A DNA stretch of 64,000 nt, from IMG/VR virus record IMGVR_UViG_3300030339_000026, positions 1 to 64,000 of that record, one strand, 5' to 3'. Shown in pieces: positions 1-64,000 of the stretch. How positions within the stretch are numbered: position 1 is the first letter of the stretch; each line of letters begins with the position of its first letter. The translations under genes and the position numbers were made by a program. The notes beneath the pieces are model-generated. The model ran no database searches. It was not told where the DNA came from and saw only the letters and a list, made by a program, of their open reading frames with translations. Source of the stretch: a virus.

Positions 1-2578
1 CTGCTGAACCGAATGTTCTAGTAGGTAGTGGAGTATAACCTAAAGCAGTAGTAACCATTCCTGAGTTGATACCAGTTATCCATCCACCGTAGTTACCAAG
101 ATTATTATTAAATTGACTGAGATTAGTTGGAAAATCACTAACCTGCGACTTAGTAATGCTTATGCCAGTAGATTTATTCCATGCAATAAATATAGGGTCA
201 GTTTCAGTAAAACTAGATAAATAGTTATGTGTATGAGTAGTTATTAGTCCAGTAAGAACTCCTTCAACTTGGGATTTAGTTATACTAGAAATATAACCAC
301 TAGGATTTGTAGAATTATAGGGAGTGTATCCTAATGCTGTAGTAACTTGAGTTCCAGTTATACCAGTAAGATATCCATATCCAGTCCAAGGAGTACCAGT
401 AACAAATGAACCATAATTACCTAAATCATTAGTAAATTGAGATAATAATGTAGGTTTAGAAGTTATTTCTGAATAAGCGTAGCTTGGTTTTGTAGAAGCT
501 TTAGCTCATGAATAAACATCACTAGCTGGTAAAGTTGTAGGATAATCTGGTAAACCATATCCACTAGTTGTGGTAGGATGGCTACCTGAGTATCAATATC
601 CAACTGATGTTCATGGAGTTCCAGAAACATATGATGTATTATCATAAGTAATAGAAGTTCCAGACATTCTAACTAGACCAGTACCATTTAATTGAGCTTG
701 AGCTCCAATATCTAATAAAGTTAATCCATGTGGATTACCGCTATTTATTTGTGAATGATCATAAGCAATTTTTCCACGATCTCCTCTATATGCTGTTGCT
801 GAAGTTTCTCCTAAAGCTAAAGATGAGCTGATAATAGCATAAGTAGTTCCACCTCATCTATAAGTTAAATTAGTGGTTGTGTCTATGTATATCTTACCAG
901 ATTCTCCAACTGTAGGAAATAAACTTATAGAAGTATATTCTAATACATCATCTACATAAGATGGTAATTGTGAATTTTTTACAAAGCCATTTGAATCAAG
1001 TTCTGCCAATCCATTATTAGCTCCTTTTAATGATACATCTAATTTTAAATCTAATGCACTTTGTGTAGCAGTAGATATTGGTTTCAATAAATCTGATGTA
1101 TTATCTACATTATCTAAACCTACAGCAGCCTTATTTAAAGGTTGGAATGTTTTATCACCTCTTCAGTAATCAGTAATTAATCCTGATGTTATATTAGGTT
1201 CTTTAGTATTTAAAGCTAATTGAGTTAAGATTGATATAGGTTTGTCTATATCTCTAGTATTATCTACTTGACTTAATCCAATTTGTGCTTTAGTTGTAAA
1301 GTGAGGATTATTTGTATTAGTAATGTGAGCTTGTATATTAGCATTAGCTGGTTCTTTAGTAGCTAATTTAATATTGTTATTAGCAATAGTTTCATAAGGT
1401 GTTAAATCTTGATCATCACTATGAGCTACGTGTATTTTAGCAATATCTACATTTAATACTAAAGAATATCCAGGAATTTTTACAACTAATCCAGATAGAT
1501 CTTGATCATCACTATGTGGTGCATGTAAATTTGTCTTTTCTGAATCAGTTACATAATTATCATCAGTTCCTTTTTTAGGTTCTGCATAATTTTGAACATA
1601 AGTTTCAGTTGCTAATCCTGTTATACTTGGAATATTAGGTTTATTTAATATTAAAGTATCTCCACTAGTTGCATTTCAATCAGCATTTACATTTGCTTCT
1701 GCTCCAGTTTGAATTCCATCTAATTTATTTTTATATGTATTAGTAAAATCATTAGTAGATAATCCTTTTCCAGTTTCTTTTGGTTGTAATACTGATAAAT
1801 CTTGATCTCCAGTATTCTTACCACTTACTAAATCTAATGCTGCTTTATTACTATGTAAATGTGTTTCTAAGAACGCGGAATCATAAGCAGCTTTTAATTC
1901 ATCTGTTAAATCATTAGTACTTAATCCTTTTCCGAGAATTTTATCAACTTTAGTTCCTAATGCTGCATATAATCCTTCTACTTCTCCAGTAGATAATGGA
2001 GCATTTAAATATAAATGAATCAAAGCATTAGTAATCGTTTTAACTAATATTGCAAAATCATCTTGCATATAATAATTTGGGTCACTATTAAATCTCATCA
2101 TTACTTCTGATAAGTATTGTAATAATTCAAACAAACTATTAATTTGAGGAAGTAATGTTGGATCGGATGGAAATAAACTTCCAGATCCTGGTGTGATACT
2201 TGGGATTGCATTTACAGATTCATATGATCCTAATACATCATTATTACTTGGTGAATTAGTATTCAATGATAAATCTGTAGGAACTGCATTATCGTATACC
2301 GGAATATCAGTATTTAATAACATCCCATTATTTTGTATAGTAGGTGTTACTACTATTTCATTTGAAAGATTATTGAATTCTGTTGTATTCAAATCTAATA
2401 ATGATGGATTATTCTGAGATTCATGTTGAATGAATTCAGAATTTAATAAAGTAACAGTTAAAGTAGTTGATATAATATCGCTATCTTTAACTGTTACTTC
2501 ATCTGGTACATCAGTTACTATTAAATTATCTACTGTAGGAATTACAATATCTGTTAATAGTATATTGCTTTGTATCAT
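1..2578 (-). CDS. Tail fibre/collar-like protein, TGA=Trp (C-terminus off window)
   Basis: Starts MIQSNILLTD at 2578 and stays open to the window edge if TGA is Trp (no TAA or TAG in frame, about 859 codons). It carries repeated low-complexity tail modules. NADWNATSGD at about 1676 is the classical phage tail motif with its W encoded by TGA. Further left are TYRWGGTTYA, ALGETSATAYRGDRGK, NPHGLTLLDIG and YSWAKASTKPSYAYSEI, all typical of gut Bacteroides phage tail proteins. TGA and TGG are both used for Trp. Probably a receptor-binding or baseplate-attached fibre. The first gene in the window of the late minus-strand cluster, 22 nt downstream of the FISUMP gene. Confidence 0.88.
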
Positions 2579-2600
2579 TTATTTATTTTAAAATATATAA

Positions 2601-4058
2601 TTATTTTGGAATATATCTACAAGTTATATGTGACCCTGGGGTATCAATTAAATATATTGTATTTGCATCAAAATAAGAAACAACGTATGATACACCCGAA
2701 TCTTCGTAAACCTGTAAGTTAAATATATCTTTTGGTTCTTTAGATAAAACGAATTCAGTATTAACAGAATCTGTAGCACCAGTTGGAGTTTCTTGTATTA
2801 TATTTTTAGGTGGAATATATTCACTTATAATATCCCATTTATTACTAATTCTATTAGTTATTAATGTTATAGAACTATTAGGTGGAATTTGATAAGGTAC
2901 TCCATGTCCTAAATTTTCAATTTGCGCATCAAGATCTAAAACCAGTATATTACTAACATTTGTAGAATTTTCATTCTTAAATATTAATTGTTTTCCGTCA
3001 ACAACATCATTTATTACTGGTAATCATAAGTTAATATTTGTACCATTTGTTATTATTATGTCATAAGTATTTAAAACATCAAAAACACCAGCTTCAGTAA
3101 AGTTAATAATTACAGGATTTTTTATTGGCAACCCATCTATAATATCTGCATTAATTCTTTTATTATCTTTTGGTTTAATATGAATAGGATCTTCTCCATT
3201 TATAAGATTATAAACAGTATTTTCATCATTATTGTACGCAGCTACAGCCCCTTCTGTACCACTAAAATCAGAACCAATTAAATCACCATTTTGATAATGG
3301 GTTGTAGCTAAATTCTGTTGTAATCAAACTTGATTACCAATAGTTACTGAATGATAAGTAATTCCATCAATTACAATACTACCTTCATTAATTGAATTAT
3401 CTTTAATAAGTCTAATTGATCTTCCAGTTTCTTTTATACTTGGAACACTTAATAAAACATATGCATTATCATTACTAATATCAATTAGTTTACCTTCTGA
3501 ATTACTATATTCATCATAAGCTCAAAAACCCAAATGTCTATTTATTAAATAAAATGAACCATCTGTATCTCTTACTCCTGAACCTCTAGCATTAAAATTA
3601 ACACTATTAGAAGCATCTACATTTGGACTTTCTCAATAAGTATTTCCTGTTTCTTTTAATTTTCCACCTGAAACATCATCTCCACCTAAAAAATTACTTA
3701 ATGTTTGAAAATCAGATAAAGTTGGAATATGTCAACCACTAGGTGCTATACTTCTAGAATCTATTACAATATATCAATTATAAAGTCTTCCATATTTAAC
3801 ATCTTGGACTAACATTGTAGATTGTTCTCATTTACTTGTATCTCCACCACTACCATATTCTTTAACTATTAAATCAACATCTTCTAACCCGTTTCTAAAT
3901 CAATATTCAACTCCGTTAATATTTAAAGTTAATTTATCATGTCTATATGGACGAGGTACATTAATTAACCCCTCTTCAATTGTTTCTCAAGGACCGTATC
4001 TATCATCAATAGATTTTGGTGCTCGTATTTGTAAGTTATCATTAAAATCTATTGCCAT
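2601..4058 (-). CDS. FISUMP-domain tail/appendage protein, TGA=Trp
   Basis: 485 aa from MAIDFNDNLQ, ending in TAA. Residues about 90-190 match the Fibrobacter succinogenes major paralogous (FISUMP) domain: YGRLYNWYIV, IAPSGWHIPT, LGGDDVSGGKLKETG and a following YWESPN block. A second partial copy (GITYHSVTIGNQVWLQQNL) follows in the middle. Of ten Trp positions that I counted, nine are TGA and one is TGG. The C-terminal half looks beta-rich and resembles phage tail-appendage ends. FISUMP domains are found in surface proteins of Bacteroidota; their function is unknown, and adhesion is an inference. Start lies 2 nt from the stop of the upstream gene. Confidence 0.85.
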
Positions 4059-4059
4059 A

Positions 4060-4809
4060 TTATGCAGGTATTTGTCCAAGTGATTCTGCTACATATAATG
4101 AAGCTACTTGTGTTGAATAATTAGTCATATATATTTTATAACTTTTATCTAATAGTGTTTCTGGAATTCTAATTGTCATTATAGTTTCAGTATCAAATAG
4201 ATTTCTTGTTCCACCTATATCTCCACTATTTTGATTATCAACATATCATATTGCTTTAGATTGAATATCTGATGGAATTGCAAACCATAAATAATCTGTA
4301 TTATTAGAGTTGTAAGGAATGTTTAATGCTTCACTTGGATCTCCATAAACCATAGTTCCAGAATTAATCAATGATTGATTTTTACTTGGTTTAGTATTAC
4401 TTACAACTTTACCTCAGAAATATGGAGGTGTATAAGGTTCTGGAATAATACCACTAGGATCATCAACTGTAATTACATCTACATTATCGTATACACGTTG
4501 TCATGTATAAATAGTTTGTGGTGTATTTACATTTTTATAGAATTCATTAGTTCTTTGCATTTCTTCTATAATCTTAGGATTGTTTCTAATTATATCTTTT
4601 CTAAATTTCTTTAGTTTTACTTGTACTGTTGAAGGTTCTCCTGATCAACTTGCTCAATCAAATACTTCATCGACTACAATTAAAGCCATTATGTCATTTG
4701 ATAATTTTTTATCATCTATAGCTAAATATTCAAGATTTCTCAAATATTTAACTGTAGTTGATACTATTGATTGTTTAACTTCTTCCATTTTATTTACAAT
4801 TACAATCAT
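4060..4809 (-). CDS. Structural (tail/connector) protein, TGA=Trp
   Basis: 249 aa starting MIVIVNKMEE and ending ESLGQIPA-TAA. Contains TGA-encoded Trp at FDWASWSGEP, YTWQRVY, YFWGKVV and AIWYVDN, and one TGG at DYLWFAI. The C-terminal half (from about residue 150) looks beta-rich and immunoglobulin-like, as in virion proteins. I do not recognise the family. Its start overlaps the end of the upstream gene by 20 nt, which fits translational coupling in the late cluster. A role at the neck or tail is inferred from position between holin/portal and tail fibre. Confidence 0.78.
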
Positions 4810-5401
4810 TCAATACTCTTGAATTATCACTTCTTAGTCAAGGTGATCAAGAGATAAATTGTTTCTTTATAATATCATAAAACATTTCAGCATCATCAAA
4901 TCGTTCAAGTCTCATGGCTTCTAAATGAGCATATAAGAACATATAATTTCTGATTAATGTTTGATAATCATTTGTTGTAATACATCTTGCATCTAAATTA
5001 AGTAAGTAATCTTTTAAAAGAATATATACTTTATTTACATCTGATGTTACTCCAATAACATCTGGTATAAGTGGTACTGGTAATGTTGGATTACCTGGTG
5101 TAGGTTCAATTCACTCTACTCCAAATTGCACATAAAATAATGTACTTGCCAAATTACCATCAACACCAGGTTCAATTTGAAATCCACTTAAAGCCTCAGT
5201 AGATATTCTCATAATTTCTTTTGTAGAAGTTCTTTGTAATAGATGTGATACATCTCTTCAAAGATCATCTGTACTATTTATTGGTATAGCATCATATTTC
5301 TTAATAAATAGTTTATTAAATAAATAATTTGTTGGACACTCTACACTAAATTCTAGATATTTACTATCTGGTGAAATTCTTAGTAAGTTTATTTGAATCA
5401 T
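4790..5401 (-). CDS. Structural (neck/tail) protein, TGA=Trp
   Basis: 203 aa, MIQINLLRIS to the TAA after NDCNCK. Four TGA codons fall at DDLWRDV, GVEWIEP and ISWSPWLRS, so the standard code would cut it into fragments. It has an N-terminal beta-strand segment, a proline-rich linker (PTPGNPTLPVPLIP) and a helical C-terminal half. Lies immediately after the holin-like gene and just before the next structural gene. Family unknown to me; probably a head-tail connector or tail component by gene order. Confidence 0.78.
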
Positions 5402-5406
5402 GATTA

Positions 5407-5637
5407 TTAGTCTTGTTTAGTTATTTTAGAAGTTAATCCCATTGCACCACATGCTACTAACACGTATCCACAAACCTTAAAAATAATTGGAGCAACTCCA
5501 TATTGTTGTAAATCTATAACTCCATTCATAACTAATATACCGAAGGCTGCACCTCCGAGTATAATAGATATATTAGTTATTTTTTTAAATATTGCTGGAC
5601 TTTCTGTGGTCCATCTTTGTTTTAGTTCTTTAAACAT
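5407..5637 (-). CDS. Holin-like small membrane protein
   Basis: 76 aa from MFKELKQRWT. This start lies after the portal stop; two upstream ATGs (5667, 5685) would overlap the portal gene. N-terminal basic/amphipathic stretch, then two hydrophobic segments (about residues 20-42 and 48-68) separated by a short turn, and a charged C-terminus (TSKITKQD). The MFKELKQRW start followed by two membrane spans is the pattern of small holin-like proteins in Bacteroides phages. Likely makes the lysis pore, but a virion role cannot be excluded because it sits between portal and tail genes. Confidence 0.65.
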   Translation of the reverse strand: MFKELKQRWTTESPAIFKKITNISIILGGAAFGILVMNGVIDLQQYGVAPIIFKVCGYVLVACGAMGLTSKITKQD

Positions 5638-5647
5638 ATAAATAAGT

Positions 5648-7843
5648 TTAGCTGTTTCTAACTTCATCATTACGATGATTAGCATCTAATAATTGTGCTC
5701 CTTCAAGTTTGATTCTTGTTTTATCGTCTTCCAATTTAGCAGCATTATATTCTGATAAATTTTTAGCTTCATACCATCCAAGTTCTTTATCGAATGATAA
5801 TCTTTCTCTATCCATCTCCATTTTCTCTTGATTGTTTTTACCAACCTGAGCTTGTAGTTTTGAATTTTCTTGTTGAAGTTGTTTTAATTGTTGTTGTAAT
5901 TGTTCGGATTGTTGTTGTAATTGTCCAAGTTGATCATTTTCTTTTTTCTTCTTAGCTAATGATAACTTAACATCTTCTTTCATTTTAGTTAAACCTTTCG
6001 ATGTAATAATTTCAATTAATGTTTCTGGATCAACCAATCCTCCTTTTACTAATTCCATTCCTAATTGTTTGATAGTTTCTTGTTCTTTCATAATTTCAGA
6101 ACTATCACCAATATGAATATCATAATCAGTTGTTGTATAATGTTCAGGTAATGCTGTAAATATTTTATTTAATCTATCACCTAATATAAGTGACCCACTC
6201 ATTCCTTTCTTATAAACAATTTTAGCAAGATTAAGAATATCAATTAAGATTTCTCTTGTTATTAAGTCCATAATTTGATAGTATTGTTTAGTAATATAAG
6301 AAGAATTTCTTACACCTACTGCAACATTTGTTACAGCATCTCGTTGTTCTATTCCACCTAATTTTTCTTTAAATACACCTGTAATCATTGAACAAGTATC
6401 TTCAATTCTTTGAATCGCTAAATCAAAAGCTTGTATAGTATTAAATTTTAATGTATCATCAAATCCATTCATAGCAGTATTAAGCATTTGACCTTCTTGT
6501 GAAGAATCGTATAATTTCATACCAGCTTTACCATAAGCTTTAAATTTCATTAATCTTTCAGCTAAATCTGCACCTAATACTTTAGGTAAGTGAGCTATAT
6601 CAATTAAATCTCCCGCAGTACCTGATTCAGATATTACGTTATCTCTCATAAAATTAATCAAGTCATATTTGTCTTGCAAATTCGCTGTCTTTAATACTAG
6701 AGAGAAAGGATCGCCATTTCTATCAGAATAGAACATACCATTTACTGTTAATGTACAATGTGTTTTATCATCTACACTTCTAACTACATCCTCACATTTA
6801 CCTGTAGTAATATAAATATTAGTAGCTATACGTACACCTTCATAACGATTAGTAATATATTTGTCATCTTCTTTTTCAGTCTTTAATCATTCAACTTCAT
6901 ATACTGGAAAAGTTCTAAAATATTTAGAAGTACTTCTTTCATAAGGTAATAGAGGAGTTATTTCAAATCCCCCAAGTATACCATCTGACATTGTATTTCC
7001 TGTAACTGAATCATAACTTCTAAGATAAGTTGTTGCTGATCCATCATTAGCAAAATCTTGTAATGTATCTAATGATTCTAAATCATCAGGTTTTAATGAA
7101 TCTCCATACTTTGCAAGTATTTGATCCTTAGTTAAATAATCTCTAATTACAGAACGTGCCGAATCTTTAAGATAAGGTGATTCTGGATTTCTATCAATGA
7201 ATGTATTTATTGGATTTAATACTCTAAGTTTTACATTTGATTTACTAACTGATGGACATACTTTATAATAAGCTGTCGCACTAACTAATAAATCTGTTAG
7301 TAATATTTTTCTTTGATTTTCAAAATCAATTATTCGAGATTGCATTGTTCAATCAACTATATTTTGTCCTGCTATTTCATAGTTAGACATAAAATTTCTA
7401 TCGAGTGATTCATGTAATTCTTGAAGTTCTAATTCAATTTGTTTATCAGGAGCATCTGATCCTATTGTAGAACTATATACAGCATTCTTTAAATGCTTAT
7501 TTAATTCTTTAGCAATGTTATCATGTATGTGTAATTGTTTATCTCTATCAATATTTGATAATGTTGTATGGTCTTTACAAGAAATTTTAGGAAGAACTGG
7601 CGTTGATAAGTATTCACCAATTAAAACATCTACGTGTTTTCTAACTAATGGTACAAATTCAATTGATGTAGGAGTACCTATCCCATAATTTTCTTCTAAA
7701 TGTCTGAATTGTTCAGGGTCTCTTTTACCATGATAATAGTTATAGGCTTTAATGATTTGGGTTTTTTCATAAACCAATTCATTAATAGCTCTATCTATAT
7801 TATCCATTATATCTTTTTCTTTATCGTCAATTTGTTTATCCAT
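5648..7843 (-). CDS. Portal protein, TGA=Trp
   Basis: 731 aa starting MDKQIDDKEKD. Read with the standard code it falls into three pieces, joined by TGA-encoded Trp at IVDWTMQSR and YEVEWLKTEK. Portal-type features are the N-terminal YHGKRDPEQF region, the segment IEFVPLVRKHVDVLIGEY that is usual in Bacteroides-phage portals, the central stem/crown helices including GGIEQRDAVTNVAVGVRNSS, and a long C-terminal glutamine-rich coiled coil (about residues 620-690). Adjacent to the terminase as expected. Forms the dodecameric DNA-entry ring of the head. Confidence 0.85.
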
Positions 7844-7845
7844 TT

Positions 7846-8118
7846 TTATTCTTCTCTTGTTTCAGAGTTTCTATATACTTTATATACTTCTTGTCTAACA
7901 TAATTTCTAACTCTTAATTCTGTGTATACATAATTTAAGAATTCTTCGTCAGTTTCACAGTCTATAGCAAATGAGGTTTGCACCATGTAACTTGGAATAC
8001 CTAAAACACACTTATAACCAGGATTGAGTTTATCAACTCTTATTAATCCTGTATAGTCAGCTTTATATCAGCTCTTTATATAATCACGAATCGCTTGCGC
8101 TAATTCTAGCTCGTCCAT
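7846..8118 (-). CDS. Small protein between terminase and portal, TGA=Trp
   Basis: 90 aa, MDELELAQAIRDYIKSW with W encoded by TGA, ending NSETREE-TAA. Its start overlaps the end of the terminase gene by 55 nt in another frame and it ends 2 nt before the portal start, so it is inside the packaging operon. Mixed alpha/beta, no motif that I recognise. Its place suggests a packaging or connector accessory. Confidence 0.68.
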
Positions 8119-10171
8119 CTCTATTGTCTTTTGCTGGTATTATACCATGATGTTTATAACCTTTATTATCTGTTCACCAACCTATGTTTTGGAATCCTTT
8201 ACCTTCTACTTCTTTTGCTTCAGGACGTTTAACTGACATTTCTTCATCACCAAGTTCACACATTCCCATTGCAGCTACGATATCAAAGTCTTTCTTTCCT
8301 TCATCCGTATAATCTAATAATTGATCAACCATATCTTTAAACGCCATTGTACGGGAGTAATCCAAAATGTAATCATATATTAATTCACGATAATGTAGAA
8401 TAACTTTAACTGTTGCAGGAGTTCCATACATTTGACTATTACCTTTAGATACATCAGGCATTGTAGACCTTGGTCTTTTCATTAATAGATGTAAATATTT
8501 TTTATCTCTAAAATAAGTAATAATAGCTGTTCTTGTTGATTCTAATACAGCTTGACATCCATAATAAGTTAATAGTTTTGCTGCTGCATCGTAAGCTTCT
8601 CTAGGATCTTTAGGTCTGTCTTTATACATTGCTACATAAACAGGATCAGATTGTCCGAACACTCTTTTCTTTATAACAATACAAAATTCAGATCCTTTAC
8701 CATCAGCACTTGCTGAATCAGCAGTACCAATATCAATAGAGTCAATTCCACCTACGTATAAGTTTTTATAATCTGTCCCTAATTCGGACATTAAAGGATG
8801 TTCTATAATTTGGATTTTTCCATCTTGTGCATCCTCTCTTCATTTAACCCCATCTGCTCTATCATCTCCATCTCGTTTTCATACAAGATGTCCTGAATGT
8901 ATTGTAGGAGTTGATTTGTAAATTTCTATTTGTGCAAGTTGTTCTGCAAGTTCTTCTCTAGGAAATAAATTATCAGCATGTTGTATAAGAGCTTCTTCAA
9001 TAGTAAAACAATACTCTGACTTAAATTCTAGTAAATCCTTTGGACTATTAACTAATTTAATTCTTTCTTGTTCATACCAATCTTTAGCTTTTTCTAAATT
9101 ACATCATCCTCGTTTATCAACTAAATCATAAACAACTCTATAAGCTGGAATAAATAATCCACTTAATATGTATCTACCATCTCTAGTATAATTATGTTTA
9201 ACAGGTAAAATATTATATGCAGTTGGATCATTTGTCATTCTTTTAAGTCCTTCCATAGAACTAGCTTTAGATGATCCACCTGTACCAAATGCAATCTTTC
9301 TACCAACGCGTTTACCTCCAAGTACTGTTATTAATGCAGTACCTTTAACTCATTTTTTCATCAAAACAGGATCTGCTCCTGCTTCTTCGTAAATTAGAAT
9401 TTGTGTTCTATCACCCCTTAACTTATCGGGTTCATCACATACTAATCCTTCTACTTCTGACTTATGACTGTCTGGCGCTTCACCACCATCTTTATCTTTC
9501 TTAGATGCTCTTTTATGAGTCTTAGAATTTGCTACCATTCTAACCCTTTTGAAAGCTCCTTCTGTATTTTCATTTAATCAATCCATTTGAATCCATATCT
9601 TATCAAGTGTTGGTTTCAAATGCTTTTCTGAAAACGTAGAAACTACTGAACGAAAGTTAGGAATTGTTGTATATGGTCTAGTTATAAAACTAGAAGCCAT
9701 TTCCGAGAATCCGATACCACGACTTTTAAGTACTGAAGTATCTTTCTTTAATTTTTCACACATTTCCAAGTAATGGAAATATTCGTATTGAAAAACAAGA
9801 AACTCAGGAAATCCATAAGATTGATTAATTGTTTCTGAATCAGAAGATTTAAGGTTATAAAAATTAATGAAGAAATAATTATCTCCAGTTATACGATAAC
9901 CATTGACTTCATATCCTTCATTACATCTACGTATTCTTTCTTTCCATCAATCTCTATGAGTTTTAGAACCCATAGGTATAGATGATGGACTATATCTACC
10001 TGTTTTTAATTTGTTAATTGCATCTTCTCTAAATCAATCAGGATTAAAGTCTAATGCATCAACATCATTAATAGGGCGATATTTAGTCATAAAGAAAGAT
10101 TTATAACTATCGAAATATTCAATTTTATCATCTGGACCAAAATCTCATGTTATTCCATCAAGTATTTTCAT
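8063..10171 (-). CDS. terL: Terminase large subunit, TGA=Trp
   Basis: 702 aa from MKILDGIT-W(TGA). The standard code fragments it into many short frames; code 4 gives one gene of normal TerL length. Walker B-like ILIYEEAG, then GTALITVLGGKRVG and IAFGTGGSSKASSMEGL, are typical of Bacteroides-phage terminases. The C-terminal RNase H-like nuclease shows YVGGIDSIDIG, the ESTRTAI strand and KKDFDIVAAMG. TGA-Trp examples: NPDWFRED, RDWWKER (first W), KRGWCNL, MKKWVKG. The ATG overlaps the last codons of the upstream GIY-YIG gene. Cuts and pumps DNA into the head. If TGA at 8084 were a stop, the protein would be only 7 residues shorter. Confidence 0.92.
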
Positions 10172-10983
10172 ATAAAACCTCCCGCTGTTTTTCTTTTACC
10201 TTTAGCACATGCTGAAATATTAGCATGATTTATATTTAATTCTTTTTCTGCATCAGTTATACTAACAAATTCCTTAATAAAAATATTATCTTTTGAATAT
10301 TGTATTATAGAAATAGTATGAATTCCTTTAGTTGATTGTTTTCCTCTTTTGCTTTTTTCTGGAATTATATTATCTTTAGAATCAATATAAAATTTTCAAA
10401 TAAACCCACATGTTGTTAAATTCTTTCCTAAACAAACACTACCTATATTTTTAGCACTATAACCTAGTTCTCTTTCAATAATTGCAGCACTTTCTCAAGT
10501 TTTTATATATTTTCCAGTTTTATCATATTGATTAACTTTTTTTGAATAAGTTTTTTCAGAACTTCCAAATCTTGGATTTAATTCTCCTTTAAATTTTTCA
10601 GATTGATTCTTTTTCATATCATCAGTTCAACGATCTTTTTTCTTTTGAATTTGTTCTTCAGTTTCTTTTACTCCTAATCTATGTTGATTTCCACCACTAC
10701 ATATATTATATCCAGTTTTTACACAATCATATTTTGAAATATATTCAATTTCTAATTCATTCAATCTATCTTGTAATTCTGATTTTAATTCGAAATCTAT
10801 TACTTCTAATATACTATGTTCAAAATTATTAAAACCATATTTCTTAATAGCATTAAATAGTTTTTTCTGATTTTTACAATTATGAAATGTTTTATATTCA
10901 CTCAATCTTTTTTTCATGTTGACTGTTTGTCCAACATAACATTTACCACTTGGTGATATTAATTTATATATAAATCCTTTCAT
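10150..10983 (-). CDS. GIY-YIG homing endonuclease, TGA=Trp
   Basis: 277 aa. The N-terminal GIY-YIG nuclease starts MKGFIYKLISPSGKCYVGQT (GIY-YIG variant IYK..CYVGQT) and has conserved EYISKYDC and GYNICSGG. Downstream are NUMOD-type DNA-binding repeats, each ending in a GFIWK motif (TTCGFIWKF and TAGGFIWKYL) with W encoded by TGA. Four in-frame TGA codons in all. Inserted between the 191-aa structural gene and terL with only a few bases of spacing, so it sits inside the packaging operon like a free-standing homing gene. It also shows that this mobile gene has adapted to the recoded phage. Confidence 0.9.
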
Positions 10984-10985
10984 AA

Positions 10986-11561
10986 TTAATCGAATAATCC
11001 AATTTCAGTATTACCTCTTACGTTACTTTCAATTTCTAATCCTTTCTTAACTTGAACTTGTAATTCACGTAAAGTAGATATTAAATCTTTACAGCCTTTA
11101 ATCTCAGCAATTAAGTCTTTACTTTTAAAGATTGGTTTTCCCGTAATAGGATCTCTTTCTTGTAAATCTACATTACTTAAATAAAATATTTGATTATCAA
11201 CAGCATTCATTGCCGCCTTTAATAATTTTATGTCTAATGATGAATTTTGGATTTCATCATATTTTTGACACGCCATTCTAAATTTAGGATCGTCAAACTC
11301 TTCGTCTGACAATCCTGAATCTTTCATAGCCTCTGCATGTTTATCTTGTTCTGTATATTGAAAATAAGGACTTTCTCAATCAAAGAACAGATATATAAAT
11401 TTAAATTCTTTAAATGCTCTCAACCGTTTTTTACCCGTTTTGTCGGCACTACTTTTATTTCTATTATCTTCTAACAAAGCTTCAAATTCCTTTATTAAAA
11501 GTATACTTGTGTCTTCGAGAGATACATTTCCATTTACATTATCATATACAAAAAATTTCAT
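10986..11561 (-). CDS. Late structural/packaging protein, TGA=Trp
   Basis: 191 aa, MKFFVYDNVNGNVSLED. A TGA codon at 11376 encodes Trp in LFFDWESPYFQYTEQ; the downstream half (EIKGCKDLISTLRELQVQVK) is helical. Immediately upstream of the GIY-YIG and terminase genes. I recognise it only as a protein type found next to terminase in Bacteroides phages; a small-terminase or head-assembly role is possible by position but is not shown by any motif. Confidence 0.72.
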
Positions 11562-11566
11562 AATTT

Positions 11567-12754
11567 TTATTTTTTAGGAGAAAAAGATTTTTTTACCTTT
11601 TCAGATTTATTTGCTGGACCTTGTACAGAGTAGTCAGCTCCATCATCAGGAACTTTTTTACCATTTACAATTGGCAATTTATTTTTTTTGGGTGCTGGTG
11701 CTGTAATTCCAGTTTGTCCTTTTTTAATTCTTGCTGGAGCTTTTGCAGATCCATCAGGATTTGTTGGCACAGTACTTGAATTAGCTCCACTTTGAGAATT
11801 CATTTTTGGTAATTTACTAGTTGCAGAAGCAGCAGTATTAATAGATGCTTTAACTTTACCACCAACTTGTTTCTTAGCTAATTTTTTTCCACATTTAGCG
11901 GTTTCTATTTCAACAGATTTATTTTCTGTTGTAATTCTTTTAGGAGCTTTAGAACCATTCTTAGCAACTATTGCTGATTTAGGACTTAGATCTCCACCAT
12001 TTTGGCATTTCATTTTACCACCTTTTTTAAATGAATCTAATATACTTTGAATAGATCCTAAATTTTCTTTCATGTTGTTTGATTTTTTATTGTTTATTAT
12101 TCCACCATTTTGTTTTTTAGGAAATCCATTAGCATCAAAGCCAGATTTTCCTTTATTTTTTTGACGAGTTAAAGCAGAAGCAGTTGCATCAAATTTTTTA
12201 TCATATTGATTTTTTAAATCTCCAGAACTTGTATAACTATCCATTGATAAATGTGCTAAATTTTCAGATAATTCATCTGTACTATCTTTAGTTGCAATAG
12301 CAGGACGTGATTTAATTCTTTCTTTATTTTTTGCTATAGTTGTTGCATCATTTTTTAATGGTATAACATTTCCACCTTTTTGATGTTTAATTTTACCTCC
12401 ACATTTACAAGCACATTTAGATGACATTTTACCACCTTCTTCTTTAACAGTAACCATATTACAACCACATCCACATTTCATAGATTTTAGTTTTTTAATT
12501 TTGGCTCCTTTTGCAGCATATTGCGCTTGATTTTCTTGAGGTTGTTCTTGAGAGTATTGTTGATCGAGTGCATCTCAATCTTCATCTGCAAGTTGTCCAG
12601 CAGCCTGGCTAATCTGATCTATATCTTCTGGACTATCCTGTATTACAGTTTGTCATTCATCAGAAGATAAATTTCCGTATTTCTCTGGATTTATTTGTTT
12701 AGAATAAGTGTAAGCGAAATACGGAAATAATTCTTGTTTCTTTTCGTCGGTCAT
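11567..12754 (-). CDS. Cys/Gly-rich repeat protein with K-x-Q-x-GG motifs, TGA=Trp
   Basis: 395 aa starting MTDEKKQELFPYFAYTY. The acidic N-terminus carries two TGA-Trp (SDEWQTV and DEDWDAL). After residue 90 it is basic and low-complexity, with recurring short motifs: CGCGCNMVTV, CACKCGGKIKHQKGGN, KKQNGGI, KCQNGGD, KKQVGGK. These K-Q-GG/CGGK repeats occur in other Bacteroides-phage virion proteins. It may be a scaffold, internal or ejected protein; metal binding by the cysteine cluster at 12400-12480 is possible. Ends 5 nt from the next gene. Confidence 0.72.
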
Positions 12755-12770
12755 TTTAATTGTTTAGTGA

Positions 12771-13367
12771 TTATAATTTAATGTAATTTAGAAAATTAGG
12801 ATTAACTAATCTTCTTTGAAGAGTGTTATATTTTATTCCTAATAACTCTGATGCTTCTTTTAAAGAATCATAGTTAATTCCATCTATATTTATTTTAGTA
12901 GTATGTCCTTGTTTAGTTCTATTTTTTGCAGATTCTGATAATTTTTGTTTATGTTCATCTGTTAAAGTTTTACCTTTTTGAGAATTTTTTATATTTTCAC
13001 AATGTTCTTTAGATTTTTTAATACCTATTGTAGAATTACTAATTTTAAGTTTAGTTTCAATAGAATGATTAAAACCTAATGTACTTCCTGCAATTTTTAA
13101 AATATTATATTCAGGATTCATTGTATTAATATAATATTGTTCTCTATCTAATAGAATTTCTTTCATACATTCACATTCTTCAATAATAGTAAATATAAAA
13201 GATTCTTTTCCATATTTATTATATGAATTTTGAAGATGTTGATTTATATGTTTATTATGTTTTAATTTAGAAAAATGCATACATTTTCTATACTCTAAAT
13301 TATTAGAACTTCCAATATAACATTTATTGTTATTTATATTTCTAATTAAATATATTCCAGATCTCAT
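12771..13367 (-). CDS. GIY-YIG homing endonuclease
   Basis: 198 aa, MRSGIYLIRNINNNKCYIGSS: GIY..CYIGSS core, then REQYYINTMNPEYNIL and three NUMOD3-like repeats (IETKLKISNS, KEHCENIKNSQKGK, DEHKQKLSES), and a C-terminal NUMOD1-type DYDSLKEASELLG-like helix. No Trp and no TGA. Its ATG shares bases with the TAA of the upstream YodC-like gene, so it was inserted precisely at a gene boundary. A second, divergent GIY-YIG copy relative to the one at 10150. Confidence 0.9.
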   Translation of the reverse strand: MRSGIYLIRNINNNKCYIGSSNNLEYRKCMHFSKLKHNKHINQHLQNSYNKYGKESFIFTIIEECECMKEILLDREQYYINTMNPEYNILKIAGSTLGFNHSIETKLKISNSTIGIKKSKEHCENIKNSQKGKTLTDEHKQKLSESAKNRTKQGHTTKINIDGINYDSLKEASELLGIKYNTLQRRLVNPNFLNYIKL

Positions 13368-13642
13368 TATTGTATTTTCAAAAGATCTTTAGTATTAAAA
13401 GTATCTTTTACAATCTCCCCAGTTGTTGTGAATCACATACATTGAATTCCTTGGAAGAAATCATTCTTTACATCAGAAGTTCTAATAGTTTTAGTAACTT
13501 TTTTTACCACAATCATAGTGGGTTTATTTGGTACATCTTGTCTAAGACTTACTACATCTCCAGGTAGGAAAAACTGCTTATCGTTGTTTCGTTGTTCATT
13601 AATCATAGTGTTTCTTTTTGCATTATTACAAATTGTAATCAT
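13367..13642 (-). CDS. YodC-like (DUF2158) small protein, TGA=Trp
   Basis: 91 aa from 13642 (an alternative start MINEQRNND lies at 13606). The pattern GDVVSLRQD, then TMIVVKKVT, then GIQCMWFTTTGE and a closing FNTKDLL matches the YodC family layout (GDVV.LKSGG, MTV, C.WF, F....L). The family's conserved Trp is encoded here by TGA at 13433; with the standard code the protein would lose the WF motif and its C-terminus. Function of the family is unknown. It lies just downstream of the chaperonin genes. Confidence 0.75.
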
Positions 13643-13667
13643 TCATTATTATACATAATTGTATAGT

Positions 13668-14024
13668 TTAATTGTTTTTAAATCTTTCTTTTAACCCTTC
13701 ATTTATAATACACATAACACCAGGTTCGTGTGTTAGTATAAAACCCCTTCCCATAAAAGGAATTGGTGTAGTTGTATGCGCATTATAAAATACATCATCT
13801 CCAACTTTTACTTGTTTACAATCTTTTCCAACTTCTAAAACTATTCCACATTTAATATGTGATGTTAGTTGTTCAACTTCTCCACTATCAGGATTTTGAA
13901 ACTCTCCATTAGTTAATTGTAGTCCACCAGCAGATACTACTTGCAAATAAGGATTAACAGCATAAGGCTGTACAAATATATTTAATCCAAGGGGCATAAT
14001 TTCTTTTTCCATAATCATTGTCAT
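13668..14024 (-). CDS. groES: GroES-like co-chaperonin
   Basis: 118 aa. Recognised by the GroES beta-barrel pattern: MPLGLNIFVQPY at the start, CGIVLEVGKDCKQVKVGDDVFYN in the second half, and by its place 3 nt after the GroEL gene. Longer and divergent from the usual 95-100 aa; the segment LQLTNGEFQNPDSGEVEQL would correspond to the mobile loop that contacts GroEL. Start could be MTMIMEKE (14024) or MEKEIMPLG (14012). Likely caps the phage GroEL to fold virion proteins, as T4 gp31 does with host GroEL. Confidence 0.8.
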   Translation of the reverse strand: MTMIMEKEIMPLGLNIFVQPYAVNPYLQVVSAGGLQLTNGEFQNPDSGEVEQLTSHIKCGIVLEVGKDCKQVKVGDDVFYNAHTTTPIPFMGRGFILTHEPGVMCIINEGLKERFKNN

Positions 14025-14027
14025 TTT

Positions 14028-15476
14028 TTAATTTATATTTAATATTGTGCATCCATTAGTTAAGATCAGTGATGCTACTGATACTGCATTTTCTAAAGCT
14101 ATCTTTGTTACTAGGAAAGGATCTACGATTCCCATTTCATACATGTCTCCAATTTGTCTAGTCTTATAGTCTTTACCTTCCCAGAAATTGAAAATATCTA
14201 TACCATCTGCTTTATTCTCAGATAGTATTAAATTAGGCATTACCAATACTTTACTTAAATATTTTAAGTCTAAAAGTTTAGCAGCTCTAAGTAATGAGAA
14301 ACCTCCACCAGGTAATATACCATCTGTCATAGCAGCTCTAACCGCACAAATAGCATCTTCTAATCTATCTTTCTTTTCTTGTATTTCAACTTGAGAATAT
14401 CCACCAACAAATATAGTAGCTATACCACCAATATAATTAGCTAATCTCTTTCTTTGAAACGTCATTTCAAACTCAGTTGTACTACAACTAAGTGTATTTT
14501 TTACTTCTAATATTTTAGCATCAATAACCGATTGGTTAGATTCACATCCTATTAGATATGTAGTATCTTTTGATACTATAATTTTTTCACAAACTGAAGT
14601 AGAAGCAATACATTCGATATCATCAAGTAAAGTTTCTCTATAGATACCATGTCCGGGTGAACTAATAAAACAAGACTTTAGATTTCCTGTATTATTATTA
14701 TGTACTAGAGTTCTTAGTATTGTGGATTCCATTTTTGGAGCAATAATAAGAAGTGCTTTCTTTTCTCTCATAGCTCTACTACATACTTCGTCAATATCTT
14801 TAATCTCAGTTAAAGGTATTCTAAAAACTGCAATTAATACATTTTCTAGTTCACATGTACTCTTAGTTGTATTAACAAAGTATGGTGAGTTATATCCTGA
14901 TTCAATTTTAACTCCTTGTGAAAACACAACTGAATTATGTGTATCTTGTGAATCTTCTATAGTTACTACTCCATCTTTTGTAACTTTAAAATAAGTTTCA
15001 GCTACAAGTTTACCAAGTTCAATATCATTATTTGTAGATACTGTGGCAACTTTAATTAAGTCTTCTACACTTGTGATTGTTCTTTTATTCTTTTCCAAAT
15101 ATTCTATAACTTGTTTGAGTTCTTTATCTAACTCTCTACTTATAGCAATTGGATTTTCAGTCTTATCTTTTAAAGTATTAACTAAAGTTTGAGCAAGAAT
15201 AGTTGCAGTGGTTGTACCATCTCCAACATCAGTTGCTGTTTTAGTTGCAATACCTTTTATAAGTTCAATACCTGTACTAATAAATGGATCATCATCGTTT
15301 ACATATTTTGCAACGGTTGCTCCATCCTTTGTTATATACACTCCTGAGAGTCCTTTGATTATAACATTTTTTCCATTAGGTCCGAATGTTGTTGACACAG
15401 CATCGCCTATTAAATTCACTCCTTCAATTAAGATGTCTTTTGCATCTCCATTAAATAAAACATTTTTCATTATCAT
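14028..15476 (-). CDS. groEL: GroEL chaperonin (phage-encoded)
   Basis: 482 aa, shorter than the usual 545. Clear chaperonin motifs: TTFGPNGKNVIIKGL near the N-terminus, the ATP-site loop DVGDGTTTATILAQTL with its catalytic Asp, VTKDGVVTIEDSQDT, and EDAICAVRAAMTDGILPGGGF, which is the C-terminal equatorial signature. The GGM tail is missing and the apical domain is reduced. Trp is TGG only. Paired with GroES. ATP-driven folding cage, probably for capsid or tail proteins of this large phage. Confidence 0.96.
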   Translation of the reverse strand: MIMKNVLFNGDAKDILIEGVNLIGDAVSTTFGPNGKNVIIKGLSGVYITKDGATVAKYVNDDDPFISTGIELIKGIATKTATDVGDGTTTATILAQTLVNTLKDKTENPIAISRELDKELKQVIEYLEKNKRTITSVEDLIKVATVSTNNDIELGKLVAETYFKVTKDGVVTIEDSQDTHNSVVFSQGVKIESGYNSPYFVNTTKSTCELENVLIAVFRIPLTEIKDIDEVCSRAMREKKALLIIAPKMESTILRTLVHNNNTGNLKSCFISSPGHGIYRETLLDDIECIASTSVCEKIIVSKDTTYLIGCESNQSVIDAKILEVKNTLSCSTTEFEMTFQRKRLANYIGGIATIFVGGYSQVEIQEKKDRLEDAICAVRAAMTDGILPGGGFSLLRAAKLLDLKYLSKVLVMPNLILSENKADGIDIFNFWEGKDYKTRQIGDMYEMGIVDPFLVTKIALENAVSVASLILTNGCTILNIN

Positions 15477-15489
15477 TACATTTTCATTG

Positions 15490-15765
15490 TTATCATTTGC
15501 CTAAAGGGCAGTGTGCATCTGGTACTCGTGTCTTGGATCTAAGGATACATCCGCATCCATTCTTAAATCCTGGTTTATCTGTTGTAGAAACTTCATTTGT
15601 TTCCGGATTTACATATAATTCAGAATTACATGTTTCTCCAAACAAACTATCATTATATAACAATTTACATTGTTTACAATGAATCATTCGTTTGGTGTGT
15701 GTTTCTGCTTCTTTATTCATTAGTTCATTGAAGAACCCTTGTGCTACTTTATTGATAATAGACAT
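15490..15765 (-). CDS. Zinc-ribbon-like small protein, TGA=Trp at C-terminus
   Basis: 91 aa. Cysteine pairs IHCKQCKLLY and GETCNSELY, then GFKNGCGCILRSKTR and the ending CPLGKW, where W is TGA at 15493 followed directly by the real TAA stop. The CxxC...C...CGC...C...CPLGKW layout is common in small proteins of Bacteroides and their phages. Probable metal-binding protein, function unknown. Overlaps the start of the signal-peptide protein downstream by 22 nt. Confidence 0.8.
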
Positions 15766-16196
15766 AATATAAATCCTATTGCACTACTAATACCCATAAA
15801 TAATGGAGTTCTTGCAGCTTGTTTTTTATATTTAGTTTTTAAGACTTCTTGAGATTTTCCCCATTTGTCTGCTTTATTAAACTCTGTAACAGTATAACCT
15901 ATAATAGAATCTTTTTCTATTACTATATTTTTAAAGTTATCTAATTTTTTATTTTTTTCAATAATTATAGAATCCTTTATTTTAGATTGTTGTATTTCGA
16001 TGTTATATAACTCTCGAGTTTCTTCCAATCCAGTAACATATAATCTAACGTTAGTCAAATCAGTTTTTGTGTAATTGTAAGTAATAATAGTATCAGGATT
16101 ACTTTTTCATACTGTTCACTTTGGTGACGATTGAGTCCATCCAACGAGCGTGCTCATAAGCAGAAGCACTGTTAATACTTTTAATTTTCTTATCAT
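15744..16196 (-). CDS. Secreted/membrane coiled protein, possible spanin partner, TGA=Trp
   Basis: 150 aa from MIRKLKVLTVLLLMSTLVGW, a good signal peptide. Two TGA-Trp follow (PKWTVWKSN). The middle is coiled-coil-like (residues 55-95), and a hydrophobic span lies at the C-terminus (LFMGISSAIGFILCLLSI), ending in TAG. It overlaps the preceding membrane gene by 98 nt in another frame. The nested pair (N-terminal-anchor gene plus overlapping signal-peptide gene) recalls Rz/Rz1 spanins, but there is no lipobox cysteine, so this is only a suggestion. Confidence 0.68.
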
Positions 16197-16470
16197 AGTA
16201 CATTAATATTATTGGTTTTATATCTCCAAGAGAATCATTCTTTTTCTCTAGTACTCATATAGTGCTATCTGCTTTTCTGTTCAATAATTCATATGCTTTT
16301 ATTTTCTTATTACAACTGTCAACCTTTAATTGTTCAATCTTATAATTATTATCTAAGACTTTGTATTTGTCGTTCTGTATTGAGAATGCTATACACACCA
16401 ATAGGAATACAAAAATTCCGACGGCTATTTTAAAATACAATTTTTTCTCTGGATTTTTTAAATTCTTCAT
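16099..16470 (-). CDS. Type II membrane coiled protein, possible i-spanin, TGA=Trp
   Basis: 123 aa from MKNLKNPEKK (an upstream ATG at 16512 would overlap the nuclease gene more). One N-terminal membrane span (FKIAVGIFVFLLVCIAFSI), then a charged periplasmic coiled coil. TGA at 16255 encodes Trp in DSTIWVLEKK; ends MKK-TAA. Topology (short inside, one span, long coil outside) resembles an i-spanin; the next gene overlaps its 3' end. Function inferred from topology and overlap only. Confidence 0.68.
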
Positions 16471-17356
16471 TTTTAATTTGGGTTTTATAATATCCAAGCA
16501 TTCTTTCCACATCTGCTTTTAAATAATCGCACTCATAGTTTTTTACATTACCGTCGTGATCAATGTGAATAAGTAAGAGCATCTTTATATTAAAAAGAGG
16601 ATTAGCTTTTTGAATCATCCAAGCATATAAACTTAATTGCATAGAATAATGCATGAAGTTACAATCATCAAGGTTGTTTAAAGGATATTTCATTTTAGAT
16701 GATCTCTTTAATTTACGGTCGAAATAAGATTTAGTATCCATCTTCTTTCCAGTCTTATAATCTAAAATGTAGACATCATATCCGTCTACTATTATTAAAT
16801 CTGCTTGACCTGCAATTCTAAGTTCCCCATCATCGGATACTCTACTTAAAAGTAATTCTGGATAAACACCTTGTTCTCCAGGTTTTAGATTGTTAGTAAT
16901 GTCTGTTTTAAACGAACCTCCCAAATTTAAATATTGTAACTCAGCAGTCTTTCCATCTAAGTGTCCATCTTCCATTTGCTTATGGATTGCTGTACCTCTT
17001 ATACAAGACTCATCTCGTTTTCTATCCCATTCTTTTAGAATTTCGGCTTTTCTTTCTTCAAACGTTTCCTTAGTTATACCAAAGGATTCGTAGTGTTCAT
17101 CTTTAAAATTTTTTCTATCTAAAAGAGTTGGTTTAATTGTTTTAAATTCATCTTCTGTTATGAGTGATTCTAATGTTTTATAAGCACTCCAGAAGATTGG
17201 ATCGAATGTTCCAAATTTATGGATTAGTGTAGTTGCTGATATACACGCTTGATTGGTTTTCTTTGTCCAATATTTGTGGAGCTCGTCATTATACATTACG
17301 CAGCTATCTTCCTTATCTACTTTCAATTCATTAAATTTTACATTCGCATTATCCAT
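16430..17356 (-). CDS. PD-(D/E)XK exonuclease (RecB/Cas4-like)
   Basis: 308 aa. Motifs in order: RGTAIHKQMED (His of the nuclease), RIAGQADLIIVD (motif II Asp), YILDYKTGKK (motif III D-x-K), and NFMHYSMQLSLYAWM (QxxxY-type helix). This is the RecB-family nuclease set used by phage recombination exonucleases. Many Trp residues, all TGG. First gene upstream of the late block and 4 nt from the preceding gene. Probable 5'-3' exonuclease in DNA repair or recombination. Confidence 0.88.
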   Translation of the reverse strand: MDNANVKFNELKVDKEDSCVMYNDELHKYWTKKTNQACISATTLIHKFGTFDPIFWSAYKTLESLITEDEFKTIKPTLLDRKNFKDEHYESFGITKETFEERKAEILKEWDRKRDESCIRGTAIHKQMEDGHLDGKTAELQYLNLGGSFKTDITNNLKPGEQGVYPELLLSRVSDDGELRIAGQADLIIVDGYDVYILDYKTGKKMDTKSYFDRKLKRSSKMKYPLNNLDDCNFMHYSMQLSLYAWMIQKANPLFNIKMLLLIHIDHDGNVKNYECDYLKADVERMLGYYKTQIKNEEFKKSREKIVF

Positions 17357-17360
17357 ATTC

Positions 17361-17819
17361 TTATTCCTGTTTTGTACCGCTTTGATTAAATTTTTTCATA
17401 GCGGAGTTTCTTTTTCTCTCTAATCTTTTTGCTAGGATCTTATTATATTCTATTTTAGTAGGACATAAATCACCTAAACATTTATCTCTATCTTGATTCT
17501 TTACAATTTCTTCAAGTTCACAAATACGTTTTTCAGTTTGAGTTTTATAAACTTCATATTGGCTTACAATAGTCATTCACTTTTTTTCCATTTCGGCGTA
17601 ACGTTCAGTCCATCTCTTATCATTTTTTTCGTATTGATCTGATAAGTTTTGATTAATTTCTTTAAGTAATTTAACCTCATCGAACTTAGTCTCGATTTCT
17701 ATTTTCTCTGTTTCTTTTTCAAGCTTTTCTGTTTCAGCTTGATTTTTACCCTTTCCTAAAAGGAAAGTAAATGCTGATACTGCAATTGTTACTGCACCGC
17801 CTACTAGTAATTCTGTCAT
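17361..17819 (-). CDS. Membrane-anchored coiled-coil protein, TGA=Trp
   Basis: 152 aa when TGA at 17577 is Trp (MEKKWMTIVSQ); otherwise it would split into 80 and 71 aa pieces abutting without a gap, which argues for one gene. N-terminal span (LVGGAVTIAVSAFTFLLG) followed by about 100 residues of charged coiled coil. Directly downstream of a -7 box at 17905. Function unknown; could be a lysis or membrane scaffold protein. Confidence 0.72.
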
Positions 17820-17904
17820 TTTTAATCTTTATTTATGTAATAAATTGTTTGTCTTTAACTTTAATTTTTCATTTATACATATTCATATCTCCATTATATT
17901 TGTA

Positions 17905-17912
17905 CAAAGGTA
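17905..17912 (-). promoter_or_regulatory. Bacteroidota-type -7 box (TACCTTTG)
   Basis: The minus strand reads TACCTTTG, matching the Bacteroides -7 consensus TAnnTTTG, 85 nt upstream of the gene starting at 17819 and downstream of the PhoH terminator. It would drive the nuclease, chaperonin and late block. No convincing -33 element at the usual spacing. Confidence 0.5.
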
Positions 17913-18004
17913 TTAATAATTTTTGTCATAAAAATAATAACCATGTATAAATTTAAAATAAAATTGTAAGATATATCTCACAAATCACATTTTAGTATAT
18001 ACAG

Positions 18005-18030
18005 AAAAAAGGGAGCATTTACATGCTCCC
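18005..18030 (-). terminator. Rho-independent terminator after phoH
   Basis: Perfect inverted repeat GGGAGCAT...ATGCTCCC (18011-18030) followed on the minus strand by six T (18005-18010). Lies 8 nt after the phoH stop, so it ends the RNR-phoH transcript. Confidence 0.9.
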
Positions 18031-18037
18031 TTATAAC

Positions 18038-18748
18038 TTAGATTCCGTTCTCTCTTAGTTTAGATAAAATTATAGGAATGATTGGATTTCTCACACAATC
18101 CTCATCTTTAAATTCTATTGATCCAATAATATCTGAATCAGTAAATATCTCAATAACTTTCGCTAAACACGATTCGCTTTTCTTACGTCTATCTATTTGT
18201 TCACTATCTCCAAGAAGAATGTATTTTGAGTTTTCTCCAATTCTAGTCATCATTGTTTTAAAAGTATGATTATCTATGTTTTGTGCTTCATCGATTATTA
18301 CAATAGCATTATCAATTGATAAACCTCTAATAAAAGCTAGTGGTAATACTTCAATTATTTTTTTATCAAGTAAGTTCTGTGCAGATTTATCTCCGCAGAT
18401 CTTATCAATATTTCACATATAAGACATTATAAATGGTTCCATTTTCTGTTCCATTCCACCTTTAAGGAATCCTATTTCTTCTCCGGGAATAGTAGTTACT
18501 GACTTTACAAGAATAACCTTTTTATAGATTGAACCTAATAATGATAAAGCTGTTGCTAATGTTACATATGTCTTACCTGTTCCAGCAGGACCTGTAGCAA
18601 TGATAATCTCTCTATCATTTATAAGGTTAATAAACTCTTGTTGTTTCTCATTCTTTGGTTTGAAATCATTTACTAAGTTAGATTGTTTTTCGGGTAATCT
18701 GTTTTTCTCGCGTTTCTCAGTACGCTTTTCTCGTGTGCCTTTTCCCAT
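18038..18748 (-). CDS. phoH: PhoH-like ATPase, TGA=Trp
   Basis: About 236 aa from MGKGTREKRT (a start at 18820 would overlap the RNR gene). PhoH core: NEKQQEFINLINDREIIIATG, Walker A GPAGTGKT, then KGGMEQKMEPFIMSYM followed by a TGA-encoded Trp at 18413, Walker B AIVIIDEAQN, and ILLGDSEQID. The W-encoding TGA splits the gene under the standard code between its two ATPase halves. PhoH proteins are predicted RNA-linked ATPases common in large phages. Follows the RNR gene by 16 nt and shares its terminator. Confidence 0.93.
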
Positions 18749-18764
18749 AAATTGTTTGTTAAGT

Positions 18765-21029
18765 TTATAATCTAGTGATCTCACATGAACCTCCGCTACA
18801 AGCTTGGGCCGCTGTGTCACTAATGTCTTTATATGTTGGCTTGTTTAGAATCTCTCCAAAGTCAACTGGTTTAAATTGTCTATTAATTACTTCCCATTTA
18901 TGAAATAGATGTACATCTTTTAAACAATATACAGTCTTTTGTAAATCTCCTCCAAAGAAGTTGTTAGCAAATTTCTTTGCTCTAGCCAACCAATATTTCT
19001 TAAGCATTACTTGTTCTCTTGTTCCAGTAATAGGAACTGATTTATCTTTAATCATATCACAAGCAATCCAAAGATTGTCGTTAAAATAATGTAGTCCATC
19101 AACAATTAATCCAGATGCGAATAATGCACCTTTTCCATAGTCACTCATTAGTTGATCTAATGAAGATACAGATGTGAATGGAGCTTGTGTAAAATCTTTA
19201 TCTCCGTAATCAGATATAAAGGATACTGCTGTAAAGTCATGTTTGTTATTCCAAATATAATCTATAACAGCTTTTTGATCATCAACAATAACAGTATTAG
19301 ATGTATTATGATTCACATCAGGATATGCACATAGATCGCGATTAGTTCCCTCATTTACCCAATTTAATTGTACTAGTTTTATTAGTTCAAGATGTTTAAC
19401 ACCTTTTACGTCTTTCTTATATAATCCCTCAATAGGATTCTCAATAGGAACAAATACAACATAATCAGATCCAGTACTTGACCAAACACTTTCTTCTAAA
19501 AGATAAGACATATGTTTGTTCAACCATTTGGCTGTATCGTTTTCTTTGTTTAGTTGCATGATTCTAAAATACTTTTGAGAATGTTCAGGATGAATACCTG
19601 ACGCAGTTCCCAATACTACAGATGCATTACCCGATGGTTTAACACATGTCGTTCTAGCAGCTTGATTAATTCCAATCTTTTCAGCTATTGTCTTGTTTGT
19701 TTCTTTAACTAAAGATGCACCATGTTTTAAAATGTCGGTGTTAAACAACATTGGGTTATTCATCCATCCTGTAACAGATACTCCTAATAGAGCTTCTTGT
19801 CTTACAATCTTTTCAGTGGTTTCTCCAAGATAAGGAAATGATGTATAACCTGCTTGTAGTGTTCCAATGATTGCACCAGCAATACACGCAGAATAAAAAT
19901 TCTCAACTATATCACATTGTTCTGCATTAATCTCACAAAGATTACAGAATGCTACACCTAGTTTGTCTTCATTATCTCTAATAAATTCTTCTATCTTATC
20001 ATAAGATACATCATTTATTTTTGTACTAATTTTTGAATGAAGAATTGGGTGTTTAAGAATTTCGAAACAAGGATTGAACATATCAAACCATGAGTTAGCA
20101 AATGCAAAACCAATGTCAGAATATCCATCATTCATTTTAACAAGCTTTTCAAATTCTTCTTTTCCGGTTAAACTTCTAAGAAGTAACACCGAATTATTTG
20201 TTCTTCCACGTTGTGGGTTATTAGTTCTCCAGTTACCAACTTTAGCATTAATCATTTCATCATCATTTGGATCAACAATCATGTTAAGAGCAGAACGTCT
20301 AACTCCACCTGATAATACTGCGTCTGAGATGTGACATAGAATATCACATACAGCGATTGGTCTTAGTTTAGTGCCTTCTGATGTAATCCATTTATTTAAG
20401 AACTCTTCGATCTTTTCAAATGATTGTTTTAAACCATCAGGTCCTGGAGCTTTGAATCCTCCACTAATGAATGCACCTTTTTCTCTTACTTCTGAATAGT
20501 CAAATTTAATTTCGTATCCTGCATACTCTGGAAAAGGTTGTTTATCAATGAAGAATGATGACATCAATACACCAAATGCATCAGACCATCCTTCAATTGA
20601 ATCGGGAACAATAAATGTTTTAGTCCCTTTAGTTCTTTTATTTACTTGTGAAATGTTATTCACAAAAGGAATAAGTAATCCTAATCCTACACCACAACCA
20701 CTTAATGCTAAGTAAAATACTTCTTGGAATATTTTATTTCTAGCAGCATACATAGATGAACAATTATAAAGTCTTGCATTGTTACGTTCGATCTGCTCAT
20801 TTCTATACTGTAGATTTCGTTGTGAAGCTAGTACCGTTTTAGATTGCATATATTTCAATGCGTATTCTAATTCTTTACTTAGGTCTACATCTGCATAATG
20901 ATCTTTATGACCATTGATTATAGACTCACATGCTTCATTCCATGTTTCGTATCGACCTTCTTCTGGTCTCCACTTTAAGTAGTCAGAGTGAAGTTTTAAG
21001 TCACTCAAAAATTTCTTTCCTGCGTTCAT
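18765..21029 (-). CDS. nrdJ: Class II (B12-dependent) ribonucleotide reductase
   Basis: 754 aa. Resembles the monomeric adenosylcobalamin-dependent triphosphate reductase. Features: LYNCSSMYAA (first redox Cys), LALSGCGVGLGL, the radical-site motif MFNPCFEI (N-P-C-x-E), CVKPSGNASVVLGTASGIHPEHS, FISDYGDKDF, and a C-terminal CSGGSCEITRL redox pair. All Trp are TGG. Makes dNTPs independently of oxygen, useful in an anaerobic gut host that supplies B12. In an operon with phoH. Confidence 0.93.
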   Translation of the reverse strand: MNAGKKFLSDLKLHSDYLKWRPEEGRYETWNEACESIINGHKDHYADVDLSKELEYALKYMQSKTVLASQRNLQYRNEQIERNNARLYNCSSMYAARNKIFQEVFYLALSGCGVGLGLLIPFVNNISQVNKRTKGTKTFIVPDSIEGWSDAFGVLMSSFFIDKQPFPEYAGYEIKFDYSEVREKGAFISGGFKAPGPDGLKQSFEKIEEFLNKWITSEGTKLRPIAVCDILCHISDAVLSGGVRRSALNMIVDPNDDEMINAKVGNWRTNNPQRGRTNNSVLLLRSLTGKEEFEKLVKMNDGYSDIGFAFANSWFDMFNPCFEILKHPILHSKISTKINDVSYDKIEEFIRDNEDKLGVAFCNLCEINAEQCDIVENFYSACIAGAIIGTLQAGYTSFPYLGETTEKIVRQEALLGVSVTGWMNNPMLFNTDILKHGASLVKETNKTIAEKIGINQAARTTCVKPSGNASVVLGTASGIHPEHSQKYFRIMQLNKENDTAKWLNKHMSYLLEESVWSSTGSDYVVFVPIENPIEGLYKKDVKGVKHLELIKLVQLNWVNEGTNRDLCAYPDVNHNTSNTVIVDDQKAVIDYIWNNKHDFTAVSFISDYGDKDFTQAPFTSVSSLDQLMSDYGKGALFASGLIVDGLHYFNDNLWIACDMIKDKSVPITGTREQVMLKKYWLARAKKFANNFFGGDLQKTVYCLKDVHLFHKWEVINRQFKPVDFGEILNKPTYKDISDTAAQACSGGSCEITRL

Positions 21030-21089
21030 TCTTTGTTTAATTTTAATTAAGAGTTTCTGTTTGTTTCCTCTAATTGTTTATTTAATTAT

Positions 21090-21119
21090 TAAAAAAGCCC
21101 ACTACTTTTGATAATGGGC
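21090..21119 (-). terminator. Rho-independent terminator
   Basis: AGCCCA...TGGGCT stem (21095-21119) with a T-run on the minus strand (21091-21095). It ends the transcript coming from the tRNA/HNH/HTH genes to the right, just before the RNR gene. Confidence 0.85.
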
Positions 21120-21197
21120 TTGGTGCTTGGTTGATATGAGATTATCATTTAATGGATATAGAATCCCTGTTGTCATATACCTTACACTATTTCTTAG

Positions 21198-21377
21198 TTA
21201 CCATTTAGGTTCTAGTTTATTATAATTTTTTACTATATCTCCAACTAAATCCGGAGTGTATTGTAAAAGTGTTTCTCTTATAAATTTTTTAGAAGGATTA
21301 CCTAATTTTATTTGAATATTTCTATAACTTAATCCTTCTTTTCTTAATTCTATTATTTTTTGTTCTAGTTCGGTCAT
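21198..21377 (-). CDS. Small HTH protein
   Basis: 59 aa, MTELEQKIIELRKEGLSYRN: a helix-turn-helix of the resolvase/transposase type (LRKEGLSYRNIQIKLGNPSK). Its start overlaps the stop of the HNH gene (21377). It resembles the DNA-binding N-terminus of that HNH protein, so it may be a detached specificity domain or a small regulator. Ends in TAA before the terminator. Confidence 0.65.
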   Translation of the reverse strand: MTELEQKIIELRKEGLSYRNIQIKLGNPSKKFIRETLLQYTPDLVGDIVKNYNKLEPKW

Positions 21378-21943
21378 TATACACATTCCTCCACCTTTAA
21401 AGTTTGTCTGTATTTTGCTCTAGCACTATTTTTATTTTTAGATTTAAATGTATCAAGTTGACTATCGCAATTAGGACATATACACCTTAAATTGCTACGT
21501 TCATTATTATCAGCATTACCATCAATGTGATCTAAAACAAATACCAATTCTTTATCATTCCAAGTATTCGGATTTCCACAAATTGTACATTTATAATCTT
21601 GTTCTTTTAAAAAATGTTTTTTATAATTTGACATATTAGATTGTCCATAAAGTATGGAATTATCTAATTTATATTTTTCATAATTTAAAATTATTTTATG
21701 TTCATTTGAACATTGTTGACTACAATATTTATTTGTAGTTCCAGATGGTTTAAATTCATTATTACAATTTAAACATATCTTATTTTCCAATATTTTTTTT
21801 CGGCTAGGAATATTTATCCCTAGTTTAATTGCCCAGGTTCTAATAGTAACATCAGATACACCAAATGTTCTTGCTATTTCAGCATATGATAACTTATCTA
21901 TTAATATTAGTTTTTCTAATTCTTCTTTACTTGTTCTATTCAT
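21377..21943 (-). CDS. HNH homing endonuclease with N-terminal HTH
   Basis: 188 aa from MNRTSKEELEK (an ATG at 21964 would lie in the tRNA). HTH (LSYAEIARTFGVSDVTIRTW), a zinc finger (CLNCNNEFKP...YCSQQC), then the HNH core CTICGN...VFVLDHIDGNADNN...NLRCICPNCDSQ. Trp is TGG. It begins 19 nt after the 3' end of the suppressor tRNA, so the nuclease may protect or spread the tRNA locus, as homing genes often flank their targets. Confidence 0.88.
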   Translation of the reverse strand: MNRTSKEELEKLILIDKLSYAEIARTFGVSDVTIRTWAIKLGINIPSRKKILENKICLNCNNEFKPSGTTNKYCSQQCSNEHKIILNYEKYKLDNSILYGQSNMSNYKKHFLKEQDYKCTICGNPNTWNDKELVFVLDHIDGNADNNERSNLRCICPNCDSQLDTFKSKNKNSARAKYRQTLKVEECV

Positions 21944-21961
21944 ATTTATTCTATCATTTTG

Positions 21962-22034
21962 CACCCTTGGTAAGACTCGAACTCACACTTACAAATTTTG
22001 AAGATTTGTGTGCTAACCATTACACTACAAAGGT
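21962..22034 (-). tRNA. tRNA-Trp(UCA), UGA-decoding suppressor tRNA
   Basis: 73-nt cloverleaf read directly. Acceptor ACCTTTG/CAAGGGT (7 bp, one G-U). D stem GTGT/GCAC with loop AATGGTTA. Anticodon stem CAAAT/ATTTG with loop CTTCAAA, giving anticodon UCA after U33. Variable loop TAAGT. T stem GTGAG/CTTAC with loop TTCGAGT. Discriminator G; CCA not encoded. The loop matches a bacterial tRNA-Trp loop (CTCCAAA) with C34 changed to U, and A37-A38 and G73 also fit Trp. It would read UGA (and UGG by wobble) as Trp, explaining the in-frame TGA codons. Probably co-transcribed with the gene at 22064..22492 from the -7 box at 22517. Confidence 0.96.
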
Positions 22035-22063
22035 ATGATGAGGTTTTAAAGAACCTCTAACTT

Positions 22064-22492
22064 TTATATTAGTTTTGTAATATCTATTACTTTACTTAGT
22101 GTTGAATCAACAACAAAGATATTGTTACCTGTAATAGAATAACTTCCATTTTCTTCTTGACCCCATAACCTTAACCAATCTTTTAACCATACTCTATGAG
22201 GAGTAAACATTATATAAGTATTTCCAGTTGCATTTTCTGATTCTGCATTTACATCGGTAATCATATCAGTAACCATAGTAACGATTGGTCAGCGATTTTT
22301 CCTATCAACTTCCATTAATATTAATTCTAAATCTACTGTTGCAATTGGTGAACTATAATATTCGCCTGCACTTTTATTAGGATCGTTAAAAACTTCGACG
22401 AGTTCATCATCAAATCTAACAGTCCATTCACCTTTAACCCAAGTATTTTCTTCTGTGGGTTTGTAATTAAATTTCTTTAGTATTTCTTCCAT
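22064..22492 (-). CDS. Hypothetical protein with one in-frame TGA, upstream of tRNA
   Basis: 142 aa if TGA at 22289 is Trp (DRKNRWPIVTM); with TGA as stop it is a 67-aa protein, and a second ATG lies three codons later in the same frame (70 aa). Contains several TGG Trp (ENTWVKGEWTVRF, HRVWLKDWLRLWG). Mixed alpha/beta, no family recognised. It is the first gene after the -7 box at 22517 and ends 29 nt before the suppressor tRNA. The two versions (short without the tRNA, long with it) make the gene interesting. Confidence 0.6.
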
Positions 22493-22516
22493 ATATCATT
22501 CTCATTTTCTATACTA

Positions 22517-22524
22517 CAAAGATA
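22517..22524 (-). promoter_or_regulatory. Bacteroidota-type -7 box (TATCTTTG)
   Basis: The minus strand reads TATCTTTG (TAnnTTTG consensus), 24 nt upstream of the ATG at 22492. It would drive the 22064..22492 gene, the suppressor tRNA and the HNH gene up to the terminator at 21090. -33 element not clear. Confidence 0.55.
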
Positions 22525-22597
22525 CTGCTAAAAATTCAATAAAAATCTATAATATAAATATTATTGAAAATTAGCAGTATATGTAATTTTATGTTTA

Positions 22598-23059
22598 TTA
22601 TTTTACTATCTCGAAGTCCATTAAGATTTCTAGATCTTTTAACTCATCTGGAATATTATCAATATTGATTTCAAATAAATTAAAATCAAATTCAGCATCT
22701 TCTTTTAAAAGTTTTTCATACTCTTCTCGTTTAAGTCTATAAAGATCTAGAGAAGTTTCATGAGTTTTAACTAGATCTTTAATTTTCTTATTAACTAGTT
22801 CAAAGTTCTCGTCACCTGGTTTAACTACGTGTATACCTTTTTCATCTGGAGTTCCGTGTTCCATAATGATAATATTTTTAGCTTCATTGAAATCTTTAAT
22901 AATTTCTTCAATATCTTTCTCAATTGTTTTAAGTGATTCGATTTCACTATCAATACTTTTTAAATTCTTAAGAACTGCATATCTGAATTTTGCTCCTCCA
23001 ATTTTAGAAGCTTCTTTAAGTACTGCGTATAATGTAATTAGTTTAAGTTTAGTTTGCAT
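22598..23059 (-). CDS. Coiled-coil phage protein
   Basis: 153 aa, MQTKLKLITLYAVLKEASKI, highly charged and helical throughout, ending EILMDFEIVK-TAA. Resembles small phage core proteins of about 150 aa with an N-terminal KL.LYA.LKEA helix, but I cannot name it. Overlaps the next upstream gene by 11 nt. Cytoplasmic; function unknown. Confidence 0.72.
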   Translation of the reverse strand: MQTKLKLITLYAVLKEASKIGGAKFRYAVLKNLKSIDSEIESLKTIEKDIEEIIKDFNEAKNIIIMEHGTPDEKGIHVVKPGDENFELVNKKIKDLVKTHETSLDLYRLKREEYEKLLKEDAEFDFNLFEINIDNIPDELKDLEILMDFEIVK

Positions 23060-23414
23060 TAAAGTTTTCGTTTGTAATGTTAATGTCTGTTATAGTTACT
23101 ATACCATTTATTGCTTTTTGTAGAGTTAGTAAACTAGTAAGTGATGGTTTAATAGATCTAAGTAAGTCGGATAAATCTTTGTTTATAGACCCTATTATTT
23201 GTGAAACGGTTAAACTATTTTGTTTATAATCTAACTTAATCTCAATAGAATAAGGAGCTTTGTTTGTGATTAATGATGGGATTGTAATTTTTACACCAAG
23301 TTCGTTTAGTGTTTCAATAGGTTCTAGTAAGAATCTATCATTAATACCAACTTCTTTTAGTATCGAATTTAATCGTGCAACTGTTGTGTAGTTTTGATAA
23401 GAAATTATTTCCAT
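23049..23414 (-). CDS. Hypothetical protein
   Basis: 121 aa, MEIISYQNYTTVARLNSILK. Mixed alpha/beta with an amphipathic second half; no motif recognised. Overlaps the start of the following gene, consistent with coupled translation in the leftward run of small early-type genes between 22598 and 25361. Confidence 0.62.
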   Translation of the reverse strand: MEIISYQNYTTVARLNSILKEVGINDRFLLEPIETLNELGVKITIPSLITNKAPYSIEIKLDYKQNSLTVSQIIGSINKDLSDLLRSIKPSLTSLLTLQKAINGIVTITDINITNENFNAN

Positions 23415-23417
23415 AGT

Positions 23418-23519
23418 TTATTTATATATAATTGTGTGTGCACCAGGGTAGTGCGGTTTATCTTTATATTCTTGGTAGAAGTACCAGTTGTCGTAAAAGT
23501 TTTTAAGATCGTTTTGCAT
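23418..23519 (-). CDS. Very small ORF (33 aa)
   Basis: MQNDLKNFYDNWYFYQEYKD to a TAA at 23418. It fills the gap between two genes exactly (starts next to the upstream TAA, ends 3 nt before the next ATG). Aromatic-rich, Trp is TGG. Real by packing and frame, function unknown. Confidence 0.5.
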   Translation of the reverse strand: MQNDLKNFYDNWYFYQEYKDKPHYPGAHTIIYK

Positions 23520-23957
23520 TTAAGAAATATTTAATTGTTTAAGTAATACTTTTAGTTCCGATTTATTTTTAATTAGTCCATTAAATAAACATTCATCTTG
23601 TGATGCATCTATTATATGTTTAGATGAATATATACTTAATCCAAATCCTCTATCATGTAATTTTATATCTTTATAAAAATATTGAGATGCTCCGTATAAA
23701 TGTTCATGAAATTTAAACCCTAAATCTTCTATATCTTCTTTATCTAAGTATTTAACTCTTATACAATCTCTCATTATTTTAAATGGAATCTCCATAAATT
23801 CAAAAGTCATATTTACATCAAGATGTGTTTTAATCCATATAATATCATCTTCATGATCTATTGATCTAATAAGTAACATATCAAAATTTATAAATTCTTC
23901 GTATTCAAATCCTACATGAAATTCTTCTACTTTTGGTGTATAATATTTATTATTCAT
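23520..23957 (-). CDS. Hypothetical protein
   Basis: 145 aa, MNNKYYTPKVEEFHVGFEYE. The opening YTPKVEEFHVGFEYE and the later W-I-K-T-H segment are frequent in small proteins of Bacteroides phages, but no function is known to me. Ends with a TAA that touches the next small gene. Trp is TGG. Confidence 0.7.
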   Translation of the reverse strand: MNNKYYTPKVEEFHVGFEYEEFINFDMLLIRSIDHEDDIIWIKTHLDVNMTFEFMEIPFKIMRDCIRVKYLDKEDIEDLGFKFHEHLYGASQYFYKDIKLHDRGFGLSIYSSKHIIDASQDECLFNGLIKNKSELKVLLKQLNIS

Positions 23958-24213
23958 TATTAAATTCTTCTATTTCTCCTCGAAGTTCTTGGAGTGCTGC
24001 ATATAAACTATCTGTTACTTGTTTAAATTTATATAGTTTGTTTACATCTTTTGTAGATAAGTCTAAATCAATAAGACTTGCTTCTGATAGTCTTGTCATT
24101 TCTGATCTAACTTTAGAAAGTATACAATCAATATTATATATTTTATCTAGTATATCATCTGTTAGTTCATATAGTCTAACCTCTGCTGTTAGATCTTCTT
24201 TTATAAGTGCCAT
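23950..24213 (-). CDS. Hypothetical coiled-coil protein
   Basis: 87 aa, MALIKEDLTAEVRLYELTDD; predicted all-helical with heptad-like leucines. Overlaps both neighbours by a few bases. No family recognised. Confidence 0.62.
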   Translation of the reverse strand: MALIKEDLTAEVRLYELTDDILDKIYNIDCILSKVRSEMTRLSEASLIDLDLSTKDVNKLYKFKQVTDSLYAALQELRGEIEEFNNE

Positions 24214-24422
24214 TGTTTTATGTGGTCTGTTAGTGATTTATTAAATTCTTCCATTCCTCTTTGTCCTGTGAAACATCCTTTGGATATTTCATAGATTCCT
24301 TCTCCCAAATACTTAGGATAGTCGAATGGATTATCTGGCATAGAAGCTAGAACTTTTTCTACATCTTCTACTGTTAGTTTATTATAGTGTTGTACTGTTG
24401 CTTTGTCTAAGTTATTCTCCAT
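24201..24422 (-). CDS. Hypothetical protein
   Basis: 73 aa, MENNLDKATVQHYNKLTVED. Contains MPDNPFDYPKYLGEGIYEISKG, and a Trp as TGG near the end. No recognised domain. Overlaps the downstream gene by 13 nt and the upstream one by 11 nt, so it is embedded in the small-gene run. Confidence 0.62.
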   Translation of the reverse strand: MENNLDKATVQHYNKLTVEDVEKVLASMPDNPFDYPKYLGEGIYEISKGCFTGQRGMEEFNKSLTDHIKQWHL

Positions 24423-24567
24423 TTAATTTATTTATTAGTTTGTCTACTTTATTTAGTTTACGTAATGCATCGTTAACATTAAGATCTGGATCACATTCTA
24501 ATTCGATAAGTAATCTAATCTTATAATTGTTAAGCTTCTTGAGAGTTCTCTTTAATTGTTTGTCCAT
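24412..24567 (-). CDS. Small hypothetical protein (51 aa)
   Basis: MDKQLKRTLKKLNNYKIRLL to TAA at 24412. Basic helical N-terminus, then ELECDPDLNVNDALRKLNK. Overlaps both neighbouring genes slightly, as do the other genes of this run. Function unknown. Confidence 0.55.
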   Translation of the reverse strand: MDKQLKRTLKKLNNYKIRLLIELECDPDLNVNDALRKLNKVDKLINKLNGE

Positions 24568-24709
24568 ATTCTTTGTAAAAATTAGTCCATTTATTTATAT
24601 AATATTCATCATTCTCTGGAGTTGATCTTGTAATTATTATTTCTTGATAATTAGATAGAAATAATGTTATTGTAGATTTAGTCTTCTTTGTATTTAGTAT
24701 TGTTATCAT
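24530..24709 (-). CDS. Small hypothetical protein (59 aa)
   Basis: MITILNTKKTKSTITLFLSN, with ENDEYYINKWTNFYKEYG in the second half and a TAA at 24530. Overlaps the end of the GNAT gene by 32 nt and the next small gene by 38 nt, in different frames. Likely real because it closes the gap in an otherwise gapless cluster. Confidence 0.5.
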   Translation of the reverse strand: MITILNTKKTKSTITLFLSNYQEIIITRSTPENDEYYINKWTNFYKEYGQTIKENSQEA

Positions 24710-25049
24710 TTAACATTTTAATCATTCATATCATACTATCATCATCTGTGTAATCTGAGAAATCGTTATAACCTCTTCGGGTATATCATTCATACATTCA
24801 ACTATCCCGTTTAACTCATAAAAAGGATTGTGTAGCTCCGAGTTCTATTCCTATTTTCTCTCTTAGTTCCTGCATTTTAGTTCCAAGTCCTTGTTCTCTT
24901 TCGTTATTCTCAACACTTAAAGAGTTTAAGTAAACTGATTTTGGATCATCATGGAATCAATACATCCTAGCATAAGCTTTCCCTTCAATTTCCATAATGT
25001 ATAATTCATCATGGTCGTCATTACGAACGAAGTGTTGTATTACTTCCAT
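24678..25049 (-). CDS. GNAT-family acetyltransferase, five in-frame TGA=Trp
   Basis: 123 aa, MEVIQHFVRNDDHDELYIME, visible only if TGA is Trp. The acetyl-CoA binding motif A is VYLNSLSVENNEREQGLGTK (R-E-Q-G-x-G-T), followed by LGATQSFLWVKRDSWMYEWY and TRRGYND, the usual end of a GNAT fold. TGA encodes W at MYWFHDD, FLWVK, DSWMY, YEWYT and MIWMIK; I see no TGG. This heavy recoding is unusual among its early-type neighbours, which use TGG. Target of acetylation unknown. Confidence 0.82.
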
Positions 25050-25361
25050 TTATTTTAATAAATCTATAGTTGCTATAGTATTTTTAAATATATTTGTAAA
25101 TAATAATTTATTAAATAAACTTGAATTTAATTCCTCATATAAAAGTTTATGTACAGTATCATCATACTCTTTATAATATATTAATGCATTTACAACAATG
25201 ATTTCTTCATCGTGATTATAATGAACTATTTTTGCATATATTTGCTTTTTATCTGTATCATTATATTCTTTCAATTCAAATTTATAATTAGTTGGATTAT
25301 ATTTAGTTTGAATATTATTTAATTTATTTATTATTTCTATTGTTAATTCTTTTCCAGACAT
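25050..25361 (-). CDS. Hypothetical protein
   Basis: 103 aa, MSGKELTIEIINKLNNIQTK. Alternating beta strands (IYAKIVHYNHDEEIIVVNAL) and a helical end. Very AT-rich. Its start touches the TAA of the winged-helix gene and its stop touches the GNAT start region. Function unknown. Confidence 0.62.
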   Translation of the reverse strand: MSGKELTIEIINKLNNIQTKYNPTNYKFELKEYNDTDKKQIYAKIVHYNHDEEIIVVNALIYYKEYDDTVHKLLYEELNSSLFNKLLFTNIFKNTIATIDLLK

Positions 25362-26134
25362 TATAATGTTATTTCGTTATTAGTGTTTTCTTCGTAAGGA
25401 GTATATTCTCCTTTAAGTTTCATTTGTTTTCTTAGATGATTTAGTTCTTGTTCTAATTGATTTACTTTTATATTTAAATCAGTTATTGCAACATCGTGTT
25501 CTTTAATTTTACACATAACAAATTGTCCAAACTTAGGAAGATTAAATTCAAGTGCTTCACAAGAGTTACCTTCCATATCTGTAGTTGTTCTTCTGTTTAT
25601 AAAACCAAGTGATTCTAATTCTCGTCTACGTTCTTGTGCTACTGTTTTAGATATACCTGTTATTTCTGAAATTTCAATATCACTATAAGTAGTTTTACCT
25701 ATTCCAGTTTCTTTATCAATATATAAATAAGGTTGCATAATCATATAATATGATTTCTGTAAACTATTAAGTTCTTTATTTTCGAGGAAACTTAAATCAT
25801 ACATTTCAAACTTGTCGGAATGTGGATTAAATTTATATCCATTTTGATTTCGTCCACCTTCCATTTTAATTTTTGTTACATCTCCTGCTTCTTCTAATCT
25901 TTTAATTGCAGCTGATACACCACCGACCGACATGTCAATCGAGTCTGCTATAATTTTTAAGGATATAAATGCCACCATTGTTTTTCCGTCCATATTTTTT
26001 CGAAGAAAACCATAAACTAAGACATCAGTATAGTGCTTTTTGTATTTAGATTTCTTATCACTGTCTACATTGTTAGCGACAGAGTTTGGCACTTGGACGT
26101 GTCTATTTGTTTTCTTTTCTTTTTCTTCACTCAT
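25361..26134 (-). CDS. Two-winged-helix DNA-binding protein, candidate replication initiator/regulator
   Basis: 257 aa from MSEEKEKKTN. An earlier TTG start at 26155 would overlap the -7 box, so 26134 is preferred. Two winged-helix regions: about residues 50-100 (MVAFISLKIIADSIDMSVGG) and 150-195 (DIEISEITGISKTVAQERRR), then a C-terminal coiled coil (INVNQLEQ-like heptads) ending NNEITL. This resembles replication initiators and RepA-like proteins with tandem wHTH domains. It is divergently placed next to phased direct repeats at 26274-26326, its likely binding sites. It could act as initiator, as repressor of both arms, or both. Confidence 0.72.
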   Translation of the reverse strand: MSEEKEKKTNRHVQVPNSVANNVDSDKKSKYKKHYTDVLVYGFLRKNMDGKTMVAFISLKIIADSIDMSVGGVSAAIKRLEEAGDVTKIKMEGGRNQNGYKFNPHSDKFEMYDLSFLENKELNSLQKSYYMIMQPYLYIDKETGIGKTTYSDIEISEITGISKTVAQERRRELESLGFINRRTTTDMEGNSCEALEFNLPKFGQFVMCKIKEHDVAITDLNIKVNQLEQELNHLRKQMKLKGEYTPYEENTNNEITL

Positions 26135-26152
26135 CGTATTAAATTTGATACA

Positions 26153-26160
26153 CAAAGATA
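26153..26160 (-). promoter_or_regulatory. Bacteroidota-type -7 box (TATCTTTG)
   Basis: The minus strand reads TATCTTTG, identical to the box at 22517, about 18 nt upstream of the ATG at 26134. This gives a short leader for the leftward DNA-binding gene. A T-rich stretch with TTTG lies about 14 nt further upstream, closer than usual for a -33 element. Confidence 0.6.
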
Positions 26161-26695
26161 AGAAATTTGTGTGACAAAAATACTATACACATAGTTAAAA
26201 AATGTTAAGTCACTGATATACAATTACTTCGAGCATATCATTTGTAATCGGTTAATAGTCAATAAGATAACTCCAAATGATACGCAAAAAATCTCAAATG
26301 ATACGTCGGAATTTTCAAATGATACGCTCGAGTTTGTATGAAAACGGTTAAGTTATTGTGACACAGTGAATTACAAGGTTTCCATATACTTAATATATAC
26401 TTAATAATTCTATACTTAATGTGGCTGTCCGTAAAACTTTACATATTGATACGCAAAATTTGTTGTATCAAACGCAAAAGTTTACTATATATACGAACGC
26501 GCGCGTAGTAAAATTAATTTTATTAAAAGGTAGAAGATATAAAAAGTATTGAAAATAATTTTTAGGAAGTTCTGAATAATTTTTTTTGAAAAAATTTTTT
26601 TATTTTTATGAATCGAGTGGGTGGACAGTCATCTCTTCTACCCCCAGCAGGTCTTGAATGGAAAGTAAACTACTAACAAACAAAACTCTATCATT
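26161..26695. other. Divergent intergenic control region, candidate origin
   Basis: 535 nt without a gene, separating the minus-strand and plus-strand halves. It holds the phased repeats (26236-26326), further CAAAT/GATACGCAAAA-like sequence near 26448-26480, a very AT-rich stretch (about 26510-26610) and a GC-richer patch with GGTGGACAGTC and CCCCCAGCAGG (26625-26655) before the plus-strand gene at 26696. Repeats next to AT-rich DNA and a wHTH gene are the usual elements of an iteron-type origin; a plus-strand promoter must lie here too, though I see no clear TAnnTTTG on that strand. Confidence 0.5.
26236..26326. repeat. Phased direct repeats CAAATGATACG (iterons/operators)
   Basis: Three direct copies of CAAATGATACG start at 26274, 26295 and 26316, exactly 21 bp apart, so they face the same side of the helix. 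An inverted core TATCATTTG lies at 26236-26244. Likely binding sites for the adjacent wHTH protein. Confidence 0.78.
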
Positions 26696-27193
26696 ATGAA
26701 TATTGAAAAAAGACAAATTCCAGGTTGTAAACGTATTTTAACAACCTCAGAAATTCCTGCTCGTTTTGCCTCAATTGGTGGCGATACTTATGCGAAAGAT
26801 ACTGTAATTGAATTGGACGCCGTTGTTGAAATGGAAGCTATTTCACAGGGTGGAAAACCGTGGCTCGGTATCTCTGCACTTGTTAACGGTTCAGTTGCCG
26901 TGGTTGGTGCTAATACGTTAATGGGAATTTATTTCACAAGTGGCGAACAATCAAAACGTGCCGTGATTGACAACGGTTTAAATTTGAGTGTTAAGGACTT
27001 GTTAGGTAAAACTATCAAAGTTGTAGACCACGAAACTGTAACTGTTAATGCTTTCCGTACTGCTGACGAAATCGCCGAGGGTAAAGAAATCAAAGAGGTT
27101 GCAAAAAATATGCCTATCTTTGAACTTGTTAACGAATCAGTTGATACTGAGGATGTTACAGTTGATACGGCTAAACCAGCCAAAAAGAAATAA
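26696..27193 (+). CDS. Abundant-type hypothetical protein at head of right arm
   Basis: 165 aa, MNIEKRQIPGCKRILTTSEI. Beta-rich centre (KPWLGISALVNGSVAVVGAN) and an acidic then lysine-rich tail (VTVDTAKPAKKK), a layout seen in ssDNA-binding proteins, but no OB-fold motif can be asserted. Its codons are noticeably more GC-rich and evenly used than its neighbours'. It is first on the plus strand and has its own strong terminator, so it is probably highly expressed early. Function unknown. Confidence 0.8.
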   Translation: MNIEKRQIPGCKRILTTSEIPARFASIGGDTYAKDTVIELDAVVEMEAISQGGKPWLGISALVNGSVAVVGANTLMGIYFTSGEQSKRAVIDNGLNLSVKDLLGKTIKVVDHETVTVNAFRTADEIAEGKEIKEVAKNMPIFELVNESVDTEDVTVDTAKPAKKK

Positions 27194-27210
27194 CATTTTA
27201 ACAATGTTAT

Positions 27211-27244
27211 AAGAGAAGTACATTTTTGTACTTCTCTTTTTTTT
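27211..27244 (+). terminator. Rho-independent terminator
   Basis: AGAGAAGTACA...TGTACTTCTCT stem with a short T-rich loop, followed by eight or more T. Lies 18 nt after the stop at 27193. Confidence 0.93.
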
Positions 27245-27285
27245 ACTACGTAATTATATATTATAGTATTCAACTTAGTATAATT

Positions 27286-27495
27286 ATGTATTACCAAATA
27301 TTGAGTATAATTGTGAGCACATGGAAATGTATGAAAGGCACTTGGATATCATGCAATAAGTTCGAAGATGTCTTTGGACATGAACATAAAGTATATCCAT
27401 ACAAGATGAGATTAGAAGAATATGAGCCATTTTTCCCCATAGAATGCTATATCCAAACACGAAATGATATCATAACTAATGTGGTATTAAGATAG
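27286..27495 (+). CDS. Small hypothetical protein
   Basis: 69 aa from MYYQILSIIVSTWKCMKGTW (upstream ATG at 27226 lies in the terminator; MKGTWISCNK at 27334 is another possible start). Contains FEDVFGHEHKVYPYKMRLEEY. Stop is TAG. No family recognised. Confidence 0.5.
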   Translation: MYYQILSIIVSTWKCMKGTWISCNKFEDVFGHEHKVYPYKMRLEEYEPFFPIECYIQTRNDIITNVVLR

Positions 27496-27753
27496 AGATG
27501 ATTATTTAAAAAAATATTTGGGTTGATTGAGAGTAAACGAGCACTGACAACGACTCTCAACCACTCCAAAAATAATCCCAATAATCATTCCAACCAAATT
27601 TTACATTGAAAACCCTACATATGACAAAACATATTTGGATTGATTATGTAATATTATTAACAGAGTGCATATTGTAACAATTCAGTTACAATAGATTTAT
27701 ACAATTGGTATAAGTTTAGGTCCTACGCGATGCTCAAACTCAAAAACATCATA
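27496..27753 (+). other. Non-coding structured stretch with AAACTCAAAA leader
   Basis: 258 nt without a gene. Hairpins: GGTTGATTGAGAGT...ACTCTCAACC near 27530-27560, ATTGTAAC...GTTACAAT near 27677, and TTATAC...GTATAA near 27698. It ends with AGTTTAGG, a short segment, then TCAAACTCAAAA, the same stem I and leader sequence as the four hammerheads but without their catalytic core; it may be a ribozyme relic or a different self-processing leader. Confidence 0.45.
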
Positions 27754-28047
27754 ATGAAAACATCTGAAGAAAATGCTAAATTAGTTATATCATGTGTTAA
27801 TAATATCATATCAAAAGAAATTGATTCTTTTAGTAAAATTGAATTAACAAAAATTTTAAAAGAAACTAAATGTCCTTATTCGTCAAGTATATTTAATCTT
27901 CTCAAATCTTGTGAATTAATCACAAATATATCACGAGGTAAATATATATTTACTACAACTCAACCAATATATTATGGAATTATTCAAAAAGAACTTGATA
28001 AAGCTATGAAAATGCAACAAGTTTATAATCATAATTCTAAAAAATAA
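27754..28047 (+). CDS. Hypothetical, possible winged-helix protein
   Basis: 97 aa from MKTSEENAKLVISCVNNIIS (an earlier ATG at 27730 lies inside the leader). The pattern SKIELTKILKETKCPYSSSIFNLLKSCELITNISRGKYIFT looks like a small wHTH with a beta-wing. Possibly a regulator in the right arm. Follows the AAACTCAAAA leader. Confidence 0.62.
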   Translation: MKTSEENAKLVISCVNNIISKEIDSFSKIELTKILKETKCPYSSSIFNLLKSCELITNISRGKYIFTTTQPIYYGIIQKELDKAMKMQQVYNHNSKK

Positions 28048-28116
28048 AACAATATATATTATTCATTTAAGTAATTTTGAACGTTGGTATTAGTCATTGT
28101 AAAATGATAACATACA

Positions 28117-28206
28117 ACTCAGCTAGAGAGAGTATAACATTGGTTTCCGATGAGATCTAGACGAAACGAGAGAATAAGAGGAAACTCTAAAACTCTCGTA
28201 AAACTC
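28117..28206 (+). ncRNA. Hammerhead-type element A (core U4 to C)
   Basis: 5' hairpin ACTC/GAGT (28117-28133) with loop segment CTAGA, which pairs with TCTAG (28156-28160) in the stem II loop. Then stem I GTTT (28143-28146), core CCGATGA, GAAA at 28163-28166, stem III ACGAGAG...CTCTCGT (28166-28199), A17, and stem I return AAAC. Predicted cleavage after 28200. The core has C where U4 is invariant, so activity is doubtful. Located 16 nt upstream of the ATG at 28222. Confidence 0.72.
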
Positions 28207-28221
28207 AAAACACATATCACA

Positions 28222-28320
28222 ATGAATAAAACTGTATATTTAGCATCATCTAGTGATGCACGTCACACATTACACAAAGTTTATAAATCTTATAAACCAG
28301 GTAATAATGGAAAAAATTAA
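28222..28320 (+). CDS. Small ORF (32 aa) behind hammerhead A
   Basis: MNKTVYLASSSDARHTLHKV to TAA at 28320. The ATG is at the expected distance from the AAACTCAAAA leader, as for the genes behind the other hammerheads. Basic C-terminus; overlaps the following gene's start by 14 nt. Function unknown. Confidence 0.5.
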   Translation: MNKTVYLASSSDARHTLHKVYKSYKPGNNGKN

Positions 28321-28582
28321 GGTTGATTTCAAATCACAAACTTTAGAGATTATATCTAATATAACTGTAAAAGAGTTATTAGCTATTACAAATGCTGTTG
28401 ATCTTTCAAGTTTTACAATAATTAGTTCAATAAATAAGCTTGAAATTACAGGTGTTAGAACTGAATCTGAGAATATTATAATTCTTAAGAGTCTAGGTTA
28501 TTATACAAATAAAGTAATTGCTGAAAAACTTGGATTAAGTGAACGAACAGTTTATCGTAAACTAAAAGAATTAGGTATTTAA
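28307..28582 (+). CDS. Small HTH regulator
   Basis: 91 aa from MEKIKVDFKSQTLEIISNIT. The C-terminal 30 residues form a clear helix-turn-helix: YYTNKVIAEKLGLSERTVYR followed by KLKELGI, like LuxR/Fis-type ends. The N-terminal half is mixed. Likely binds DNA near the right-arm leaders. A hairpin (GAGTCTCC...GGAGATTT, 28595-28629) follows the stop. Confidence 0.72.
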   Translation: MEKIKVDFKSQTLEIISNITVKELLAITNAVDLSSFTIISSINKLEITGVRTESENIIILKSLGYYTNKVIAEKLGLSERTVYRKLKELGI

Positions 28583-28646
28583 TCACACACTTTTGAGTCT
28601 CCGAAAGCCGTAAGGTGATTAGGAGATTTATTAAACTTATTAAATT

Positions 28647-28874
28647 ATGATAATAACAATTTATCTCATTGGAATTCCGTTATTCCCATTCATTATTATG
28701 CTTTTCACAAAGTTCTTTCCAAATGTTTTAGAATGTGATGATCCTGCTGATTATGCATTGGGTTATGGAATGATGTCATTATTTTGGCCATTTGTATTAT
28801 TTGTTGCATCAATAGGTATAATCTATTATAAGTTTTATCAAATGATAAATACTATAGATAAACATAAAAAGTAG
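28647..28874 (+). CDS. Small membrane protein, two spans
   Basis: 75 aa, MIITIYLIGIPLFPFIIMLF. Two hydrophobic spans (residues 2-22 and 46-65) separated by an acidic loop, then a basic tail (DKHKK), stop TAG. The second span FWPFVLFVASIGIIYY has a homologue in the broken gene at 29242 (SLIWPIGLIIMAIF), which makes the two paralogues. Confidence 0.72.
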   Translation: MIITIYLIGIPLFPFIIMLFTKFFPNVLECDDPADYALGYGMMSLFWPFVLFVASIGIIYYKFYQMINTIDKHKK

Positions 28875-28887
28875 CAATACTCTCTCA

Positions 28888-29053
28888 TAAACATAATTGA
28901 AAAAATCATTAGATCTGATGGTTTTTAGTACGGTACAGATATCCCGGGTTCAATTATGTTTACTTTCATAAAAGACTTATGATTTGATTAACCGTCGTCC
29001 GACGGTGTTGCATACGGTGCATAATAGTCCGGAGCCTATCATGAGTCTTTTTT
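28888..29053 (+). ncRNA. Structured non-coding RNA with two long-stem hairpins, ends as terminator
   Basis: First stem TAAACATAATTGAA (28888-28901) pairs perfectly with 28949-28962. Second stem AAAGACTTATGAT (28971-28983) pairs with ATCATGAGTCTTT (29038-29050) and is followed by T's, enclosing a CCGTCG-TC-CGACGG hairpin and a TGCATACGGTGCA hairpin. No coding frame. It may be a terminator with extra domains or a small trans-acting RNA. The 28875-29148 stretch holds nothing else that I can identify. Confidence 0.6.
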
Positions 29054-29148
29054 ACAATATACATTCCTCATCAGTCTGTATTTCTTTCTAATTATCATTA
29101 TTTCTATCCCAACTATATTTAGTATTACAGTGATGTAAGAACAATATG

Positions 29149-29226
29149 ACTCAGCCTAGGAGAGTATAACATCAGTTTCTGAAGAGACTAGGACGAAACG
29201 GGGAGCTCATCACTCCCGTCAAACTC
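29149..29226 (+). ncRNA. Hammerhead ribozyme B (type I)
   Basis: 5' hairpin ACTC (29149-29152)/GAGT (29162-29165) with loop CCTAG that pairs with CTAGG (29188-29192) in loop II. Stem I AGTTT (29174-29178), core CTGAAGA (29179-29185), GAAA at 29195-29198, stem III ACGGG...CCCGT (29198-29219), C17 at 29220, stem I return AAACT. All invariant core bases are present. Predicted cleavage after 29220, leaving a 21-nt leader before the ATG at 29242. Confidence 0.85.
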
Positions 29227-29241
29227 AAAAACTTATTTATT

Positions 29242-29453
29242 ATGATAACATTAATCATTATTTATATTATTGGATTAATATTATGTCCAATATTATTACT
29301 TGTATTAGAATATAATTTTCCTGGTAGTATGTATTTAAATAACGGTCAAAATATCGGAGCATTTTTACAACATCATTAATTTGACCAATAGGTTTAATAA
29401 TAATGGCAATATTTTTATTTGATCATATTGCATCTAATATTCATAAAAATTAA
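29242..29453 (+). pseudogene. Small membrane protein with -1 shift at T5 run, TGA=Trp
   Basis: Frame 0 gives 45 aa (MITLIIIYIIGLILCPILLL to GAFLQHH-TAA). A -1 shift at the five T's at 29362-29366 instead gives GAFFTTSLI-W(TGA 29382)-PIGLIIMAIF and a TAA at 29451. This aligns with the intact paralogue at 28647 (MMSLFWPFVLFVASIG). So the full gene needs one more T (or a frameshift) and TGA read as Trp. Either a sequencing or natural homopolymer deletion, or programmed slippage. Confidence 0.7.
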
Positions 29454-29457
29454 TCAA

Positions 29458-29640
29458 ATGCTAAACATAATATTAATTACAATCGTTATCATTTTAATAG
29501 TGGTAATGGTTGCAATTTTAGTAGCTCTTATAGTTGATGTATTTACATACTTTAAATTACCAAAGATATGTATATTATATGGTATTATAATACTATTATT
29601 AATTGTTAACATTGCTATTCATTTAGAAAAATCAGTTTAA
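29458..29640 (+). CDS. Small membrane protein, two spans
   Basis: 60 aa from MLNIILITIVIILIVVMVAI. Two hydrophobic spans (1-26 and 36-53) with a short FTYFKLPK loop. Part of a run of small membrane proteins and lipoproteins between 28647 and 31083. Ends TAA one base before the next ATG. Confidence 0.62.
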   Translation: MLNIILITIVIILIVVMVAILVALIVDVFTYFKLPKICILYGIIILLLIVNIAIHLEKSV

Positions 29641-29641
29641 A

Positions 29642-29911
29642 ATGAAATTAAAAATCTTTATTATTAATATTGTTGTAGCAATAGTATTAATTGTTTCTTT
29701 TACTGCATGTAATTCTCAATCAAGAAGACATGCTCCAGTATTATCAAAAACTTACACAATAACTTACAAAGGATATCTTTCTGGTAAGTTTCTAAAACGT
29801 TCTACATTCATTAGTGCTCGTACTCCAATTGAAGCTGTACAAATACTTAAAGAACAAACGTTTGTTGGATTCGATAGTATTAGTGTTAACTCAATTAGAC
29901 CTAAAGAATAA
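29642..29911 (+). CDS. Lipoprotein
   Basis: 89 aa. Signal peptide MKLKIFIINIVVAIVLIVSF with lipobox FTAC (Cys about 23). The mature part (TYTITYKGYLSGKFLKRSTF, then ISARTPIEAVQIL) is a small alpha/beta domain. The TAA overlaps the next ATG. Exported to the envelope of the infected cell; function unknown. Confidence 0.75.
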   Translation: MKLKIFIINIVVAIVLIVSFTACNSQSRRHAPVLSKTYTITYKGYLSGKFLKRSTFISARTPIEAVQILKEQTFVGFDSISVNSIRPKE

Positions 29912-30183
29912 TGATTAAAATTATTGTTAATATTATTGTAATAGTTTTGGTTATTATTCTTTTACGAGTATTAACATCTTGTGAAGCAAGAAGTGGGCAT
30001 ATGCATCAAGCTACAAAACCCACAATTGCTACACAAGTTGAATCAATAACTAAACCAAAACATAAATTGGTTTACACATATTACATCACACACATTAAAT
30101 CTCGGGATAAAATCAAGGTTTATGTGTATGATGATGATATAACATCGTACGAGTATCCAATTGATAAATTTAAAATCAAATAA
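29911..30183 (+). CDS. Lipoprotein
   Basis: 90 aa. Hydrophobic N-terminus with lipobox LTSC (Cys about 24: LLRVLTSCEARSG). The mature domain (HKLVYTYYITHIKSRDKIKV) resembles the preceding lipoprotein in size and strand pattern, so the two could be diverged duplicates. Start overlaps the previous stop. Confidence 0.73.
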   Translation: MIKIIVNIIVIVLVIILLRVLTSCEARSGHMHQATKPTIATQVESITKPKHKLVYTYYITHIKSRDKIKVYVYDDDITSYEYPIDKFKIK

Positions 30184-30185
30184 TC

Positions 30186-30353
30186 ATGATAATATTATTA
30201 TTACTTTTATTATGTTTCGATATATTTCTAACAAGAAAATATTATATTGAAAAAGATCTTACAGGTGTATTACTTGGAGGTTTTGCGTGTGGATTTATAA
30301 TGTGTGGGATTGTACTTATGTTGTGTATTAAGTTTCACATTCCATTACAATAA
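30186..30353 (+). CDS. Small membrane protein
   Basis: 55 aa, MIILLLLLLCFDIFLTRKYY. Two hydrophobic spans with a charged turn (RKYYIEKDLTG). It resembles the product at 30940 (LSLCLAFDIFMGLI, then a charged turn, then a span), so likely a paralogue. Begins 2 nt after the previous stop and ends 2 nt before the next start. Confidence 0.58.
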   Translation: MIILLLLLLCFDIFLTRKYYIEKDLTGVLLGGFACGFIMCGIVLMLCIKFHIPLQ

Positions 30354-30355
30354 TC

Positions 30356-30649
30356 ATGGTACTATTCTTATTAATTGTTGGATATTTATTATCCATTGTT
30401 CTGTGTAGTGTCTTATATAGAATTGCATCTCCGAAGTATTTAGATATATTTAGTAAATATGAAGCTGAATGTGATTTTATGTGGTTTATTCCTGGAATAA
30501 ATACATTAATAGTGATATTTATGATTGGATTATTATTAATTGTTTTTATCTGTATGTTATGCGATAAACTCATAAAAAGAGTTCGCTTTAATATCCGATT
30601 TAAATGGTTAGATAATTTCATCACCAAATTTAAAAATGAAGATCTATAA
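30356..30649 (+). CDS. Membrane protein, two spans
   Basis: 97 aa, MVLFLLIVGYLLSIVLCSVL. A second span GINTLIVIFMIGLLLIVFIC lies mid-protein, then a basic tail (RFNIRFKWLDNFITKFK). Similar in plan to the 56426 product (FIPIINTLGVCFFMYMLI) and the 54991 product. The TAA overlaps the next ATG. Confidence 0.66.
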   Translation: MVLFLLIVGYLLSIVLCSVLYRIASPKYLDIFSKYEAECDFMWFIPGINTLIVIFMIGLLLIVFICMLCDKLIKRVRFNIRFKWLDNFITKFKNEDL

Positions 30650-30768
30650 TGTTAACTAAAACTCAAGCAATAGTAATTTGTTTATCACCGTTCTTAATCT
30701 TCTATTTATTTGTAGAATTGTGTGCAATGTTTATATCAATAGAATGTAAAATCAAAAAACATGACTAA
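30649..30768 (+). CDS. Small membrane protein (39 aa)
   Basis: MLTKTQAIVICLSPFLIFYL: one hydrophobic span preceded by a TKT motif. The next gene also starts with TKTEKTLLYIAPWIIFYLLG, so these are tandem paralogues. Overlaps its neighbours by 1 and 8 nt. Confidence 0.55.
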   Translation: MLTKTQAIVICLSPFLIFYLFVELCAMFISIECKIKKHD

Positions 30769-30940
30769 AACTGAAAAAACTCTATTATACATTGCACCAT
30801 GGATTATCTTTTACTTGTTAGGTTCATTTATTGGACTACAATTCAATATTATCAAATGGCAAGAAGAATCACGAATGGGATATGTAATGCTTTCTTTACT
30901 TATTGATTGTGGAATATTAATGTTTAAATACATAAGCTAA
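30761..30940 (+). CDS. Small membrane protein (59 aa)
   Basis: MTKTEKTLLYIAPWIIFYLL, one N-terminal span and a weaker second span (YVMLSLLIDCGILMF). Paralogue of the preceding 39-aa gene at its N-terminus. Stop overlaps the next start (TAATG). Confidence 0.55.
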   Translation: MTKTEKTLLYIAPWIIFYLLGSFIGLQFNIIKWQEESRMGYVMLSLLIDCGILMFKYIS

Positions 30941-31083
30941 TGGTAATTATACTCAGTCTATGTTTAGCATTTGATATATTTATGGGATTAATATGTTTTG
31001 ATAAAGAAAATCATATTATGTCGCATTTATATGCTGCCGCAGCTGGATTTTTATTAGCTGCAATTATTGTAAATATACTTTAA
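30940..31083 (+). CDS. Small membrane protein (47 aa)
   Basis: MVIILSLCLAFDIFMGLICF, then a charged turn and the span AAAAGFLLAAIIVNIL. Similar in plan to the 30186 product. Last of the uninterrupted small-membrane-protein run; a long non-coding stretch follows. Confidence 0.55.
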   Translation: MVIILSLCLAFDIFMGLICFDKENHIMSHLYAAAAGFLLAAIIVNIL

Positions 31084-31089
31084 ACTCTT

Positions 31090-31636
31090 AGCATCAAGCA
31101 ACTTTCATCAGATAAACGGTTGGATATGTATATTCTCTATATAATAACGTTATAAATAATATAATCTCTTATATAAGAAGCATATCTGAATAACTAATCA
31201 AGAAGAGATTCAGTATGGTGGTTTGATGCCTTTAAACAGTATAATACTAACTGCAAATAAGTATAATGAAAACCTGTGCGCAATCCTCCGATGAAAGTGT
31301 GGAACTTCCGAGTGTAAGGTATAACGGCTATATGTACAAATAGCATCCATTCTGTCAATCCTTGAAGACAAATTAATAAAAGATAGGTATACTAAAACCG
31401 ATGCCGTGCTAATTGCTGGTGTCAAAAACAAGCCAACGTAATATCGTCCTGAAACTGGCTATGGGAGCAAAAGGGTGAAGCTCTTTATTACGAAAGAATG
31501 CTTCCCGGTTAGATTCACCGATTTTATCGGTGATGTACCGCGAAGTAAACAATGGTTATCATATTAATTTTGATAACAAACACTAAGGGAGTACACATCG
31601 TCGCATTTGGACATATAGTGTGTACTCTCTTTTTTA
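31090..31636 (+). ncRNA. Large candidate structured ncRNA (about 550 nt)
   Basis: No credible gene on either strand between 31084 and 31724, although base composition is less AT-rich than in the coding neighbours. Local hairpins are dense, such as CACCGATTTTATCGGTG (31523-31539) and long near-inverted repeats around 31130-31190. The stretch ends in a strong terminator (31587-31636), which suggests that it is a transcript. Not recognised as RNase P, tmRNA or rRNA. Size recalls the large phage RNAs ROOL and GOLLD, but I cannot match their consensus by eye. Confidence 0.5.
31587..31636 (+). terminator. Rho-independent terminator ending the ncRNA
   Basis: GAGTACACA (31589-31597) pairs with TGTGTACTC (31619-31627) and is followed by TCTTTTTTAT. 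Hammerhead C begins directly after it. Confidence 0.85.
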
Positions 31637-31639
31637 TTA

Positions 31640-31708
31640 ACTCAACCAGTAGAGTATAAAATAGTTTCTGATGAGACTGGACGAAATATGTTTAAACATA
31701 TCAAACTC
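31640..31708 (+). ncRNA. Hammerhead ribozyme C (type I)
   Basis: 5' hairpin ACTC/GAGT (31640-31655) with loop CCAGT pairing ACTGG (31676-31680) in loop II. Stem I AGTTT (31663-31667), core CTGATGA (31668-31674), GAAA at 31683-31686, fully palindromic stem III ATATGTTTAAACATAT (31686-31701), C17 at 31702, return AAACT. Perfect consensus core. Cleavage after 31702 would leave a 22-nt leader for the ATG at 31725. Confidence 0.9.
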
Positions 31709-31724
31709 AAAAACAAATAAGATT

Positions 31725-31901
31725 ATGTCAAAAACTAAATCAATCATCGCCATAACAGGTAACAATGTAAAAGTAGAAATAATATCAGGTTTAACTCCAA
31801 GACAAGCAGCTTATCAAAGAAGAGAGCTTGCTACATCCGAAGAAAACTTTGATATGTTAGGTAAAACATGTGCAATTTATCGTACTAAAACTTGTAAGTA
31901 A
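31725..31901 (+). CDS. Small hypothetical protein behind hammerhead C
   Basis: 58 aa from MSKTKSIIAITGNNVKVEII; an upstream in-frame ATG at 31671 lies in the ribozyme core and is not used. Contains SGLTPRQAAYQRRELATSEE. Function unknown. The TAA overlaps the next ATG. Confidence 0.65.
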   Translation: MSKTKSIIAITGNNVKVEIISGLTPRQAAYQRRELATSEENFDMLGKTCAIYRTKTCK

Positions 31902-31978
31902 TGAAACTATTTAAAGCTATTGCTATTGTAATAATGTGTGTGTCAGTTGGATTATTTATCTTAACACTATTTAAATAA
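31901..31978 (+). CDS. Very small membrane protein (25 aa)
   Basis: MKLFKAIAIVIMCVSVGLFI: one membrane span with a basic start. Start and stop overlap those of both neighbours (TAATG junctions), which supports translation. Confidence 0.48.
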   Translation: MKLFKAIAIVIMCVSVGLFILTLFK

Positions 31979-32172
31979 TGCATATCACATTCGAACCCGC
32001 ATTTGGAGTATTGTTGATTGTTATCGCTCATACAATAATAACCCATTTATTTAATTGGTTACATCGTGTCGTACTTAAAGAATTCGAGATTTTCGTAATA
32101 TTTATAGGATTATTTCATTTTTGTGAAGTAATGTTTGTATTTGCTATGTTAACCGGTCTTTATTTAAAGTAA
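31978..32172 (+). CDS. Small membrane protein
   Basis: 64 aa, MHITFEPAFGVLLIVIAHTI, two spans (8-26 and 40-60). Last gene of this short operon, followed by a terminator hairpin. No family recognised. Confidence 0.6.
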   Translation: MHITFEPAFGVLLIVIAHTIITHLFNWLHRVVLKEFEIFVIFIGLFHFCEVMFVFAMLTGLYLK

Positions 32173-32180
32173 ACTCTTTC

Positions 32181-32220
32181 GAGTTTCCAAACCATAGAAA
32201 TATGGGGAGGAAACTCTTTT
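32181..32220 (+). terminator. Terminator with GAAA-capped inner hairpin
   Basis: GAGTTTCC (32181-32188) pairs with GGAAACTC (32209-32216) and is followed by TTTT. Inside lies CCATAGAAATATGG, a hairpin with a GAAA tetraloop. A similar nested design occurs at 55710-55750 (CCGTAGAAATACGG). The 100 nt between this and the next gene hold an AGTGTG/CACACT-closed stretch. Confidence 0.65.
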
Positions 32221-32321
32221 AATCTAATTAGTGTGTAAGATAGGTACATTAGGTGTACGCGCTACAGTTGGTAATTCTTATAAAAGGTGCAACCTTTCAC
32301 ACTTATTTCAAAACTTAAAAT

Positions 32322-32630
32322 ATGAATAAAATTACATTAAATAAAAGTTATGAATGTGATATATTAATTAGAGTATATGAATCACAAAATCCAAATGTAC
32401 CTGAAAGTGATCAAATTGTAGGTGAAGTTTTATTTAAAGATAAACCTCATATTAGAGCATCTGCTTGGCTTCCAAAAGGTATTGCTGAATTTATAAATTC
32501 TGAACTATTAAAAATAGAAGATAAAAATTATAATATTCATATTTCTAATGAATTACCATATCAAGTTGGAGTTCTCACTTCATGTAAAGAAAATTTTGAT
32601 TTATATATGAATAAATTATTAAATAAATAA
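32322..32630 (+). CDS. Hypothetical protein
   Basis: 102 aa, MNKITLNKSYECDILIRVYE. Mixed alpha/beta; contains a single TGG Trp (ASAWLPKGIAEF). Very AT-rich. No recognised family. First gene of a short operon with the following membrane protein. Confidence 0.66.
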   Translation: MNKITLNKSYECDILIRVYESQNPNVPESDQIVGEVLFKDKPHIRASAWLPKGIAEFINSELLKIEDKNYNIHISNELPYQVGVLTSCKENFDLYMNKLLNK

Positions 32631-32637
32631 AAACAAA

Positions 32638-33126
32638 ATGGATTATATTAAACTCTTTTATTGGCTCACAGTAGTCGATGGTTTCAAACATGTACTTTTA
32701 GGAGTATTAATTATCTTCGGAATTCTTTTAGCACTCAATGTTATATTGAAGCTGGTTTCATTTATCGAAAGTGATGAAGATTTAAATGATCGTTGTAGTA
32801 AACCTTTACGTTGGATAATTCCAATATTCTCAATTTGTTTACTTGCTCATGCATTCATACCAAGTAAAAAAGATACGTTGTTAATCATTGGTGGTGGAAC
32901 TGCTATGAATTATGTTACAACTGATTCAACATGTAAACAAATTCCTAAAGAACTAAGTACATTTGTTATATCCGAATTAAAAGCAATGTCTGCGGATGCT
33001 AAAACAAGCTTAGGTGTTGTCGATCAACAAAATAAATTACTTGATGAAGCCAAGAAAATGTCTTCTAAAGAACTCATTGAGAAAATGAAGAATGATACAT
33101 CATTTGCTAAAATTCTCTTAAAATAA
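32638..33126 (+). CDS. Membrane protein with soluble C-terminal domain
   Basis: 162 aa, MDYIKLFYWLTVVDGFKHVL. Two spans (about 18-40 and 62-80), then a hydrophilic helical domain with repeated lysines (KAMSADAKTSLGVVDQQNKL). It resembles phage proteins of this plan that sit in the inner membrane; function unknown. Followed by a strong terminator. Confidence 0.7.
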   Translation: MDYIKLFYWLTVVDGFKHVLLGVLIIFGILLALNVILKLVSFIESDEDLNDRCSKPLRWIIPIFSICLLAHAFIPSKKDTLLIIGGGTAMNYVTTDSTCKQIPKELSTFVISELKAMSADAKTSLGVVDQQNKLLDEAKKMSSKELIEKMKNDTSFAKILLK

Positions 33127-33214
33127 TTAAGCCATAGTTAGTATTTGTAAATTTTTATTGGATTTATACAGAACATTGTGAAATGTGAAGTATATTAGTA
33201 TTATTATTTGATTT

Positions 33215-33250
33215 AAACGCAGCGGTTATAACGTCCGCTGCGTTTTTATT
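33215..33250 (+). terminator. Rho-independent terminator
   Basis: AAACGCAGCGG (33215-33225) pairs with CCGCTGCGTTT (33235-33245) with a short loop, then TTATT. Lies just before hammerhead D. Confidence 0.93.
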
Positions 33251-33252
33251 CA

Positions 33253-33316
33253 CCTCATCCAGAAGAGGCTAAAAAGTTTACTGAAGAGGCTGGACGAAAC
33301 ACATTATGTATAAACT
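33253..33316 (+). ncRNA. Hammerhead ribozyme D (type I)
   Basis: 5' hairpin CCTC (33253-33256)/GAGG (33265-33268), a compensated version of ACTC/GAGT, with loop TCCAG pairing CTGGA (33290-33294) in loop II. Stem I AGTTTA (33275-33280), core CTGAAGA (33281-33287), GAAA at 33296-33299, short stem III ACA/TGT with a 5-nt loop, A17 at 33310, return TAAACT. Predicted cleavage after 33310, 21 nt before the ATG at 33332. Confidence 0.82.
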
Positions 33317-33331
33317 CAAAACAAATTAAAA

Positions 33332-33478
33332 ATGGAAAAAACTATTGTATTATCCGAAGTGGTTACTAAACACAAAAAGGTTAAAGCAGGTAAAATATTA
33401 ACCTCATCTCAAAATGAAAAGCAAATTATGCGTAAAGCATGGAATGCAAAGTCTGATACTTTAATATCTTACAAGTAA
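33332..33478 (+). CDS. Small basic protein behind hammerhead D
   Basis: 48 aa, MEKTIVLSEVVTKHKKVKAG, lysine-rich, one TGG Trp. Start at the standard distance from the AAACTCAAAA leader; TAA one base before the next ATG. Function unknown. Confidence 0.55.
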   Translation: MEKTIVLSEVVTKHKKVKAGKILTSSQNEKQIMRKAWNAKSDTLISYK

Positions 33479-33479
33479 A

Positions 33480-33800
33480 ATGATTGAACCAATTAGACCA
33501 AATCAGGTTAAACGTATTTTACCTGATTATATCATTGATTCAGTGAATCAATTGATTGAAGAAAGATATAATGGTGGGTCTTTTACAATTACAAAGAAAG
33601 AAATCATTACTAAAGCTTTTAATCATCCGGATCAAACTGAATATGAAAATCGTTCATCATTTGAAAGACATTTATATGATAAAAAATATTTAGATTTCGA
33701 ATCTCTTTATCACAAAGCTGGTTGGGAATGTGAATATATGTCTCCTGATCGAGGTAATTCTAATTTTGATTCTTATTACAAATTCATTAATAAATTGTAA
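33480..33800 (+). CDS. Hypothetical protein
   Basis: 106 aa, MIEPIRPNQVKRILPDYIID. Helical N-terminal half (VNQLIEERYNGGSFTITKKE) with a mixed end (YMSPDRGNSNFDSYYKF). The FTITKKEII pattern followed by YHKAGW recalls small phage replication-associated proteins, but I cannot assign a family. Confidence 0.66.
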   Translation: MIEPIRPNQVKRILPDYIIDSVNQLIEERYNGGSFTITKKEIITKAFNHPDQTEYENRSSFERHLYDKKYLDFESLYHKAGWECEYMSPDRGNSNFDSYYKFINKL

Positions 33801-33801
33801 C

Positions 33802-33879
33802 ATGCAATTATCCTTAGGAATCATCATCATTGTAGCGATAGCTGCAGTGATGATAACTAACATCATTAAATCTAGATAG
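33802..33879 (+). CDS. Very small membrane protein (25 aa)
   Basis: MQLSLGIIIIVAIAAVMITN, one span, basic end, stop TAG, 1 nt before the next ATG. Similar size and plan to the 31901 product. Confidence 0.45.
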   Translation: MQLSLGIIIIVAIAAVMITNIIKSR

Positions 33880-33880
33880 T

Positions 33881-34297
33881 ATGATAATTAAAATATTAGA
33901 TTACGTAAGACAAGGAATATTTATTGCAATATTCTTTTTTATGTGTTTTTCATTTGGATATTTTTGTTATAATCCAAGTTGTCAAGGTACGATTATTCAT
34001 CAAAAAGGTACTGTTACTGGAATGTGGGATCTTGGTGACAATGATTTACAAATTTTTGTTACATATAAAGATGATTTTGGTGAATTTATTGATGTTCCTC
34101 GTAAAGAATTTAATAAAATAAAACTTAAAGATTCATATATTGGTAATAAAACCAAAGAGATAGAACTTCCAATTATTTTTAAATGTTCTTATATATGTGG
34201 TATTATATCATCTATACTTTTATTTGGAATAACTTTATTGTGGTTAATTTGTGGTAGTCATGTGTTCACCAAAAAATGGTGGTACGATAATTTTTAA
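33881..34297 (+). CDS. Membrane protein with extracytoplasmic domain
   Basis: 138 aa, MIIKILDYVRQGIFIAIFFF. N-terminal span, a central beta-rich segment (TVTGMWDLGDNDLQIFVTYK) probably outside the membrane, and a C-terminal span (YICGIISSILLFGITLLWLI). DUF3592-like plan. Function unknown. Confidence 0.68.
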   Translation: MIIKILDYVRQGIFIAIFFFMCFSFGYFCYNPSCQGTIIHQKGTVTGMWDLGDNDLQIFVTYKDDFGEFIDVPRKEFNKIKLKDSYIGNKTKEIELPIIFKCSYICGIISSILLFGITLLWLICGSHVFTKKWWYDNF

Positions 34298-34299
34298 AT

Positions 34300-34545
34300 A
34301 TGATAAAACTCATAACATTTAATGACACTAATGCTATTTGGACTGACGAAGCTGTTGCTCCGTTATCCCAAATAGTGTGTCGTCAGTTACAGAACTTAGA
34401 ACTTTTGCCTGATTATGTTATGTTGCAATTTAATTGTAATGAAGCTGATCTTGCTCGAGTATCTAATAGTAGAAATCAATTTCATGCGTGTATTCAACGG
34501 TATTATGTACCAGAGTTATTAATTAAATCTAAAAAGACATGTTAA
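34300..34545 (+). CDS. Small hypothetical protein
   Basis: 81 aa, MIKLITFNDTNAIWTDEAVA. Basic C-terminus (ELLIKSKKTC). Its end overlaps the start of the following large gene by 7 nt, so they are translationally coupled. Family unknown. Confidence 0.6.
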   Translation: MIKLITFNDTNAIWTDEAVAPLSQIVCRQLQNLELLPDYVMLQFNCNEADLARVSNSRNQFHACIQRYYVPELLIKSKKTC

Positions 34546-37196
34546 AGAATAAATATTTAAAATATAATCCGTCTATTACTTTTGAAATATTTGAAAAAGT
34601 ATATGATAAATTAATAGGTCAAGGATGGAATACTTCTGTTCCTAAAGATACTTTATATCGTCAATTTAGTGGAGGAACATGGCCTTATATAGTTAATACT
34701 AGAGAAAAAGAATTTTATTCAAGACATAATAGTAATAATAAAACAGAAATAACTATTCAAGAACTTTTAGGTTATGATCCATTTGTTTCTGATGATTTAT
34801 TAGAAAGGTGGCTTAAAGAAACCAAAGAAAGATCATTTTCTTTATACGGATTAGAAAATCATATTTCATTAGGTGCAACTTGTCCATATGAAGAAGTTTA
34901 TTTAAAATTAAAAGGAAGTAATCCTAAAGAAAGAGCTCAAATTCTTTATGATTTATGGAATTCTGAATTAACTTCATTACCTAAAAAATGGTGTATTGCT
35001 GTTAATAAACTTATGCCTGATTTTGAATTGATTAGTGAATGGCGAAAAAAAACATCTCGTTATGATGATGAATATAGAGGAACTGCCGGTTATTTATTTG
35101 AAGATGGTGCTTGGAATAATATAAATCATTTAGAAGTTCCTGAACTCACAATGGATCAGTTTAAAAAATGGGTATTTAAACCTAAAGAATTCACATTACC
35201 ATTAAAATGGCGTGTTATAGCTACTTCTGAAGCTGAAGGTAAACTTCTTATTCCTTATGCTAATGAATTATTTAAATCAAAAGGGTGGACTAACAGTAAT
35301 GTACAAAATTATTGGTTATGTATAAGTCCTGGTAAGTTTAATAGTTTGTCAAAAAATACTGATAAGCTTAGTGAATATGAAGAAATAACTTTTACTCAAT
35401 TCAAACAATATGTTTTGAAAGAAACTTCAACTAATACAGAAAAGGATTGGACTAAAGTTTCTAAAGAAGAACTTCTTGCTGAAGCTAATAAAAGGTATCC
35501 TATTGGAACTAAATACAGAAATAAACCAACTGGATCAATATATACATTAGGATCTAAATTAACAATTGATCCAAGAAATAATGTATGTGATGAAGCTAGA
35601 CAATGTCATGTATTTCTTTGTGGTAAATGGGCTGAAATAGTTGAATTAGCGAAAAAAGATTGGAATGAACGTGATACTCAAGAAGTTTTAGACGAAGCAA
35701 TTCGTCGTTATCCTATTGGTACTATTGTTATGTCTCCTGTGGTTTCAAATGATAAATATACTGTTTTAAAAACTCCTGCATTTTTTAAAGAAAATAAAAG
35801 AGTTATAACAGATGGTGACAAAAAAGTTACATTATTTGACTTTGATAAAAATACTTGGGCAGAAATTGTTAAAGAAACTCAACCTGAAAAATGGTCTGTT
35901 GGCACTTATGTTGTGCTTTTAAAAGATTATGGTGGACATCCTAAAGGAACTATTGATAAAATAATAAGAGATAATGGTCCAGTAACTGTTAAAGTATCAC
36001 TTCCTTATAATGGAACTGATTATTGTAATTTATCTAAAGCTAGTGAAGCTAAATGGTTTGCTACTAAATCTGAAGCTGAAGCATTTGCAAAAACTCAATT
36101 TGAAGAACCTATGTCAACAGAAGACGATTTAACCGGTCGATATTTAAGAGCAACTGTGGATCATCCACAAAGTACATCATTAAAAAAAGGTGATATTATT
36201 AAAATTCTTGATCAATTTTCACTTGTTTCTTATCAAATTGAAAAAGGTTGGACTTATACAACAAACAATTCTACTTCATCTGATTTTGAAGTGTTACCAA
36301 AGGATTATAAACCAGAAAGTACATCACCTAATTTGAATTTTCAACATAATGAATTTTATAGGGTAACTTTATCAAAGTATAGTTATATCTTTCTATTTAC
36401 TGATGCAAAATTAGAAAAAGAAAGAATAGATACAATAATTTATTATGATTGTTGTAATAAAAAATGTCTTGAGAACGGTGGATTTATTTATTTAAAAGAT
36501 ATAACTGTATGTGAACGAGTTCCATTTGAAACAGTAAAACGTGATTATTCTGAATTGTATTGTAAGATATATACTCAACCAAAATCTGAAACACCATCAA
36601 AATTCGAAGTAAGTAAATGGTATTCGCAAGATGCTAGTGGAAATGCTAAGAATTTTCGTAAATGTTTTAAGGTTCATACAGATCATTTTGAATATGATGA
36701 ATGTATTAATCGTGGAGTATGGAAAAAAGATTCAGCACATACTTATTGGGATACTCCGCATTTAGCTGATATGGAAGTTGTTAATAAGATTATTAATGAT
36801 CATATTTCACGAACTGAACCTAAATCAAAATTATATGAAGGTTATACTGTTGGTGATTATATTACAATTACTAGAGAACCTAAATTGTGGTCAAGTCGTT
36901 GTAATCGTAAAAATCTACTTACTAAAGTATCATATCCATTTACAGCAAAAATTACTAGAATTAAAATAGACGGTTTCGATTGTCATATTGAAGCTGGTGA
37001 TGGTGGTTGGTCTTTAGATCACATGCTTAAAAATAGTTGCGTTCGTAAAGCTACATCTGAAGAGATTGGTAATTTAATCCACAATGAAATGAATAAATTA
37101 TTGAATATTCCTTATAAATTTGCATCAGAACATTCTGTTATAGCATCAAAGAATTTTGATGATGAAATCGATTTTATTTATCTTTCAGAAGATTAA
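34539..37196 (+). CDS. Large multi-module protein with RYPIGT/WAEIV repeats
   Basis: 885 aa. A repeated module: a helix ending A-x-x-R-Y-P-I-G-T (RYPIGTKYRNKPTGS, RYPIGTIVMSPVVSN), a variable beta segment and a closing W-A-E-I-V. Other parts resemble SH3-like or KOW-like strands (SVGTYVVLLKDYGGHPKGTI, then VKVSLPY). The product at 48653 carries the same modules, so the two are paralogues. AT-rich, Trp all TGG. Such proteins are frequent in Bacteroides phages; possibly bind nucleic acid or host protein. Function unknown. Confidence 0.75.
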   Translation: MLKNKYLKYNPSITFEIFEKVYDKLIGQGWNTSVPKDTLYRQFSGGTWPYIVNTREKEFYSRHNSNNKTEITIQELLGYDPFVSDDLLERWLKETKERSFSLYGLENHISLGATCPYEEVYLKLKGSNPKERAQILYDLWNSELTSLPKKWCIAVNKLMPDFELISEWRKKTSRYDDEYRGTAGYLFEDGAWNNINHLEVPELTMDQFKKWVFKPKEFTLPLKWRVIATSEAEGKLLIPYANELFKSKGWTNSNVQNYWLCISPGKFNSLSKNTDKLSEYEEITFTQFKQYVLKETSTNTEKDWTKVSKEELLAEANKRYPIGTKYRNKPTGSIYTLGSKLTIDPRNNVCDEARQCHVFLCGKWAEIVELAKKDWNERDTQEVLDEAIRRYPIGTIVMSPVVSNDKYTVLKTPAFFKENKRVITDGDKKVTLFDFDKNTWAEIVKETQPEKWSVGTYVVLLKDYGGHPKGTIDKIIRDNGPVTVKVSLPYNGTDYCNLSKASEAKWFATKSEAEAFAKTQFEEPMSTEDDLTGRYLRATVDHPQSTSLKKGDIIKILDQFSLVSYQIEKGWTYTTNNSTSSDFEVLPKDYKPESTSPNLNFQHNEFYRVTLSKYSYIFLFTDAKLEKERIDTIIYYDCCNKKCLENGGFIYLKDITVCERVPFETVKRDYSELYCKIYTQPKSETPSKFEVSKWYSQDASGNAKNFRKCFKVHTDHFEYDECINRGVWKKDSAHTYWDTPHLADMEVVNKIINDHISRTEPKSKLYEGYTVGDYITITREPKLWSSRCNRKNLLTKVSYPFTAKITRIKIDGFDCHIEAGDGGWSLDHMLKNSCVRKATSEEIGNLIHNEMNKLLNIPYKFASEHSVIASKNFDDEIDFIYLSED

Positions 37197-37246
37197 CAAA
37201 TAAAAATAATTAAAATAAATCAATTAAATTTTTAAAAATTAAAGTT

Positions 37247-37705
37247 ATGAGTGAACAACAAGAATCAGCTCCAGTATTGAAAAAAGTAGTAGCCAAAGTA
37301 ATGGCATTTTTGAAGTTAGACGACAGTGGTCGTGTTGACAAGTTCTTTGATAAACAAATCAAAATGTTCCGCGACAAAATCAAAGCAGTTGAACAAAACA
37401 TGTCATCTGCCAAAACTCAATTCGCGCTAATTACCGACAAACATGCCGATGCTTTAGAAGATGCTGAAGAAGCATTGGAAGAAGCTTATCTTGCTATTAA
37501 GCCGGATGAAATCAGTTCGAATGATGCGATCAAAGCATTTTCCGATATTTATTGGAATAATATCAAATCGAAAGAAGATGATATTACAGCTTTGAAAGAA
37601 ACCATGAAAGCTAAACAAGAAGCTTATGACGAAGAATTGAAAAATCGTCAAGAAAAAATCGCTAAGTATGAAGCCCGGATCGCTAAAATTAGCGAATTAG
37701 TTTAA
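37247..37705 (+). CDS. Coiled-coil protein
   Basis: 152 aa, MSEQQESAPVLKKVVAKVMA. Almost entirely helical with heptads (residues 30-150), ending RIAKISELV. Better codon quality than its neighbours, similar to 46174 and 48303, which are also coiled-coil proteins. Cytoplasmic; PspA-like in plan only. Possibly part of the envelope-associated gene set. Followed by the non-coding/HNH region. Confidence 0.72.
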   Translation: MSEQQESAPVLKKVVAKVMAFLKLDDSGRVDKFFDKQIKMFRDKIKAVEQNMSSAKTQFALITDKHADALEDAEEALEEAYLAIKPDEISSNDAIKAFSDIYWNNIKSKEDDITALKETMKAKQEAYDEELKNRQEKIAKYEARIAKISELV

Positions 37706-37912
37706 AAATACAACAAAAAATCCTGATAAATACTCGTTCATACAGTGTATAAATAGGTAGTATAGCGTATGAAGCTATATGAGATAGTATATTCGATTCC
37801 GCCATAAGGCATGTCGTTAATATATTCTCGATGTATATCACCAGCCCTTTGCACAAGGATACTGCTTATACATTTAAATAAAACATACAGGATACCTCCT
37901 GAAATAATAATT
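37706..37912 (+). other. Non-coding stretch before HNH gene
   Basis: 207 nt without a gene. Contains ATACAGTGTAT-like and TATAGCGTATGAAGCTATA inverted segments and a GC-richer patch (CCAGCCCTTTGCACAAGG). It and the stretch after the HNH gene may belong to one structured RNA interrupted by the nuclease. Confidence 0.4.
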
Positions 37913-38323
37913 ATGCAAGAAATAGAAGAAATCTGAAAAGACATTCCTGAATATGAAGAAATATATCAAGTTTCTAATTTAGGAAGAATAAGAAGTTTAA
38001 ATAGAATATCTAAAATTGGAAGAAAATTAAAAGGGAAAATATTAAAATTATCTCCTAATAAATTTGGATATTTAAGATTTACTGCTGAAAATAGAAATGG
38101 AATAAAAACATTACATGTTCATAGAATAGTAATGTTAACATTTAGACCAATCTTTGAAAATTTACAAGTAAATCATATAGATGGAAATAAATTAAATAAT
38201 TCATTAGTAAATCTTGAATGGTGTACTGATTCTGAAAATAAAATTCATGCTTACAAAAATGGATTAATGATTGGAGGAAATGAATATAGTAAAATTAAAC
38301 AAGATTTACCTCGATATAAATAA
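37913..38323 (+). CDS. HNH homing endonuclease (NUMOD4-HNH), TGA=Trp
   Basis: 136 aa from MQEIEEI-W(TGA 37934). The NUMOD4 motif EIWKDIPEYEEIYQVSNLGR has its invariant Trp encoded by TGA. The HNH core is HVHRIVMLTF...QVNHIDGNKLNNSLVNLEWCT...ENKIHAYKNGL. The later W is TGG. A free-standing homing nuclease inside a non-coding region, and one of only two right-arm genes where I see in-frame TGA-Trp; it may have moved from the recoded arm or from another recoded phage. Confidence 0.9.
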
Positions 38324-38672
38324 CTAAATCCTGATTAGAAACTTTATAGTAATATAAAGAATAGATGTTGCTGTATGAGATATGCAACTATTAAACTATT
38401 GGAAGTTCTCAGCAAGACCCTAACTTCATAAGCAGTACACTGATAAAGTATGTAGCTAATGAAAAGGGTGCTAAAAAGTTCAGAAATTGGTCTTTAAGAG
38501 TAAAGACATTATTTGAATATAAAAAAGTTGGTAGCTTTGAAGTTCACTCAACCTAAGCGTAGGTTGTTTATTAAACTATTGAGGGGTGAAGATATAAGTC
38601 CATGCATTGAATGAATTAAATAACAATGGCAATAAAATCTTCACCCCGTTTTACTTTTAAAACTAATTAATC
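38324..38672 (+). other. Non-coding stretch after HNH gene, group I-like S motif and terminator
   Basis: 349 nt without a gene. Holds GTTCAGAAATTGG (near 38480), TCAACCTAAGCGTAGGTTG (a perfect hairpin) and GGTGAAGATATAAGTCC (38585-38601), similar to group I intron R and S elements with an HNH nuclease upstream. I could not build a convincing P7. The segment GGGGTGAAGAT (38583-38593) instead pairs with ATCTTCACCCC (38637-38647). Confidence 0.4.
38583..38660 (+). terminator. Long-loop terminator-like hairpin
   Basis: Eleven perfect base pairs (GGGGTGAAGAT/ATCTTCACCCC) around a 43-nt loop, followed by GTTTTACTTTT. It ends the non-coding region just before the gene at 38673. Confidence 0.6.
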
Positions 38673-38822
38673 ATGACAAAATTTAAAAAGAAATCTGTTT
38701 ACTCTTTTCTGTTTATAGTATTAGTAGCACTTGGTGCACTTGTATTTGGCTTTGCTGCGGTTAAAATCTTTAGTGGACCATCAACTCCAGACAAAGTTTA
38801 TTACGAACCTGATACAAAATAA
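38673..38822 (+). CDS. Small membrane protein (49 aa)
   Basis: MTKFKKKSVYSFLFIVLVAL: basic start, one span, then a short outside tail (GPSTPDKVYYEPDTK). One base before the next ATG. Probably in an envelope operon with the following signal-anchored protein. Confidence 0.6.
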   Translation: MTKFKKKSVYSFLFIVLVALGALVFGFAAVKIFSGPSTPDKVYYEPDTK

Positions 38823-38823
38823 T

Positions 38824-39513
38824 ATGAAAAAACTCTTAACTATTTTAGGTATTTTATTAAGTATTATTTTACTTGTAATATTATACTCACCAATTGGTAG
38901 TCCTTCGAATTACCAATCGGATTCTCATACGATTACTTATCATACTCCAAAGTATGAAGCATTGCCCTCAAGTGCTGGTTTAAATTATAAAGCTAGTACT
39001 ACTGTAGAATATCAAGCTGAACCTATTCAAACATCTAATGTGAATGTATCTAATATAACTTCACATATGAATTCTACTTCATCACAAGTTTCAACACAAC
39101 AACAAAGTGTTTCAAACTATAGTCATGAAAATACTTCTGTAACATCTCCAAATTATCCAAATATTCCCTTATTAACTAATACTTCACATAGTCAATCTAT
39201 GTCACAATCTACTCCTACTGAATCAGCTGTATCTTTATCAGAAACTAAATCTGAAGATAAAGTAGAAGCATTGAACATAGCTCAAAGATGTAACGATCAT
39301 TCACAAGATTGTGGTCGTTGGGTTTGGCATGAAGGTTATTGGAGTTATTGGTGGGGATGTCAAGGTAAACATTGGGTTGATGGATATTGGGAATATGTTT
39401 ATGAAGATTGTCCTCCAGGTGTACCTGTTGGTGATGGTATTTTCATACTAGTAGCTTTAGCTATGATATATGTTTTATTCAAAAATTTTAAATTATGTCC
39501 AAAGATGAAGTAA
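38824..39513 (+). CDS. Envelope protein, Ser/Thr-rich with Trp-rich Cys domain
   Basis: 229 aa from MKKLLTILGILLSIILLVIL, an N-terminal signal/anchor. A Ser/Thr/Gln-rich linker (residues 40-145) leads to a cysteine- and tryptophan-rich domain (CGRWVWHEGYWSYWWGCQGK, then WVDGYWEYVYEDCPPG), all TGG. It ends with a C-terminal span (GIFILVALAMIYVLFKNF). Looks like a surface-exposed tether. The WVWHEGYW repeats recall YXWXXGYW-type envelope lipopro-tein segments. Function unknown. Confidence 0.68.
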   Translation: MKKLLTILGILLSIILLVILYSPIGSPSNYQSDSHTITYHTPKYEALPSSAGLNYKASTTVEYQAEPIQTSNVNVSNITSHMNSTSSQVSTQQQSVSNYSHENTSVTSPNYPNIPLLTNTSHSQSMSQSTPTESAVSLSETKSEDKVEALNIAQRCNDHSQDCGRWVWHEGYWSYWWGCQGKHWVDGYWEYVYEDCPPGVPVGDGIFILVALAMIYVLFKNFKLCPKMK

Positions 39514-39719
39514 TACTTGCTTTAAAAGAAATTGAAGCAATTGAAACAGGAATTGTTGAACAAACTTATGTTCAATATAAATGGATTAATGGAATTCTTT
39601 GGTTAGGAAATTATTATATTGAAGATGAAAGACAAGGTTTAGCATTTCCTTATAAAGATAATAATATTTCTTTAAATGATTTAAATAATTTTCTTAATAA
39701 ACAATATAAATTTTCTTAA
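39495..39719 (+). CDS. Small hypothetical protein
   Basis: 74 aa, MSKDEVILALKEIEAIETGI. Overlaps the preceding gene's end by 19 nt. Its start (DEVILALKEIEA) and the start of the next gene (MTKDEAIALGF) are alike, so they may be diverged duplicates. Trp TGG. Confidence 0.58.
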   Translation: MSKDEVILALKEIEAIETGIVEQTYVQYKWINGILWLGNYYIEDERQGLAFPYKDNNISLNDLNNFLNKQYKFS

Positions 39720-39721
39720 TA

Positions 39722-40000
39722 ATGACTAAAGACGAAGCAATAGCTTTAGGATTTAATCCACTCCCACATTTTACAATAACAGGTGCTTTAATCTATGACT
39801 TAGGTCGTGATAGGCATCTGTCATTAGGATGTGTTGGTGAAGCAAATGAAATGATATGGATTTGTTCTTCTGATCATAAAGATCCTAAAAAGATTACAGA
39901 TTTAATTTGTATTCATAATTTTGATCATGATGGTTTATTAACCGAAGAAAAATTAAAAGCAATTCTAACAGCCTTAACTTGGCCTAAAAATACAAAATAA
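39722..40000 (+). CDS. Small hypothetical protein
   Basis: 92 aa, MTKDEAIALGFNPLPHFTIT. Beta-rich with a DHDG-like acidic turn (NFDHDGLLTEEKLK), which resembles an EF-hand loop only superficially. Ends directly at the ATG of the OmpA-like gene. Confidence 0.6.
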   Translation: MTKDEAIALGFNPLPHFTITGALIYDLGRDRHLSLGCVGEANEMIWICSSDHKDPKKITDLICIHNFDHDGLLTEEKLKAILTALTWPKNTK

Positions 40001-41137
40001 ATGAAAAAAGTTTTAATCATTGTATTACTCTCATTAAGTATGAGTATGTTCGCTTTTAAACCAATGTATTCCAAATGGACTGCAACAGTAGAAGCTGGTG
40101 TTAATCGTTTTGATGGTGACATCAATCAAGCTCTTGTAAACACATTTCCAACCTCAAATTGGAATCCTACAATTGGTGGTAATATTGAATATAAACTAAC
40201 TCCAGTATATGGTTTAAGTTTAAATGGATATTATGTACCTATTAATGCTAATACTCAATATTATATTATACCATTAGCTCAAAGTTCTTTGATTAATGTT
40301 ACAACTAAAATATCTACAATAGCTATTAATGGTACTGTTGATTTTACACATTTAATGTTTCCATATACTAAAACTAAATGGACTGTTAATGGGTCTATAG
40401 GAATTGGTTATGCATATTATAAATATGGATTTCATTCATTACCTGATTCATACGGCAATGCCGTTACCATGCCAACATCAATTTCTCTGAAGTATAATGC
40501 TTCAGATCGGATTGATGTTGGCGCTAAGGTATCTTATATATGTTTTAATAAAGATAACTTAGAAGGATTACATGGATGGAAAGGTGTTACTAATGACCGA
40601 GTAGGTTTAGGAACTATATTTATTTCATATAAATTTAACCCTAAACGTTATCCTGTTAAAGATAATACATTACAATTAGAATTATCAAAAGTATCTGCAC
40701 GTGTTTATGATCTTAATAAAAAGGTTAAAAAACAATCGGATAAATTGGATACTTTAACTTCTTATGTGTTAAACCGGACAGAAAATACTTGTATCAAAGA
40801 TACTAATATTCTTGTTGAAGACATTCCCGCAGTATATTTTGATTTTGATAAAGCTGATCTTGATGATTGGGCTCTTATTACTATATCTAAATTTGCAGAA
40901 ATTCTACAAGATAATCCTAAATTTAAAGTTGATATTTTAGGTTATTGTGATTATATTGGTAACGAACCTTACAATTTTAAACTAAGTGACAAACGTGTTG
41001 CTCGTGTTAAAAAAGAGTTGGTTGAAATCTGGAGAATAGATCCTAAAAGGATTTGTACTGATGGACGTGGTAAACTTAATGATCCAAAAATGAAATATCG
41101 TCCTAATAGACGATGTGATCTTTTCATTATTAAATAA
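40001..41137 (+). CDS. OmpA-family outer-membrane protein (phage-encoded)
   Basis: 378 aa. Signal peptide MKKVLIIVLLSLSMSMFAFK. Residues 25-220 form a beta-barrel with alternating strands (WTATVEAGVNRFDGDINQAL and following), as in Bacteroidota OmpA/porin family proteins. A coiled linker (VYDLNKKVKKQSDKLDTL) leads to a C-terminal OmpA peptidoglycan-binding domain: VYFDFDKADLDDWALITISK, then VDILGYCDYIGNEPYNFKLS and RRCDLFIIK. The domain appears complete but is divergent. It should sit in the outer membrane of the infected cell; masking of the receptor or stabilising of the envelope are inferences. Confidence 0.88.
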   Translation: MKKVLIIVLLSLSMSMFAFKPMYSKWTATVEAGVNRFDGDINQALVNTFPTSNWNPTIGGNIEYKLTPVYGLSLNGYYVPINANTQYYIIPLAQSSLINVTTKISTIAINGTVDFTHLMFPYTKTKWTVNGSIGIGYAYYKYGFHSLPDSYGNAVTMPTSISLKYNASDRIDVGAKVSYICFNKDNLEGLHGWKGVTNDRVGLGTIFISYKFNPKRYPVKDNTLQLELSKVSARVYDLNKKVKKQSDKLDTLTSYVLNRTENTCIKDTNILVEDIPAVYFDFDKADLDDWALITISKFAEILQDNPKFKVDILGYCDYIGNEPYNFKLSDKRVARVKKELVEIWRIDPKRICTDGRGKLNDPKMKYRPNRRCDLFIIK

Positions 41138-41168
41138 AAAATTCTAAGTTTAATTAAATAAAGTTTTT

Positions 41169-41579
41169 ATGAAAAAAACGCATGCAATTTTTGCCGCTTT
41201 AGTAGCTTTAGCGGTAGCAGGAAGCGCAACTTCTTGTAGAAGAAATTCAGGGTATCCTATGTCACCAACAGCGGGGCAAGAATACTATGATGAAAGTGGT
41301 AATCGCTCTGTATGGAATAGCGCTGGTTATTGGATGATTTATTCATCTATGAACGGTCGTCCTTCAGGTGTAACCCATTATTATCCTTCTTCTGGAACTT
41401 ATCGTAATTCTGCAAATCATGTAATTACTCGTCCGTCATCTGTACCGGCTTTCCGTACTGCAGCACCAACTCGTTCATCAATGTTCAGTGGTTCACATAG
41501 TACTGGTTCATCATCTCGCTCAGGTGGATTTGGATCATCAGGTCATAGCTTCGGTGGTGGTCACGGTTTCGGTGGTTGA
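41169..41579 (+). CDS. Lipoprotein with Gly/Ser-rich tail (YgiB-like)
   Basis: 136 aa. Signal peptide MKKTHAIFAALVALAVAGSA with lipobox ATSC. The C-terminus is glycine/serine/histidine-rich (SSGHSFGGGHGFGG). Next downstream is an ATP-grasp gene of the YgiC type; in bacteria ygiB (DUF1190 lipoprotein with Gly/Ser tail) and ygiC form an operon, so this is a likely functional counterpart. It ends in TGA; read as Trp it would gain 12 residues running into the terminator. Good codon quality suggests high expression. Confidence 0.72.
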   Translation: MKKTHAIFAALVALAVAGSATSCRRNSGYPMSPTAGQEYYDESGNRSVWNSAGYWMIYSSMNGRPSGVTHYYPSSGTYRNSANHVITRPSSVPAFRTAAPTRSSMFSGSHSTGSSSRSGGFGSSGHSFGGGHGFGG

Positions 41580-41596
41580 TTTTCGATAAAGAAAAT

Positions 41597-41630
41597 GAGG
41601 GATTTACATTGTTAAATCCCTCAATTATTT
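41597..41630 (+). terminator. Rho-independent terminator
   Basis: GAGGGATTTA (41597-41606) pairs with TAAATCCCTC (41613-41622) and is followed by AATTATTT. It separates the lipoprotein from the ATP-grasp gene and may attenuate rather than block transcription. Confidence 0.75.
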
Positions 41631-41655
41631 AACAAAAACATTTACAAAACATAAA

Positions 41656-42762
41656 ATGATTAGACTTAAAATAAATCCTAGATCAGATTATAAACAAAAA
41701 TTATCTGATTTAGGTTTCGAATTCAATGAAAACTATTGGCTCGAAAATGCCGTGTATTCTTTTTCATCAAAAGAAATTGAAGAAATTGAAAAAGCAACTG
41801 TTGAATGTTATCAAATGTATTGTGCTGCCGTACAACATGTTATTGATAATAATCTTTGGGACAAATTACATATCCCCGCTGAAATGATTCCAGTAATCGT
41901 TGACTCGTGGAATAGTGATGAATTGTCACTGTATGGTCGCTTTGATTTTGCATTTATCAATGGTGTTCCAAAATGTCTTGAATTTAATGCTGATACCCCG
42001 ACATCTCTATTTGAAGCAGCCATTGTACAATGGATGTGGAAAGAAGAAGTATATCCTGGTAATGATCAGTTCAATTCAATTCATGAAGCCCTTATTCAAA
42101 GTTGGAAAGACATTCATACACAATATCAATCGGATATGTATTATTTTGCATGTGGTAAAGAAAATCTTGAAGATCATACTACCACTGCATACATACTATC
42201 AACTGCTGCTGAAGCTGGATTGAATGTAACGTTGATGGATGTTGAAGAAATTCATTCGAATGATGAATTGTTTACTGACGCTGATGGTAATAACCTTGAT
42301 GTTCTTTTTAAATTGTATCCATATGAATGGATGTTCAACGAAGAGTTTGGAAAAACTATTCCTGTATGTGCAACAACATTCATCGAACCTCTTTGGAAAG
42401 CCGTTATGAGCAACAAGTATTTACTTACTATTGTAGCCAAATTGTTTCCTAATTCTCCATACGTATTAAAAGCTTCTGATCAACCGCTTCCTGGTAACTA
42501 TTGTAAAAAACCAATATTCTCAAGAGAAGGTGCTAACGTAACCCTTGTAAAAAATGGTGAAGTTCTTGAAGAAACTGAAGGTGAATATGGAGAAGAAGGA
42601 TTTATCTTCCAAGAACTTGTTGATATACCGTCTTTTGATGGAATGTATCCGATCTTAGGATCGTGGGTTATTGGTGGAGAGTCTTGTGGTTTTGGTATCC
42701 GTGAAACATCGTCAAGAATTACTGACAACATGTCGTATTTTGTACCTCATATCATTCAGTAA
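41656..42762 (+). CDS. ATP-grasp glutathionylspermidine synthase-like (YgiC/YjfC family)
   Basis: 368 aa. Matches the C-terminal synthetase domain of the Gss family: FGRFDF-type start of the catalytic block (LYGRFDFAFINGVPKCLEFN, then ADTPTSLFEAAIVQ), LFKLYPYEWMFNEEFG, and near the end KKPIFSREGANVTLV with EEGFIFQELVDIP and GSWVIGGESCGFGIRE. Lacks the amidase domain of true Gss, like YgiC and YjfC. Probably ligates an amine or peptide to a carboxylate using ATP; the substrate is unknown. Its partner is probably the preceding lipoprotein. Confidence 0.9.
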   Translation: MIRLKINPRSDYKQKLSDLGFEFNENYWLENAVYSFSSKEIEEIEKATVECYQMYCAAVQHVIDNNLWDKLHIPAEMIPVIVDSWNSDELSLYGRFDFAFINGVPKCLEFNADTPTSLFEAAIVQWMWKEEVYPGNDQFNSIHEALIQSWKDIHTQYQSDMYYFACGKENLEDHTTTAYILSTAAEAGLNVTLMDVEEIHSNDELFTDADGNNLDVLFKLYPYEWMFNEEFGKTIPVCATTFIEPLWKAVMSNKYLLTIVAKLFPNSPYVLKASDQPLPGNYCKKPIFSREGANVTLVKNGEVLEETEGEYGEEGFIFQELVDIPSFDGMYPILGSWVIGGESCGFGIRETSSRITDNMSYFVPHIIQ

Positions 42763-43144
42763 ACAAATAAGAGAATTGCTAATTAGTTGATCGTGAATAA
42801 ATATTGTGAGAAACCAAAGTCCTCACCTTAGCATTATACTTGAAATGGTATGAGTTCATTAATTCCATAGATCAAATATTAGAGTTATAGATATATTATT
42901 TTTATGGTTAATATAATTTCAATCTCTTTGGAAAGGATTGACAATTCTTTTTTTAAACTTATTAGTTGGGCATGTGGTTAAGTAAATGGAGTAGCTGTAG
43001 AGTCGCTACAATAGCATACATGAAAGTGAGATATAGGTTCGAGTCCTAGCCTGTCTTTGAAGTCAGAGATACCGAAAGGACTTTGTGCTAATAGGTTTTT
43101 TCAAAACAAATCAATATTATTAATAAATTAACAAAGAAGTTCTT
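42763..43144 (+). other. Non-coding region with structured RNA
   Basis: 382 nt without a gene. The first part (about 42770-42954) is closed by GAATTG/CAATTC followed by seven T, suggesting a terminated small RNA. It includes CAATCTCTTTGGAAAGGATTG near the end. The second part holds a tRNA-like element (42968-43057) and a hairpin AAGTC...GACTT (43060-43085) before the gene at 43145. Confidence 0.5.
42968..43057 (+). ncRNA. tRNA-like element 1, abnormal anticodon arm
   Basis: Weak acceptor GGGCATG/CCTGTCT (one mismatch, two G-U), D stem GTTA/TAGC with GG in the loop, a 5-bp stem TGTAG/CTACA with a 5-nt loop where a 7-nt anticodon loop should be, a long variable segment, and a T-arm with canonical TTCGAGT loop (43038-43044). 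It cannot decode as drawn. The fold is the least certain of the three such elements. Confidence 0.45.
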
Positions 43145-43351
43145 ATGAAGAAGAAGAATGGAGTTAACCACTCAATGGAGTTGAAAGTAATTATACGTCG
43201 CAAATCAGTAATCGAAAGATTGGAAACACAGTTAAAAGCTGGTACTAAGCAAACTAAAACTGCTGGTATTGTACCACTTACTGATGCTGATCGTGCACGT
43301 ATTCAAAAAGAACTTGAAACGTTAAAAAATCGATTAACTCGTAACAAGTAA
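43145..43351 (+). CDS. Small basic coiled-coil protein
   Basis: 68 aa, MKKKNGVNHSMELKVIIRRK. Lysine/arginine-rich, helical (ADRARIQKELETLKNRLTRN). Ends 4 nt before the large protein gene, so probably co-translated. Function unknown. Confidence 0.62.
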   Translation: MKKKNGVNHSMELKVIIRRKSVIERLETQLKAGTKQTKTAGIVPLTDADRARIQKELETLKNRLTRNK

Positions 43352-43355
43352 AATC

Positions 43356-45512
43356 ATGTTAAATTTTAACAAACAACTTCAAGCCCAACTTGCACTAATG
43401 TGTGAAGTGGGTAAACTTTTCAGGTCTGAAATGACGGGTGATCAAGTGTGGGATTTATATCTCAAATCATTTGAAGATGATCCTATGTTTAGAGATCCGG
43501 AAAGTTCTGAACACAATTGTAATTTGTGTAAGAATTTCCTTCGTCGTTACGGTAATATCGTAGCAATCACACCAGCTAATGGAATTCTTTCATTATTTGA
43601 TTTTGAAGGCCCTGGTGAATTCTTACCTGTAACAATCGCGTTGTCTGCTGCTTTAAGTAAAGCTCCAATAGCAAACATTTTCACGGAAACGTATGATGAA
43701 TTGAATTCATTACCTTATGAACAATGTAAGAAAACTCTTACTAAGTTTCGTTTAGGTATTGACAAAAACGATAAACGTTATACCAGAGAAGAAGCTGAAA
43801 AATTCGGTGTTGTTAAACCTAACGAAGTAGTTACATTCAATCATATGCACCTGGATATTCCAGCTATGTATGTTGATAAGACTGGTAAGTCAAGTGCAAC
43901 AATTATGGCTGATTTCAGATCTTCGAAAGAAGTATTTGAACGCGCCATGCAAGAAATTCACATTGATACATTGAATCTTGTAAAAGATTTGATTATTCAA
44001 GGTTCATTACTTGATGGTCAAACACATTTGTATAAAGTTGAGCAATTCATACCTTTGAAAAAAGAATATGATGCTCTTGCTGCTAACAAACGTGCTGCAT
44101 GGTGTTGGATAAAATCTTACAATTTACCTATTGCAAAATTCAGAAATGAGTTACTTGGAGTGTTATGCTCGGAGTTATCAGAAGGTAAAGAGTTAAATGC
44201 TGCTGTCCAATCTTGGAACAAACGTGTTGATCCGGCTAACTATATGAAAGCTGTCGCACCTATTACTAAGAAACAAATTGAGGAAGCTCAAAAGTTTGTG
44301 GAAAATAACGGATACACTGAATCGTTTAATCGACGTTTTGCAATTCTCGACGACATCAAAGTTGCTGAAATTCTCCATAGTAATGTAGGTGATGGTAGTA
44401 TTCCATCTGTATCAATTTTTGATTCTGTTAAACCGGCTGTGTCAACTCGTCACAAACGTAGCGAGTTTGATGATGTTAAAGAAGTATCTATTGAATCATT
44501 TATGAAGGATATCCTTCCTGCTTGTATATCAGTTGAAGCTTTCTTAGCAAACAATCACGGTGGTAATATGGTGTCATTAACTACTGCTAATAATCCGGAT
44601 TCTAAGTCAATATTTAAATGGGATAACAACTATAGTTGGACGTTCAATGGTAATTTAGCTGGTAAATCTCAGTTACGTGAAGCAGTTTCTGCATCAGGTG
44701 GTCGTGTTGATGGTGTATTTCGTTTTAGTCATTCTTGGAATGAACTAGAACCTAATCAATCATTAATGGATTTACATGTATTCATGCCTGGTAATTCTCA
44801 TCGTGCCGATGATATTGTTCATAATACATATGGTTCTGGACGACGTGTTGGTTGGAATAATCGTACTGATAGTCAATCTGGTGGCGTTCAAGATGTTGAT
44901 TATACTTCAGCAGCCCCAGCAGGATATATTCCTGTTGAGAATATTACTTTTCCTGACATTAACAAAATGCCAGAAGGTAAGTATATTTGTAAAATTCATA
45001 ATTGGAATTTTAGAACAACAGGTGGTCGTGGTAAAGCAGAAATTGAATTTGATGGAGAAATCTTTCAATATGAATATCCTGCAACTAAATGTCATCAATG
45101 GGTTACTATTGCTGAAGTTACATTGAAAAATGGTAAATTTACTATTGATCATAAAATTGAACCAGTTAATGGTTCAAGAGAACTTTACAATATACAAACC
45201 AATGAATTTCATAAAGTAAACTTAGTTTGCTTGAGTCCGAATCATTGGGGAGATAATAATGTTGGAAACAAACATTACTTCTTCATGTTAGACAAATGTA
45301 AATCTCCATCTTCTATTCGTAGTTTCCACGCAGAGAACTTAATACCTGAATTAGCAGAACATCGTAAAGTACTTGAAGTATTGGGTAACACCACTATGAT
45401 AGCACCGGCAGATAAGCAGTTATCTGGTTTAGGTTTCAATGCAACTGTTCGTGATGAACTTATTGTCAAAGTACAAGGTTCATTTAAACGTATGCTTAAA
45501 ATTAAGTTTTAA
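43356..45512 (+). CDS. Large conserved-type phage protein with YfaP-like beta domain
   Basis: 718 aa, MLNFNKQLQAQLALMCEVGK. The N-terminal 400 residues are helical with a Cys cluster (EHNCNLCKNF). Residues about 470-590 resemble the DUF2135/YfaP pattern: LMDLHVFMPGN, GGVQDVDYTS, PVENITFPD, MPEGKYICKIHNWN, so a secreted-type beta sandwich embedded in a phage protein. I do not know a function; similar long proteins occur in large phages. Good codon quality suggests strong expression. Trp all TGG. Confidence 0.78.
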   Translation: MLNFNKQLQAQLALMCEVGKLFRSEMTGDQVWDLYLKSFEDDPMFRDPESSEHNCNLCKNFLRRYGNIVAITPANGILSLFDFEGPGEFLPVTIALSAALSKAPIANIFTETYDELNSLPYEQCKKTLTKFRLGIDKNDKRYTREEAEKFGVVKPNEVVTFNHMHLDIPAMYVDKTGKSSATIMADFRSSKEVFERAMQEIHIDTLNLVKDLIIQGSLLDGQTHLYKVEQFIPLKKEYDALAANKRAAWCWIKSYNLPIAKFRNELLGVLCSELSEGKELNAAVQSWNKRVDPANYMKAVAPITKKQIEEAQKFVENNGYTESFNRRFAILDDIKVAEILHSNVGDGSIPSVSIFDSVKPAVSTRHKRSEFDDVKEVSIESFMKDILPACISVEAFLANNHGGNMVSLTTANNPDSKSIFKWDNNYSWTFNGNLAGKSQLREAVSASGGRVDGVFRFSHSWNELEPNQSLMDLHVFMPGNSHRADDIVHNTYGSGRRVGWNNRTDSQSGGVQDVDYTSAAPAGYIPVENITFPDINKMPEGKYICKIHNWNFRTTGGRGKAEIEFDGEIFQYEYPATKCHQWVTIAEVTLKNGKFTIDHKIEPVNGSRELYNIQTNEFHKVNLVCLSPNHWGDNNVGNKHYFFMLDKCKSPSSIRSFHAENLIPELAEHRKVLEVLGNTTMIAPADKQLSGLGFNATVRDELIVKVQGSFKRMLKIKF

Positions 45513-45513
45513 G

Positions 45514-45729
45514 ATGGGAAAAATCACAAAAATAACAGTAAAAGTTCCACAGGAAGTAACACTTCCTGATGGAATTTATAGTGGAACTTGGGGTGGTTAT
45601 GTTATTGATATTAAATTCAATGGCAAAAATTACGAACTTACTACTGAAGAAGGAGTAAGAGGAATTGATATTAAAGTTGTAGTAACCATTAAAGATGGAG
45701 TTGCAACATATAGTGAACTTAAAAATTAA
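45514..45729 (+). CDS. Small beta-rich protein
   Basis: 71 aa from MGKITKITVKVPQEVTLPDG (an in-frame upstream ATG lies inside the previous gene). Pattern of short strands, YSGTWGGYVIDIKFNGKNYE. One base after the previous stop. Possibly a partner of the large protein before it. Function unknown. Confidence 0.62.
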   Translation: MGKITKITVKVPQEVTLPDGIYSGTWGGYVIDIKFNGKNYELTTEEGVRGIDIKVVVTIKDGVATYSELKN

Positions 45730-45750
45730 ATTCTAAAATAATTCAAACAA

Positions 45751-45891
45751 ATGAAAAAACAATTAGTTGATTTTTACAATGCATATGTTGCATCAGGATC
45801 TAATGTATCCGCTCACGCGATTGCTAATGGAGTAACTAATACCGATTGCGTACTTATGGTACAAATGGGTAAGAAGTACTCTGAAGCATAA
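45751..45891 (+). CDS. Small protein (46 aa)
   Basis: MKKQLVDFYNAYVASGSNVS to TAA. An Ala-rich short helix-turn-helix-like segment (SAHAIANGVTNTDCVLMVQM). Preceded by an A-rich leader; followed 7 nt later by tRNA-like element 2. Function unknown. Confidence 0.55.
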   Translation: MKKQLVDFYNAYVASGSNVSAHAIANGVTNTDCVLMVQMGKKYSEA

Positions 45892-45898
45892 AAACCCT

Positions 45899-45984
45899 TT
45901 GGATATAGCTCAGCCTGGTTAGAGCGTCGGCAGCAAGACAAAAACATTAGCCGGAGGTCGGAGGTTCAAATCCTTTTATCCATA
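45899..45984 (+). ncRNA. tRNA-like element 2, 18-nt anticodon loop
   Basis: Acceptor TTGGATA/TATCCAT (6 of 7 pairs), D stem GCTC/GAGC with loop AGCCTGGTTA, anticodon stem TCGGC/GCCGG around an 18-nt loop (45932-45949) instead of 7, variable loop AGGTC, T-arm GGAGG-TTCAAAT-CCTTT. The first 25 nt look like an ordinary Bacteroidota tRNA. The loop insertion removes U33 and any clear anticodon. It could be a decayed tRNA, an intron-bearing tRNA, or an RNase P/Z processing signal between genes. Confidence 0.72.
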
Positions 45985-46173
45985 CAAAATAAAATGGTAA
46001 AAACGCGTATGTGTATAAAACGGGAAGACGTCGCTGCTGGATTCAGCCAATTGGAAACAATTGATCGATACTCACACATTAACTTAGTAATCTTCTTAGG
46101 GTTATATTAGATGTGAGTGAAAATACACACCATTTTTTAAAATACACAATTATTAATTAAAACAAAAAAGCTT
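45985..46173 (+). other. Structured non-coding stretch
   Basis: 189 nt without a gene. TGTGTAT near 46009 pairs with ATACACA near 46123 and encloses ACTCACACAT/ATGTGAGT (46074-46117) and a CGTCGCTGCTGGATTCAGCC hairpin; TTTTTT follows. Possibly a small RNA ending in a terminator before the gene at 46174. Confidence 0.42.
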
Positions 46174-46548
46174 ATGTACAAACAAGCGAGTAAAGCAAAA
46201 TTACGTATCGCCGTTATTGGCGTAGGTTTATTATCAGTTGAGCAGTTATGGTCTGCTAATGTTAATGACCTTATTAACACAGAAGAATTACTTCAAGAAG
46301 AAGTATCAAAACTTGAAAAGACCTCTCGTAGAGCTACTCAAGTTAAATCAAAAGATACTGAAATTTTAAAATTGAAATTAGCTATTGTAAGCGATGTTCT
46401 TGATACCCTTGTTGCAGAACAAGAAGCACGTAAAACTGCTGCTGATGTCAAAAAACATAATGCTGAAATCGATGCCCTTATTGCTAAGAAACAAGGTGAA
46501 GCTCGTGAAGGTCTTTCAATTGAAGAATTGGAAAAATTACGTAAGTAA
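46174..46548 (+). CDS. Coiled-coil protein
   Basis: 124 aa, MYKQASKAKLRIAVIGVGLL. N-terminal RIAVIGVGLLSVEQLW segment, then continuous heptads (residues 35-120) with no Cys. Its TAA overlaps the ATG of the ATPase fragment (TAATG). Similar plan to 48303. Function unknown. Confidence 0.68.
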   Translation: MYKQASKAKLRIAVIGVGLLSVEQLWSANVNDLINTEELLQEEVSKLEKTSRRATQVKSKDTEILKLKLAIVSDVLDTLVAEQEARKTAADVKKHNAEIDALIAKKQGEAREGLSIEELEKLRK

Positions 46549-47290
46549 TGGTTGACAAAACAGCATTAGGTCAAGCTCGTAACATTGAATGCGAGCTTGA
46601 TCAACCATTAAAAATGCATATAAGTACAATGGAATTAAGATCATTGTCTTTAATGTGTGGTGAAAATGGTTCAGGTAAAACAATGATTAATAAAATTGTA
46701 TATTTTTCTTCAATGTTTACATTTATTGATTTAGGTAAGTATTCAGGAATGTTTGCTGACTTAGGTTATATTGGTGAAACTGGTGAAGATTTGTGTCAAT
46801 TTATATTCAATCATACGTTTATTAATCCTGAAGAAATATCAGGTAAAATGACTGTGTTTTTGAAAATGGAACATTTAGTTGTCGTATTGTAGAAGGCAAA
46901 GTTAAAGAACTTCTTGTAACATATAATGCTGATGTTAAAGAGGGCACCTATCCAAAATACATGTCAACCACAACTCGATTATTTACTGCAATGGAATCAA
47001 TTCTTACATTATTTAAAGTATTACCAAAAGGTGAAATTCTTAAACATTGTATGTTATTTGATTTACTTCATTGTCTTACTATTCAGAATTTTGCAATGAC
47101 TGTTAAAGATCTTTCAGCAGGATTAACTGAAAAACTTAAAGAAGATGGATTAAACATTGTATCATTATTATATGATGAAACATCCGGTAAATTCTCGTAT
47201 ATTGATTTACAAAATAATACACGACCAGTTGGATCATTAGGTAATGGACATCAATCCTTACTTAATATGTATTTAGCTGTCGAAATTTAA
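46548..47290 (+). pseudogene. AAA/SMC-like ATPase, frameshifted and truncated
   Basis: The N-terminal frame (114 aa) has a Walker A, LSLMCGENGSGKTMINKIVY, typical of AAA_15/AAA_21 ATPases. It closes at TAG 46890 in frame 0. A -1 shift at five T (46857-46861, GTTTTTG) restores the sequence FENGTFSCRIVEGKVKELL and runs to TAA at 47290, about 247 aa in all. It ends SLGNGHQSLLNMYLAVEI, where the signature and Walker B should follow, but a structured non-coding RNA begins instead. So the Walker B half is missing. Either dead, or a frameshift-controlled fragment. Confidence 0.75.
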
Positions 47291-47416
47291 TTGAAAGGAA
47301 GCGCGTAACTCTCGGTTAGCATATAGGAACCCTCTGAATAGTGGATGGTTTGGTATATAGGTGAAACTCTTTATACTGCCACTATGTAAGGCTATGGAAT
47401 GCATTTCAATTTTTAA
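47289..47416 (+). ncRNA. Closed structured RNA at ATPase 3' end
   Basis: AATTGAAA (47289-47296) pairs with TTTCAATT (47404-47411) and T's follow. Inside are GGAACCCTCTGAATAGTGGATGG-type and TATAGGTGAAACTCTTTATA segments able to pair locally. It starts exactly at the truncated end of the ATPase gene, suggesting insertion or replacement of the missing 3' half. Confidence 0.5.
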
Positions 47417-47441
47417 ATCAAAACAAAACAAAACAAAAACA

Positions 47442-48293
47442 ATGAAAACAAAATTTACAAAAGGTCAATTTGCCTTATTAGGTGGATTGATATGTTCAGT
47501 GATTCTTTTTATTTCGTGTTTAACTTATTACATGGAATTCCCTCATGATTTAAATGGTTCCTTTGGGGCATTTCATATCATGTTTAACATCGTTTGGTAC
47601 ATCTTCTCAGGTGTTGCTTGTATGTTGTATGTAATTCAACTGATCTGTAATGGAACAGGTGAAGATGGACCGTTTACAGATAATATAATTGAAGATGATG
47701 ATGATGATGTTCCCGATAAAAAGTTTTCAGTTAAGAAATACTTTATTGGTTTAGTGATTATATTTGGTCTATATTGGATTGGTACTATCGCTTATGGTCA
47801 CTTTGAAAAAGCATCCGTTGTTTATAATCAAAATGTAACTTATACACACGCTCTTGACCAAAAGGTTAAAGAAAAGAAAGGTTTTTTTGATAAAATGTGG
47901 AAAACTTATTCAACTAAAGAAAAGATTACCGGTATGGACAAAGATATGTTCATTCAAGTAACTAAAATCATTATGGAAAATCGTAAAGATGGTCAAAATG
48001 TAACCTGGAAATGGATGCAAGAAAATCAACAAATTCCTTATGATCAATTTACTCGATTCTATGTAGACCTAAGTAACTTTATTGAATCTCAACGTGAAGG
48101 CTATTTTAATCTTGAAAAAGAATGTCAAACTATTGCCGCAGCTAACAATATTATGTTAGATACATTTCCTAACAATTTGTATAATAAGGTTATGAAATGT
48201 CCTCACTTAGTTGCTGAATACGGATTTACATCTGATCACACAGAACAAGTGTTTAAATCGAAAAAAGAAAACATTATTAATTCTCTTAAATAA
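47442..48293 (+). CDS. Membrane protein with soluble C-terminal domain
   Basis: 283 aa from MKTKFTKGQFALLGGLICSV; an earlier in-frame ATG at 47361 lies in the non-coding RNA. Two N-terminal spans (10-32, 48-68), an acidic loop (DNIIEDDDDDVPDKK), a third span (YFIGLVIIFGLYWIGTIAYG) and a 190-residue external or cytoplasmic helical domain with YNQNVTYTHALDQKVKEKKG, which recalls LemA-type helices. Good codon quality. Probably an abundant inner-membrane protein; function unknown. Confidence 0.72.
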   Translation: MKTKFTKGQFALLGGLICSVILFISCLTYYMEFPHDLNGSFGAFHIMFNIVWYIFSGVACMLYVIQLICNGTGEDGPFTDNIIEDDDDDVPDKKFSVKKYFIGLVIIFGLYWIGTIAYGHFEKASVVYNQNVTYTHALDQKVKEKKGFFDKMWKTYSTKEKITGMDKDMFIQVTKIIMENRKDGQNVTWKWMQENQQIPYDQFTRFYVDLSNFIESQREGYFNLEKECQTIAAANNIMLDTFPNNLYNKVMKCPHLVAEYGFTSDHTEQVFKSKKENIINSLK

Positions 48294-48302
48294 TTAAAAA
48301 CA

Positions 48303-48650
48303 ATGAATAAATTTGAAGCAATGTTGGCTGGTAAGCCAGAAGCAATTCAAGCTCAAAGAGCCAAAGACGTAGCAGAAGATTGTAAAATCGCTACTGAAGA
48401 AATCGTACGTGCCAACGAAAAGAAAGTTCGTGACATCAAACGTCAAATTACTCAATTATCTGATTTATCACCGGAAACAACTTTATCTCTACAAGTTGTA
48501 AAACCAGGTTTCAACGCAGAAAAATGGGCTGCTGAACTTCACGATCTTGAAGTGGAATTACTTGCCGCTGAAGTTGACTTGAAAGTCGCTAAGAAAACTT
48601 ATACAAATTGGTTTTCAGAAGGTAAAGAAAAAGCACCTAAAGCTGAGTAG
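48303..48650 (+). CDS. Coiled-coil protein
   Basis: 115 aa, MNKFEAMLAGKPEAIQAQRA. Helical with an alanine/lysine/glutamate-rich composition, ending KEKAPKAE-TAG. Good codon quality. 2 nt before the next gene. Possibly an abundant cytoplasmic scaffold or nucleoid-type protein; unknown. Confidence 0.68.
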   Translation: MNKFEAMLAGKPEAIQAQRAKDVAEDCKIATEEIVRANEKKVRDIKRQITQLSDLSPETTLSLQVVKPGFNAEKWAAELHDLEVELLAAEVDLKVAKKTYTNWFSEGKEKAPKAE

Positions 48651-48652
48651 TT

Positions 48653-50806
48653 ATGGGACAGTTGAAAGTATTTCTTTCAGCATCCAAATCTGCTAATCCG
48701 ATTAATGTTCAAATTATACGAGACATTCTTAAAAAAAGAGGATGTCTCGTATTTGAATATGATCCTGCTGATCCTAATGAGCAGATGTTGGGCTGTGATC
48801 TGCTATATATTATTCCACCAGAAGGTTGTGATGTTATTCCAAGAATAACTGTTGGACGTGGACAATACAAAGCAATCAAAAAATGGGAAAAAGAAAAAAG
48901 CAAAAAAACAATTGTTATTATCAATTATCTTAAAAGAGAGTTTGTTTTTATAAAAATGGAACAAATTAATGTTCGTATTTGTAATAAAACAAGAATTGGT
49001 GCAGTTTGTGTCAACACGTTTGAATTTGATATGAATTATGAACAAATGTGTAAACTTACTGAATTTATTGATAAACCTAAAGGTGTTCACTGTGCTAATC
49101 AACAACAATGGGATTTTGCTGCTTCAAAGCTCAAAAGAATTGATAAAGTTGGTTATAGAGAGTGTGGTGATATTATTGATATTAATTCTCCTAATAATTC
49201 ATTTTTTAGTACTTCTAATAAAGCTAGTTCTTATGAAATTTTATCATTTGAAGTTTGGTGTAAAGAGAATAATTATTCAGTCAATAAACCTAAATGGTAT
49301 GAAACTCTTAAAATTGGTGATAAAGTAAAATGTATTGGTAATGTAAATGGATATGTTTCTCGTAAAATTGGAGAAATTCTTACAATTGATATTGATTTTT
49401 CAAAATGTAAAAAAATTAGTTTTGCTGGTGATTCATCTACATTTTTTGAGGAATTTGAATTAGTTTCTCGTTTAACTGATGAAAAACCTATAGATCCAAA
49501 AATTGCATTATTAGAACGTGCCATTAAAGAATATCCTATTGGTACTAAATTTAATTCTGCAACTTCAGGTTTAGTTTCAATTACAGGTATATGTGTTAAA
49601 GATATTCCTAAATTTAATAGTAGTGGAAATATCGGTACTAAAGATAATGGCACTAATGGTATTATTTATAATGCTTATACTGGTAAATGGGCTGAAAAAA
49701 TTCCTGAAGATACTACTCCATTTGTTGAACCTATTAAAAAAGATTTACCTTGGGGGCAATGGTATAAAAAGAAAGATTACATCGTTCATTTGTATCATAG
49801 AAACTCTGTTTGGGGATTTCATAAAGGACAATGGTTTGAATCTGAAGGATTTTCTGAAGAAGGTTTAATTCCAACTTCTGAATATGATTCTCATGAGTTA
49901 TTTAAAACAGAAATACTAAAGAGATATCCTCTTAAAAGATTTACTGATTTACGTAATACTTTAGATTTTGATATTAAGAATTATAATCTTAGTTTCAATA
50001 ATAAAAGTACTCAAATTTATATTCCTGTTGATCCAAATCCTGTACGTGCTAATGCTAGTGCAAGGATATTTAATAACGGTGTTTGGGCTAAAGAAGTATC
50101 TAGATTTGAAGTTGGTAAATGGTATAAATTAGGTGTTTGGATTAGTAAATTTTCACATTTAGAAAATTCTTATCAGTTTTGGGGTGAAAATATAAATACA
50201 GATTCTAAATTTCATGATAAAAAAGGATATTTAAGTTTAAAAGATTATACTCCAGTTTTAATTACTGATTTATCTGAAATTCAACAATATCTTCCTAAAG
50301 AACATCCTGATAAAATCATTATTGAAAAACTTAGTGAATTTGGTTATTTTGTTGCAATTGATAATGATCCTGTAGGTGTATCTATTATGAAAAAAGGTGA
50401 TATTGGAATTGGTATTAGTGAATCATGTTTTAAATTTGATTCTCCTAAAGCAATTCATCTTAAAGGTGTGAATTGGTCTGGAAATAAAGATTCTATTGGA
50501 TTAAAATGGTTTAAAACTTTAGGAGAAGCAGAAGCTTTTGCTAGAACTTTAGATTCTATTCCAGTATCTGTTGGAAATCAAACTTTCTTTATTAATAAAG
50601 ATGAGTATGAAAAACAAGAAGTTAAGCACATTAAACCTTTTTTTGAGCCAACCACAGTTTTATCTACTGAAGAATTAAAAGTTCAATTAGAGAAATTACG
50701 TAAAGTAGGTGGTTTATATAGAACAACTTGTGAAATGTTATCACCTAATGCTTTTAAAAGTATTGATAAGAAGAAAAAGTTGTTGAAAATCTCAACAATT
50801 ATCTAA
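48653..50806 (+). CDS. Large multi-module protein, N-terminal deoxyribosyltransferase-like fold
   Basis: 717 aa. The first 130 residues (MGQLKVFLSASKSANPINVQ, then CDLLYIIPPEG...VGRGQYKAIKKWEK) resemble the Rossmann-like DUF4406/deoxyribosyltransferase fold. The rest holds RYPIGT-type modules (EYPIGTKFNSATSGLVSI closing with GKWAEKI) and SFAEAEAFA-type ends shared with the 885-aa protein at 34539, so they are paralogues with different N-termini. Ends with a TAA before a strong terminator. Function unknown. Confidence 0.74.
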   Translation: MGQLKVFLSASKSANPINVQIIRDILKKRGCLVFEYDPADPNEQMLGCDLLYIIPPEGCDVIPRITVGRGQYKAIKKWEKEKSKKTIVIINYLKREFVFIKMEQINVRICNKTRIGAVCVNTFEFDMNYEQMCKLTEFIDKPKGVHCANQQQWDFAASKLKRIDKVGYRECGDIIDINSPNNSFFSTSNKASSYEILSFEVWCKENNYSVNKPKWYETLKIGDKVKCIGNVNGYVSRKIGEILTIDIDFSKCKKISFAGDSSTFFEEFELVSRLTDEKPIDPKIALLERAIKEYPIGTKFNSATSGLVSITGICVKDIPKFNSSGNIGTKDNGTNGIIYNAYTGKWAEKIPEDTTPFVEPIKKDLPWGQWYKKKDYIVHLYHRNSVWGFHKGQWFESEGFSEEGLIPTSEYDSHELFKTEILKRYPLKRFTDLRNTLDFDIKNYNLSFNNKSTQIYIPVDPNPVRANASARIFNNGVWAKEVSRFEVGKWYKLGVWISKFSHLENSYQFWGENINTDSKFHDKKGYLSLKDYTPVLITDLSEIQQYLPKEHPDKIIIEKLSEFGYFVAIDNDPVGVSIMKKGDIGIGISESCFKFDSPKAIHLKGVNWSGNKDSIGLKWFKTLGEAEAFARTLDSIPVSVGNQTFFINKDEYEKQEVKHIKPFFEPTTVLSTEELKVQLEKLRKVGGLYRTTCEMLSPNAFKSIDKKKKLLKISTII

Positions 50807-50815
50807 ATAGAATAG

Positions 50816-50855
50816 GGATGCTATGGGATCACGATTCTATAGCATCCTCGTTTTA
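50816..50855 (+). terminator. Rho-independent terminator
   Basis: GGATGCTATGG pairs with CTATAGCATCC and is followed by TCGTTTT. Just after the 717-aa gene. Confidence 0.85.
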
Positions 50856-50920
50856 ACTCCACTAAGGGAGTATAAAGTTATTAAGCTTAGTGCGTTACAC
50901 AATTCGTGTAGGTTAAACAC
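50856..50920 (+). other. Hammerhead-related leader without catalytic core
   Basis: Same 5' layout as the hammerheads: ACTC/GAGT hairpin (50856-50871) with loop CACTAAG pairing CTTAGTG (50886-50892), then TACAC...GTGTA stem and GTTAAACACAAAATG. But CTGANGA and GAAA are absent. Probably a decayed ribozyme or a related, different RNA. 16 nt upstream of the gene at 50937. Confidence 0.55.
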
Positions 50921-50936
50921 AAAATGATAAAAAGAA

Positions 50937-51299
50937 ATGTATGATGTAACAAATTTAGTAGAGGTTATTAAATTAGCCCATGAATGTGAAACCCCAATTG
51001 ATGAATTCACATTATTAGTTGAAAAAGAATTAACAAAACTTCACCCAATTAAACATGAAGAACGAAAATCAGAAGAAGCATTAGGTATTCGTGATTTACG
51101 TAATGTTTTACCACAAGGTGAATTTGCCGGTAAACTTTCAGTTGCCGTTGAACAAATTGAAAAAACAATGACCAAACGTGAAACTGCGTATGCATTAGTT
51201 TGTTCAATTGCACAAATAACAAAAATATCACAACATCCACTTGTTAAAATGATTATGAAATCACAACAAGAAGATGGTGAAGATTTTAGAGATGAATAG
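50937..51299 (+). CDS. Paralogue family protein (TKRE family, copy 1)
   Basis: 120 aa, MYDVTNLVEVIKLAHECETP. Shares with 51726 and 55803 the pattern E-x-E-L, a K-x-x-P-x-x-H motif (LTKLHPIKHEER), an acidic-leucine centre and A-x-E-x-I-E-K-T-x-T-K-R-E (VEQIEKTMTKRETAYALV). Stop TAG. Helical, cytoplasmic; function unknown. Confidence 0.68.
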   Translation: MYDVTNLVEVIKLAHECETPIDEFTLLVEKELTKLHPIKHEERKSEEALGIRDLRNVLPQGEFAGKLSVAVEQIEKTMTKRETAYALVCSIAQITKISQHPLVKMIMKSQQEDGEDFRDE

Positions 51300-51325
51300 T
51301 ATTTAACTTTTTAAATATAAAACAA

Positions 51326-51496
51326 ATGTCAACAACAAAAATTAAAATTATCGAAGTATTTTGGTCATTATTAATGGGCTTAATTACTGTATTTGCAGCA
51401 TGTCATCCAGAAAAATATCCAATCTTATTGGTTGCTTTCTTTGGTGCTGTTTTTGTTTTACAAGTGTCCAAAACTGTTGTTCGTTTTATATCATAA
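51326..51496 (+). CDS. Small membrane protein (56 aa)
   Basis: MSTTKIKIIEVFWSLLMGLI: one span (12-27), a short CHPEKY turn and a second span (PILLVAFFGAVFVLQV). The TAA overlaps the next ATG. A-rich leader. Confidence 0.58.
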   Translation: MSTTKIKIIEVFWSLLMGLITVFAACHPEKYPILLVAFFGAVFVLQVSKTVVRFIS

Positions 51497-51726
51497 TGGG
51501 AAGTTTATATTTCTGTGGATATACTAAGAAAAACAATATGATTGCTAAGTATGTTCATAGTCAACAATTAAAAATAAAACTGCATATTATGTTTGATACT
51601 GCAGAAGCAGGTATTGTAGAAGTTATTGGTTCTGAACCTTTAACTTCTGAAATACTTAAAGATATGATTGTTGAATTAGACAAATATGATTTCACACCAA
51701 ATAATAAACTTAAAACATTATTATAA
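51496..51726 (+). CDS. Small hypothetical protein
   Basis: 76 aa from MGSLYFCGYTKKNNMIAKYV; the longer in-frame start at 51361 lies in the preceding gene. Mixed alpha/beta (LKIKLHIMFDTAEAGIVEVI). TAA overlaps the next ATG (TAATG). Confidence 0.6.
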   Translation: MGSLYFCGYTKKNNMIAKYVHSQQLKIKLHIMFDTAEAGIVEVIGSEPLTSEILKDMIVELDKYDFTPNNKLKTLL

Positions 51727-52193
51727 TGTCAAAAGAAAAACAAAAAATTATCGAACTATGTAATTCAAGTTTAGAAGGTAAAGATCTAGTTGTGGCTATT
51801 GAAGCTGAATTAGCTAAAGTTAGACCTTTTGATCACAATAGTGATAAACCTGGATTTGAGTCATGTGGATTACACGAACCTATTATTCTTAAATTAGAAA
51901 CAAGAGGTTCTATTACACATGCAATTGAAGAAATTGAAAAAACTCTTACCAAACGTGAACTTGCACTTTGTATCGCAAAAGAACACTGTAAAGTTGTAGT
52001 TGACGAAGATGATATGCCTGAAGAACTAAAACAACTTTTATCTGAAATCATGAATTCAAGAGAAGGTAAAGATAAAATGTTTGGAACACCGCGTAATTCT
52101 TCATCTGACTGTAAAGAAGAAGATGATTCTGAATGCTGGAAATGCAGAAAGAAACCAACTTGTACAAAATTTAAAGGTTTCAATTTGAATTAA
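51726..52193 (+). CDS. Paralogue family protein (TKRE family, copy 2)
   Basis: 155 aa, MSKEKQKIIELCNSSLEGKD. Same pattern as 50937 and 55803 (EAELAKVRPFDHN, then IEEIEKTLTKRELALCIAKE) plus an extra C-terminal Cys motif (ECWKCRKKPTCTKF), a possible metal site. Function unknown. Confidence 0.7.
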   Translation: MSKEKQKIIELCNSSLEGKDLVVAIEAELAKVRPFDHNSDKPGFESCGLHEPIILKLETRGSITHAIEEIEKTLTKRELALCIAKEHCKVVVDEDDMPEELKQLLSEIMNSREGKDKMFGTPRNSSSDCKEEDDSECWKCRKKPTCTKFKGFNLN

Positions 52194-52194
52194 A

Positions 52195-52407
52195 ATGAGT
52201 ATAATAAGAATTAAAACTAAAGAGGAATTCATACGAGATTGTTTATGGAACTATGAATATGAAACTCCCTTACACTGGAACATTAGAAAACTTATGAATC
52301 CATTAATAGGACAACTTATTGATGATACTATTGAGTATGATATACGTTTCGGAGGATTTAGGTATAAAGGGTGGTTTATGCCCCCATCAAATATTACATG
52401 TGACTGA
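52195..52407 (+). CDS. Small paralogue of the MoxR N-terminus
   Basis: 70 aa, MSIIRIKTKEEFIRDCLWNY. Aligns with the first 70 residues of the next gene (KTEEEFTREGLW, W-N-G-Q-K-K-M-N, G-x-x-I-D). It ends in TGA; read as Trp it would extend 8 residues to TAA at 52431. Either a duplicated targeting domain or a decoy for the ATPase complex. Confidence 0.62.
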   Translation: MSIIRIKTKEEFIRDCLWNYEYETPLHWNIRKLMNPLIGQLIDDTIEYDIRFGGFRYKGWFMPPSNITCD

Positions 52408-52458
52408 TTATCACATGAACAGAAAAAATAATGATTATAAATAAAAGAAAGAAGATTA

Positions 52459-53715
52459 ATGAAAAAGTGGAGATTTAAAACAGAGGAAGAATTTACGAGA
52501 GAAGGATTGTGGGCAACAACAACTGGTACTCCCGTGGGATGGAATGGACAAAAGAAAATGAACTATTTATTGGGTAAAACCATTGATGGTGCGTTTATTA
52601 CGTCTTGTGAACAAGGACAATCTTTTAGATTTGACTCTTGGACCATCACACCTAAGTATTATGTTGGTGAAGAAGTTTCATCAAGACCACCTGCACGGCA
52701 GAATATACCTGTGAGAGGTCCTATTGAATCTATCCCTGTTCCTGAATTTGATTTACAACGCTTGTCTAAAGAGATTGATGAAATGTTTGCGGAACGTTTG
52801 GATGAAACGGACCAAAAATATGTTGAGTTAACAACTAACTTAAACACAGTCACTGAACAACGAGTAAAGGAATATAAGAATCAAGTAGATCTTATTTTCC
52901 GTGATATCAGAACAAGTTTACTTGCTGAAGTAAGACGTGGTCACACCACTATTACTATGCCTGGTATGGTTGATGTTAGTATCCAGCATTCAGATCACCC
53001 TGTATTAGCTGATGTAGTTAAGTCACTTAACCTACACCACAAAGCTATGTTAGTTGGTCCTGCAGGTACTGGTAAAACTTATATGATTGCATCTTTATCC
53101 GATAGAATGGGCTTAGATTTTTACAAGTATTCTTGTTCGAGAGATTCATCTGTGCATGATTTGATTGGTTATAAACAACCAAGATCTGAAACATATTTGG
53201 AAACTACGTTCTTGAAAGCTTATGAAAATGGAGGTATTTTCTTGGTGGATGAGTATGATGCAATGTCAGGTGATATGGCCTTATTCTTTAATGGTATCGC
53301 AGATTCATCAAAGTTTATTTCTATTCCTCACCGCGATGACAAACCTATTGCACAGAAACACAAAGACTTCCATCTTGTAATGTGTGGTAATACCTGGGGT
53401 AAAGGGTCTATCGAGTATTCTGGTCGTGACTTTCAAGATTTAGCATTAATGGACAGGTTCCGTTTTTGTCGTCATCATGTTGGGTATCACTTAAGTCTTG
53501 AAAAAGAATTAATGGGACCTCATCATAATTTCGCAACTAAATTGAGAGCATCATTAGAAAAGACCGGTAGTTATTTATCTACCAGAAATATTGAAGATAT
53601 GTCTAACTTAATTAGAGCGGGTGTAACAACTCAAACTATTTTGAAGATGGTATTGGAAGATATGGATGAAGAAGGTGCAAAAGCTGTTAACCGTGAAATG
53701 CAAGTTGTAGCATAA
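52459..53715 (+). CDS. MoxR/CobS-type AAA+ ATPase
   Basis: 418 aa. The N-terminal 70 residues equal the small paralogue before it; a coiled linker follows. The AAA+ core has Walker A MLVGPAGTGKTYMIA, then LDFYKYSCSRDSSVHDLIGY, Walker B GIFLVDEYDAM, sensor HLVMCGNTWGKG and the arginine region LMDRFRF. This is the CobS/MoxR class, which works with a VWA-type partner; the next gene is the likely partner. Stop overlaps the next start. Probably a metal-insertion or protein-remodelling chaperone. Confidence 0.9.
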   Translation: MKKWRFKTEEEFTREGLWATTTGTPVGWNGQKKMNYLLGKTIDGAFITSCEQGQSFRFDSWTITPKYYVGEEVSSRPPARQNIPVRGPIESIPVPEFDLQRLSKEIDEMFAERLDETDQKYVELTTNLNTVTEQRVKEYKNQVDLIFRDIRTSLLAEVRRGHTTITMPGMVDVSIQHSDHPVLADVVKSLNLHHKAMLVGPAGTGKTYMIASLSDRMGLDFYKYSCSRDSSVHDLIGYKQPRSETYLETTFLKAYENGGIFLVDEYDAMSGDMALFFNGIADSSKFISIPHRDDKPIAQKHKDFHLVMCGNTWGKGSIEYSGRDFQDLALMDRFRFCRHHVGYHLSLEKELMGPHHNFATKLRASLEKTGSYLSTRNIEDMSNLIRAGVTTQTILKMVLEDMDEEGAKAVNREMQVVA

Positions 53716-54539
53716 TGAGTACGCCAAAGTTTGTATCAAAAGTACTTCCATCTGGAGCTAACTTTGTAAGATTTGAATCTTTACAAGCTATCTTTGAATT
53801 TGACGATATTACTACAAACCCTAGAGGTTTAGGTATGAGTACAGTCAGAGAAGAACCAGAATCGGCAAGGAGATATTTTGAAGAACGTGCGACATTTACT
53901 AAAAGTAAAATAGCTCTTGTAAATAAGGCTCAGAAAGAATTGTCTATTGACAAGGAATTTCTTGAACTTGTTTATAAAGGTAAGAGTCAGAAACGTAAGT
54001 TCGACTTAAATAAATTTAGTGGTAATTTGTCAATGTCTCATTATGCTTCTAATTGTGATAAGATTTTTAAGAAATCTATGCCTGGAGCTAAAAAACAAAC
54101 TCTTAATATGGCATTCCAAGTAGGTACCTTCGTTGGAGGTAACTATAGTGGTTCGTTTACTAAGATTTTGAAAACCATTCTTATGTGTCAAGCAATGAAC
54201 ATAAGTGTTAACATTGATATGTTTGATTCAGATACACAAGCAATTGGTAACAAAGCTTCTTACGTTATGGTAAATGTTGCTAAATCTTCTGAAAAATTAA
54301 ACTTTCGGGAGATCTTAGCAGCATCTCATAGAGAATTCTTCAGAATGACATTATTCAATGGATATTCGGCATCTGGAGATCAAAGACGTATTGGAACATT
54401 CCTAGATCAAAGTAGAATTATCAGAGATTTAGGTACTATGTATGATGTTATTGGTGGAAATATCTTGTTAGATCAAGCTGGACATCAAGAAGGATCACCT
54501 TTAGTAAGTAAAATATTAAAAATCGGCATGCTCCGTTAA
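53715..54539 (+). CDS. CobT/VWA-like partner of the AAA+ ATPase
   Basis: 274 aa, MSTPKFVSKVLPSGANFVRF. The C-terminal half (FTKILKTILMCQAMNISVNI, DMFDSDTQAIGNK, then SHREFFRMTLFNGYSASGDQ) has the strand-helix order of a von Willebrand A fold, but the MIDAS DxSxS motif is not visible, so it is degenerate. Coupled (TAATG) to the CobS-like gene, the usual MoxR-VWA arrangement. Confidence 0.7.
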   Translation: MSTPKFVSKVLPSGANFVRFESLQAIFEFDDITTNPRGLGMSTVREEPESARRYFEERATFTKSKIALVNKAQKELSIDKEFLELVYKGKSQKRKFDLNKFSGNLSMSHYASNCDKIFKKSMPGAKKQTLNMAFQVGTFVGGNYSGSFTKILKTILMCQAMNISVNIDMFDSDTQAIGNKASYVMVNVAKSSEKLNFREILAASHREFFRMTLFNGYSASGDQRRIGTFLDQSRIIRDLGTMYDVIGGNILLDQAGHQEGSPLVSKILKIGMLR

Positions 54540-54551
54540 CAAGTAAAAATT

Positions 54552-54977
54552 ATGGAAGAAGAAGTTGTATATGACGCAGTTGAAACGTTTGATACGTTTC
54601 CTGCTGTCATAGTTCAAGATGATGGAATTGCTTTATCTGAAAGTGAAGATGTTGTTGAAGAACAAGTAGAAGAAGTTATTGCTATTATCCCCCGTAAAAT
54701 TACAATTACAAGAGACTATATTCATTTACCTGAGGAAGGAGACGGACAAGGTGATGGAGAAGGTGAAGGTACAGGTAAAGGTGGAGTTGGCGATATGTCA
54801 GAATTCTTGAGGAAAATTCAAGAAGCGCGTGAACAATTAGAAGGTCTGAATGGGGGAGATCCTTATGACGACAGTAGTGAAGGTGATGCATCAGATAACA
54901 CTGCTGCAGAAGCTCAACACACGTTAGCGTCTACTGATGGTGAACGTTTTAATGTGCGTAAAAAAGAACGTTTTTAA
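54552..54977 (+). CDS. Acidic Gly/Asp-rich protein
   Basis: 141 aa, MEEEVVYDAVETFDTFPAVI. Strongly acidic with a GDGQGDGEGEGTGKGGVGD stretch like the acidic linker of CobT. It may be a separated linker/adaptor of the MoxR-VWA complex. The C-terminus is basic (RKKERF). Confidence 0.62.
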   Translation: MEEEVVYDAVETFDTFPAVIVQDDGIALSESEDVVEEQVEEVIAIIPRKITITRDYIHLPEEGDGQGDGEGEGTGKGGVGDMSEFLRKIQEAREQLEGLNGGDPYDDSSEGDASDNTAAEAQHTLASTDGERFNVRKKERF

Positions 54978-54990
54978 AATTTAAAAAGTT

Positions 54991-55338
54991 ATGGGAGTAT
55001 TTATGTTATTTGGATTTCCGTTTATCGCACTTATTTATTTTATTTGGTACGTAAGAGTACCCAAAGTTGCAGATGATTTTGATTATTATAGTCCAGATGA
55101 ATTTAAACCTATAGGTTTAAAAGTTTGGACATTAATGTTAATTGTAAGCATATCAATTATACCTTTTGCCAATGTTGCTTGTATATTCGTTTCATTAATT
55201 TGGTTGGCTGTACAAATATCATTAGAAGGTTGGAGTGAAGTATTTGGTAAATTTGATAAACCGACTATATTTACTCCTATTGGTAAGTTTTTAAACAAAG
55301 AACTCGTTAAACCAAAAAAGAATGATTCCCGTAAATGA
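54991..55338 (+). CDS. Membrane protein, two spans
   Basis: 115 aa, MGVFMLFGFPFIALIYFIWY. Second span WTLMLIVSISIIPFANVACI. Paralogue in plan to 56426 (ends with GKFLNKE / GRILKFLNKKW). Ends in TGA 17 nt into the next gene; if read as Trp it would continue to a TAA near 55368. Confidence 0.66.
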   Translation: MGVFMLFGFPFIALIYFIWYVRVPKVADDFDYYSPDEFKPIGLKVWTLMLIVSISIIPFANVACIFVSLIWLAVQISLEGWSEVFGKFDKPTIFTPIGKFLNKELVKPKKNDSRK

Positions 55339-55648
55339 TCAAATAGCAATATTTGAAGAAGCTAAAGCTAGGTATTTAATCTATCAGAATGCTTTGAATT
55401 TCTGTAGTATGTGTTGGAGTTTGAATATCACTCTTAAAGATAAGGGTTATAAATCCTCAATTTTTGAGATAGATGATTTTCTTCCAACATTTACTTATGA
55501 AAACGTGTGTAAATTAGCATCACAGTATAATTTCGAAGAACCTAAGTGTCAGTTAATAACTATCACTTATTGGTGGGATGTACATAATGCTAAACCACGT
55601 ATTAGTGCTTTTGATGCATTAGTGAATCAATTAAAAAGAGGGATATAG
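55322..55648 (+). CDS. Hypothetical protein
   Basis: 108 aa, MIPVNDQIAIFEEAKARYLI. Helical; contains a Cys-Trp segment (NFCSMCWSLNITLKDKGY). Its TAG stop lies inside tRNA-like element 3 (55639-55699), so processing of that element would trim the end of this mRNA. Confidence 0.64.
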   Translation: MIPVNDQIAIFEEAKARYLIYQNALNFCSMCWSLNITLKDKGYKSSIFEIDDFLPTFTYENVCKLASQYNFEEPKCQLITITYWWDVHNAKPRISAFDALVNQLKRGI

Positions 55649-55699
55649 CTCAGCCGAAAAGAGCCTAGGGTCGGGAGTTTGAATCTCTCTATCCCTCCA
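55639..55699 (+). ncRNA. tRNA-like element 3, no anticodon arm
   Basis: Perfect 7-bp acceptor AGGGATA/TATCCCT, D stem GCTC/GAGC with loop AGCCGAAAA, only CTAGGGTC where the anticodon arm and variable loop should be, T-arm GGGAG-TTTGAAT-CTCTC, then CCA at 55697-55699. An armless tRNA mimic of 61 nt that overlaps the end of the upstream gene. It keeps everything needed for RNase P, RNase Z and CCA enzyme but cannot decode. Confidence 0.8.
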
Positions 55700-55707
55700 T
55701 TTCATTT

Positions 55708-55750
55708 TGTTTTTGATTCCAATCCGTAGAAATACGGTGCGGAACAAAAA
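55708..55750 (+). other. Nested hairpin with GAAA loop
   Basis: TTTTTGATTCC/GGAACAAAAA outer stem around CCGTAGAAATACGG. It shares design and inner sequence with 32181-32220. Lies between tRNA-like element 3 and the next gene; terminator-like but followed by A's. Confidence 0.55.
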
Positions 55751-55802
55751 TAATTAAAAAACACATAGATAAAGATGAAAAAAATATTAAAGAGCGTAAT
55801 AC

Positions 55803-56150
55803 GTGTTAAACAGAATTAAATTAATTGATGTAATTTTAGATAATCAATCAGCAACTGATAATGATTTAATTACAGCATTAGAAAATTTTATTGCAAACAG
55901 CAAGCCTTATAATCATGAAGAAGATAGTTCATTGAGAGGGTGTGGAGTTGAAAAACCATCACCTGATAAGTTTGCAAAATTAAAAGATATAGATTGTTCA
56001 ACATTGTCAGAAGAAACAGAGTTGATTGAATCTATCTTTAACAAAAGAGAATTAGCATACTTAGTAGTTAGTTCTAAAAAACAATTAATTGAATTACAGA
56101 AAGTATTAAAAGAAATTTATAAAGTAATTAAAGAAAAAGATGACGAATAA
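55803..56150 (+). CDS. Paralogue family protein (TKRE family, copy 3)
   Basis: 115 aa, MLNRIKLIDVILDNQSATDN. Shows the family pattern (ALENFIANSKPYNHEE, GCGVEKPSPDKF, ESIFNKRELAYLVV) seen at 50937 and 51726. Overlaps the next gene by 11 nt. Function unknown. Confidence 0.68.
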   Translation: MLNRIKLIDVILDNQSATDNDLITALENFIANSKPYNHEEDSSLRGCGVEKPSPDKFAKLKDIDCSTLSEETELIESIFNKRELAYLVVSSKKQLIELQKVLKEIYKVIKEKDDE

Positions 56151-56415
56151 CGATAACGGAAAGACAATATTGATGGTAGCATCAACTATGTCTGTAGAAA
56201 AAATTATTGAATTGCTTGATGGTGCTCTAAATGGGTATAAAACAGCAACCGATAAAGCACAAGCTTATAAAAGATTAGAAGTAGTATGTTCATTAGTCAT
56301 GGCTAAAAACATTGCACCTAATCCAGAAACTGCTGTATTAATGACTAAAAAGATTGATGATCTTAAACGTATGGACGATCTTATTAATCCAAACGGAACT
56401 TCAAATTCAAACTAA
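56140..56415 (+). CDS. Small helical protein
   Basis: 91 aa, MTNNDNGKTILMVASTMSVE. All-helical with KTATDKAQAYKRLEVVCSLV; may act with the preceding TKRE-family protein, whose gene it overlaps. Function unknown. Confidence 0.62.
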   Translation: MTNNDNGKTILMVASTMSVEKIIELLDGALNGYKTATDKAQAYKRLEVVCSLVMAKNIAPNPETAVLMTKKIDDLKRMDDLINPNGTSNSN

Positions 56416-56425
56416 ATTTAATTAT

Positions 56426-56692
56426 ATGTGGTTAATTTATTTTATTTCAATTCTTTTAATGATATATATAATGTATATCGTAAAAGTAAAACTTTATGAA
56501 GATCCTAATTATCTTGAAAAAGTTCAAGGTACAATAGGATTTTATGCATTAGGAATGGTGATTACATTTATTCCTATTATAAATACTCTTGGAGTATGTT
56601 TTTTCATGTATATGCTGATAAGGTTATTACTTGATGAAGAAATCTATTACAAGCCAGGTCGAATCCTTAAATTTTTAAACAAAAAATGGTAA
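56426..56692 (+). CDS. Membrane protein, two spans
   Basis: 88 aa from MWLIYFISILLMIYIMYIVK (the longer start at 56354 lies in the previous gene). Second span TFIPIINTLGVCFFMYMLIR. Paralogue in plan of 30356 and 54991. Overlaps the next gene by 7 nt. Confidence 0.64.
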   Translation: MWLIYFISILLMIYIMYIVKVKLYEDPNYLEKVQGTIGFYALGMVITFIPIINTLGVCFFMYMLIRLLLDEEIYYKPGRILKFLNKKW

Positions 56693-56898
56693 AATTAATT
56701 TTTATTTTCGTAGCAAAAATTATAGGGTATCTCCTTATTTTATTTGCGTGGTTCGGCATTGTCGCACCTTTTCTTGTGAGTTATCCAAGCAATACTTTGG
56801 TAGCTGTCGGTTTTATCGGCACAATCGCAGTAATGTTTTTTTGGCTATATTCTATTATCAGAACAATTCAAAAATTCTCTAAACAATTTCTTAATTAA
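56686..56898 (+). CDS. Small membrane protein
   Basis: 70 aa, MVKLIFIFVAKIIGYLLILF. Two spans and a basic end (TIQKFSKQFLN). Codon quality is better than that of the AT-rich neighbours. In an operon with the SPFH gene that follows 11 nt later. Confidence 0.64.
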   Translation: MVKLIFIFVAKIIGYLLILFAWFGIVAPFLVSYPSNTLVAVGFIGTIAVMFFWLYSIIRTIQKFSKQFLN

Positions 56899-56909
56899 AA
56901 CAACAAAAA

Positions 56910-57785
56910 ATGAAAAACTTCAAGTTTTTAGCAATTTGCGTAATTGCTGTTCTCTCAATGTCTTTAACTTCTTGTATGCACACAACTGATCCGGGTTATG
57001 CCTCTGTAATTAATGAACGTTATGGTTCAGACAAAGGTGTTCAACCAGTTCCAGTAGGCCCCGGTACTTATTACTCTGGTTTTGGTCAGGATTATTTCGA
57101 TTTTCCTACTTTCCAAGTAAACTGGACATTTACTCATGACAAATCTGAAGGCTCTGACACTAATGAAGAATTTACATTTCAAACCAAAGAAGGTATGGAA
57201 TGTGGAGTAGATTTAGGTCTTGCTATGCACTTTGATATGGATAAATTGCCGAAAATGTATACAACTTATCGTAAAGGCGTAGAAGAAATTCGTGGTACTG
57301 TAGTTCGTAATGCCATTCGTGATGCTTTGAATAGAGTAGCTGGTAATATGCCGGTTGAATCTGTTTATGGTAACGGTAAAGGTTTACTAATTGACACAGT
57401 ATCAAAACTTGTTAAAGCTCAACTCGCTCCTAATGGAATTGTAGTAGATCGTCTATCTTTAATTGGATCAGTACGTATACCTCAATCTATTAAAGATGCG
57501 TTGAATTCTAAAGTTCAGATGACACAAGATGCGCAACGTGCGCAAAATGAGGTTGTTAAAGCCGAAGCAGAAGCTAAAATTAAAGTAGCTAAAGCACAAG
57601 GTGATGCTGAAGCTATGCTTACTAATGCACGTGCAGAAGCTGAAGCTAATAAACTTAAGAATTCTACTTTAACTCCGTTGTTGGTTCAAATGCGTTGGAT
57701 TGAAGCATGGCAAGAAGGTGGTTCACACGTTCCTACTTATGTTACTGGTGCTGCCGGTAATAGCTTCATGATGCAAATGAAGTAA
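56910..57785 (+). CDS. SPFH/prohibitin-domain lipoprotein
   Basis: 291 aa. Signal peptide with lipobox LTSC (MKNFKFLAICVIAVLSMSLT then SCMHTTDPGY). SPFH domain about residues 30-210 (FQVNWTFTHDKSEG, then GMECGVDLGLAMHFDMDKLP, VVRNAIRDALNRVA, NGIVVDRLSLIGSVRIPQSI), followed by the typical Ala/Glu coiled coil (AEAEAKIKVAKAQGDAEAML). Prohibitin-like proteins form membrane rings that organise lipids and proteases. Being a lipoprotein it should face the periplasm or outer surface. Strong codons and its own terminator suggest high expression. Confidence 0.92.
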   Translation: MKNFKFLAICVIAVLSMSLTSCMHTTDPGYASVINERYGSDKGVQPVPVGPGTYYSGFGQDYFDFPTFQVNWTFTHDKSEGSDTNEEFTFQTKEGMECGVDLGLAMHFDMDKLPKMYTTYRKGVEEIRGTVVRNAIRDALNRVAGNMPVESVYGNGKGLLIDTVSKLVKAQLAPNGIVVDRLSLIGSVRIPQSIKDALNSKVQMTQDAQRAQNEVVKAEAEAKIKVAKAQGDAEAMLTNARAEAEANKLKNSTLTPLLVQMRWIEAWQEGGSHVPTYVTGAAGNSFMMQMK

Positions 57786-57804
57786 TAATAAATTGAAAAA
57801 TTGT

Positions 57805-57843
57805 AAAGATCTGCTCTCCTATGTGTGAGAGCGGATCTTTTTT
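57805..57843 (+). terminator. Rho-independent terminator
   Basis: AAAGATCTGCTCTC (57805-57818) pairs with GAGAGCGGATCTTT (57827-57840) with further T's after. Ends the SPFH transcript. Confidence 0.93.
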
Positions 57844-57876
57844 AAATCAAAAACAAAAACAAATAAAATATTAGAT

Positions 57877-58896
57877 ATGCCAATTATTCAAAATAATAAA
57901 GTCTATACTATAGGCAATATTACTGGTTCTCACGATAAATTACCCGTTGGTAATTATGCCTTACAATTTAATGAAAGTAATGAACAATTTTTCCTTACTC
58001 AACAAATTGATTTTAAATTACCTTCAAAACTTTATGGTGATTTCAACTTTATTGATCGTTGGATTAAATCTTACGAACACAATAGTGCTAAAAATCTTGG
58101 TATTTTATTATCTGGTACAAAAGGAACAGGTAAAACAGTAGCTGCTCAGTTATTCTGTCAAAGAATGAACAAACCTGTTATTTTTATCACTGAAGCATAC
58201 AATGGTCCCGGTTTTGAAGCATTCATTTCTGATCCACACTTTTCTGATTCTATTATCTTTATTGATGAATTTGAGAAAGTATATCGTCGTGATGAAGAAT
58301 CAAATTCATTATTGACATTAATGGATGGTATGTATCATACTAAATTGATTTTCTTATTAACTGCAAACGATCCTTCTTCAATTAATAACAAATTGAAAAA
58401 TCGTTTGAATCGTGTTAAATATCACAAAATTTACAGTAAACTTGATGCCGCTACAGTTGCTGAAATTGTTGATGATTTACTTAAAAAACCTGCATATCGT
58501 GATTCAGTTGACAAATTTGTTGAAACTGTTGATATGTTGACAATGGATGTACTTACATCTATTATCCGGGAAGTAAATTTATTTGATGAATCTGCTCTTG
58601 AATGCGCCAAGTTCCTTAACTTGACCGCTGAACCTGAATATTTCAATATTACAGTTACTTATAAAGGAACTGATTATAAATGTGATGGTCAATTTGTAAA
58701 TTATCGTAAGAACCCTGTAATTATTGCATATTATCAATCTGGTTATCCAAAAGAATTGACAAAATTATTGCCGGATTATACCAGTGTTAAATTATTCGAA
58801 CGACCATATTCTATTATTGATGGTGTGGTTGTTTGTAAATATGCTGAAGGTGTTGAAATTAAACTTTCAAAAAGTTCTTACGCATTATCATTCTAA
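57877..58896 (+). CDS. AAA+ ATPase
   Basis: 339 aa, MPIIQNNKVYTIGNITGSHD. AAA core: Walker A LLSGTKGTGKTVAAQLF, Walker B SIIFIDEFEKV, sensor 1 LIFLLTANDPSS, arginine finger region LKNRLNRVKYH, then the helical lid. The C-terminal 90 residues form a small mixed domain. A family with a SGxKGTGKT loop common in large phages; may remodel replication or membrane complexes. Downstream of the SPFH terminator. Confidence 0.9.
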   Translation: MPIIQNNKVYTIGNITGSHDKLPVGNYALQFNESNEQFFLTQQIDFKLPSKLYGDFNFIDRWIKSYEHNSAKNLGILLSGTKGTGKTVAAQLFCQRMNKPVIFITEAYNGPGFEAFISDPHFSDSIIFIDEFEKVYRRDEESNSLLTLMDGMYHTKLIFLLTANDPSSINNKLKNRLNRVKYHKIYSKLDAATVAEIVDDLLKKPAYRDSVDKFVETVDMLTMDVLTSIIREVNLFDESALECAKFLNLTAEPEYFNITVTYKGTDYKCDGQFVNYRKNPVIIAYYQSGYPKELTKLLPDYTSVKLFERPYSIIDGVVVCKYAEGVEIKLSKSSYALSF

Positions 58897-58915
58897 AAAA
58901 TCAAAACAAAAAAAG

Positions 58916-59260
58916 ATGACTATTCAAGAAAAAGTAGCAGAAAAAATTGCTGGAAGTAACGATACTATCTCAGCCGCAGTAATAGACAAAATGGCTAATA
59001 CTGAAATTAACAAACGTGTTGATATTTTGTTTAAATCAATTGAAAAACAAGATGCTGCTAAAGCCGCATTAAGTAAAATCAATTATGATGATATTACTGA
59101 ATATGTTGATGGCGAGCCAAAGACTAAAATGTCAGAAGCTCGTTATAAAGAAATCAAAAAAGCTAAAGAAAGTTTGGAAAAACTTACTAAAGCTATTGAA
59201 ATTGCTTTAGCAGCTAACACAGCTGACTCGTACAACAAACTTGCGGAAGCATCAAAGTAG
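58916..59260 (+). CDS. Helical protein
   Basis: 114 aa from MTIQEKVAEKIAGSNDTISA; the AAA stop is 20 nt upstream. Helical, alanine/lysine-rich (AARYKEIKKAKESLEKLTK-type C-terminal half). Stop TAG. Probably linked to the ATPase before it. Function unknown. Confidence 0.66.
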   Translation: MTIQEKVAEKIAGSNDTISAAVIDKMANTEINKRVDILFKSIEKQDAAKAALSKINYDDITEYVDGEPKTKMSEARYKEIKKAKESLEKLTKAIEIALAANTADSYNKLAEASK

Positions 59261-59261
59261 T

Positions 59262-59558
59262 ATGAAACTGGCGACTTTACAACGAAAAGTAGATGCTATC
59301 GTTAAAAAATCGTCACAAGAAATAATTGTGGGCGTCTATCTGAAAATGATAGATGCTCACAATGAATTTTGCGACTGTGATTATTGTGAATTGTTGAAAA
59401 AATACGTTAAAGCAAAAATATACATATGTAAAATTAAACGTCAGTATTATTGGGGTGATGGAGAATCCCAAGATCTTTGGGATAATATTCAACGTCATAA
59501 AGAATTAATCAAGACGTTAAAATTACAAAAGGATACACTTAAATTAAAACTTCATTAA
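59262..59558 (+). CDS. Hypothetical protein
   Basis: 98 aa from MKLATLQRKVDAIVKKSSQE. Contains a Cys pair EFCDCDYCELLKKYV and a coiled C-terminus. One base after the previous stop. Family unknown. Confidence 0.62.
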   Translation: MKLATLQRKVDAIVKKSSQEIIVGVYLKMIDAHNEFCDCDYCELLKKYVKAKIYICKIKRQYYWGDGESQDLWDNIQRHKELIKTLKLQKDTLKLKLH

Positions 59559-59559
59559 A

Positions 59560-59847
59560 ATGAAAATGGGAACAATTATTACAATTATTTTAGCAGTTGC
59601 AGCATTAGTATTAATGTCTGAATTAAAAATATCATTTAAACCTTTTAGTGTTTCTGCACCAAACTGGTTAAATGTAATCGGATGGATAGTACTTTCTATT
59701 GCACTAGCTATTTTAGGTGTTAATGAGAATCTTAAAGGATATAAAGAAGGTTACAAAAAAGGTTCCGATGATACTATTGAACTTGTAAAACAAGTAAATA
59801 AAGAGAAACCTATTGAAACTATTACCATATCCAAAGAACATGAGTAA
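59560..59847 (+). CDS. Small membrane protein
   Basis: 95 aa, MKMGTIITIILAVAALVLMS; two spans (4-20 and 33-52) and a charged cytoplasmic tail (NLKGYKEGYKKGSDDTIELV). Overlaps the next gene's start by 8 nt. Function unknown. Confidence 0.62.
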   Translation: MKMGTIITIILAVAALVLMSELKISFKPFSVSAPNWLNVIGWIVLSIALAILGVNENLKGYKEGYKKGSDDTIELVKQVNKEKPIETITISKEHE

Positions 59848-60085
59848 AGAAATTATATTACTCGAAGGTGTAGCAACAGCTAGTACTGTTGGACCTTATA
59901 GTCTAGAAGATAGAGATCGTATGAATTGGATAACTAAAGCTGGTAAAAAAGTTAAAGTTCCTGATTTAGACGATAAACACGTTAGTAACATTATTGCAGC
60001 AATGCAACGTGGTGATATTAAATGTGATAAAAGTCTTCAAGATTTTTTTGAATTAGAATTAGCACATAGAGAGAACAACCGATAG
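59840..60085 (+). CDS. Small hypothetical protein
   Basis: 81 aa from MSKEIILLEGVATASTVGPY. Compact mixed sequence (KVPDLDDKHVSNIIAAMQRG). Its TAG stop lies in a terminator-like hairpin. Last gene before tmRNA. Confidence 0.62.
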   Translation: MSKEIILLEGVATASTVGPYSLEDRDRMNWITKAGKKVKVPDLDDKHVSNIIAAMQRGDIKCDKSLQDFFELELAHRENNR

Positions 60086-60098
60086 GTTGTTCTTTTTA
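60072..60098 (+). terminator. Terminator overlapping a stop codon
   Basis: AGAACAACC (60072-60080), GATA loop, GGTTGTTCT (60085-60093), then TTTTT. It lies 8 nt upstream of the tmRNA 5' end and contains the TAG stop of the preceding gene. Confidence 0.82.
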
Positions 60099-60106
60099 AA
60101 ATACTC

Positions 60107-60513
<407 letters not shown>

Positions 60514-60528
60514 TTAAATTGAAATTAA

Positions 60529-60897
60529 ATGGAAATAGTAGAAAATTTTAAGATGAAAGTTAGTAATCCTGATCAAATAAAAACTGTTCAGAGAATATTA
60601 AGTAGTATGGGTTTATTAGAGAAATTTTTATCTTCATTTTATTATGAAGGAATTTGTTATAGATATCATTCAAAACAAATGACTGGTTTTGGAAATACTA
60701 ATGTACATTTTGATGATCATGAGCATAAAGAAATTACTTATGATGAATTTATTGAAAAATATGATATTTTTAATGTTTCAACTAAAAATGTTATAATTAC
60801 TACTGATATCATGTTTAAATTCATTGAATATTACATGGATCACCTTAATGATGAAAAAACGCCACAAGAACTATTTAAAGATTGGAAAAATGATTGA
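60529..60897 (+). CDS. Tandem paralogue array, copy 1
   Basis: 122 aa, MEIVENFKMKVSNPDQIKTV. First of five consecutive genes with the plan E-x-F-K-[IM]-x(5-8)-x-x-V-Q-x-[IL]-[LF], a central G/W-rich beta part, E-[IL]-[ST]-x-x-x-F-x-x-x-Y, and F-x-x-Y-x-x-x-x-[LN]-N-D. This copy has lost much of the central part. Ends in TGA overlapping the next start (ATGATTGA); if Trp, a TAA follows three codons on. Function unknown. Confidence 0.7.
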   Translation: MEIVENFKMKVSNPDQIKTVQRILSSMGLLEKFLSSFYYEGICYRYHSKQMTGFGNTNVHFDDHEHKEITYDEFIEKYDIFNVSTKNVIITTDIMFKFIEYYMDHLNDEKTPQELFKDWKND

Positions 60898-61285
60898 AAG
60901 TTTTAAAATTAAAATTGCAGATGAAAGAGAACATAAAATAGTTCAAGAAACTTTGTTTTCTAATGGAGCTAAATGGAGAGAAGGTCAAGAAACAGTTTTA
61001 TTTGGACCTAATCCAAATATAAATTGGAATGGACTTGAATATAATTCTGTAACTAAAAAAATTGGAGGATTTACTGATATAACTTCTACATCATCGTTTA
61101 ATAGACATGATAAAAATGAAATATCATTTGCAGATTTTTGTAGTAAATATGTAACTGACTCTATTCATTCAGAAAAAAATAAATATGTTTTGTTTGTACA
61201 ATATTGTATGAACCATTTAAATGATGAAAAAACATTTGAAGAATTATATGATGAATATATATTAAATCTGAAAAATGATAAATGA
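60890..61285 (+). CDS. Tandem paralogue array, copy 2
   Basis: 131 aa from MIESFKIKIADEREHKIVQE. Clear family member (TLFSNGAKWREGQETVLFGP, EISFADFCSKYV, QYCMNHLNDEKTFEELYDEY). Ends in TGA with a backup TAA two codons later. Overlaps both neighbours. Confidence 0.74.
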   Translation: MIESFKIKIADEREHKIVQETLFSNGAKWREGQETVLFGPNPNINWNGLEYNSVTKKIGGFTDITSTSSFNRHDKNEISFADFCSKYVTDSIHSEKNKYVLFVQYCMNHLNDEKTFEELYDEYILNLKNDK

Positions 61286-61667
61286 GAATTTTAAAATAAG
61301 AGTAAATAATCCAGAAGAGTCCATATTTGTTCAAAAACTATTATTTCAAAATGGTTCAAAATGGAGAAATGGTAAATCAGAAGTTAATCTTGTTGATAGC
61401 CAAGGTAGTTCGTGGAAAGGGTTATATCATTATTTAAATAATACTATAACTGGTGATGCAACTATTGGAGGATATTTTCATAATCATGATAATCCTGAAA
61501 TAACATTAGAAGAATTTAAAATTAGATATTTTGGTAAAGGTGAAACAAGTAGACAAACTTGTATTGATTTTGCTAAATATTGTATGGATCATTTAAATGA
61601 TGAATTAACAATAGAACAATTATTTGATAACTTTATAAAACCAAAAAATGGAAATAAAACCTTTTAA
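61275..61667 (+). CDS. Tandem paralogue array, copy 3
   Basis: 130 aa, MINENFKIRVNNPEESIFVQ. Closest to copy 2 (LLFQNGSKWRNGKSEVNLVD, EITLEEFKIRYF, KYCMDHLNDELTIEQLFDNF). Ends TAA, overlapping the next gene by 20 nt. Confidence 0.74.
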   Translation: MINENFKIRVNNPEESIFVQKLLFQNGSKWRNGKSEVNLVDSQGSSWKGLYHYLNNTITGDATIGGYFHNHDNPEITLEEFKIRYFGKGETSRQTCIDFAKYCMDHLNDELTIEQLFDNFIKPKNGNKTF

Positions 61668-62019
61668 AATATATCATCTTGATAATGAACAATCTAAAAT
61701 TGTTCAAAATATGGTATTTCGCGATGGTGGTGGATGGGGAAGCAGCTTAGATAAAGATTTAAGAATGTTTAGTCCTAGTAATACTATTACTTTATGTATG
61801 ACATCTAAAGGTATGTTAAGATCCGGTGTAGTAGTTACCCAAAGTACATTTGATGGTCTTGAAGGAGAAGAATTAACATATGATCAATTTAAAGAAAAAT
61901 ATGCTAATACTTTACGTATATCTAGAGAGAAAATCCTTGCATTTGCTGAATATTACACTAACAATATAGTTGGCGCATCATCTCCAGATGATGTATTAAC
62001 TGACTTCTTAAAATTATGA
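61648..62019 (+). CDS. Tandem paralogue array, copy 4
   Basis: 123 aa, MEIKPFKIYHLDNEQSKIVQ. With copy 5 it forms a second subgroup (FKIYHL/FKIHHL, GLEGEELTYDQFKEKY, FAEYYTNN). Ends TGA followed directly by TAA, overlapping the next ATG. Confidence 0.74.
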   Translation: MEIKPFKIYHLDNEQSKIVQNMVFRDGGGWGSSLDKDLRMFSPSNTITLCMTSKGMLRSGVVVTQSTFDGLEGEELTYDQFKEKYANTLRISREKILAFAEYYTNNIVGASSPDDVLTDFLKL

Positions 62020-62384
62020 TAATCGAAAATTTTAAAATACATCATCTTACTAGGGATCAATTTAAATTTGTTCAAGAAATAATATTTAAAAATAATTGTT
62101 CATGGGTAGGATCACACACAACTAACATTAAAGAACATTCAGATAGTAATGATATTTCTATTGTAGTAAATAATCTTGAGGCGAGATCTGGATCAGATAT
62201 TGTACAAGGTATATTTGATCAACTTAGAGGAGAAGAAATTACTTTTGAACAATTTAAAGAATTATATTTTATTAATATTCCTAAATTTACTAAACAACAA
62301 ATGTTTGATTTTGCGGAATTTTATGCAAATAATTCAGACACAATATTAAATGATGAATTGCTAAAACAATTTTTAAATCCATAA
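62016..62384 (+). CDS. Tandem paralogue array, copy 5
   Basis: 122 aa, MIIENFKIHHLTRDQFKFVQ. Close to copy 4 (EIIFKNNCSWVGSHTTNIKE, EEITFEQFKELYF, DFAEFYANN). TAA overlaps the ATG of the NadM-like gene, so the array is in one operon with NAD metabolism. Confidence 0.74.
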   Translation: MIIENFKIHHLTRDQFKFVQEIIFKNNCSWVGSHTTNIKEHSDSNDISIVVNNLEARSGSDIVQGIFDQLRGEEITFEQFKELYFINIPKFTKQQMFDFAEFYANNSDTILNDELLKQFLNP

Positions 62385-63283
62385 TGAACGAAACTCAAAC
62401 AGAAATTGGAGTTGTTATCGGGAGATTTCAGCTACACGAATTGCATACTGAACATATCAAGTTAATTGAACATGTTCTTGCAAACCACGAAAAGGTAATT
62501 TTATTCTTAGGAACTACATCTGCAATGGGTACTCAAAGAAATCCATTGGATTTTATTACCCGTAAAGCTATGATCGAAGCACATTTTAGAAATAGAATAT
62601 CTTCAATTGTACCACTTGCTGATTGTAAATCCAATGAAGTATGGTCTACTCAAATTCGTACTAAAGTAAGAGATATTTTTCCATCTGGAACAGTTACTCT
62701 TTATGGAGGTAAAGATTCGTTTATTCCATATTATACTGGAAATTGGAAAACAACTGAACTTGAACCAGAAGTCTATATATCTGCAACAGATATTAGAAAG
62801 AAAGTTGCCGGACGTATATTAGCATCATCTGATTTCAGAGCTGGTATAATTTATTCGGTTTTTTCACAATATCCCCGCTCATTTTCAACAGTTGATGTTG
62901 CAATCTTTAATGAAAAAGGTGAAATTCTATTAGGTCAAAAACCTGATGAAAAAGAATGGTGTTTTGTTGGAGGATTTGTTGATGTTACTGATGAATCCGA
63001 TGAAGCTGCTGCTCGTCGTGAAGGTAGAGAAGAAACAGGTCTTGAACTTGCTGACTTTGAATTCGTTTGTTCAAAACGTGTAGAAGATTGGCGATATAAG
63101 AATTCACATGATGCTAAAATTATGACGCATTTATACAAATGTAAATATACTTTTGGTAGTCCACAACCTCAAGATGATATTGCTGCCTTAAAATGGTTCC
63201 CATACGGTCCTGAGCTAGACAAAATCTTGGTTGGAGAACATAAAAAGTTATTAGTTGACTTATTAAAAAATACTGAAAAATGA
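62384..63283 (+). CDS. nadM: Bifunctional NMN adenylyltransferase / Nudix hydrolase (NadM-Nudix)
   Basis: 299 aa. N-terminal nucleotidyltransferase: GVVIGRFQLHELHTEHIKLI (GRFQ and HxxH-like site), LFLGTTSAMGTQRNPLDFIT, ISATDIRKKV. C-terminal Nudix domain from about residue 165: GEILLGQKPDEKEWCFVGGF, then DESDEAAARREGREETGLEL, a Nudix box with one extra residue near its start. This fusion makes NAD from NMN and hydrolyses ADP-ribose-type products. Phages use NadM with NadV to rebuild NAD after host NAD-depleting defences; no NadV is visible here, but it may lie beyond the window. Ends TGA overlapping the next start. Confidence 0.93.
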   Translation: MNETQTEIGVVIGRFQLHELHTEHIKLIEHVLANHEKVILFLGTTSAMGTQRNPLDFITRKAMIEAHFRNRISSIVPLADCKSNEVWSTQIRTKVRDIFPSGTVTLYGGKDSFIPYYTGNWKTTELEPEVYISATDIRKKVAGRILASSDFRAGIIYSVFSQYPRSFSTVDVAIFNEKGEILLGQKPDEKEWCFVGGFVDVTDESDEAAARREGREETGLELADFEFVCSKRVEDWRYKNSHDAKIMTHLYKCKYTFGSPQPQDDIAALKWFPYGPELDKILVGEHKKLLVDLLKNTEK

Positions 63284-63618
63284 AAAAATACTACAGAGTA
63301 TGTAACATAAATACCCATCAAGGTTTATGGTATGATTATAAAGGTATTTTTACAGGATTAATTCATAATGATTTTAATTTTTGTTTAAATTCAAAACTTG
63401 AAATGGATTTTGATCCTAAATTAGTAGGCTGGTTATCAGTTACTGAATCATTAGAGGGTTTATATCAATGGTTTCCTAAAGCAGATATTATTAAACTTCA
63501 AAAATTTGGATGGTTTGTTCATGAATTTGAAGCAGTTGATATTAAATTTTATGAAAGATTTCAACACGATGTTATTAAACAAGACACTTCAAAATTTATT
63601 AAATTAATAAAACTATAA
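63280..63618 (+). CDS. Hypothetical protein
   Basis: 112 aa, MKKYYRVCNINTHQGLWYDY. Pattern YRVCN.NT..GLWYD..G.FTG.IH.DF, and GWLSVTESLEGLYQWFPKAD in the middle, is typical of phage proteins near NAD genes, but I know no function. Trp TGG. TAA overlaps the next ATG. Confidence 0.68.
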   Translation: MKKYYRVCNINTHQGLWYDYKGIFTGLIHNDFNFCLNSKLEMDFDPKLVGWLSVTESLEGLYQWFPKADIIKLQKFGWFVHEFEAVDIKFYERFQHDVIKQDTSKFIKLIKL

Positions 63619-63743
63619 TGGAAACGTACTTTAACGCAATTACTACAATGAATTTACAAGAAGGTATAATTTTTACAGGTATTTGTATCGTTGTAATAAT
63701 TGTATTAGGTACATTCATTAAAAACATTAACGATCATATTTAA
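63618..63743 (+). CDS. Small membrane protein (41 aa)
   Basis: METYFNAITTMNLQEGIIFT, one span (IIFTGICIVVIIVLGTFI). Between two NAD/nucleotide-related genes with 3 nt or less at each side. Function unknown. Confidence 0.55.
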   Translation: METYFNAITTMNLQEGIIFTGICIVVIIVLGTFIKNINDHI

Positions 63744-63746
63744 ACA

Positions 63747-64000
63747 ATGGTAATTAAAGCTCCAAATAATATAAATCAACGAGATATACATAAACCTTCT
63801 ATGTTTTTAGCAGGTAGTATTGAAATGGGTCAAGCTGAAAATTGGCAAGATACTATGACAAAATATTTTGAAAAAGATTTTAATATATTTAATCCTCGTA
63901 GAGATAATTGGGATAGTTCTTGGGTTCAATCTTTTGATAATCCTGAATTTTTTCAACAAGTTTCTTGGGAATTACACGCATTAGATTTTTCTGATATAAT
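63747..64000 (+). CDS. Nucleoside 2-deoxyribosyltransferase-like protein (3' end off window)
   Basis: 84 codons visible, MVIKAPNNINQRDIHKPSMF. Motifs of the nucleoside deoxyribosyltransferase-like family: LAGSIEMGQAENWQDTM, NIFNPRRDNWDSSW, QQVSWELHALDFSD. Such proteins move or hydrolyse nucleoside bases; beside nadM it may act on NAD-related or nucleotide signals. Catalytic Glu expected in the VSWELHAL region. Confidence 0.82.
   Translation, partial: MVIKAPNNINQRDIHKPSMFLAGSIEMGQAENWQDTMTKYFEKDFNIFNPRRDNWDSSWVQSFDNPEFFQQVSWELHALDFSDI

Follow-up and report, generated by a model that had tools for sequence, protein, structure and literature searches.

Predicted pseudoknotted hammerhead and pistol ribozymes in a common layout upstream of genes in a phage of roughly 200 kb

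The replicon that carries the elements described here is a phage of roughly 200 kb, whose nearest named relatives, judged on one protein, include Bacteroidota phages. The window, that is, the whole stretch of DNA analysed, comprises 64,000 nucleotides of this phage. It contains four copies (A to D) of a hammerhead-type RNA, each followed by a short open reading frame (ORF), a pistol ribozyme, three hairpins that lie directly upstream of ribozymes, and a further leader of unclassified kind:

27655-27753, plus strand: leader of unclassified kind, ending in the shared 14-mer AAACTCAAAA (at 27736); ATG at 27754
28116-28205, plus strand: copy A, PK-hammerhead-like (RF03152 match 28116-28186, pseudoknot, cis closure)
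28222-28320, plus strand: ORF after copy A, 32 aa; ATG 21 nt past the predicted cut
29148-29225, plus strand: copy B, PK hammerhead (core CTGAAGA, RF03152, cis closure)
29242-29379, plus strand: ORF after copy B, 45 aa; ATG 21 nt past the predicted cut
31585-31631, plus strand: terminator-like hairpin, 14 pairs, loop of 19, then TTTTATTA; 7 nt before copy C
31639-31707, plus strand: copy C, PK hammerhead (core CTGATGA, RF03152, cis closure)
31725-31901, plus strand: ORF after copy C, 58 aa; ATG 22 nt past the predicted cut
33215-33245, plus strand: terminator-like hairpin, 11 pairs, loop of 9, then TTATTCAC; 6 nt before copy D
33252-33315, plus strand: copy D, PK hammerhead (core CTGAAGA, RF03152, cis closure)
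33332-33478, plus strand: ORF after copy D, 48 aa; ATG 21 nt past the predicted cut
50816-50847, plus strand: hairpin GGATGCTAT/ATAGCATCC, then TCGTTTTA; 8 nt before the pistol ribozyme
50856-50917, plus strand: pistol ribozyme (RF02679, 41.6 bits; gathering score 34.5)

DNA, protein and pattern searches for a diverged relative of the ribozyme locus returned only two near-identical records. The second record shows no differences from the window over 10,000 bases, and the third differs at a single position in 9,204 bases, which lies outside the ribozymes. The ORFs after copies C and D match no PHROG family at E up to 0.1.

Judged by their sequence, the four copies belong to a known type of self-cutting RNA, the pseudoknotted (PK) hammerhead, with the core altered in copy A. 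All four are present where the first-pass annotation had placed hammerheads, and in a profile search of a 74,921-base record of the phage each matches Rfam family RF03152 (RAGATH-1 hammerhead, or "PK hammerhead"). Copies C (67.6 bits, E = 8.5e-13) and B (59.4 bits, E = 5.5e-11) score above the gathering score of 56.3 bits; copies D (50.0 bits, E = 6.4e-9) and A (36.2 bits, E = 7.0e-6) score below it, and the E-value of copy A is only 0.026 when the 64 kb are scanned against all of Rfam. None of 14 control genomes gave a match to the family.

The catalytic core CUGANGA ... GAAA, which had been ascribed to every copy, is present in B, C and D; copy A reads CCGATGA ... GAAA, with core position 4 altered, and the same altered base is found in the two further records. 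With this core, copy A may be slow, weak or inactive. As had been proposed, the loop of the 5' hairpin (helix IV) is complementary to loop II in each copy, with five pairs in A to D (CTAGA/TCTAG, CCTAG/CTAGG, CCAGT/ACTGG and TCCAG/CTGGA, respectively), and the stem of this hairpin shifts from ACTC/GAGT, as in copy A, to CCTC/GAGG in copy D. Stem III of copy A (CGAGAG/CTCTCG) is longer than Rfam draws it, and that of copy D has only 3 pairs, counting the A-U pair at the cut. A U-H site enclosed by stem III and stem I (cis closure) likewise occurs in all four copies at p <= 0.015 against shuffled downstream sequence (0/200 shuffles for A, 0/200 for B, p = 0.01 for C and p = 0.015 for D). Copy D is kept in the class on its other features, and copy A is retained only as a relative.

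Neither this architecture nor the idea of transcript processing is new. The RAGATH-1 form was identified, according to excerpts of other papers, by Weinberg et al. 2015, and a crystal structure (PDB 8YDC), accompanied by activity assays, displays the fold of the class in excerpts of Zhan et al. 2024 (PMC11300833). The window copies have the features of that class: a helix IV hairpin, an AUAAA-type linker, a pseudoknot replacing stem II, the CUGANGA and GAAA core, a closed stem III, an open stem I and a U-H cut. They differ from it in that A and D lie below the curated cut-off, the core of A is altered, and four copies with one common leader occur in a single phage. Cutting of phage transcripts into mRNAs by clustered hammerheads was proposed, as excerpts of the paper state, by Perreault et al. 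2011 (PMC3088659), for prophage hammerheads and for HHphage of haloviruses HF1/HF2. In the prophages, as here, several hammerheads flank genes; for a halovirus hammerhead that precedes a helicase start by 13 nt, the same excerpts give a transcript 5' end mapped to within 3 nt of the cut. Unlike the cases in those excerpts, all copies in the window match RAGATH-1 and share a leader, two of them lie next to terminator-like hairpins, and the same layout is found for a pistol ribozyme.

The RF03152 family is found in 31 of 44 records searched. Apart from the two records of this phage, the copy number is four in one record, two in five records and one in 23; in cellular genomes, two strict patterns gave 0 and 1 matches. 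Loop pairing was compared across 32 RF03152 matches (28 of 30 surveyed loci plus the window's four), cis copies and the half-elements described below being taken together. L057 and L059, copies of the same phage, were excluded from this count, L131, which runs off its contig, was excluded from the core count, and L012, L029:9772 and L035:1474 were discarded as chance matches; L246, L247, L249 and L250 stand outside the statistics, and L223 repeats L214. Helix IV is present in 31 of the 32 matches and yields 20 distinct loop pairs, all 20 complementary by at least 4 Watson-Crick bases and comprising 17 different words. When the loop partners were re-dealt, a mean of 5.0 of the 20 pairs (maximum 13) were complementary, and none of 2000 such trials attained the mean pairing length observed. 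(A MAFFT alignment for pair counting placed the loop gap out of register and was replaced by this loop-pair comparison.) Twenty-nine cis copies, the window's four among them, were curated by hand, and some are not independent of one another; 27 of the 29 show cis closure at p <= 0.05.

The predicted cuts fall at 28200/28201 in copy A (GTA^AAACTC), 29220/29221 in B, 31702/31703 in C and 33310/33311 in D (GTA^TAAACTC), giving predicted 5' ends at 28201, 29221, 31703 and 33311. In agreement with the earlier proposal of a shared leader, all four would leave AAACTCAAAA, beginning 21 nt (A, B and D) or 22 nt (C) before the ATG. The pistol ribozyme would leave nearly the same leader, AAACACAAAA, the range for both classes being 20-22 nt before the ATG. 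We take its cut, by homology, to be G50912^U50913, which leaves TTAAACACAAAA and then the ATG of a 120-aa ORF at 50937. In 211,411 bases of phage sequence, searched on both strands, AAACNCAAAA is found at 16 places, seven of which lie 18-23 nt before the ATG of an ORF of at least 30 aa. Five of these seven are the predicted ribozyme products; the two that lack a known ribozyme are 27736 and L087:17352, on the minus strand of G024, where the beginning of the leader sequence overlaps an upstream frame's stop codon. Copies A and B (70% identity) and copies C and D (78%) look like duplicates, so the leader may be common partly by descent, and stem I itself makes up part of it.

The occurrence of a pistol ribozyme in the same layout as hammerheads within one phage is a new detail; of 40 records searched for pistol ribozymes, only two gave a match, both of them records of this phage. 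The window's pistol copy has the 5' stem ACUC/GAGU, the AUAAA linker and the placement of the hammerheads. A likeness of the pistol fold to PK hammerheads has been published (excerpts of PMC11300833); the catalytic core is a different one, as is, according to the same excerpts of Zhan et al., the general acid.

The hairpins before copies C and D are missing from a simple terminator scan whose loops were limited to 8 nt. Because C and D (and the pistol ribozyme) start 6-8 nt past such hairpins, read-through mRNA is the likely substrate, and for C and D the substrate would most likely be read-through or long polycistronic transcripts. The reading that we consider quite probable as a whole, given the sequence, pairing potential, family covariation, position and common leader, is that B, C and D are cis-acting type I PK hammerheads in the leaders of small genes, that A is an altered relative, and that read-through RNA is trimmed, with the pistol ribozyme acting likewise at a fifth gene. 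The helix IV loop would pair with loop II in place of the normal stem II, and cleavage past the U-H site would generate an upstream RNA with the ribozyme at its end and a downstream mRNA that carries a 5'-OH and opens with an A-rich leader of 21-22 nt, starting (U)AAACUCAAAA. By acting on read-through transcripts, C and D would provide one defined 5' end per downstream gene, and the benefit may be uniform 5' ends, for translation or stability. Catalysis by B, C and D, the read-through origin and this benefit are what we infer; catalysis by A is doubtful. The first-pass reading of hammerheads with a covarying loop-loop contact and AAACTCAAAA in common, placed in mRNA leaders, stands except for an intact core in A, and its label of a "coordinated" system would be an interpretation of the layout.

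A tentative alternative, which we hold to be possible and the lesser of the two readings, is promoter-proximal self-trimming: each operon would be driven by a promoter of its own, located within the hairpin or immediately upstream of it, and the ribozyme would cut off only a short 5' piece, converting a triphosphate end to a 5'-OH end or serving as a timed switch. A σ70-like site (TACACA, 16 nt, TATAGT; 9/12) overlaps the hairpin before copy C, and no hairpin of at least 10 pairs adjoins copy A or copy B. However, promoter-like sites are not enriched in the region (94, versus a shuffle mean of 100.4, sd 9.5), and strong hairpins directly before the ribozyme recur elsewhere: among the 29 curated copies, 11 have a hairpin of at least 10 pairs ending within 12 nt before the ribozyme, and in 7 of the 11 the following 8 bases include four or more T. 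Such a hairpin is present at 2.1% of positions taken at random and at 3.1% of intergenic-like ones. In 15 of the 29, an ORF of 30 aa or longer opens with an ATG 19-31 nt past the cut; the background for an ATG at 15-35 nt is 8.3% of 6000 random and 4.6% of 1005 intergenic-like positions. Since the other 14 lack an ATG in that range, and A and B lack the adjoining hairpin, leader-making is not universal.

Selfish or decaying repeats, spread by duplication and without a current role, would be expected to resemble one another as A resembles B and C resembles D, and the core change in A and the weak stem III in D could be signs of decay. This is very unlikely: pairing is preserved in the pseudoknot and in stem III although their sequences vary from copy to copy, both the leader and its spacing from the ATG are conserved, and the same layout occurs with a ribozyme from a different class. 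Release or circularisation of intervening RNA in place of leader-making, for example of the structured RNA that precedes copy C at 31083-31637 (31083-31640, between B and C, is stable at z = -2.98, 0/100 shuffles), is highly improbable, as that RNA has its own terminator-like hairpin at its end, before copy C, all predicted cuts lie 21-22 nt before an ATG, and spliced or circular products could not be detected in the cases described in excerpts of Perreault et al. (PMC3088659).

The reason for associations between ribozymes and phage genes is called unknown in an excerpt of PMC10085705. With five predicted ribozymes, drawn from two classes and each expected to leave nearly the same leader at nearly the same distance from the start codon, this phage offers "uniform 5' end production" as an answer that can be tested directly. 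Both ribozyme types are already known; it is their repeated layout that makes a good test case for phage use of ribozymes.

The leader at 27655-27753 lacks a hammerhead core. Its predicted fold consists of GAGU/ACUC, a bulge UCAA, GCAU/AUGC and two hairpins (z = -2.07; 6/200 shuffles as stable). Rfam gives no credible match to it; at E up to 10, only two weak minus-strand matches appear (12.7 and 8.9 bits), and twister-sister is not among the matches. A twister-sister identity was considered and rejected on the conserved L1 and SL4 residues. The comparison was made by eye, with a construct sequence and with residues as given in excerpts of PMC5660989: A8, G9 and the SL4 loop disagree, and GCUC^A agrees.

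Fifteen elements in other phages, the half-elements, keep the PK-hammerhead core. Only 2 of the 15 (L005 and L029) have a cis site within 150 nt at p <= 0.05, versus 27 of 29 cis copies, and a terminator-like hairpin begins within 75 nt of 14 of the 15, a loose rule that also holds for 39% of random positions and 14 of 29 cis copies. They are candidate trans-acting hammerheads, of 3'-UTR or sRNA-like form, with helix IV, the pseudoknot, an intact core and variable arms, followed by a terminator-like hairpin. The arms would pick the target, probably host RNA. Own-contig targets of 13 half-elements, with 40 arm shuffles each, gave 0/40 for L040, 2/40 for L048, 3/40 for L038 and at least 5/40 for the other 10; with another scoring and 150 shuffles each for 10 half-elements, L040 gave p = 0.013, L038 p = 0.073 and the other 8 at least 0.127. 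Given the number of tests, there is no clear excess, which argues against phage self-targeting. On a bold reading, 27655-27735 would be a sixth self-cleaving element, of an unfamiliar class, and would give rise to the leader that the four hammerheads and the pistol ribozyme also leave; that this holds jointly with the existence of trans-acting PK hammerheads in phages we judge unlikely. If the half-elements act in trans, they would represent a natural equivalent of hammerheads engineered for trans cleavage.

The loop motif TTGCTTGTGAAAGTAG was considered as a feature of half-elements and rejected as a general terminator-like motif: among 120 stretches listed, it stands in at least 115 distinct contexts, at least 91 with a flanking stem of at least 4 pairs and at least 81 of these with a T-rich tail.

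The RF03152 model of Rfam (RAGATH-1 or pseudoknot (PK) hammerhead) matches the 213-kb record of the same phage (G024) at four places, which are the four window hammerheads, copies A to D, proposed in the first-pass annotation:

Copy A, 28116, plus strand: 36.2 bits; predicted cut 28200/28201, 21 nt before the ATG
Copy B, 29148, plus strand: 59.4 bits; predicted cut 29220/29221, 21 nt before the ATG
Copy C, 31639, plus strand: 67.6 bits; predicted cut 31702/31703, 22 nt before the ATG
Copy D, 33252, plus strand: 50.0 bits; predicted cut 33310/33311, 21 nt before the ATG

All four are genuine matches, those of C and B passing the family cut-off, and the predicted distances from cut to ATG agree with the proposed leader of about 20 nt. 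The CTGANGA core that had been read in every copy is intact in B, C, and D; that of A is CCGATGA. Two other records give the identical reading, so this is not an isolated read error. Changes at position 4 of the hammerhead core weaken cleavage without necessarily abolishing it. Stem III of copy D has three pairs, and the cis sites of all four copies are better than shuffled downstream sequence. The ribozyme class, its pseudoknot, and the idea that hammerheads cut phage transcripts into gene-length mRNAs (PMC3088659) are already in the literature (PMC11300833, PMC4604425, PMC10085705, and PMC3088659). The present arrangement did not appear in the open-access paper listings and abstract openings searched.

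Since RF03152 draws the loops as unpaired, contact between loop II and the loop of the 5' hairpin (helix IV) is an independent test. The set consisted of 32 RF03152 matches, cis copies and half-elements (see below) together, from 28 of the 30 RF03152 loci plus the window's four. Helix IV is present in 31 of the 32, giving 20 distinct loop pairs, all of which can form at least four Watson-Crick pairs, in 17 different words. When loop partners were re-dealt, a mean of 5.0 of 20 paired (maximum 13), and the observed mean pairing length was equalled in none of 2000 re-deals.

The leader is not confined to hammerheads. Counting both strands, 211,411 bases of the phage contain AAACNCAAAA 16 times. 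Seven of these places lie 18-23 nt upstream of an ATG that opens an ORF of 30 aa or more. They comprise the four hammerheads, a pistol ribozyme, position 27736, and position 17352 of locus L087 (G024, minus strand). The last is without a known ribozyme, and the first bases of its leader overlap the stop codon of an upstream frame. Two of the places belong to these features:

50856-50917: pistol ribozyme (RF02679, 41.6 bits against a cut-off of 34.5)
27655-27753: leader with AAACTCAAAAAC as in B and C; predicted fold three-way-junction-like

The pistol and the window hammerheads are alike in 5' hairpin and linker (ACUC..GAGU AUAAA); a resemblance between pistol and PK hammerhead folds has been published (PMC11300833). 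Position 27736, B, and C have the 14-mer TCAAACTCAAAAAC in common (three window matches, against 0.01 expected by shuffling). Position 27736 has no hammerhead core, 27655-27753 has no credible match in Rfam, and the fold is of moderate stability (z -2.07; 6 of 200 shuffles equally stable). This stretch may be an unrecognised ribozyme or merely a duplicated leader. Elsewhere, a PK hammerhead at L015 7570, with an extra hairpin between helix IV and linker (cis closure p=0.055), would yield ACACTCAAAA, near the window's leader, 19 nt before an ATG.

Hairpins with T-rich tails end 7, 6, and 8 nt before C, D, and the pistol, respectively; the C and D hairpins escape a simple terminator scan because it allows loops of no more than 8 nt. 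The 29 curated cis copies comprise four from the window, one from a MAG contig, and the others from viral records. In 11 of them a hairpin of at least 10 pairs ends within 12 nt upstream, and seven of these hairpins have a T-rich tail; with no tail required, the frequency of such a hairpin is 2.1% at random positions and 3.1% at intergenic-like ones. A start lies 19-31 nt past the cut in 15 of the 29 (background for 15-35 nt: 8.3% of random, 4.6% of intergenic-like positions). The other 14 have no such start, so leader placement before starts is a common, not a universal, use. The very small gap between hairpin and ribozyme suggests that the substrate RNA would be mainly read-through transcript; the main alternative is transcription from a promoter inside the hairpin. 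Structured RNAs were also seen. A stable RNA of ~550 nt at 31083-31637 (z -2.98, 0 of 100 shuffles; no Rfam family above cut-off) has as its 3' end the terminator-like hairpin adjoining copy C, and intergenic RNAs with terminator-like hairpins lie at 32173-32323 (z -3.32, 0 of 200 shuffles) and, by eye, at 28880-29056.

In other phages, a set of half-elements (half-hammerheads) keeps the same architecture, mostly with no detectable cis cleavage site:

15 half-elements: L005, L008, L025, L029, L032 (two), L033, L035 (two), L038, L040, L042, L048, L130, L214

All 15, in viral loci, possess the core and the pseudoknot together with helix IV. At p<=0.05, a cis site within 150 nt is found in only 2 of 15, versus 27 of 29 cis copies. 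For nine, the start is no more than 31 nt from the stop codon of an ORF (minimum 40 codons; some of these ORFs are short). A terminator-like hairpin starts within 75 nt in 14, mostly right after the short arm, a loose rule that 39% of random positions and 14 of the 29 cis copies also satisfy; the one without is the first of the tandem pair in L035. Scanning by helix IV and linker alone gave 12 matches, one cut off by a contig end. The core is kept in all 11 complete elements, and the arms of the ten that are half-elements average 41% and 31% identity. A constant core with variable arms is the pattern expected of a trans-acting ribozyme, and our hypothesis is that the half-elements may act in trans. 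They are related to one another, no clear targets were found within their own contigs, and some arms appear by eye able to pair mutually. A sixteenth half-element, outside the 15, lies at L246 1957.

Other motifs were noted as well. Hairpins with the conserved loop TTGCTTGTGAAAGTAG occur in at least 115 distinct viral contexts, with a stem of at least 4 pairs in at least 91, at least 81 of which have a T-rich tail. On the reversed strand of L092, at about 1620-1680, a type III-looking second hammerhead (CTGATGAGTCGC..GCGACGAAA, by eye) follows a PK hammerhead and precedes a gene starting MKTSELKSGYM, which is like genes after ribozymes in L020 and L034. The PK hammerhead at L245 7567, the sole cellular-genome match of one strict pattern, is in a contig labelled Rickettsiales MAG, perhaps a phage contig.

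The virus record containing the window (74,921 bases) shows no difference from G024 over 10,000 bases compared and one in 9,204 from a third record. Both ends of G024 repeat the same sequence (e.g. L082:4539 and L089:17845), so the genome is probably ~205 kb. The nearest named relatives of the protein at 43356-45512 are from an uncultured phage of 462 kb (62.6% identity) and, within Cellulophaga, from phages phi17:2 (59.3%) and phi4:1 (49.7%), which makes a Bacteroidota host likely. A gathering-score Rfam scan of 147,411 bases from the rest of G024 gave 18 tRNAs and no other match. Phage genes include RNR, GroEL-like, and glutathionylspermidine synthase, and the window carries two further RNA genes:

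21961-22034, minus strand: tRNA called Sec, TCA anticodon
60107-60513: phage-carried tmRNA gene, tag GNKTISFARTAFMAAA
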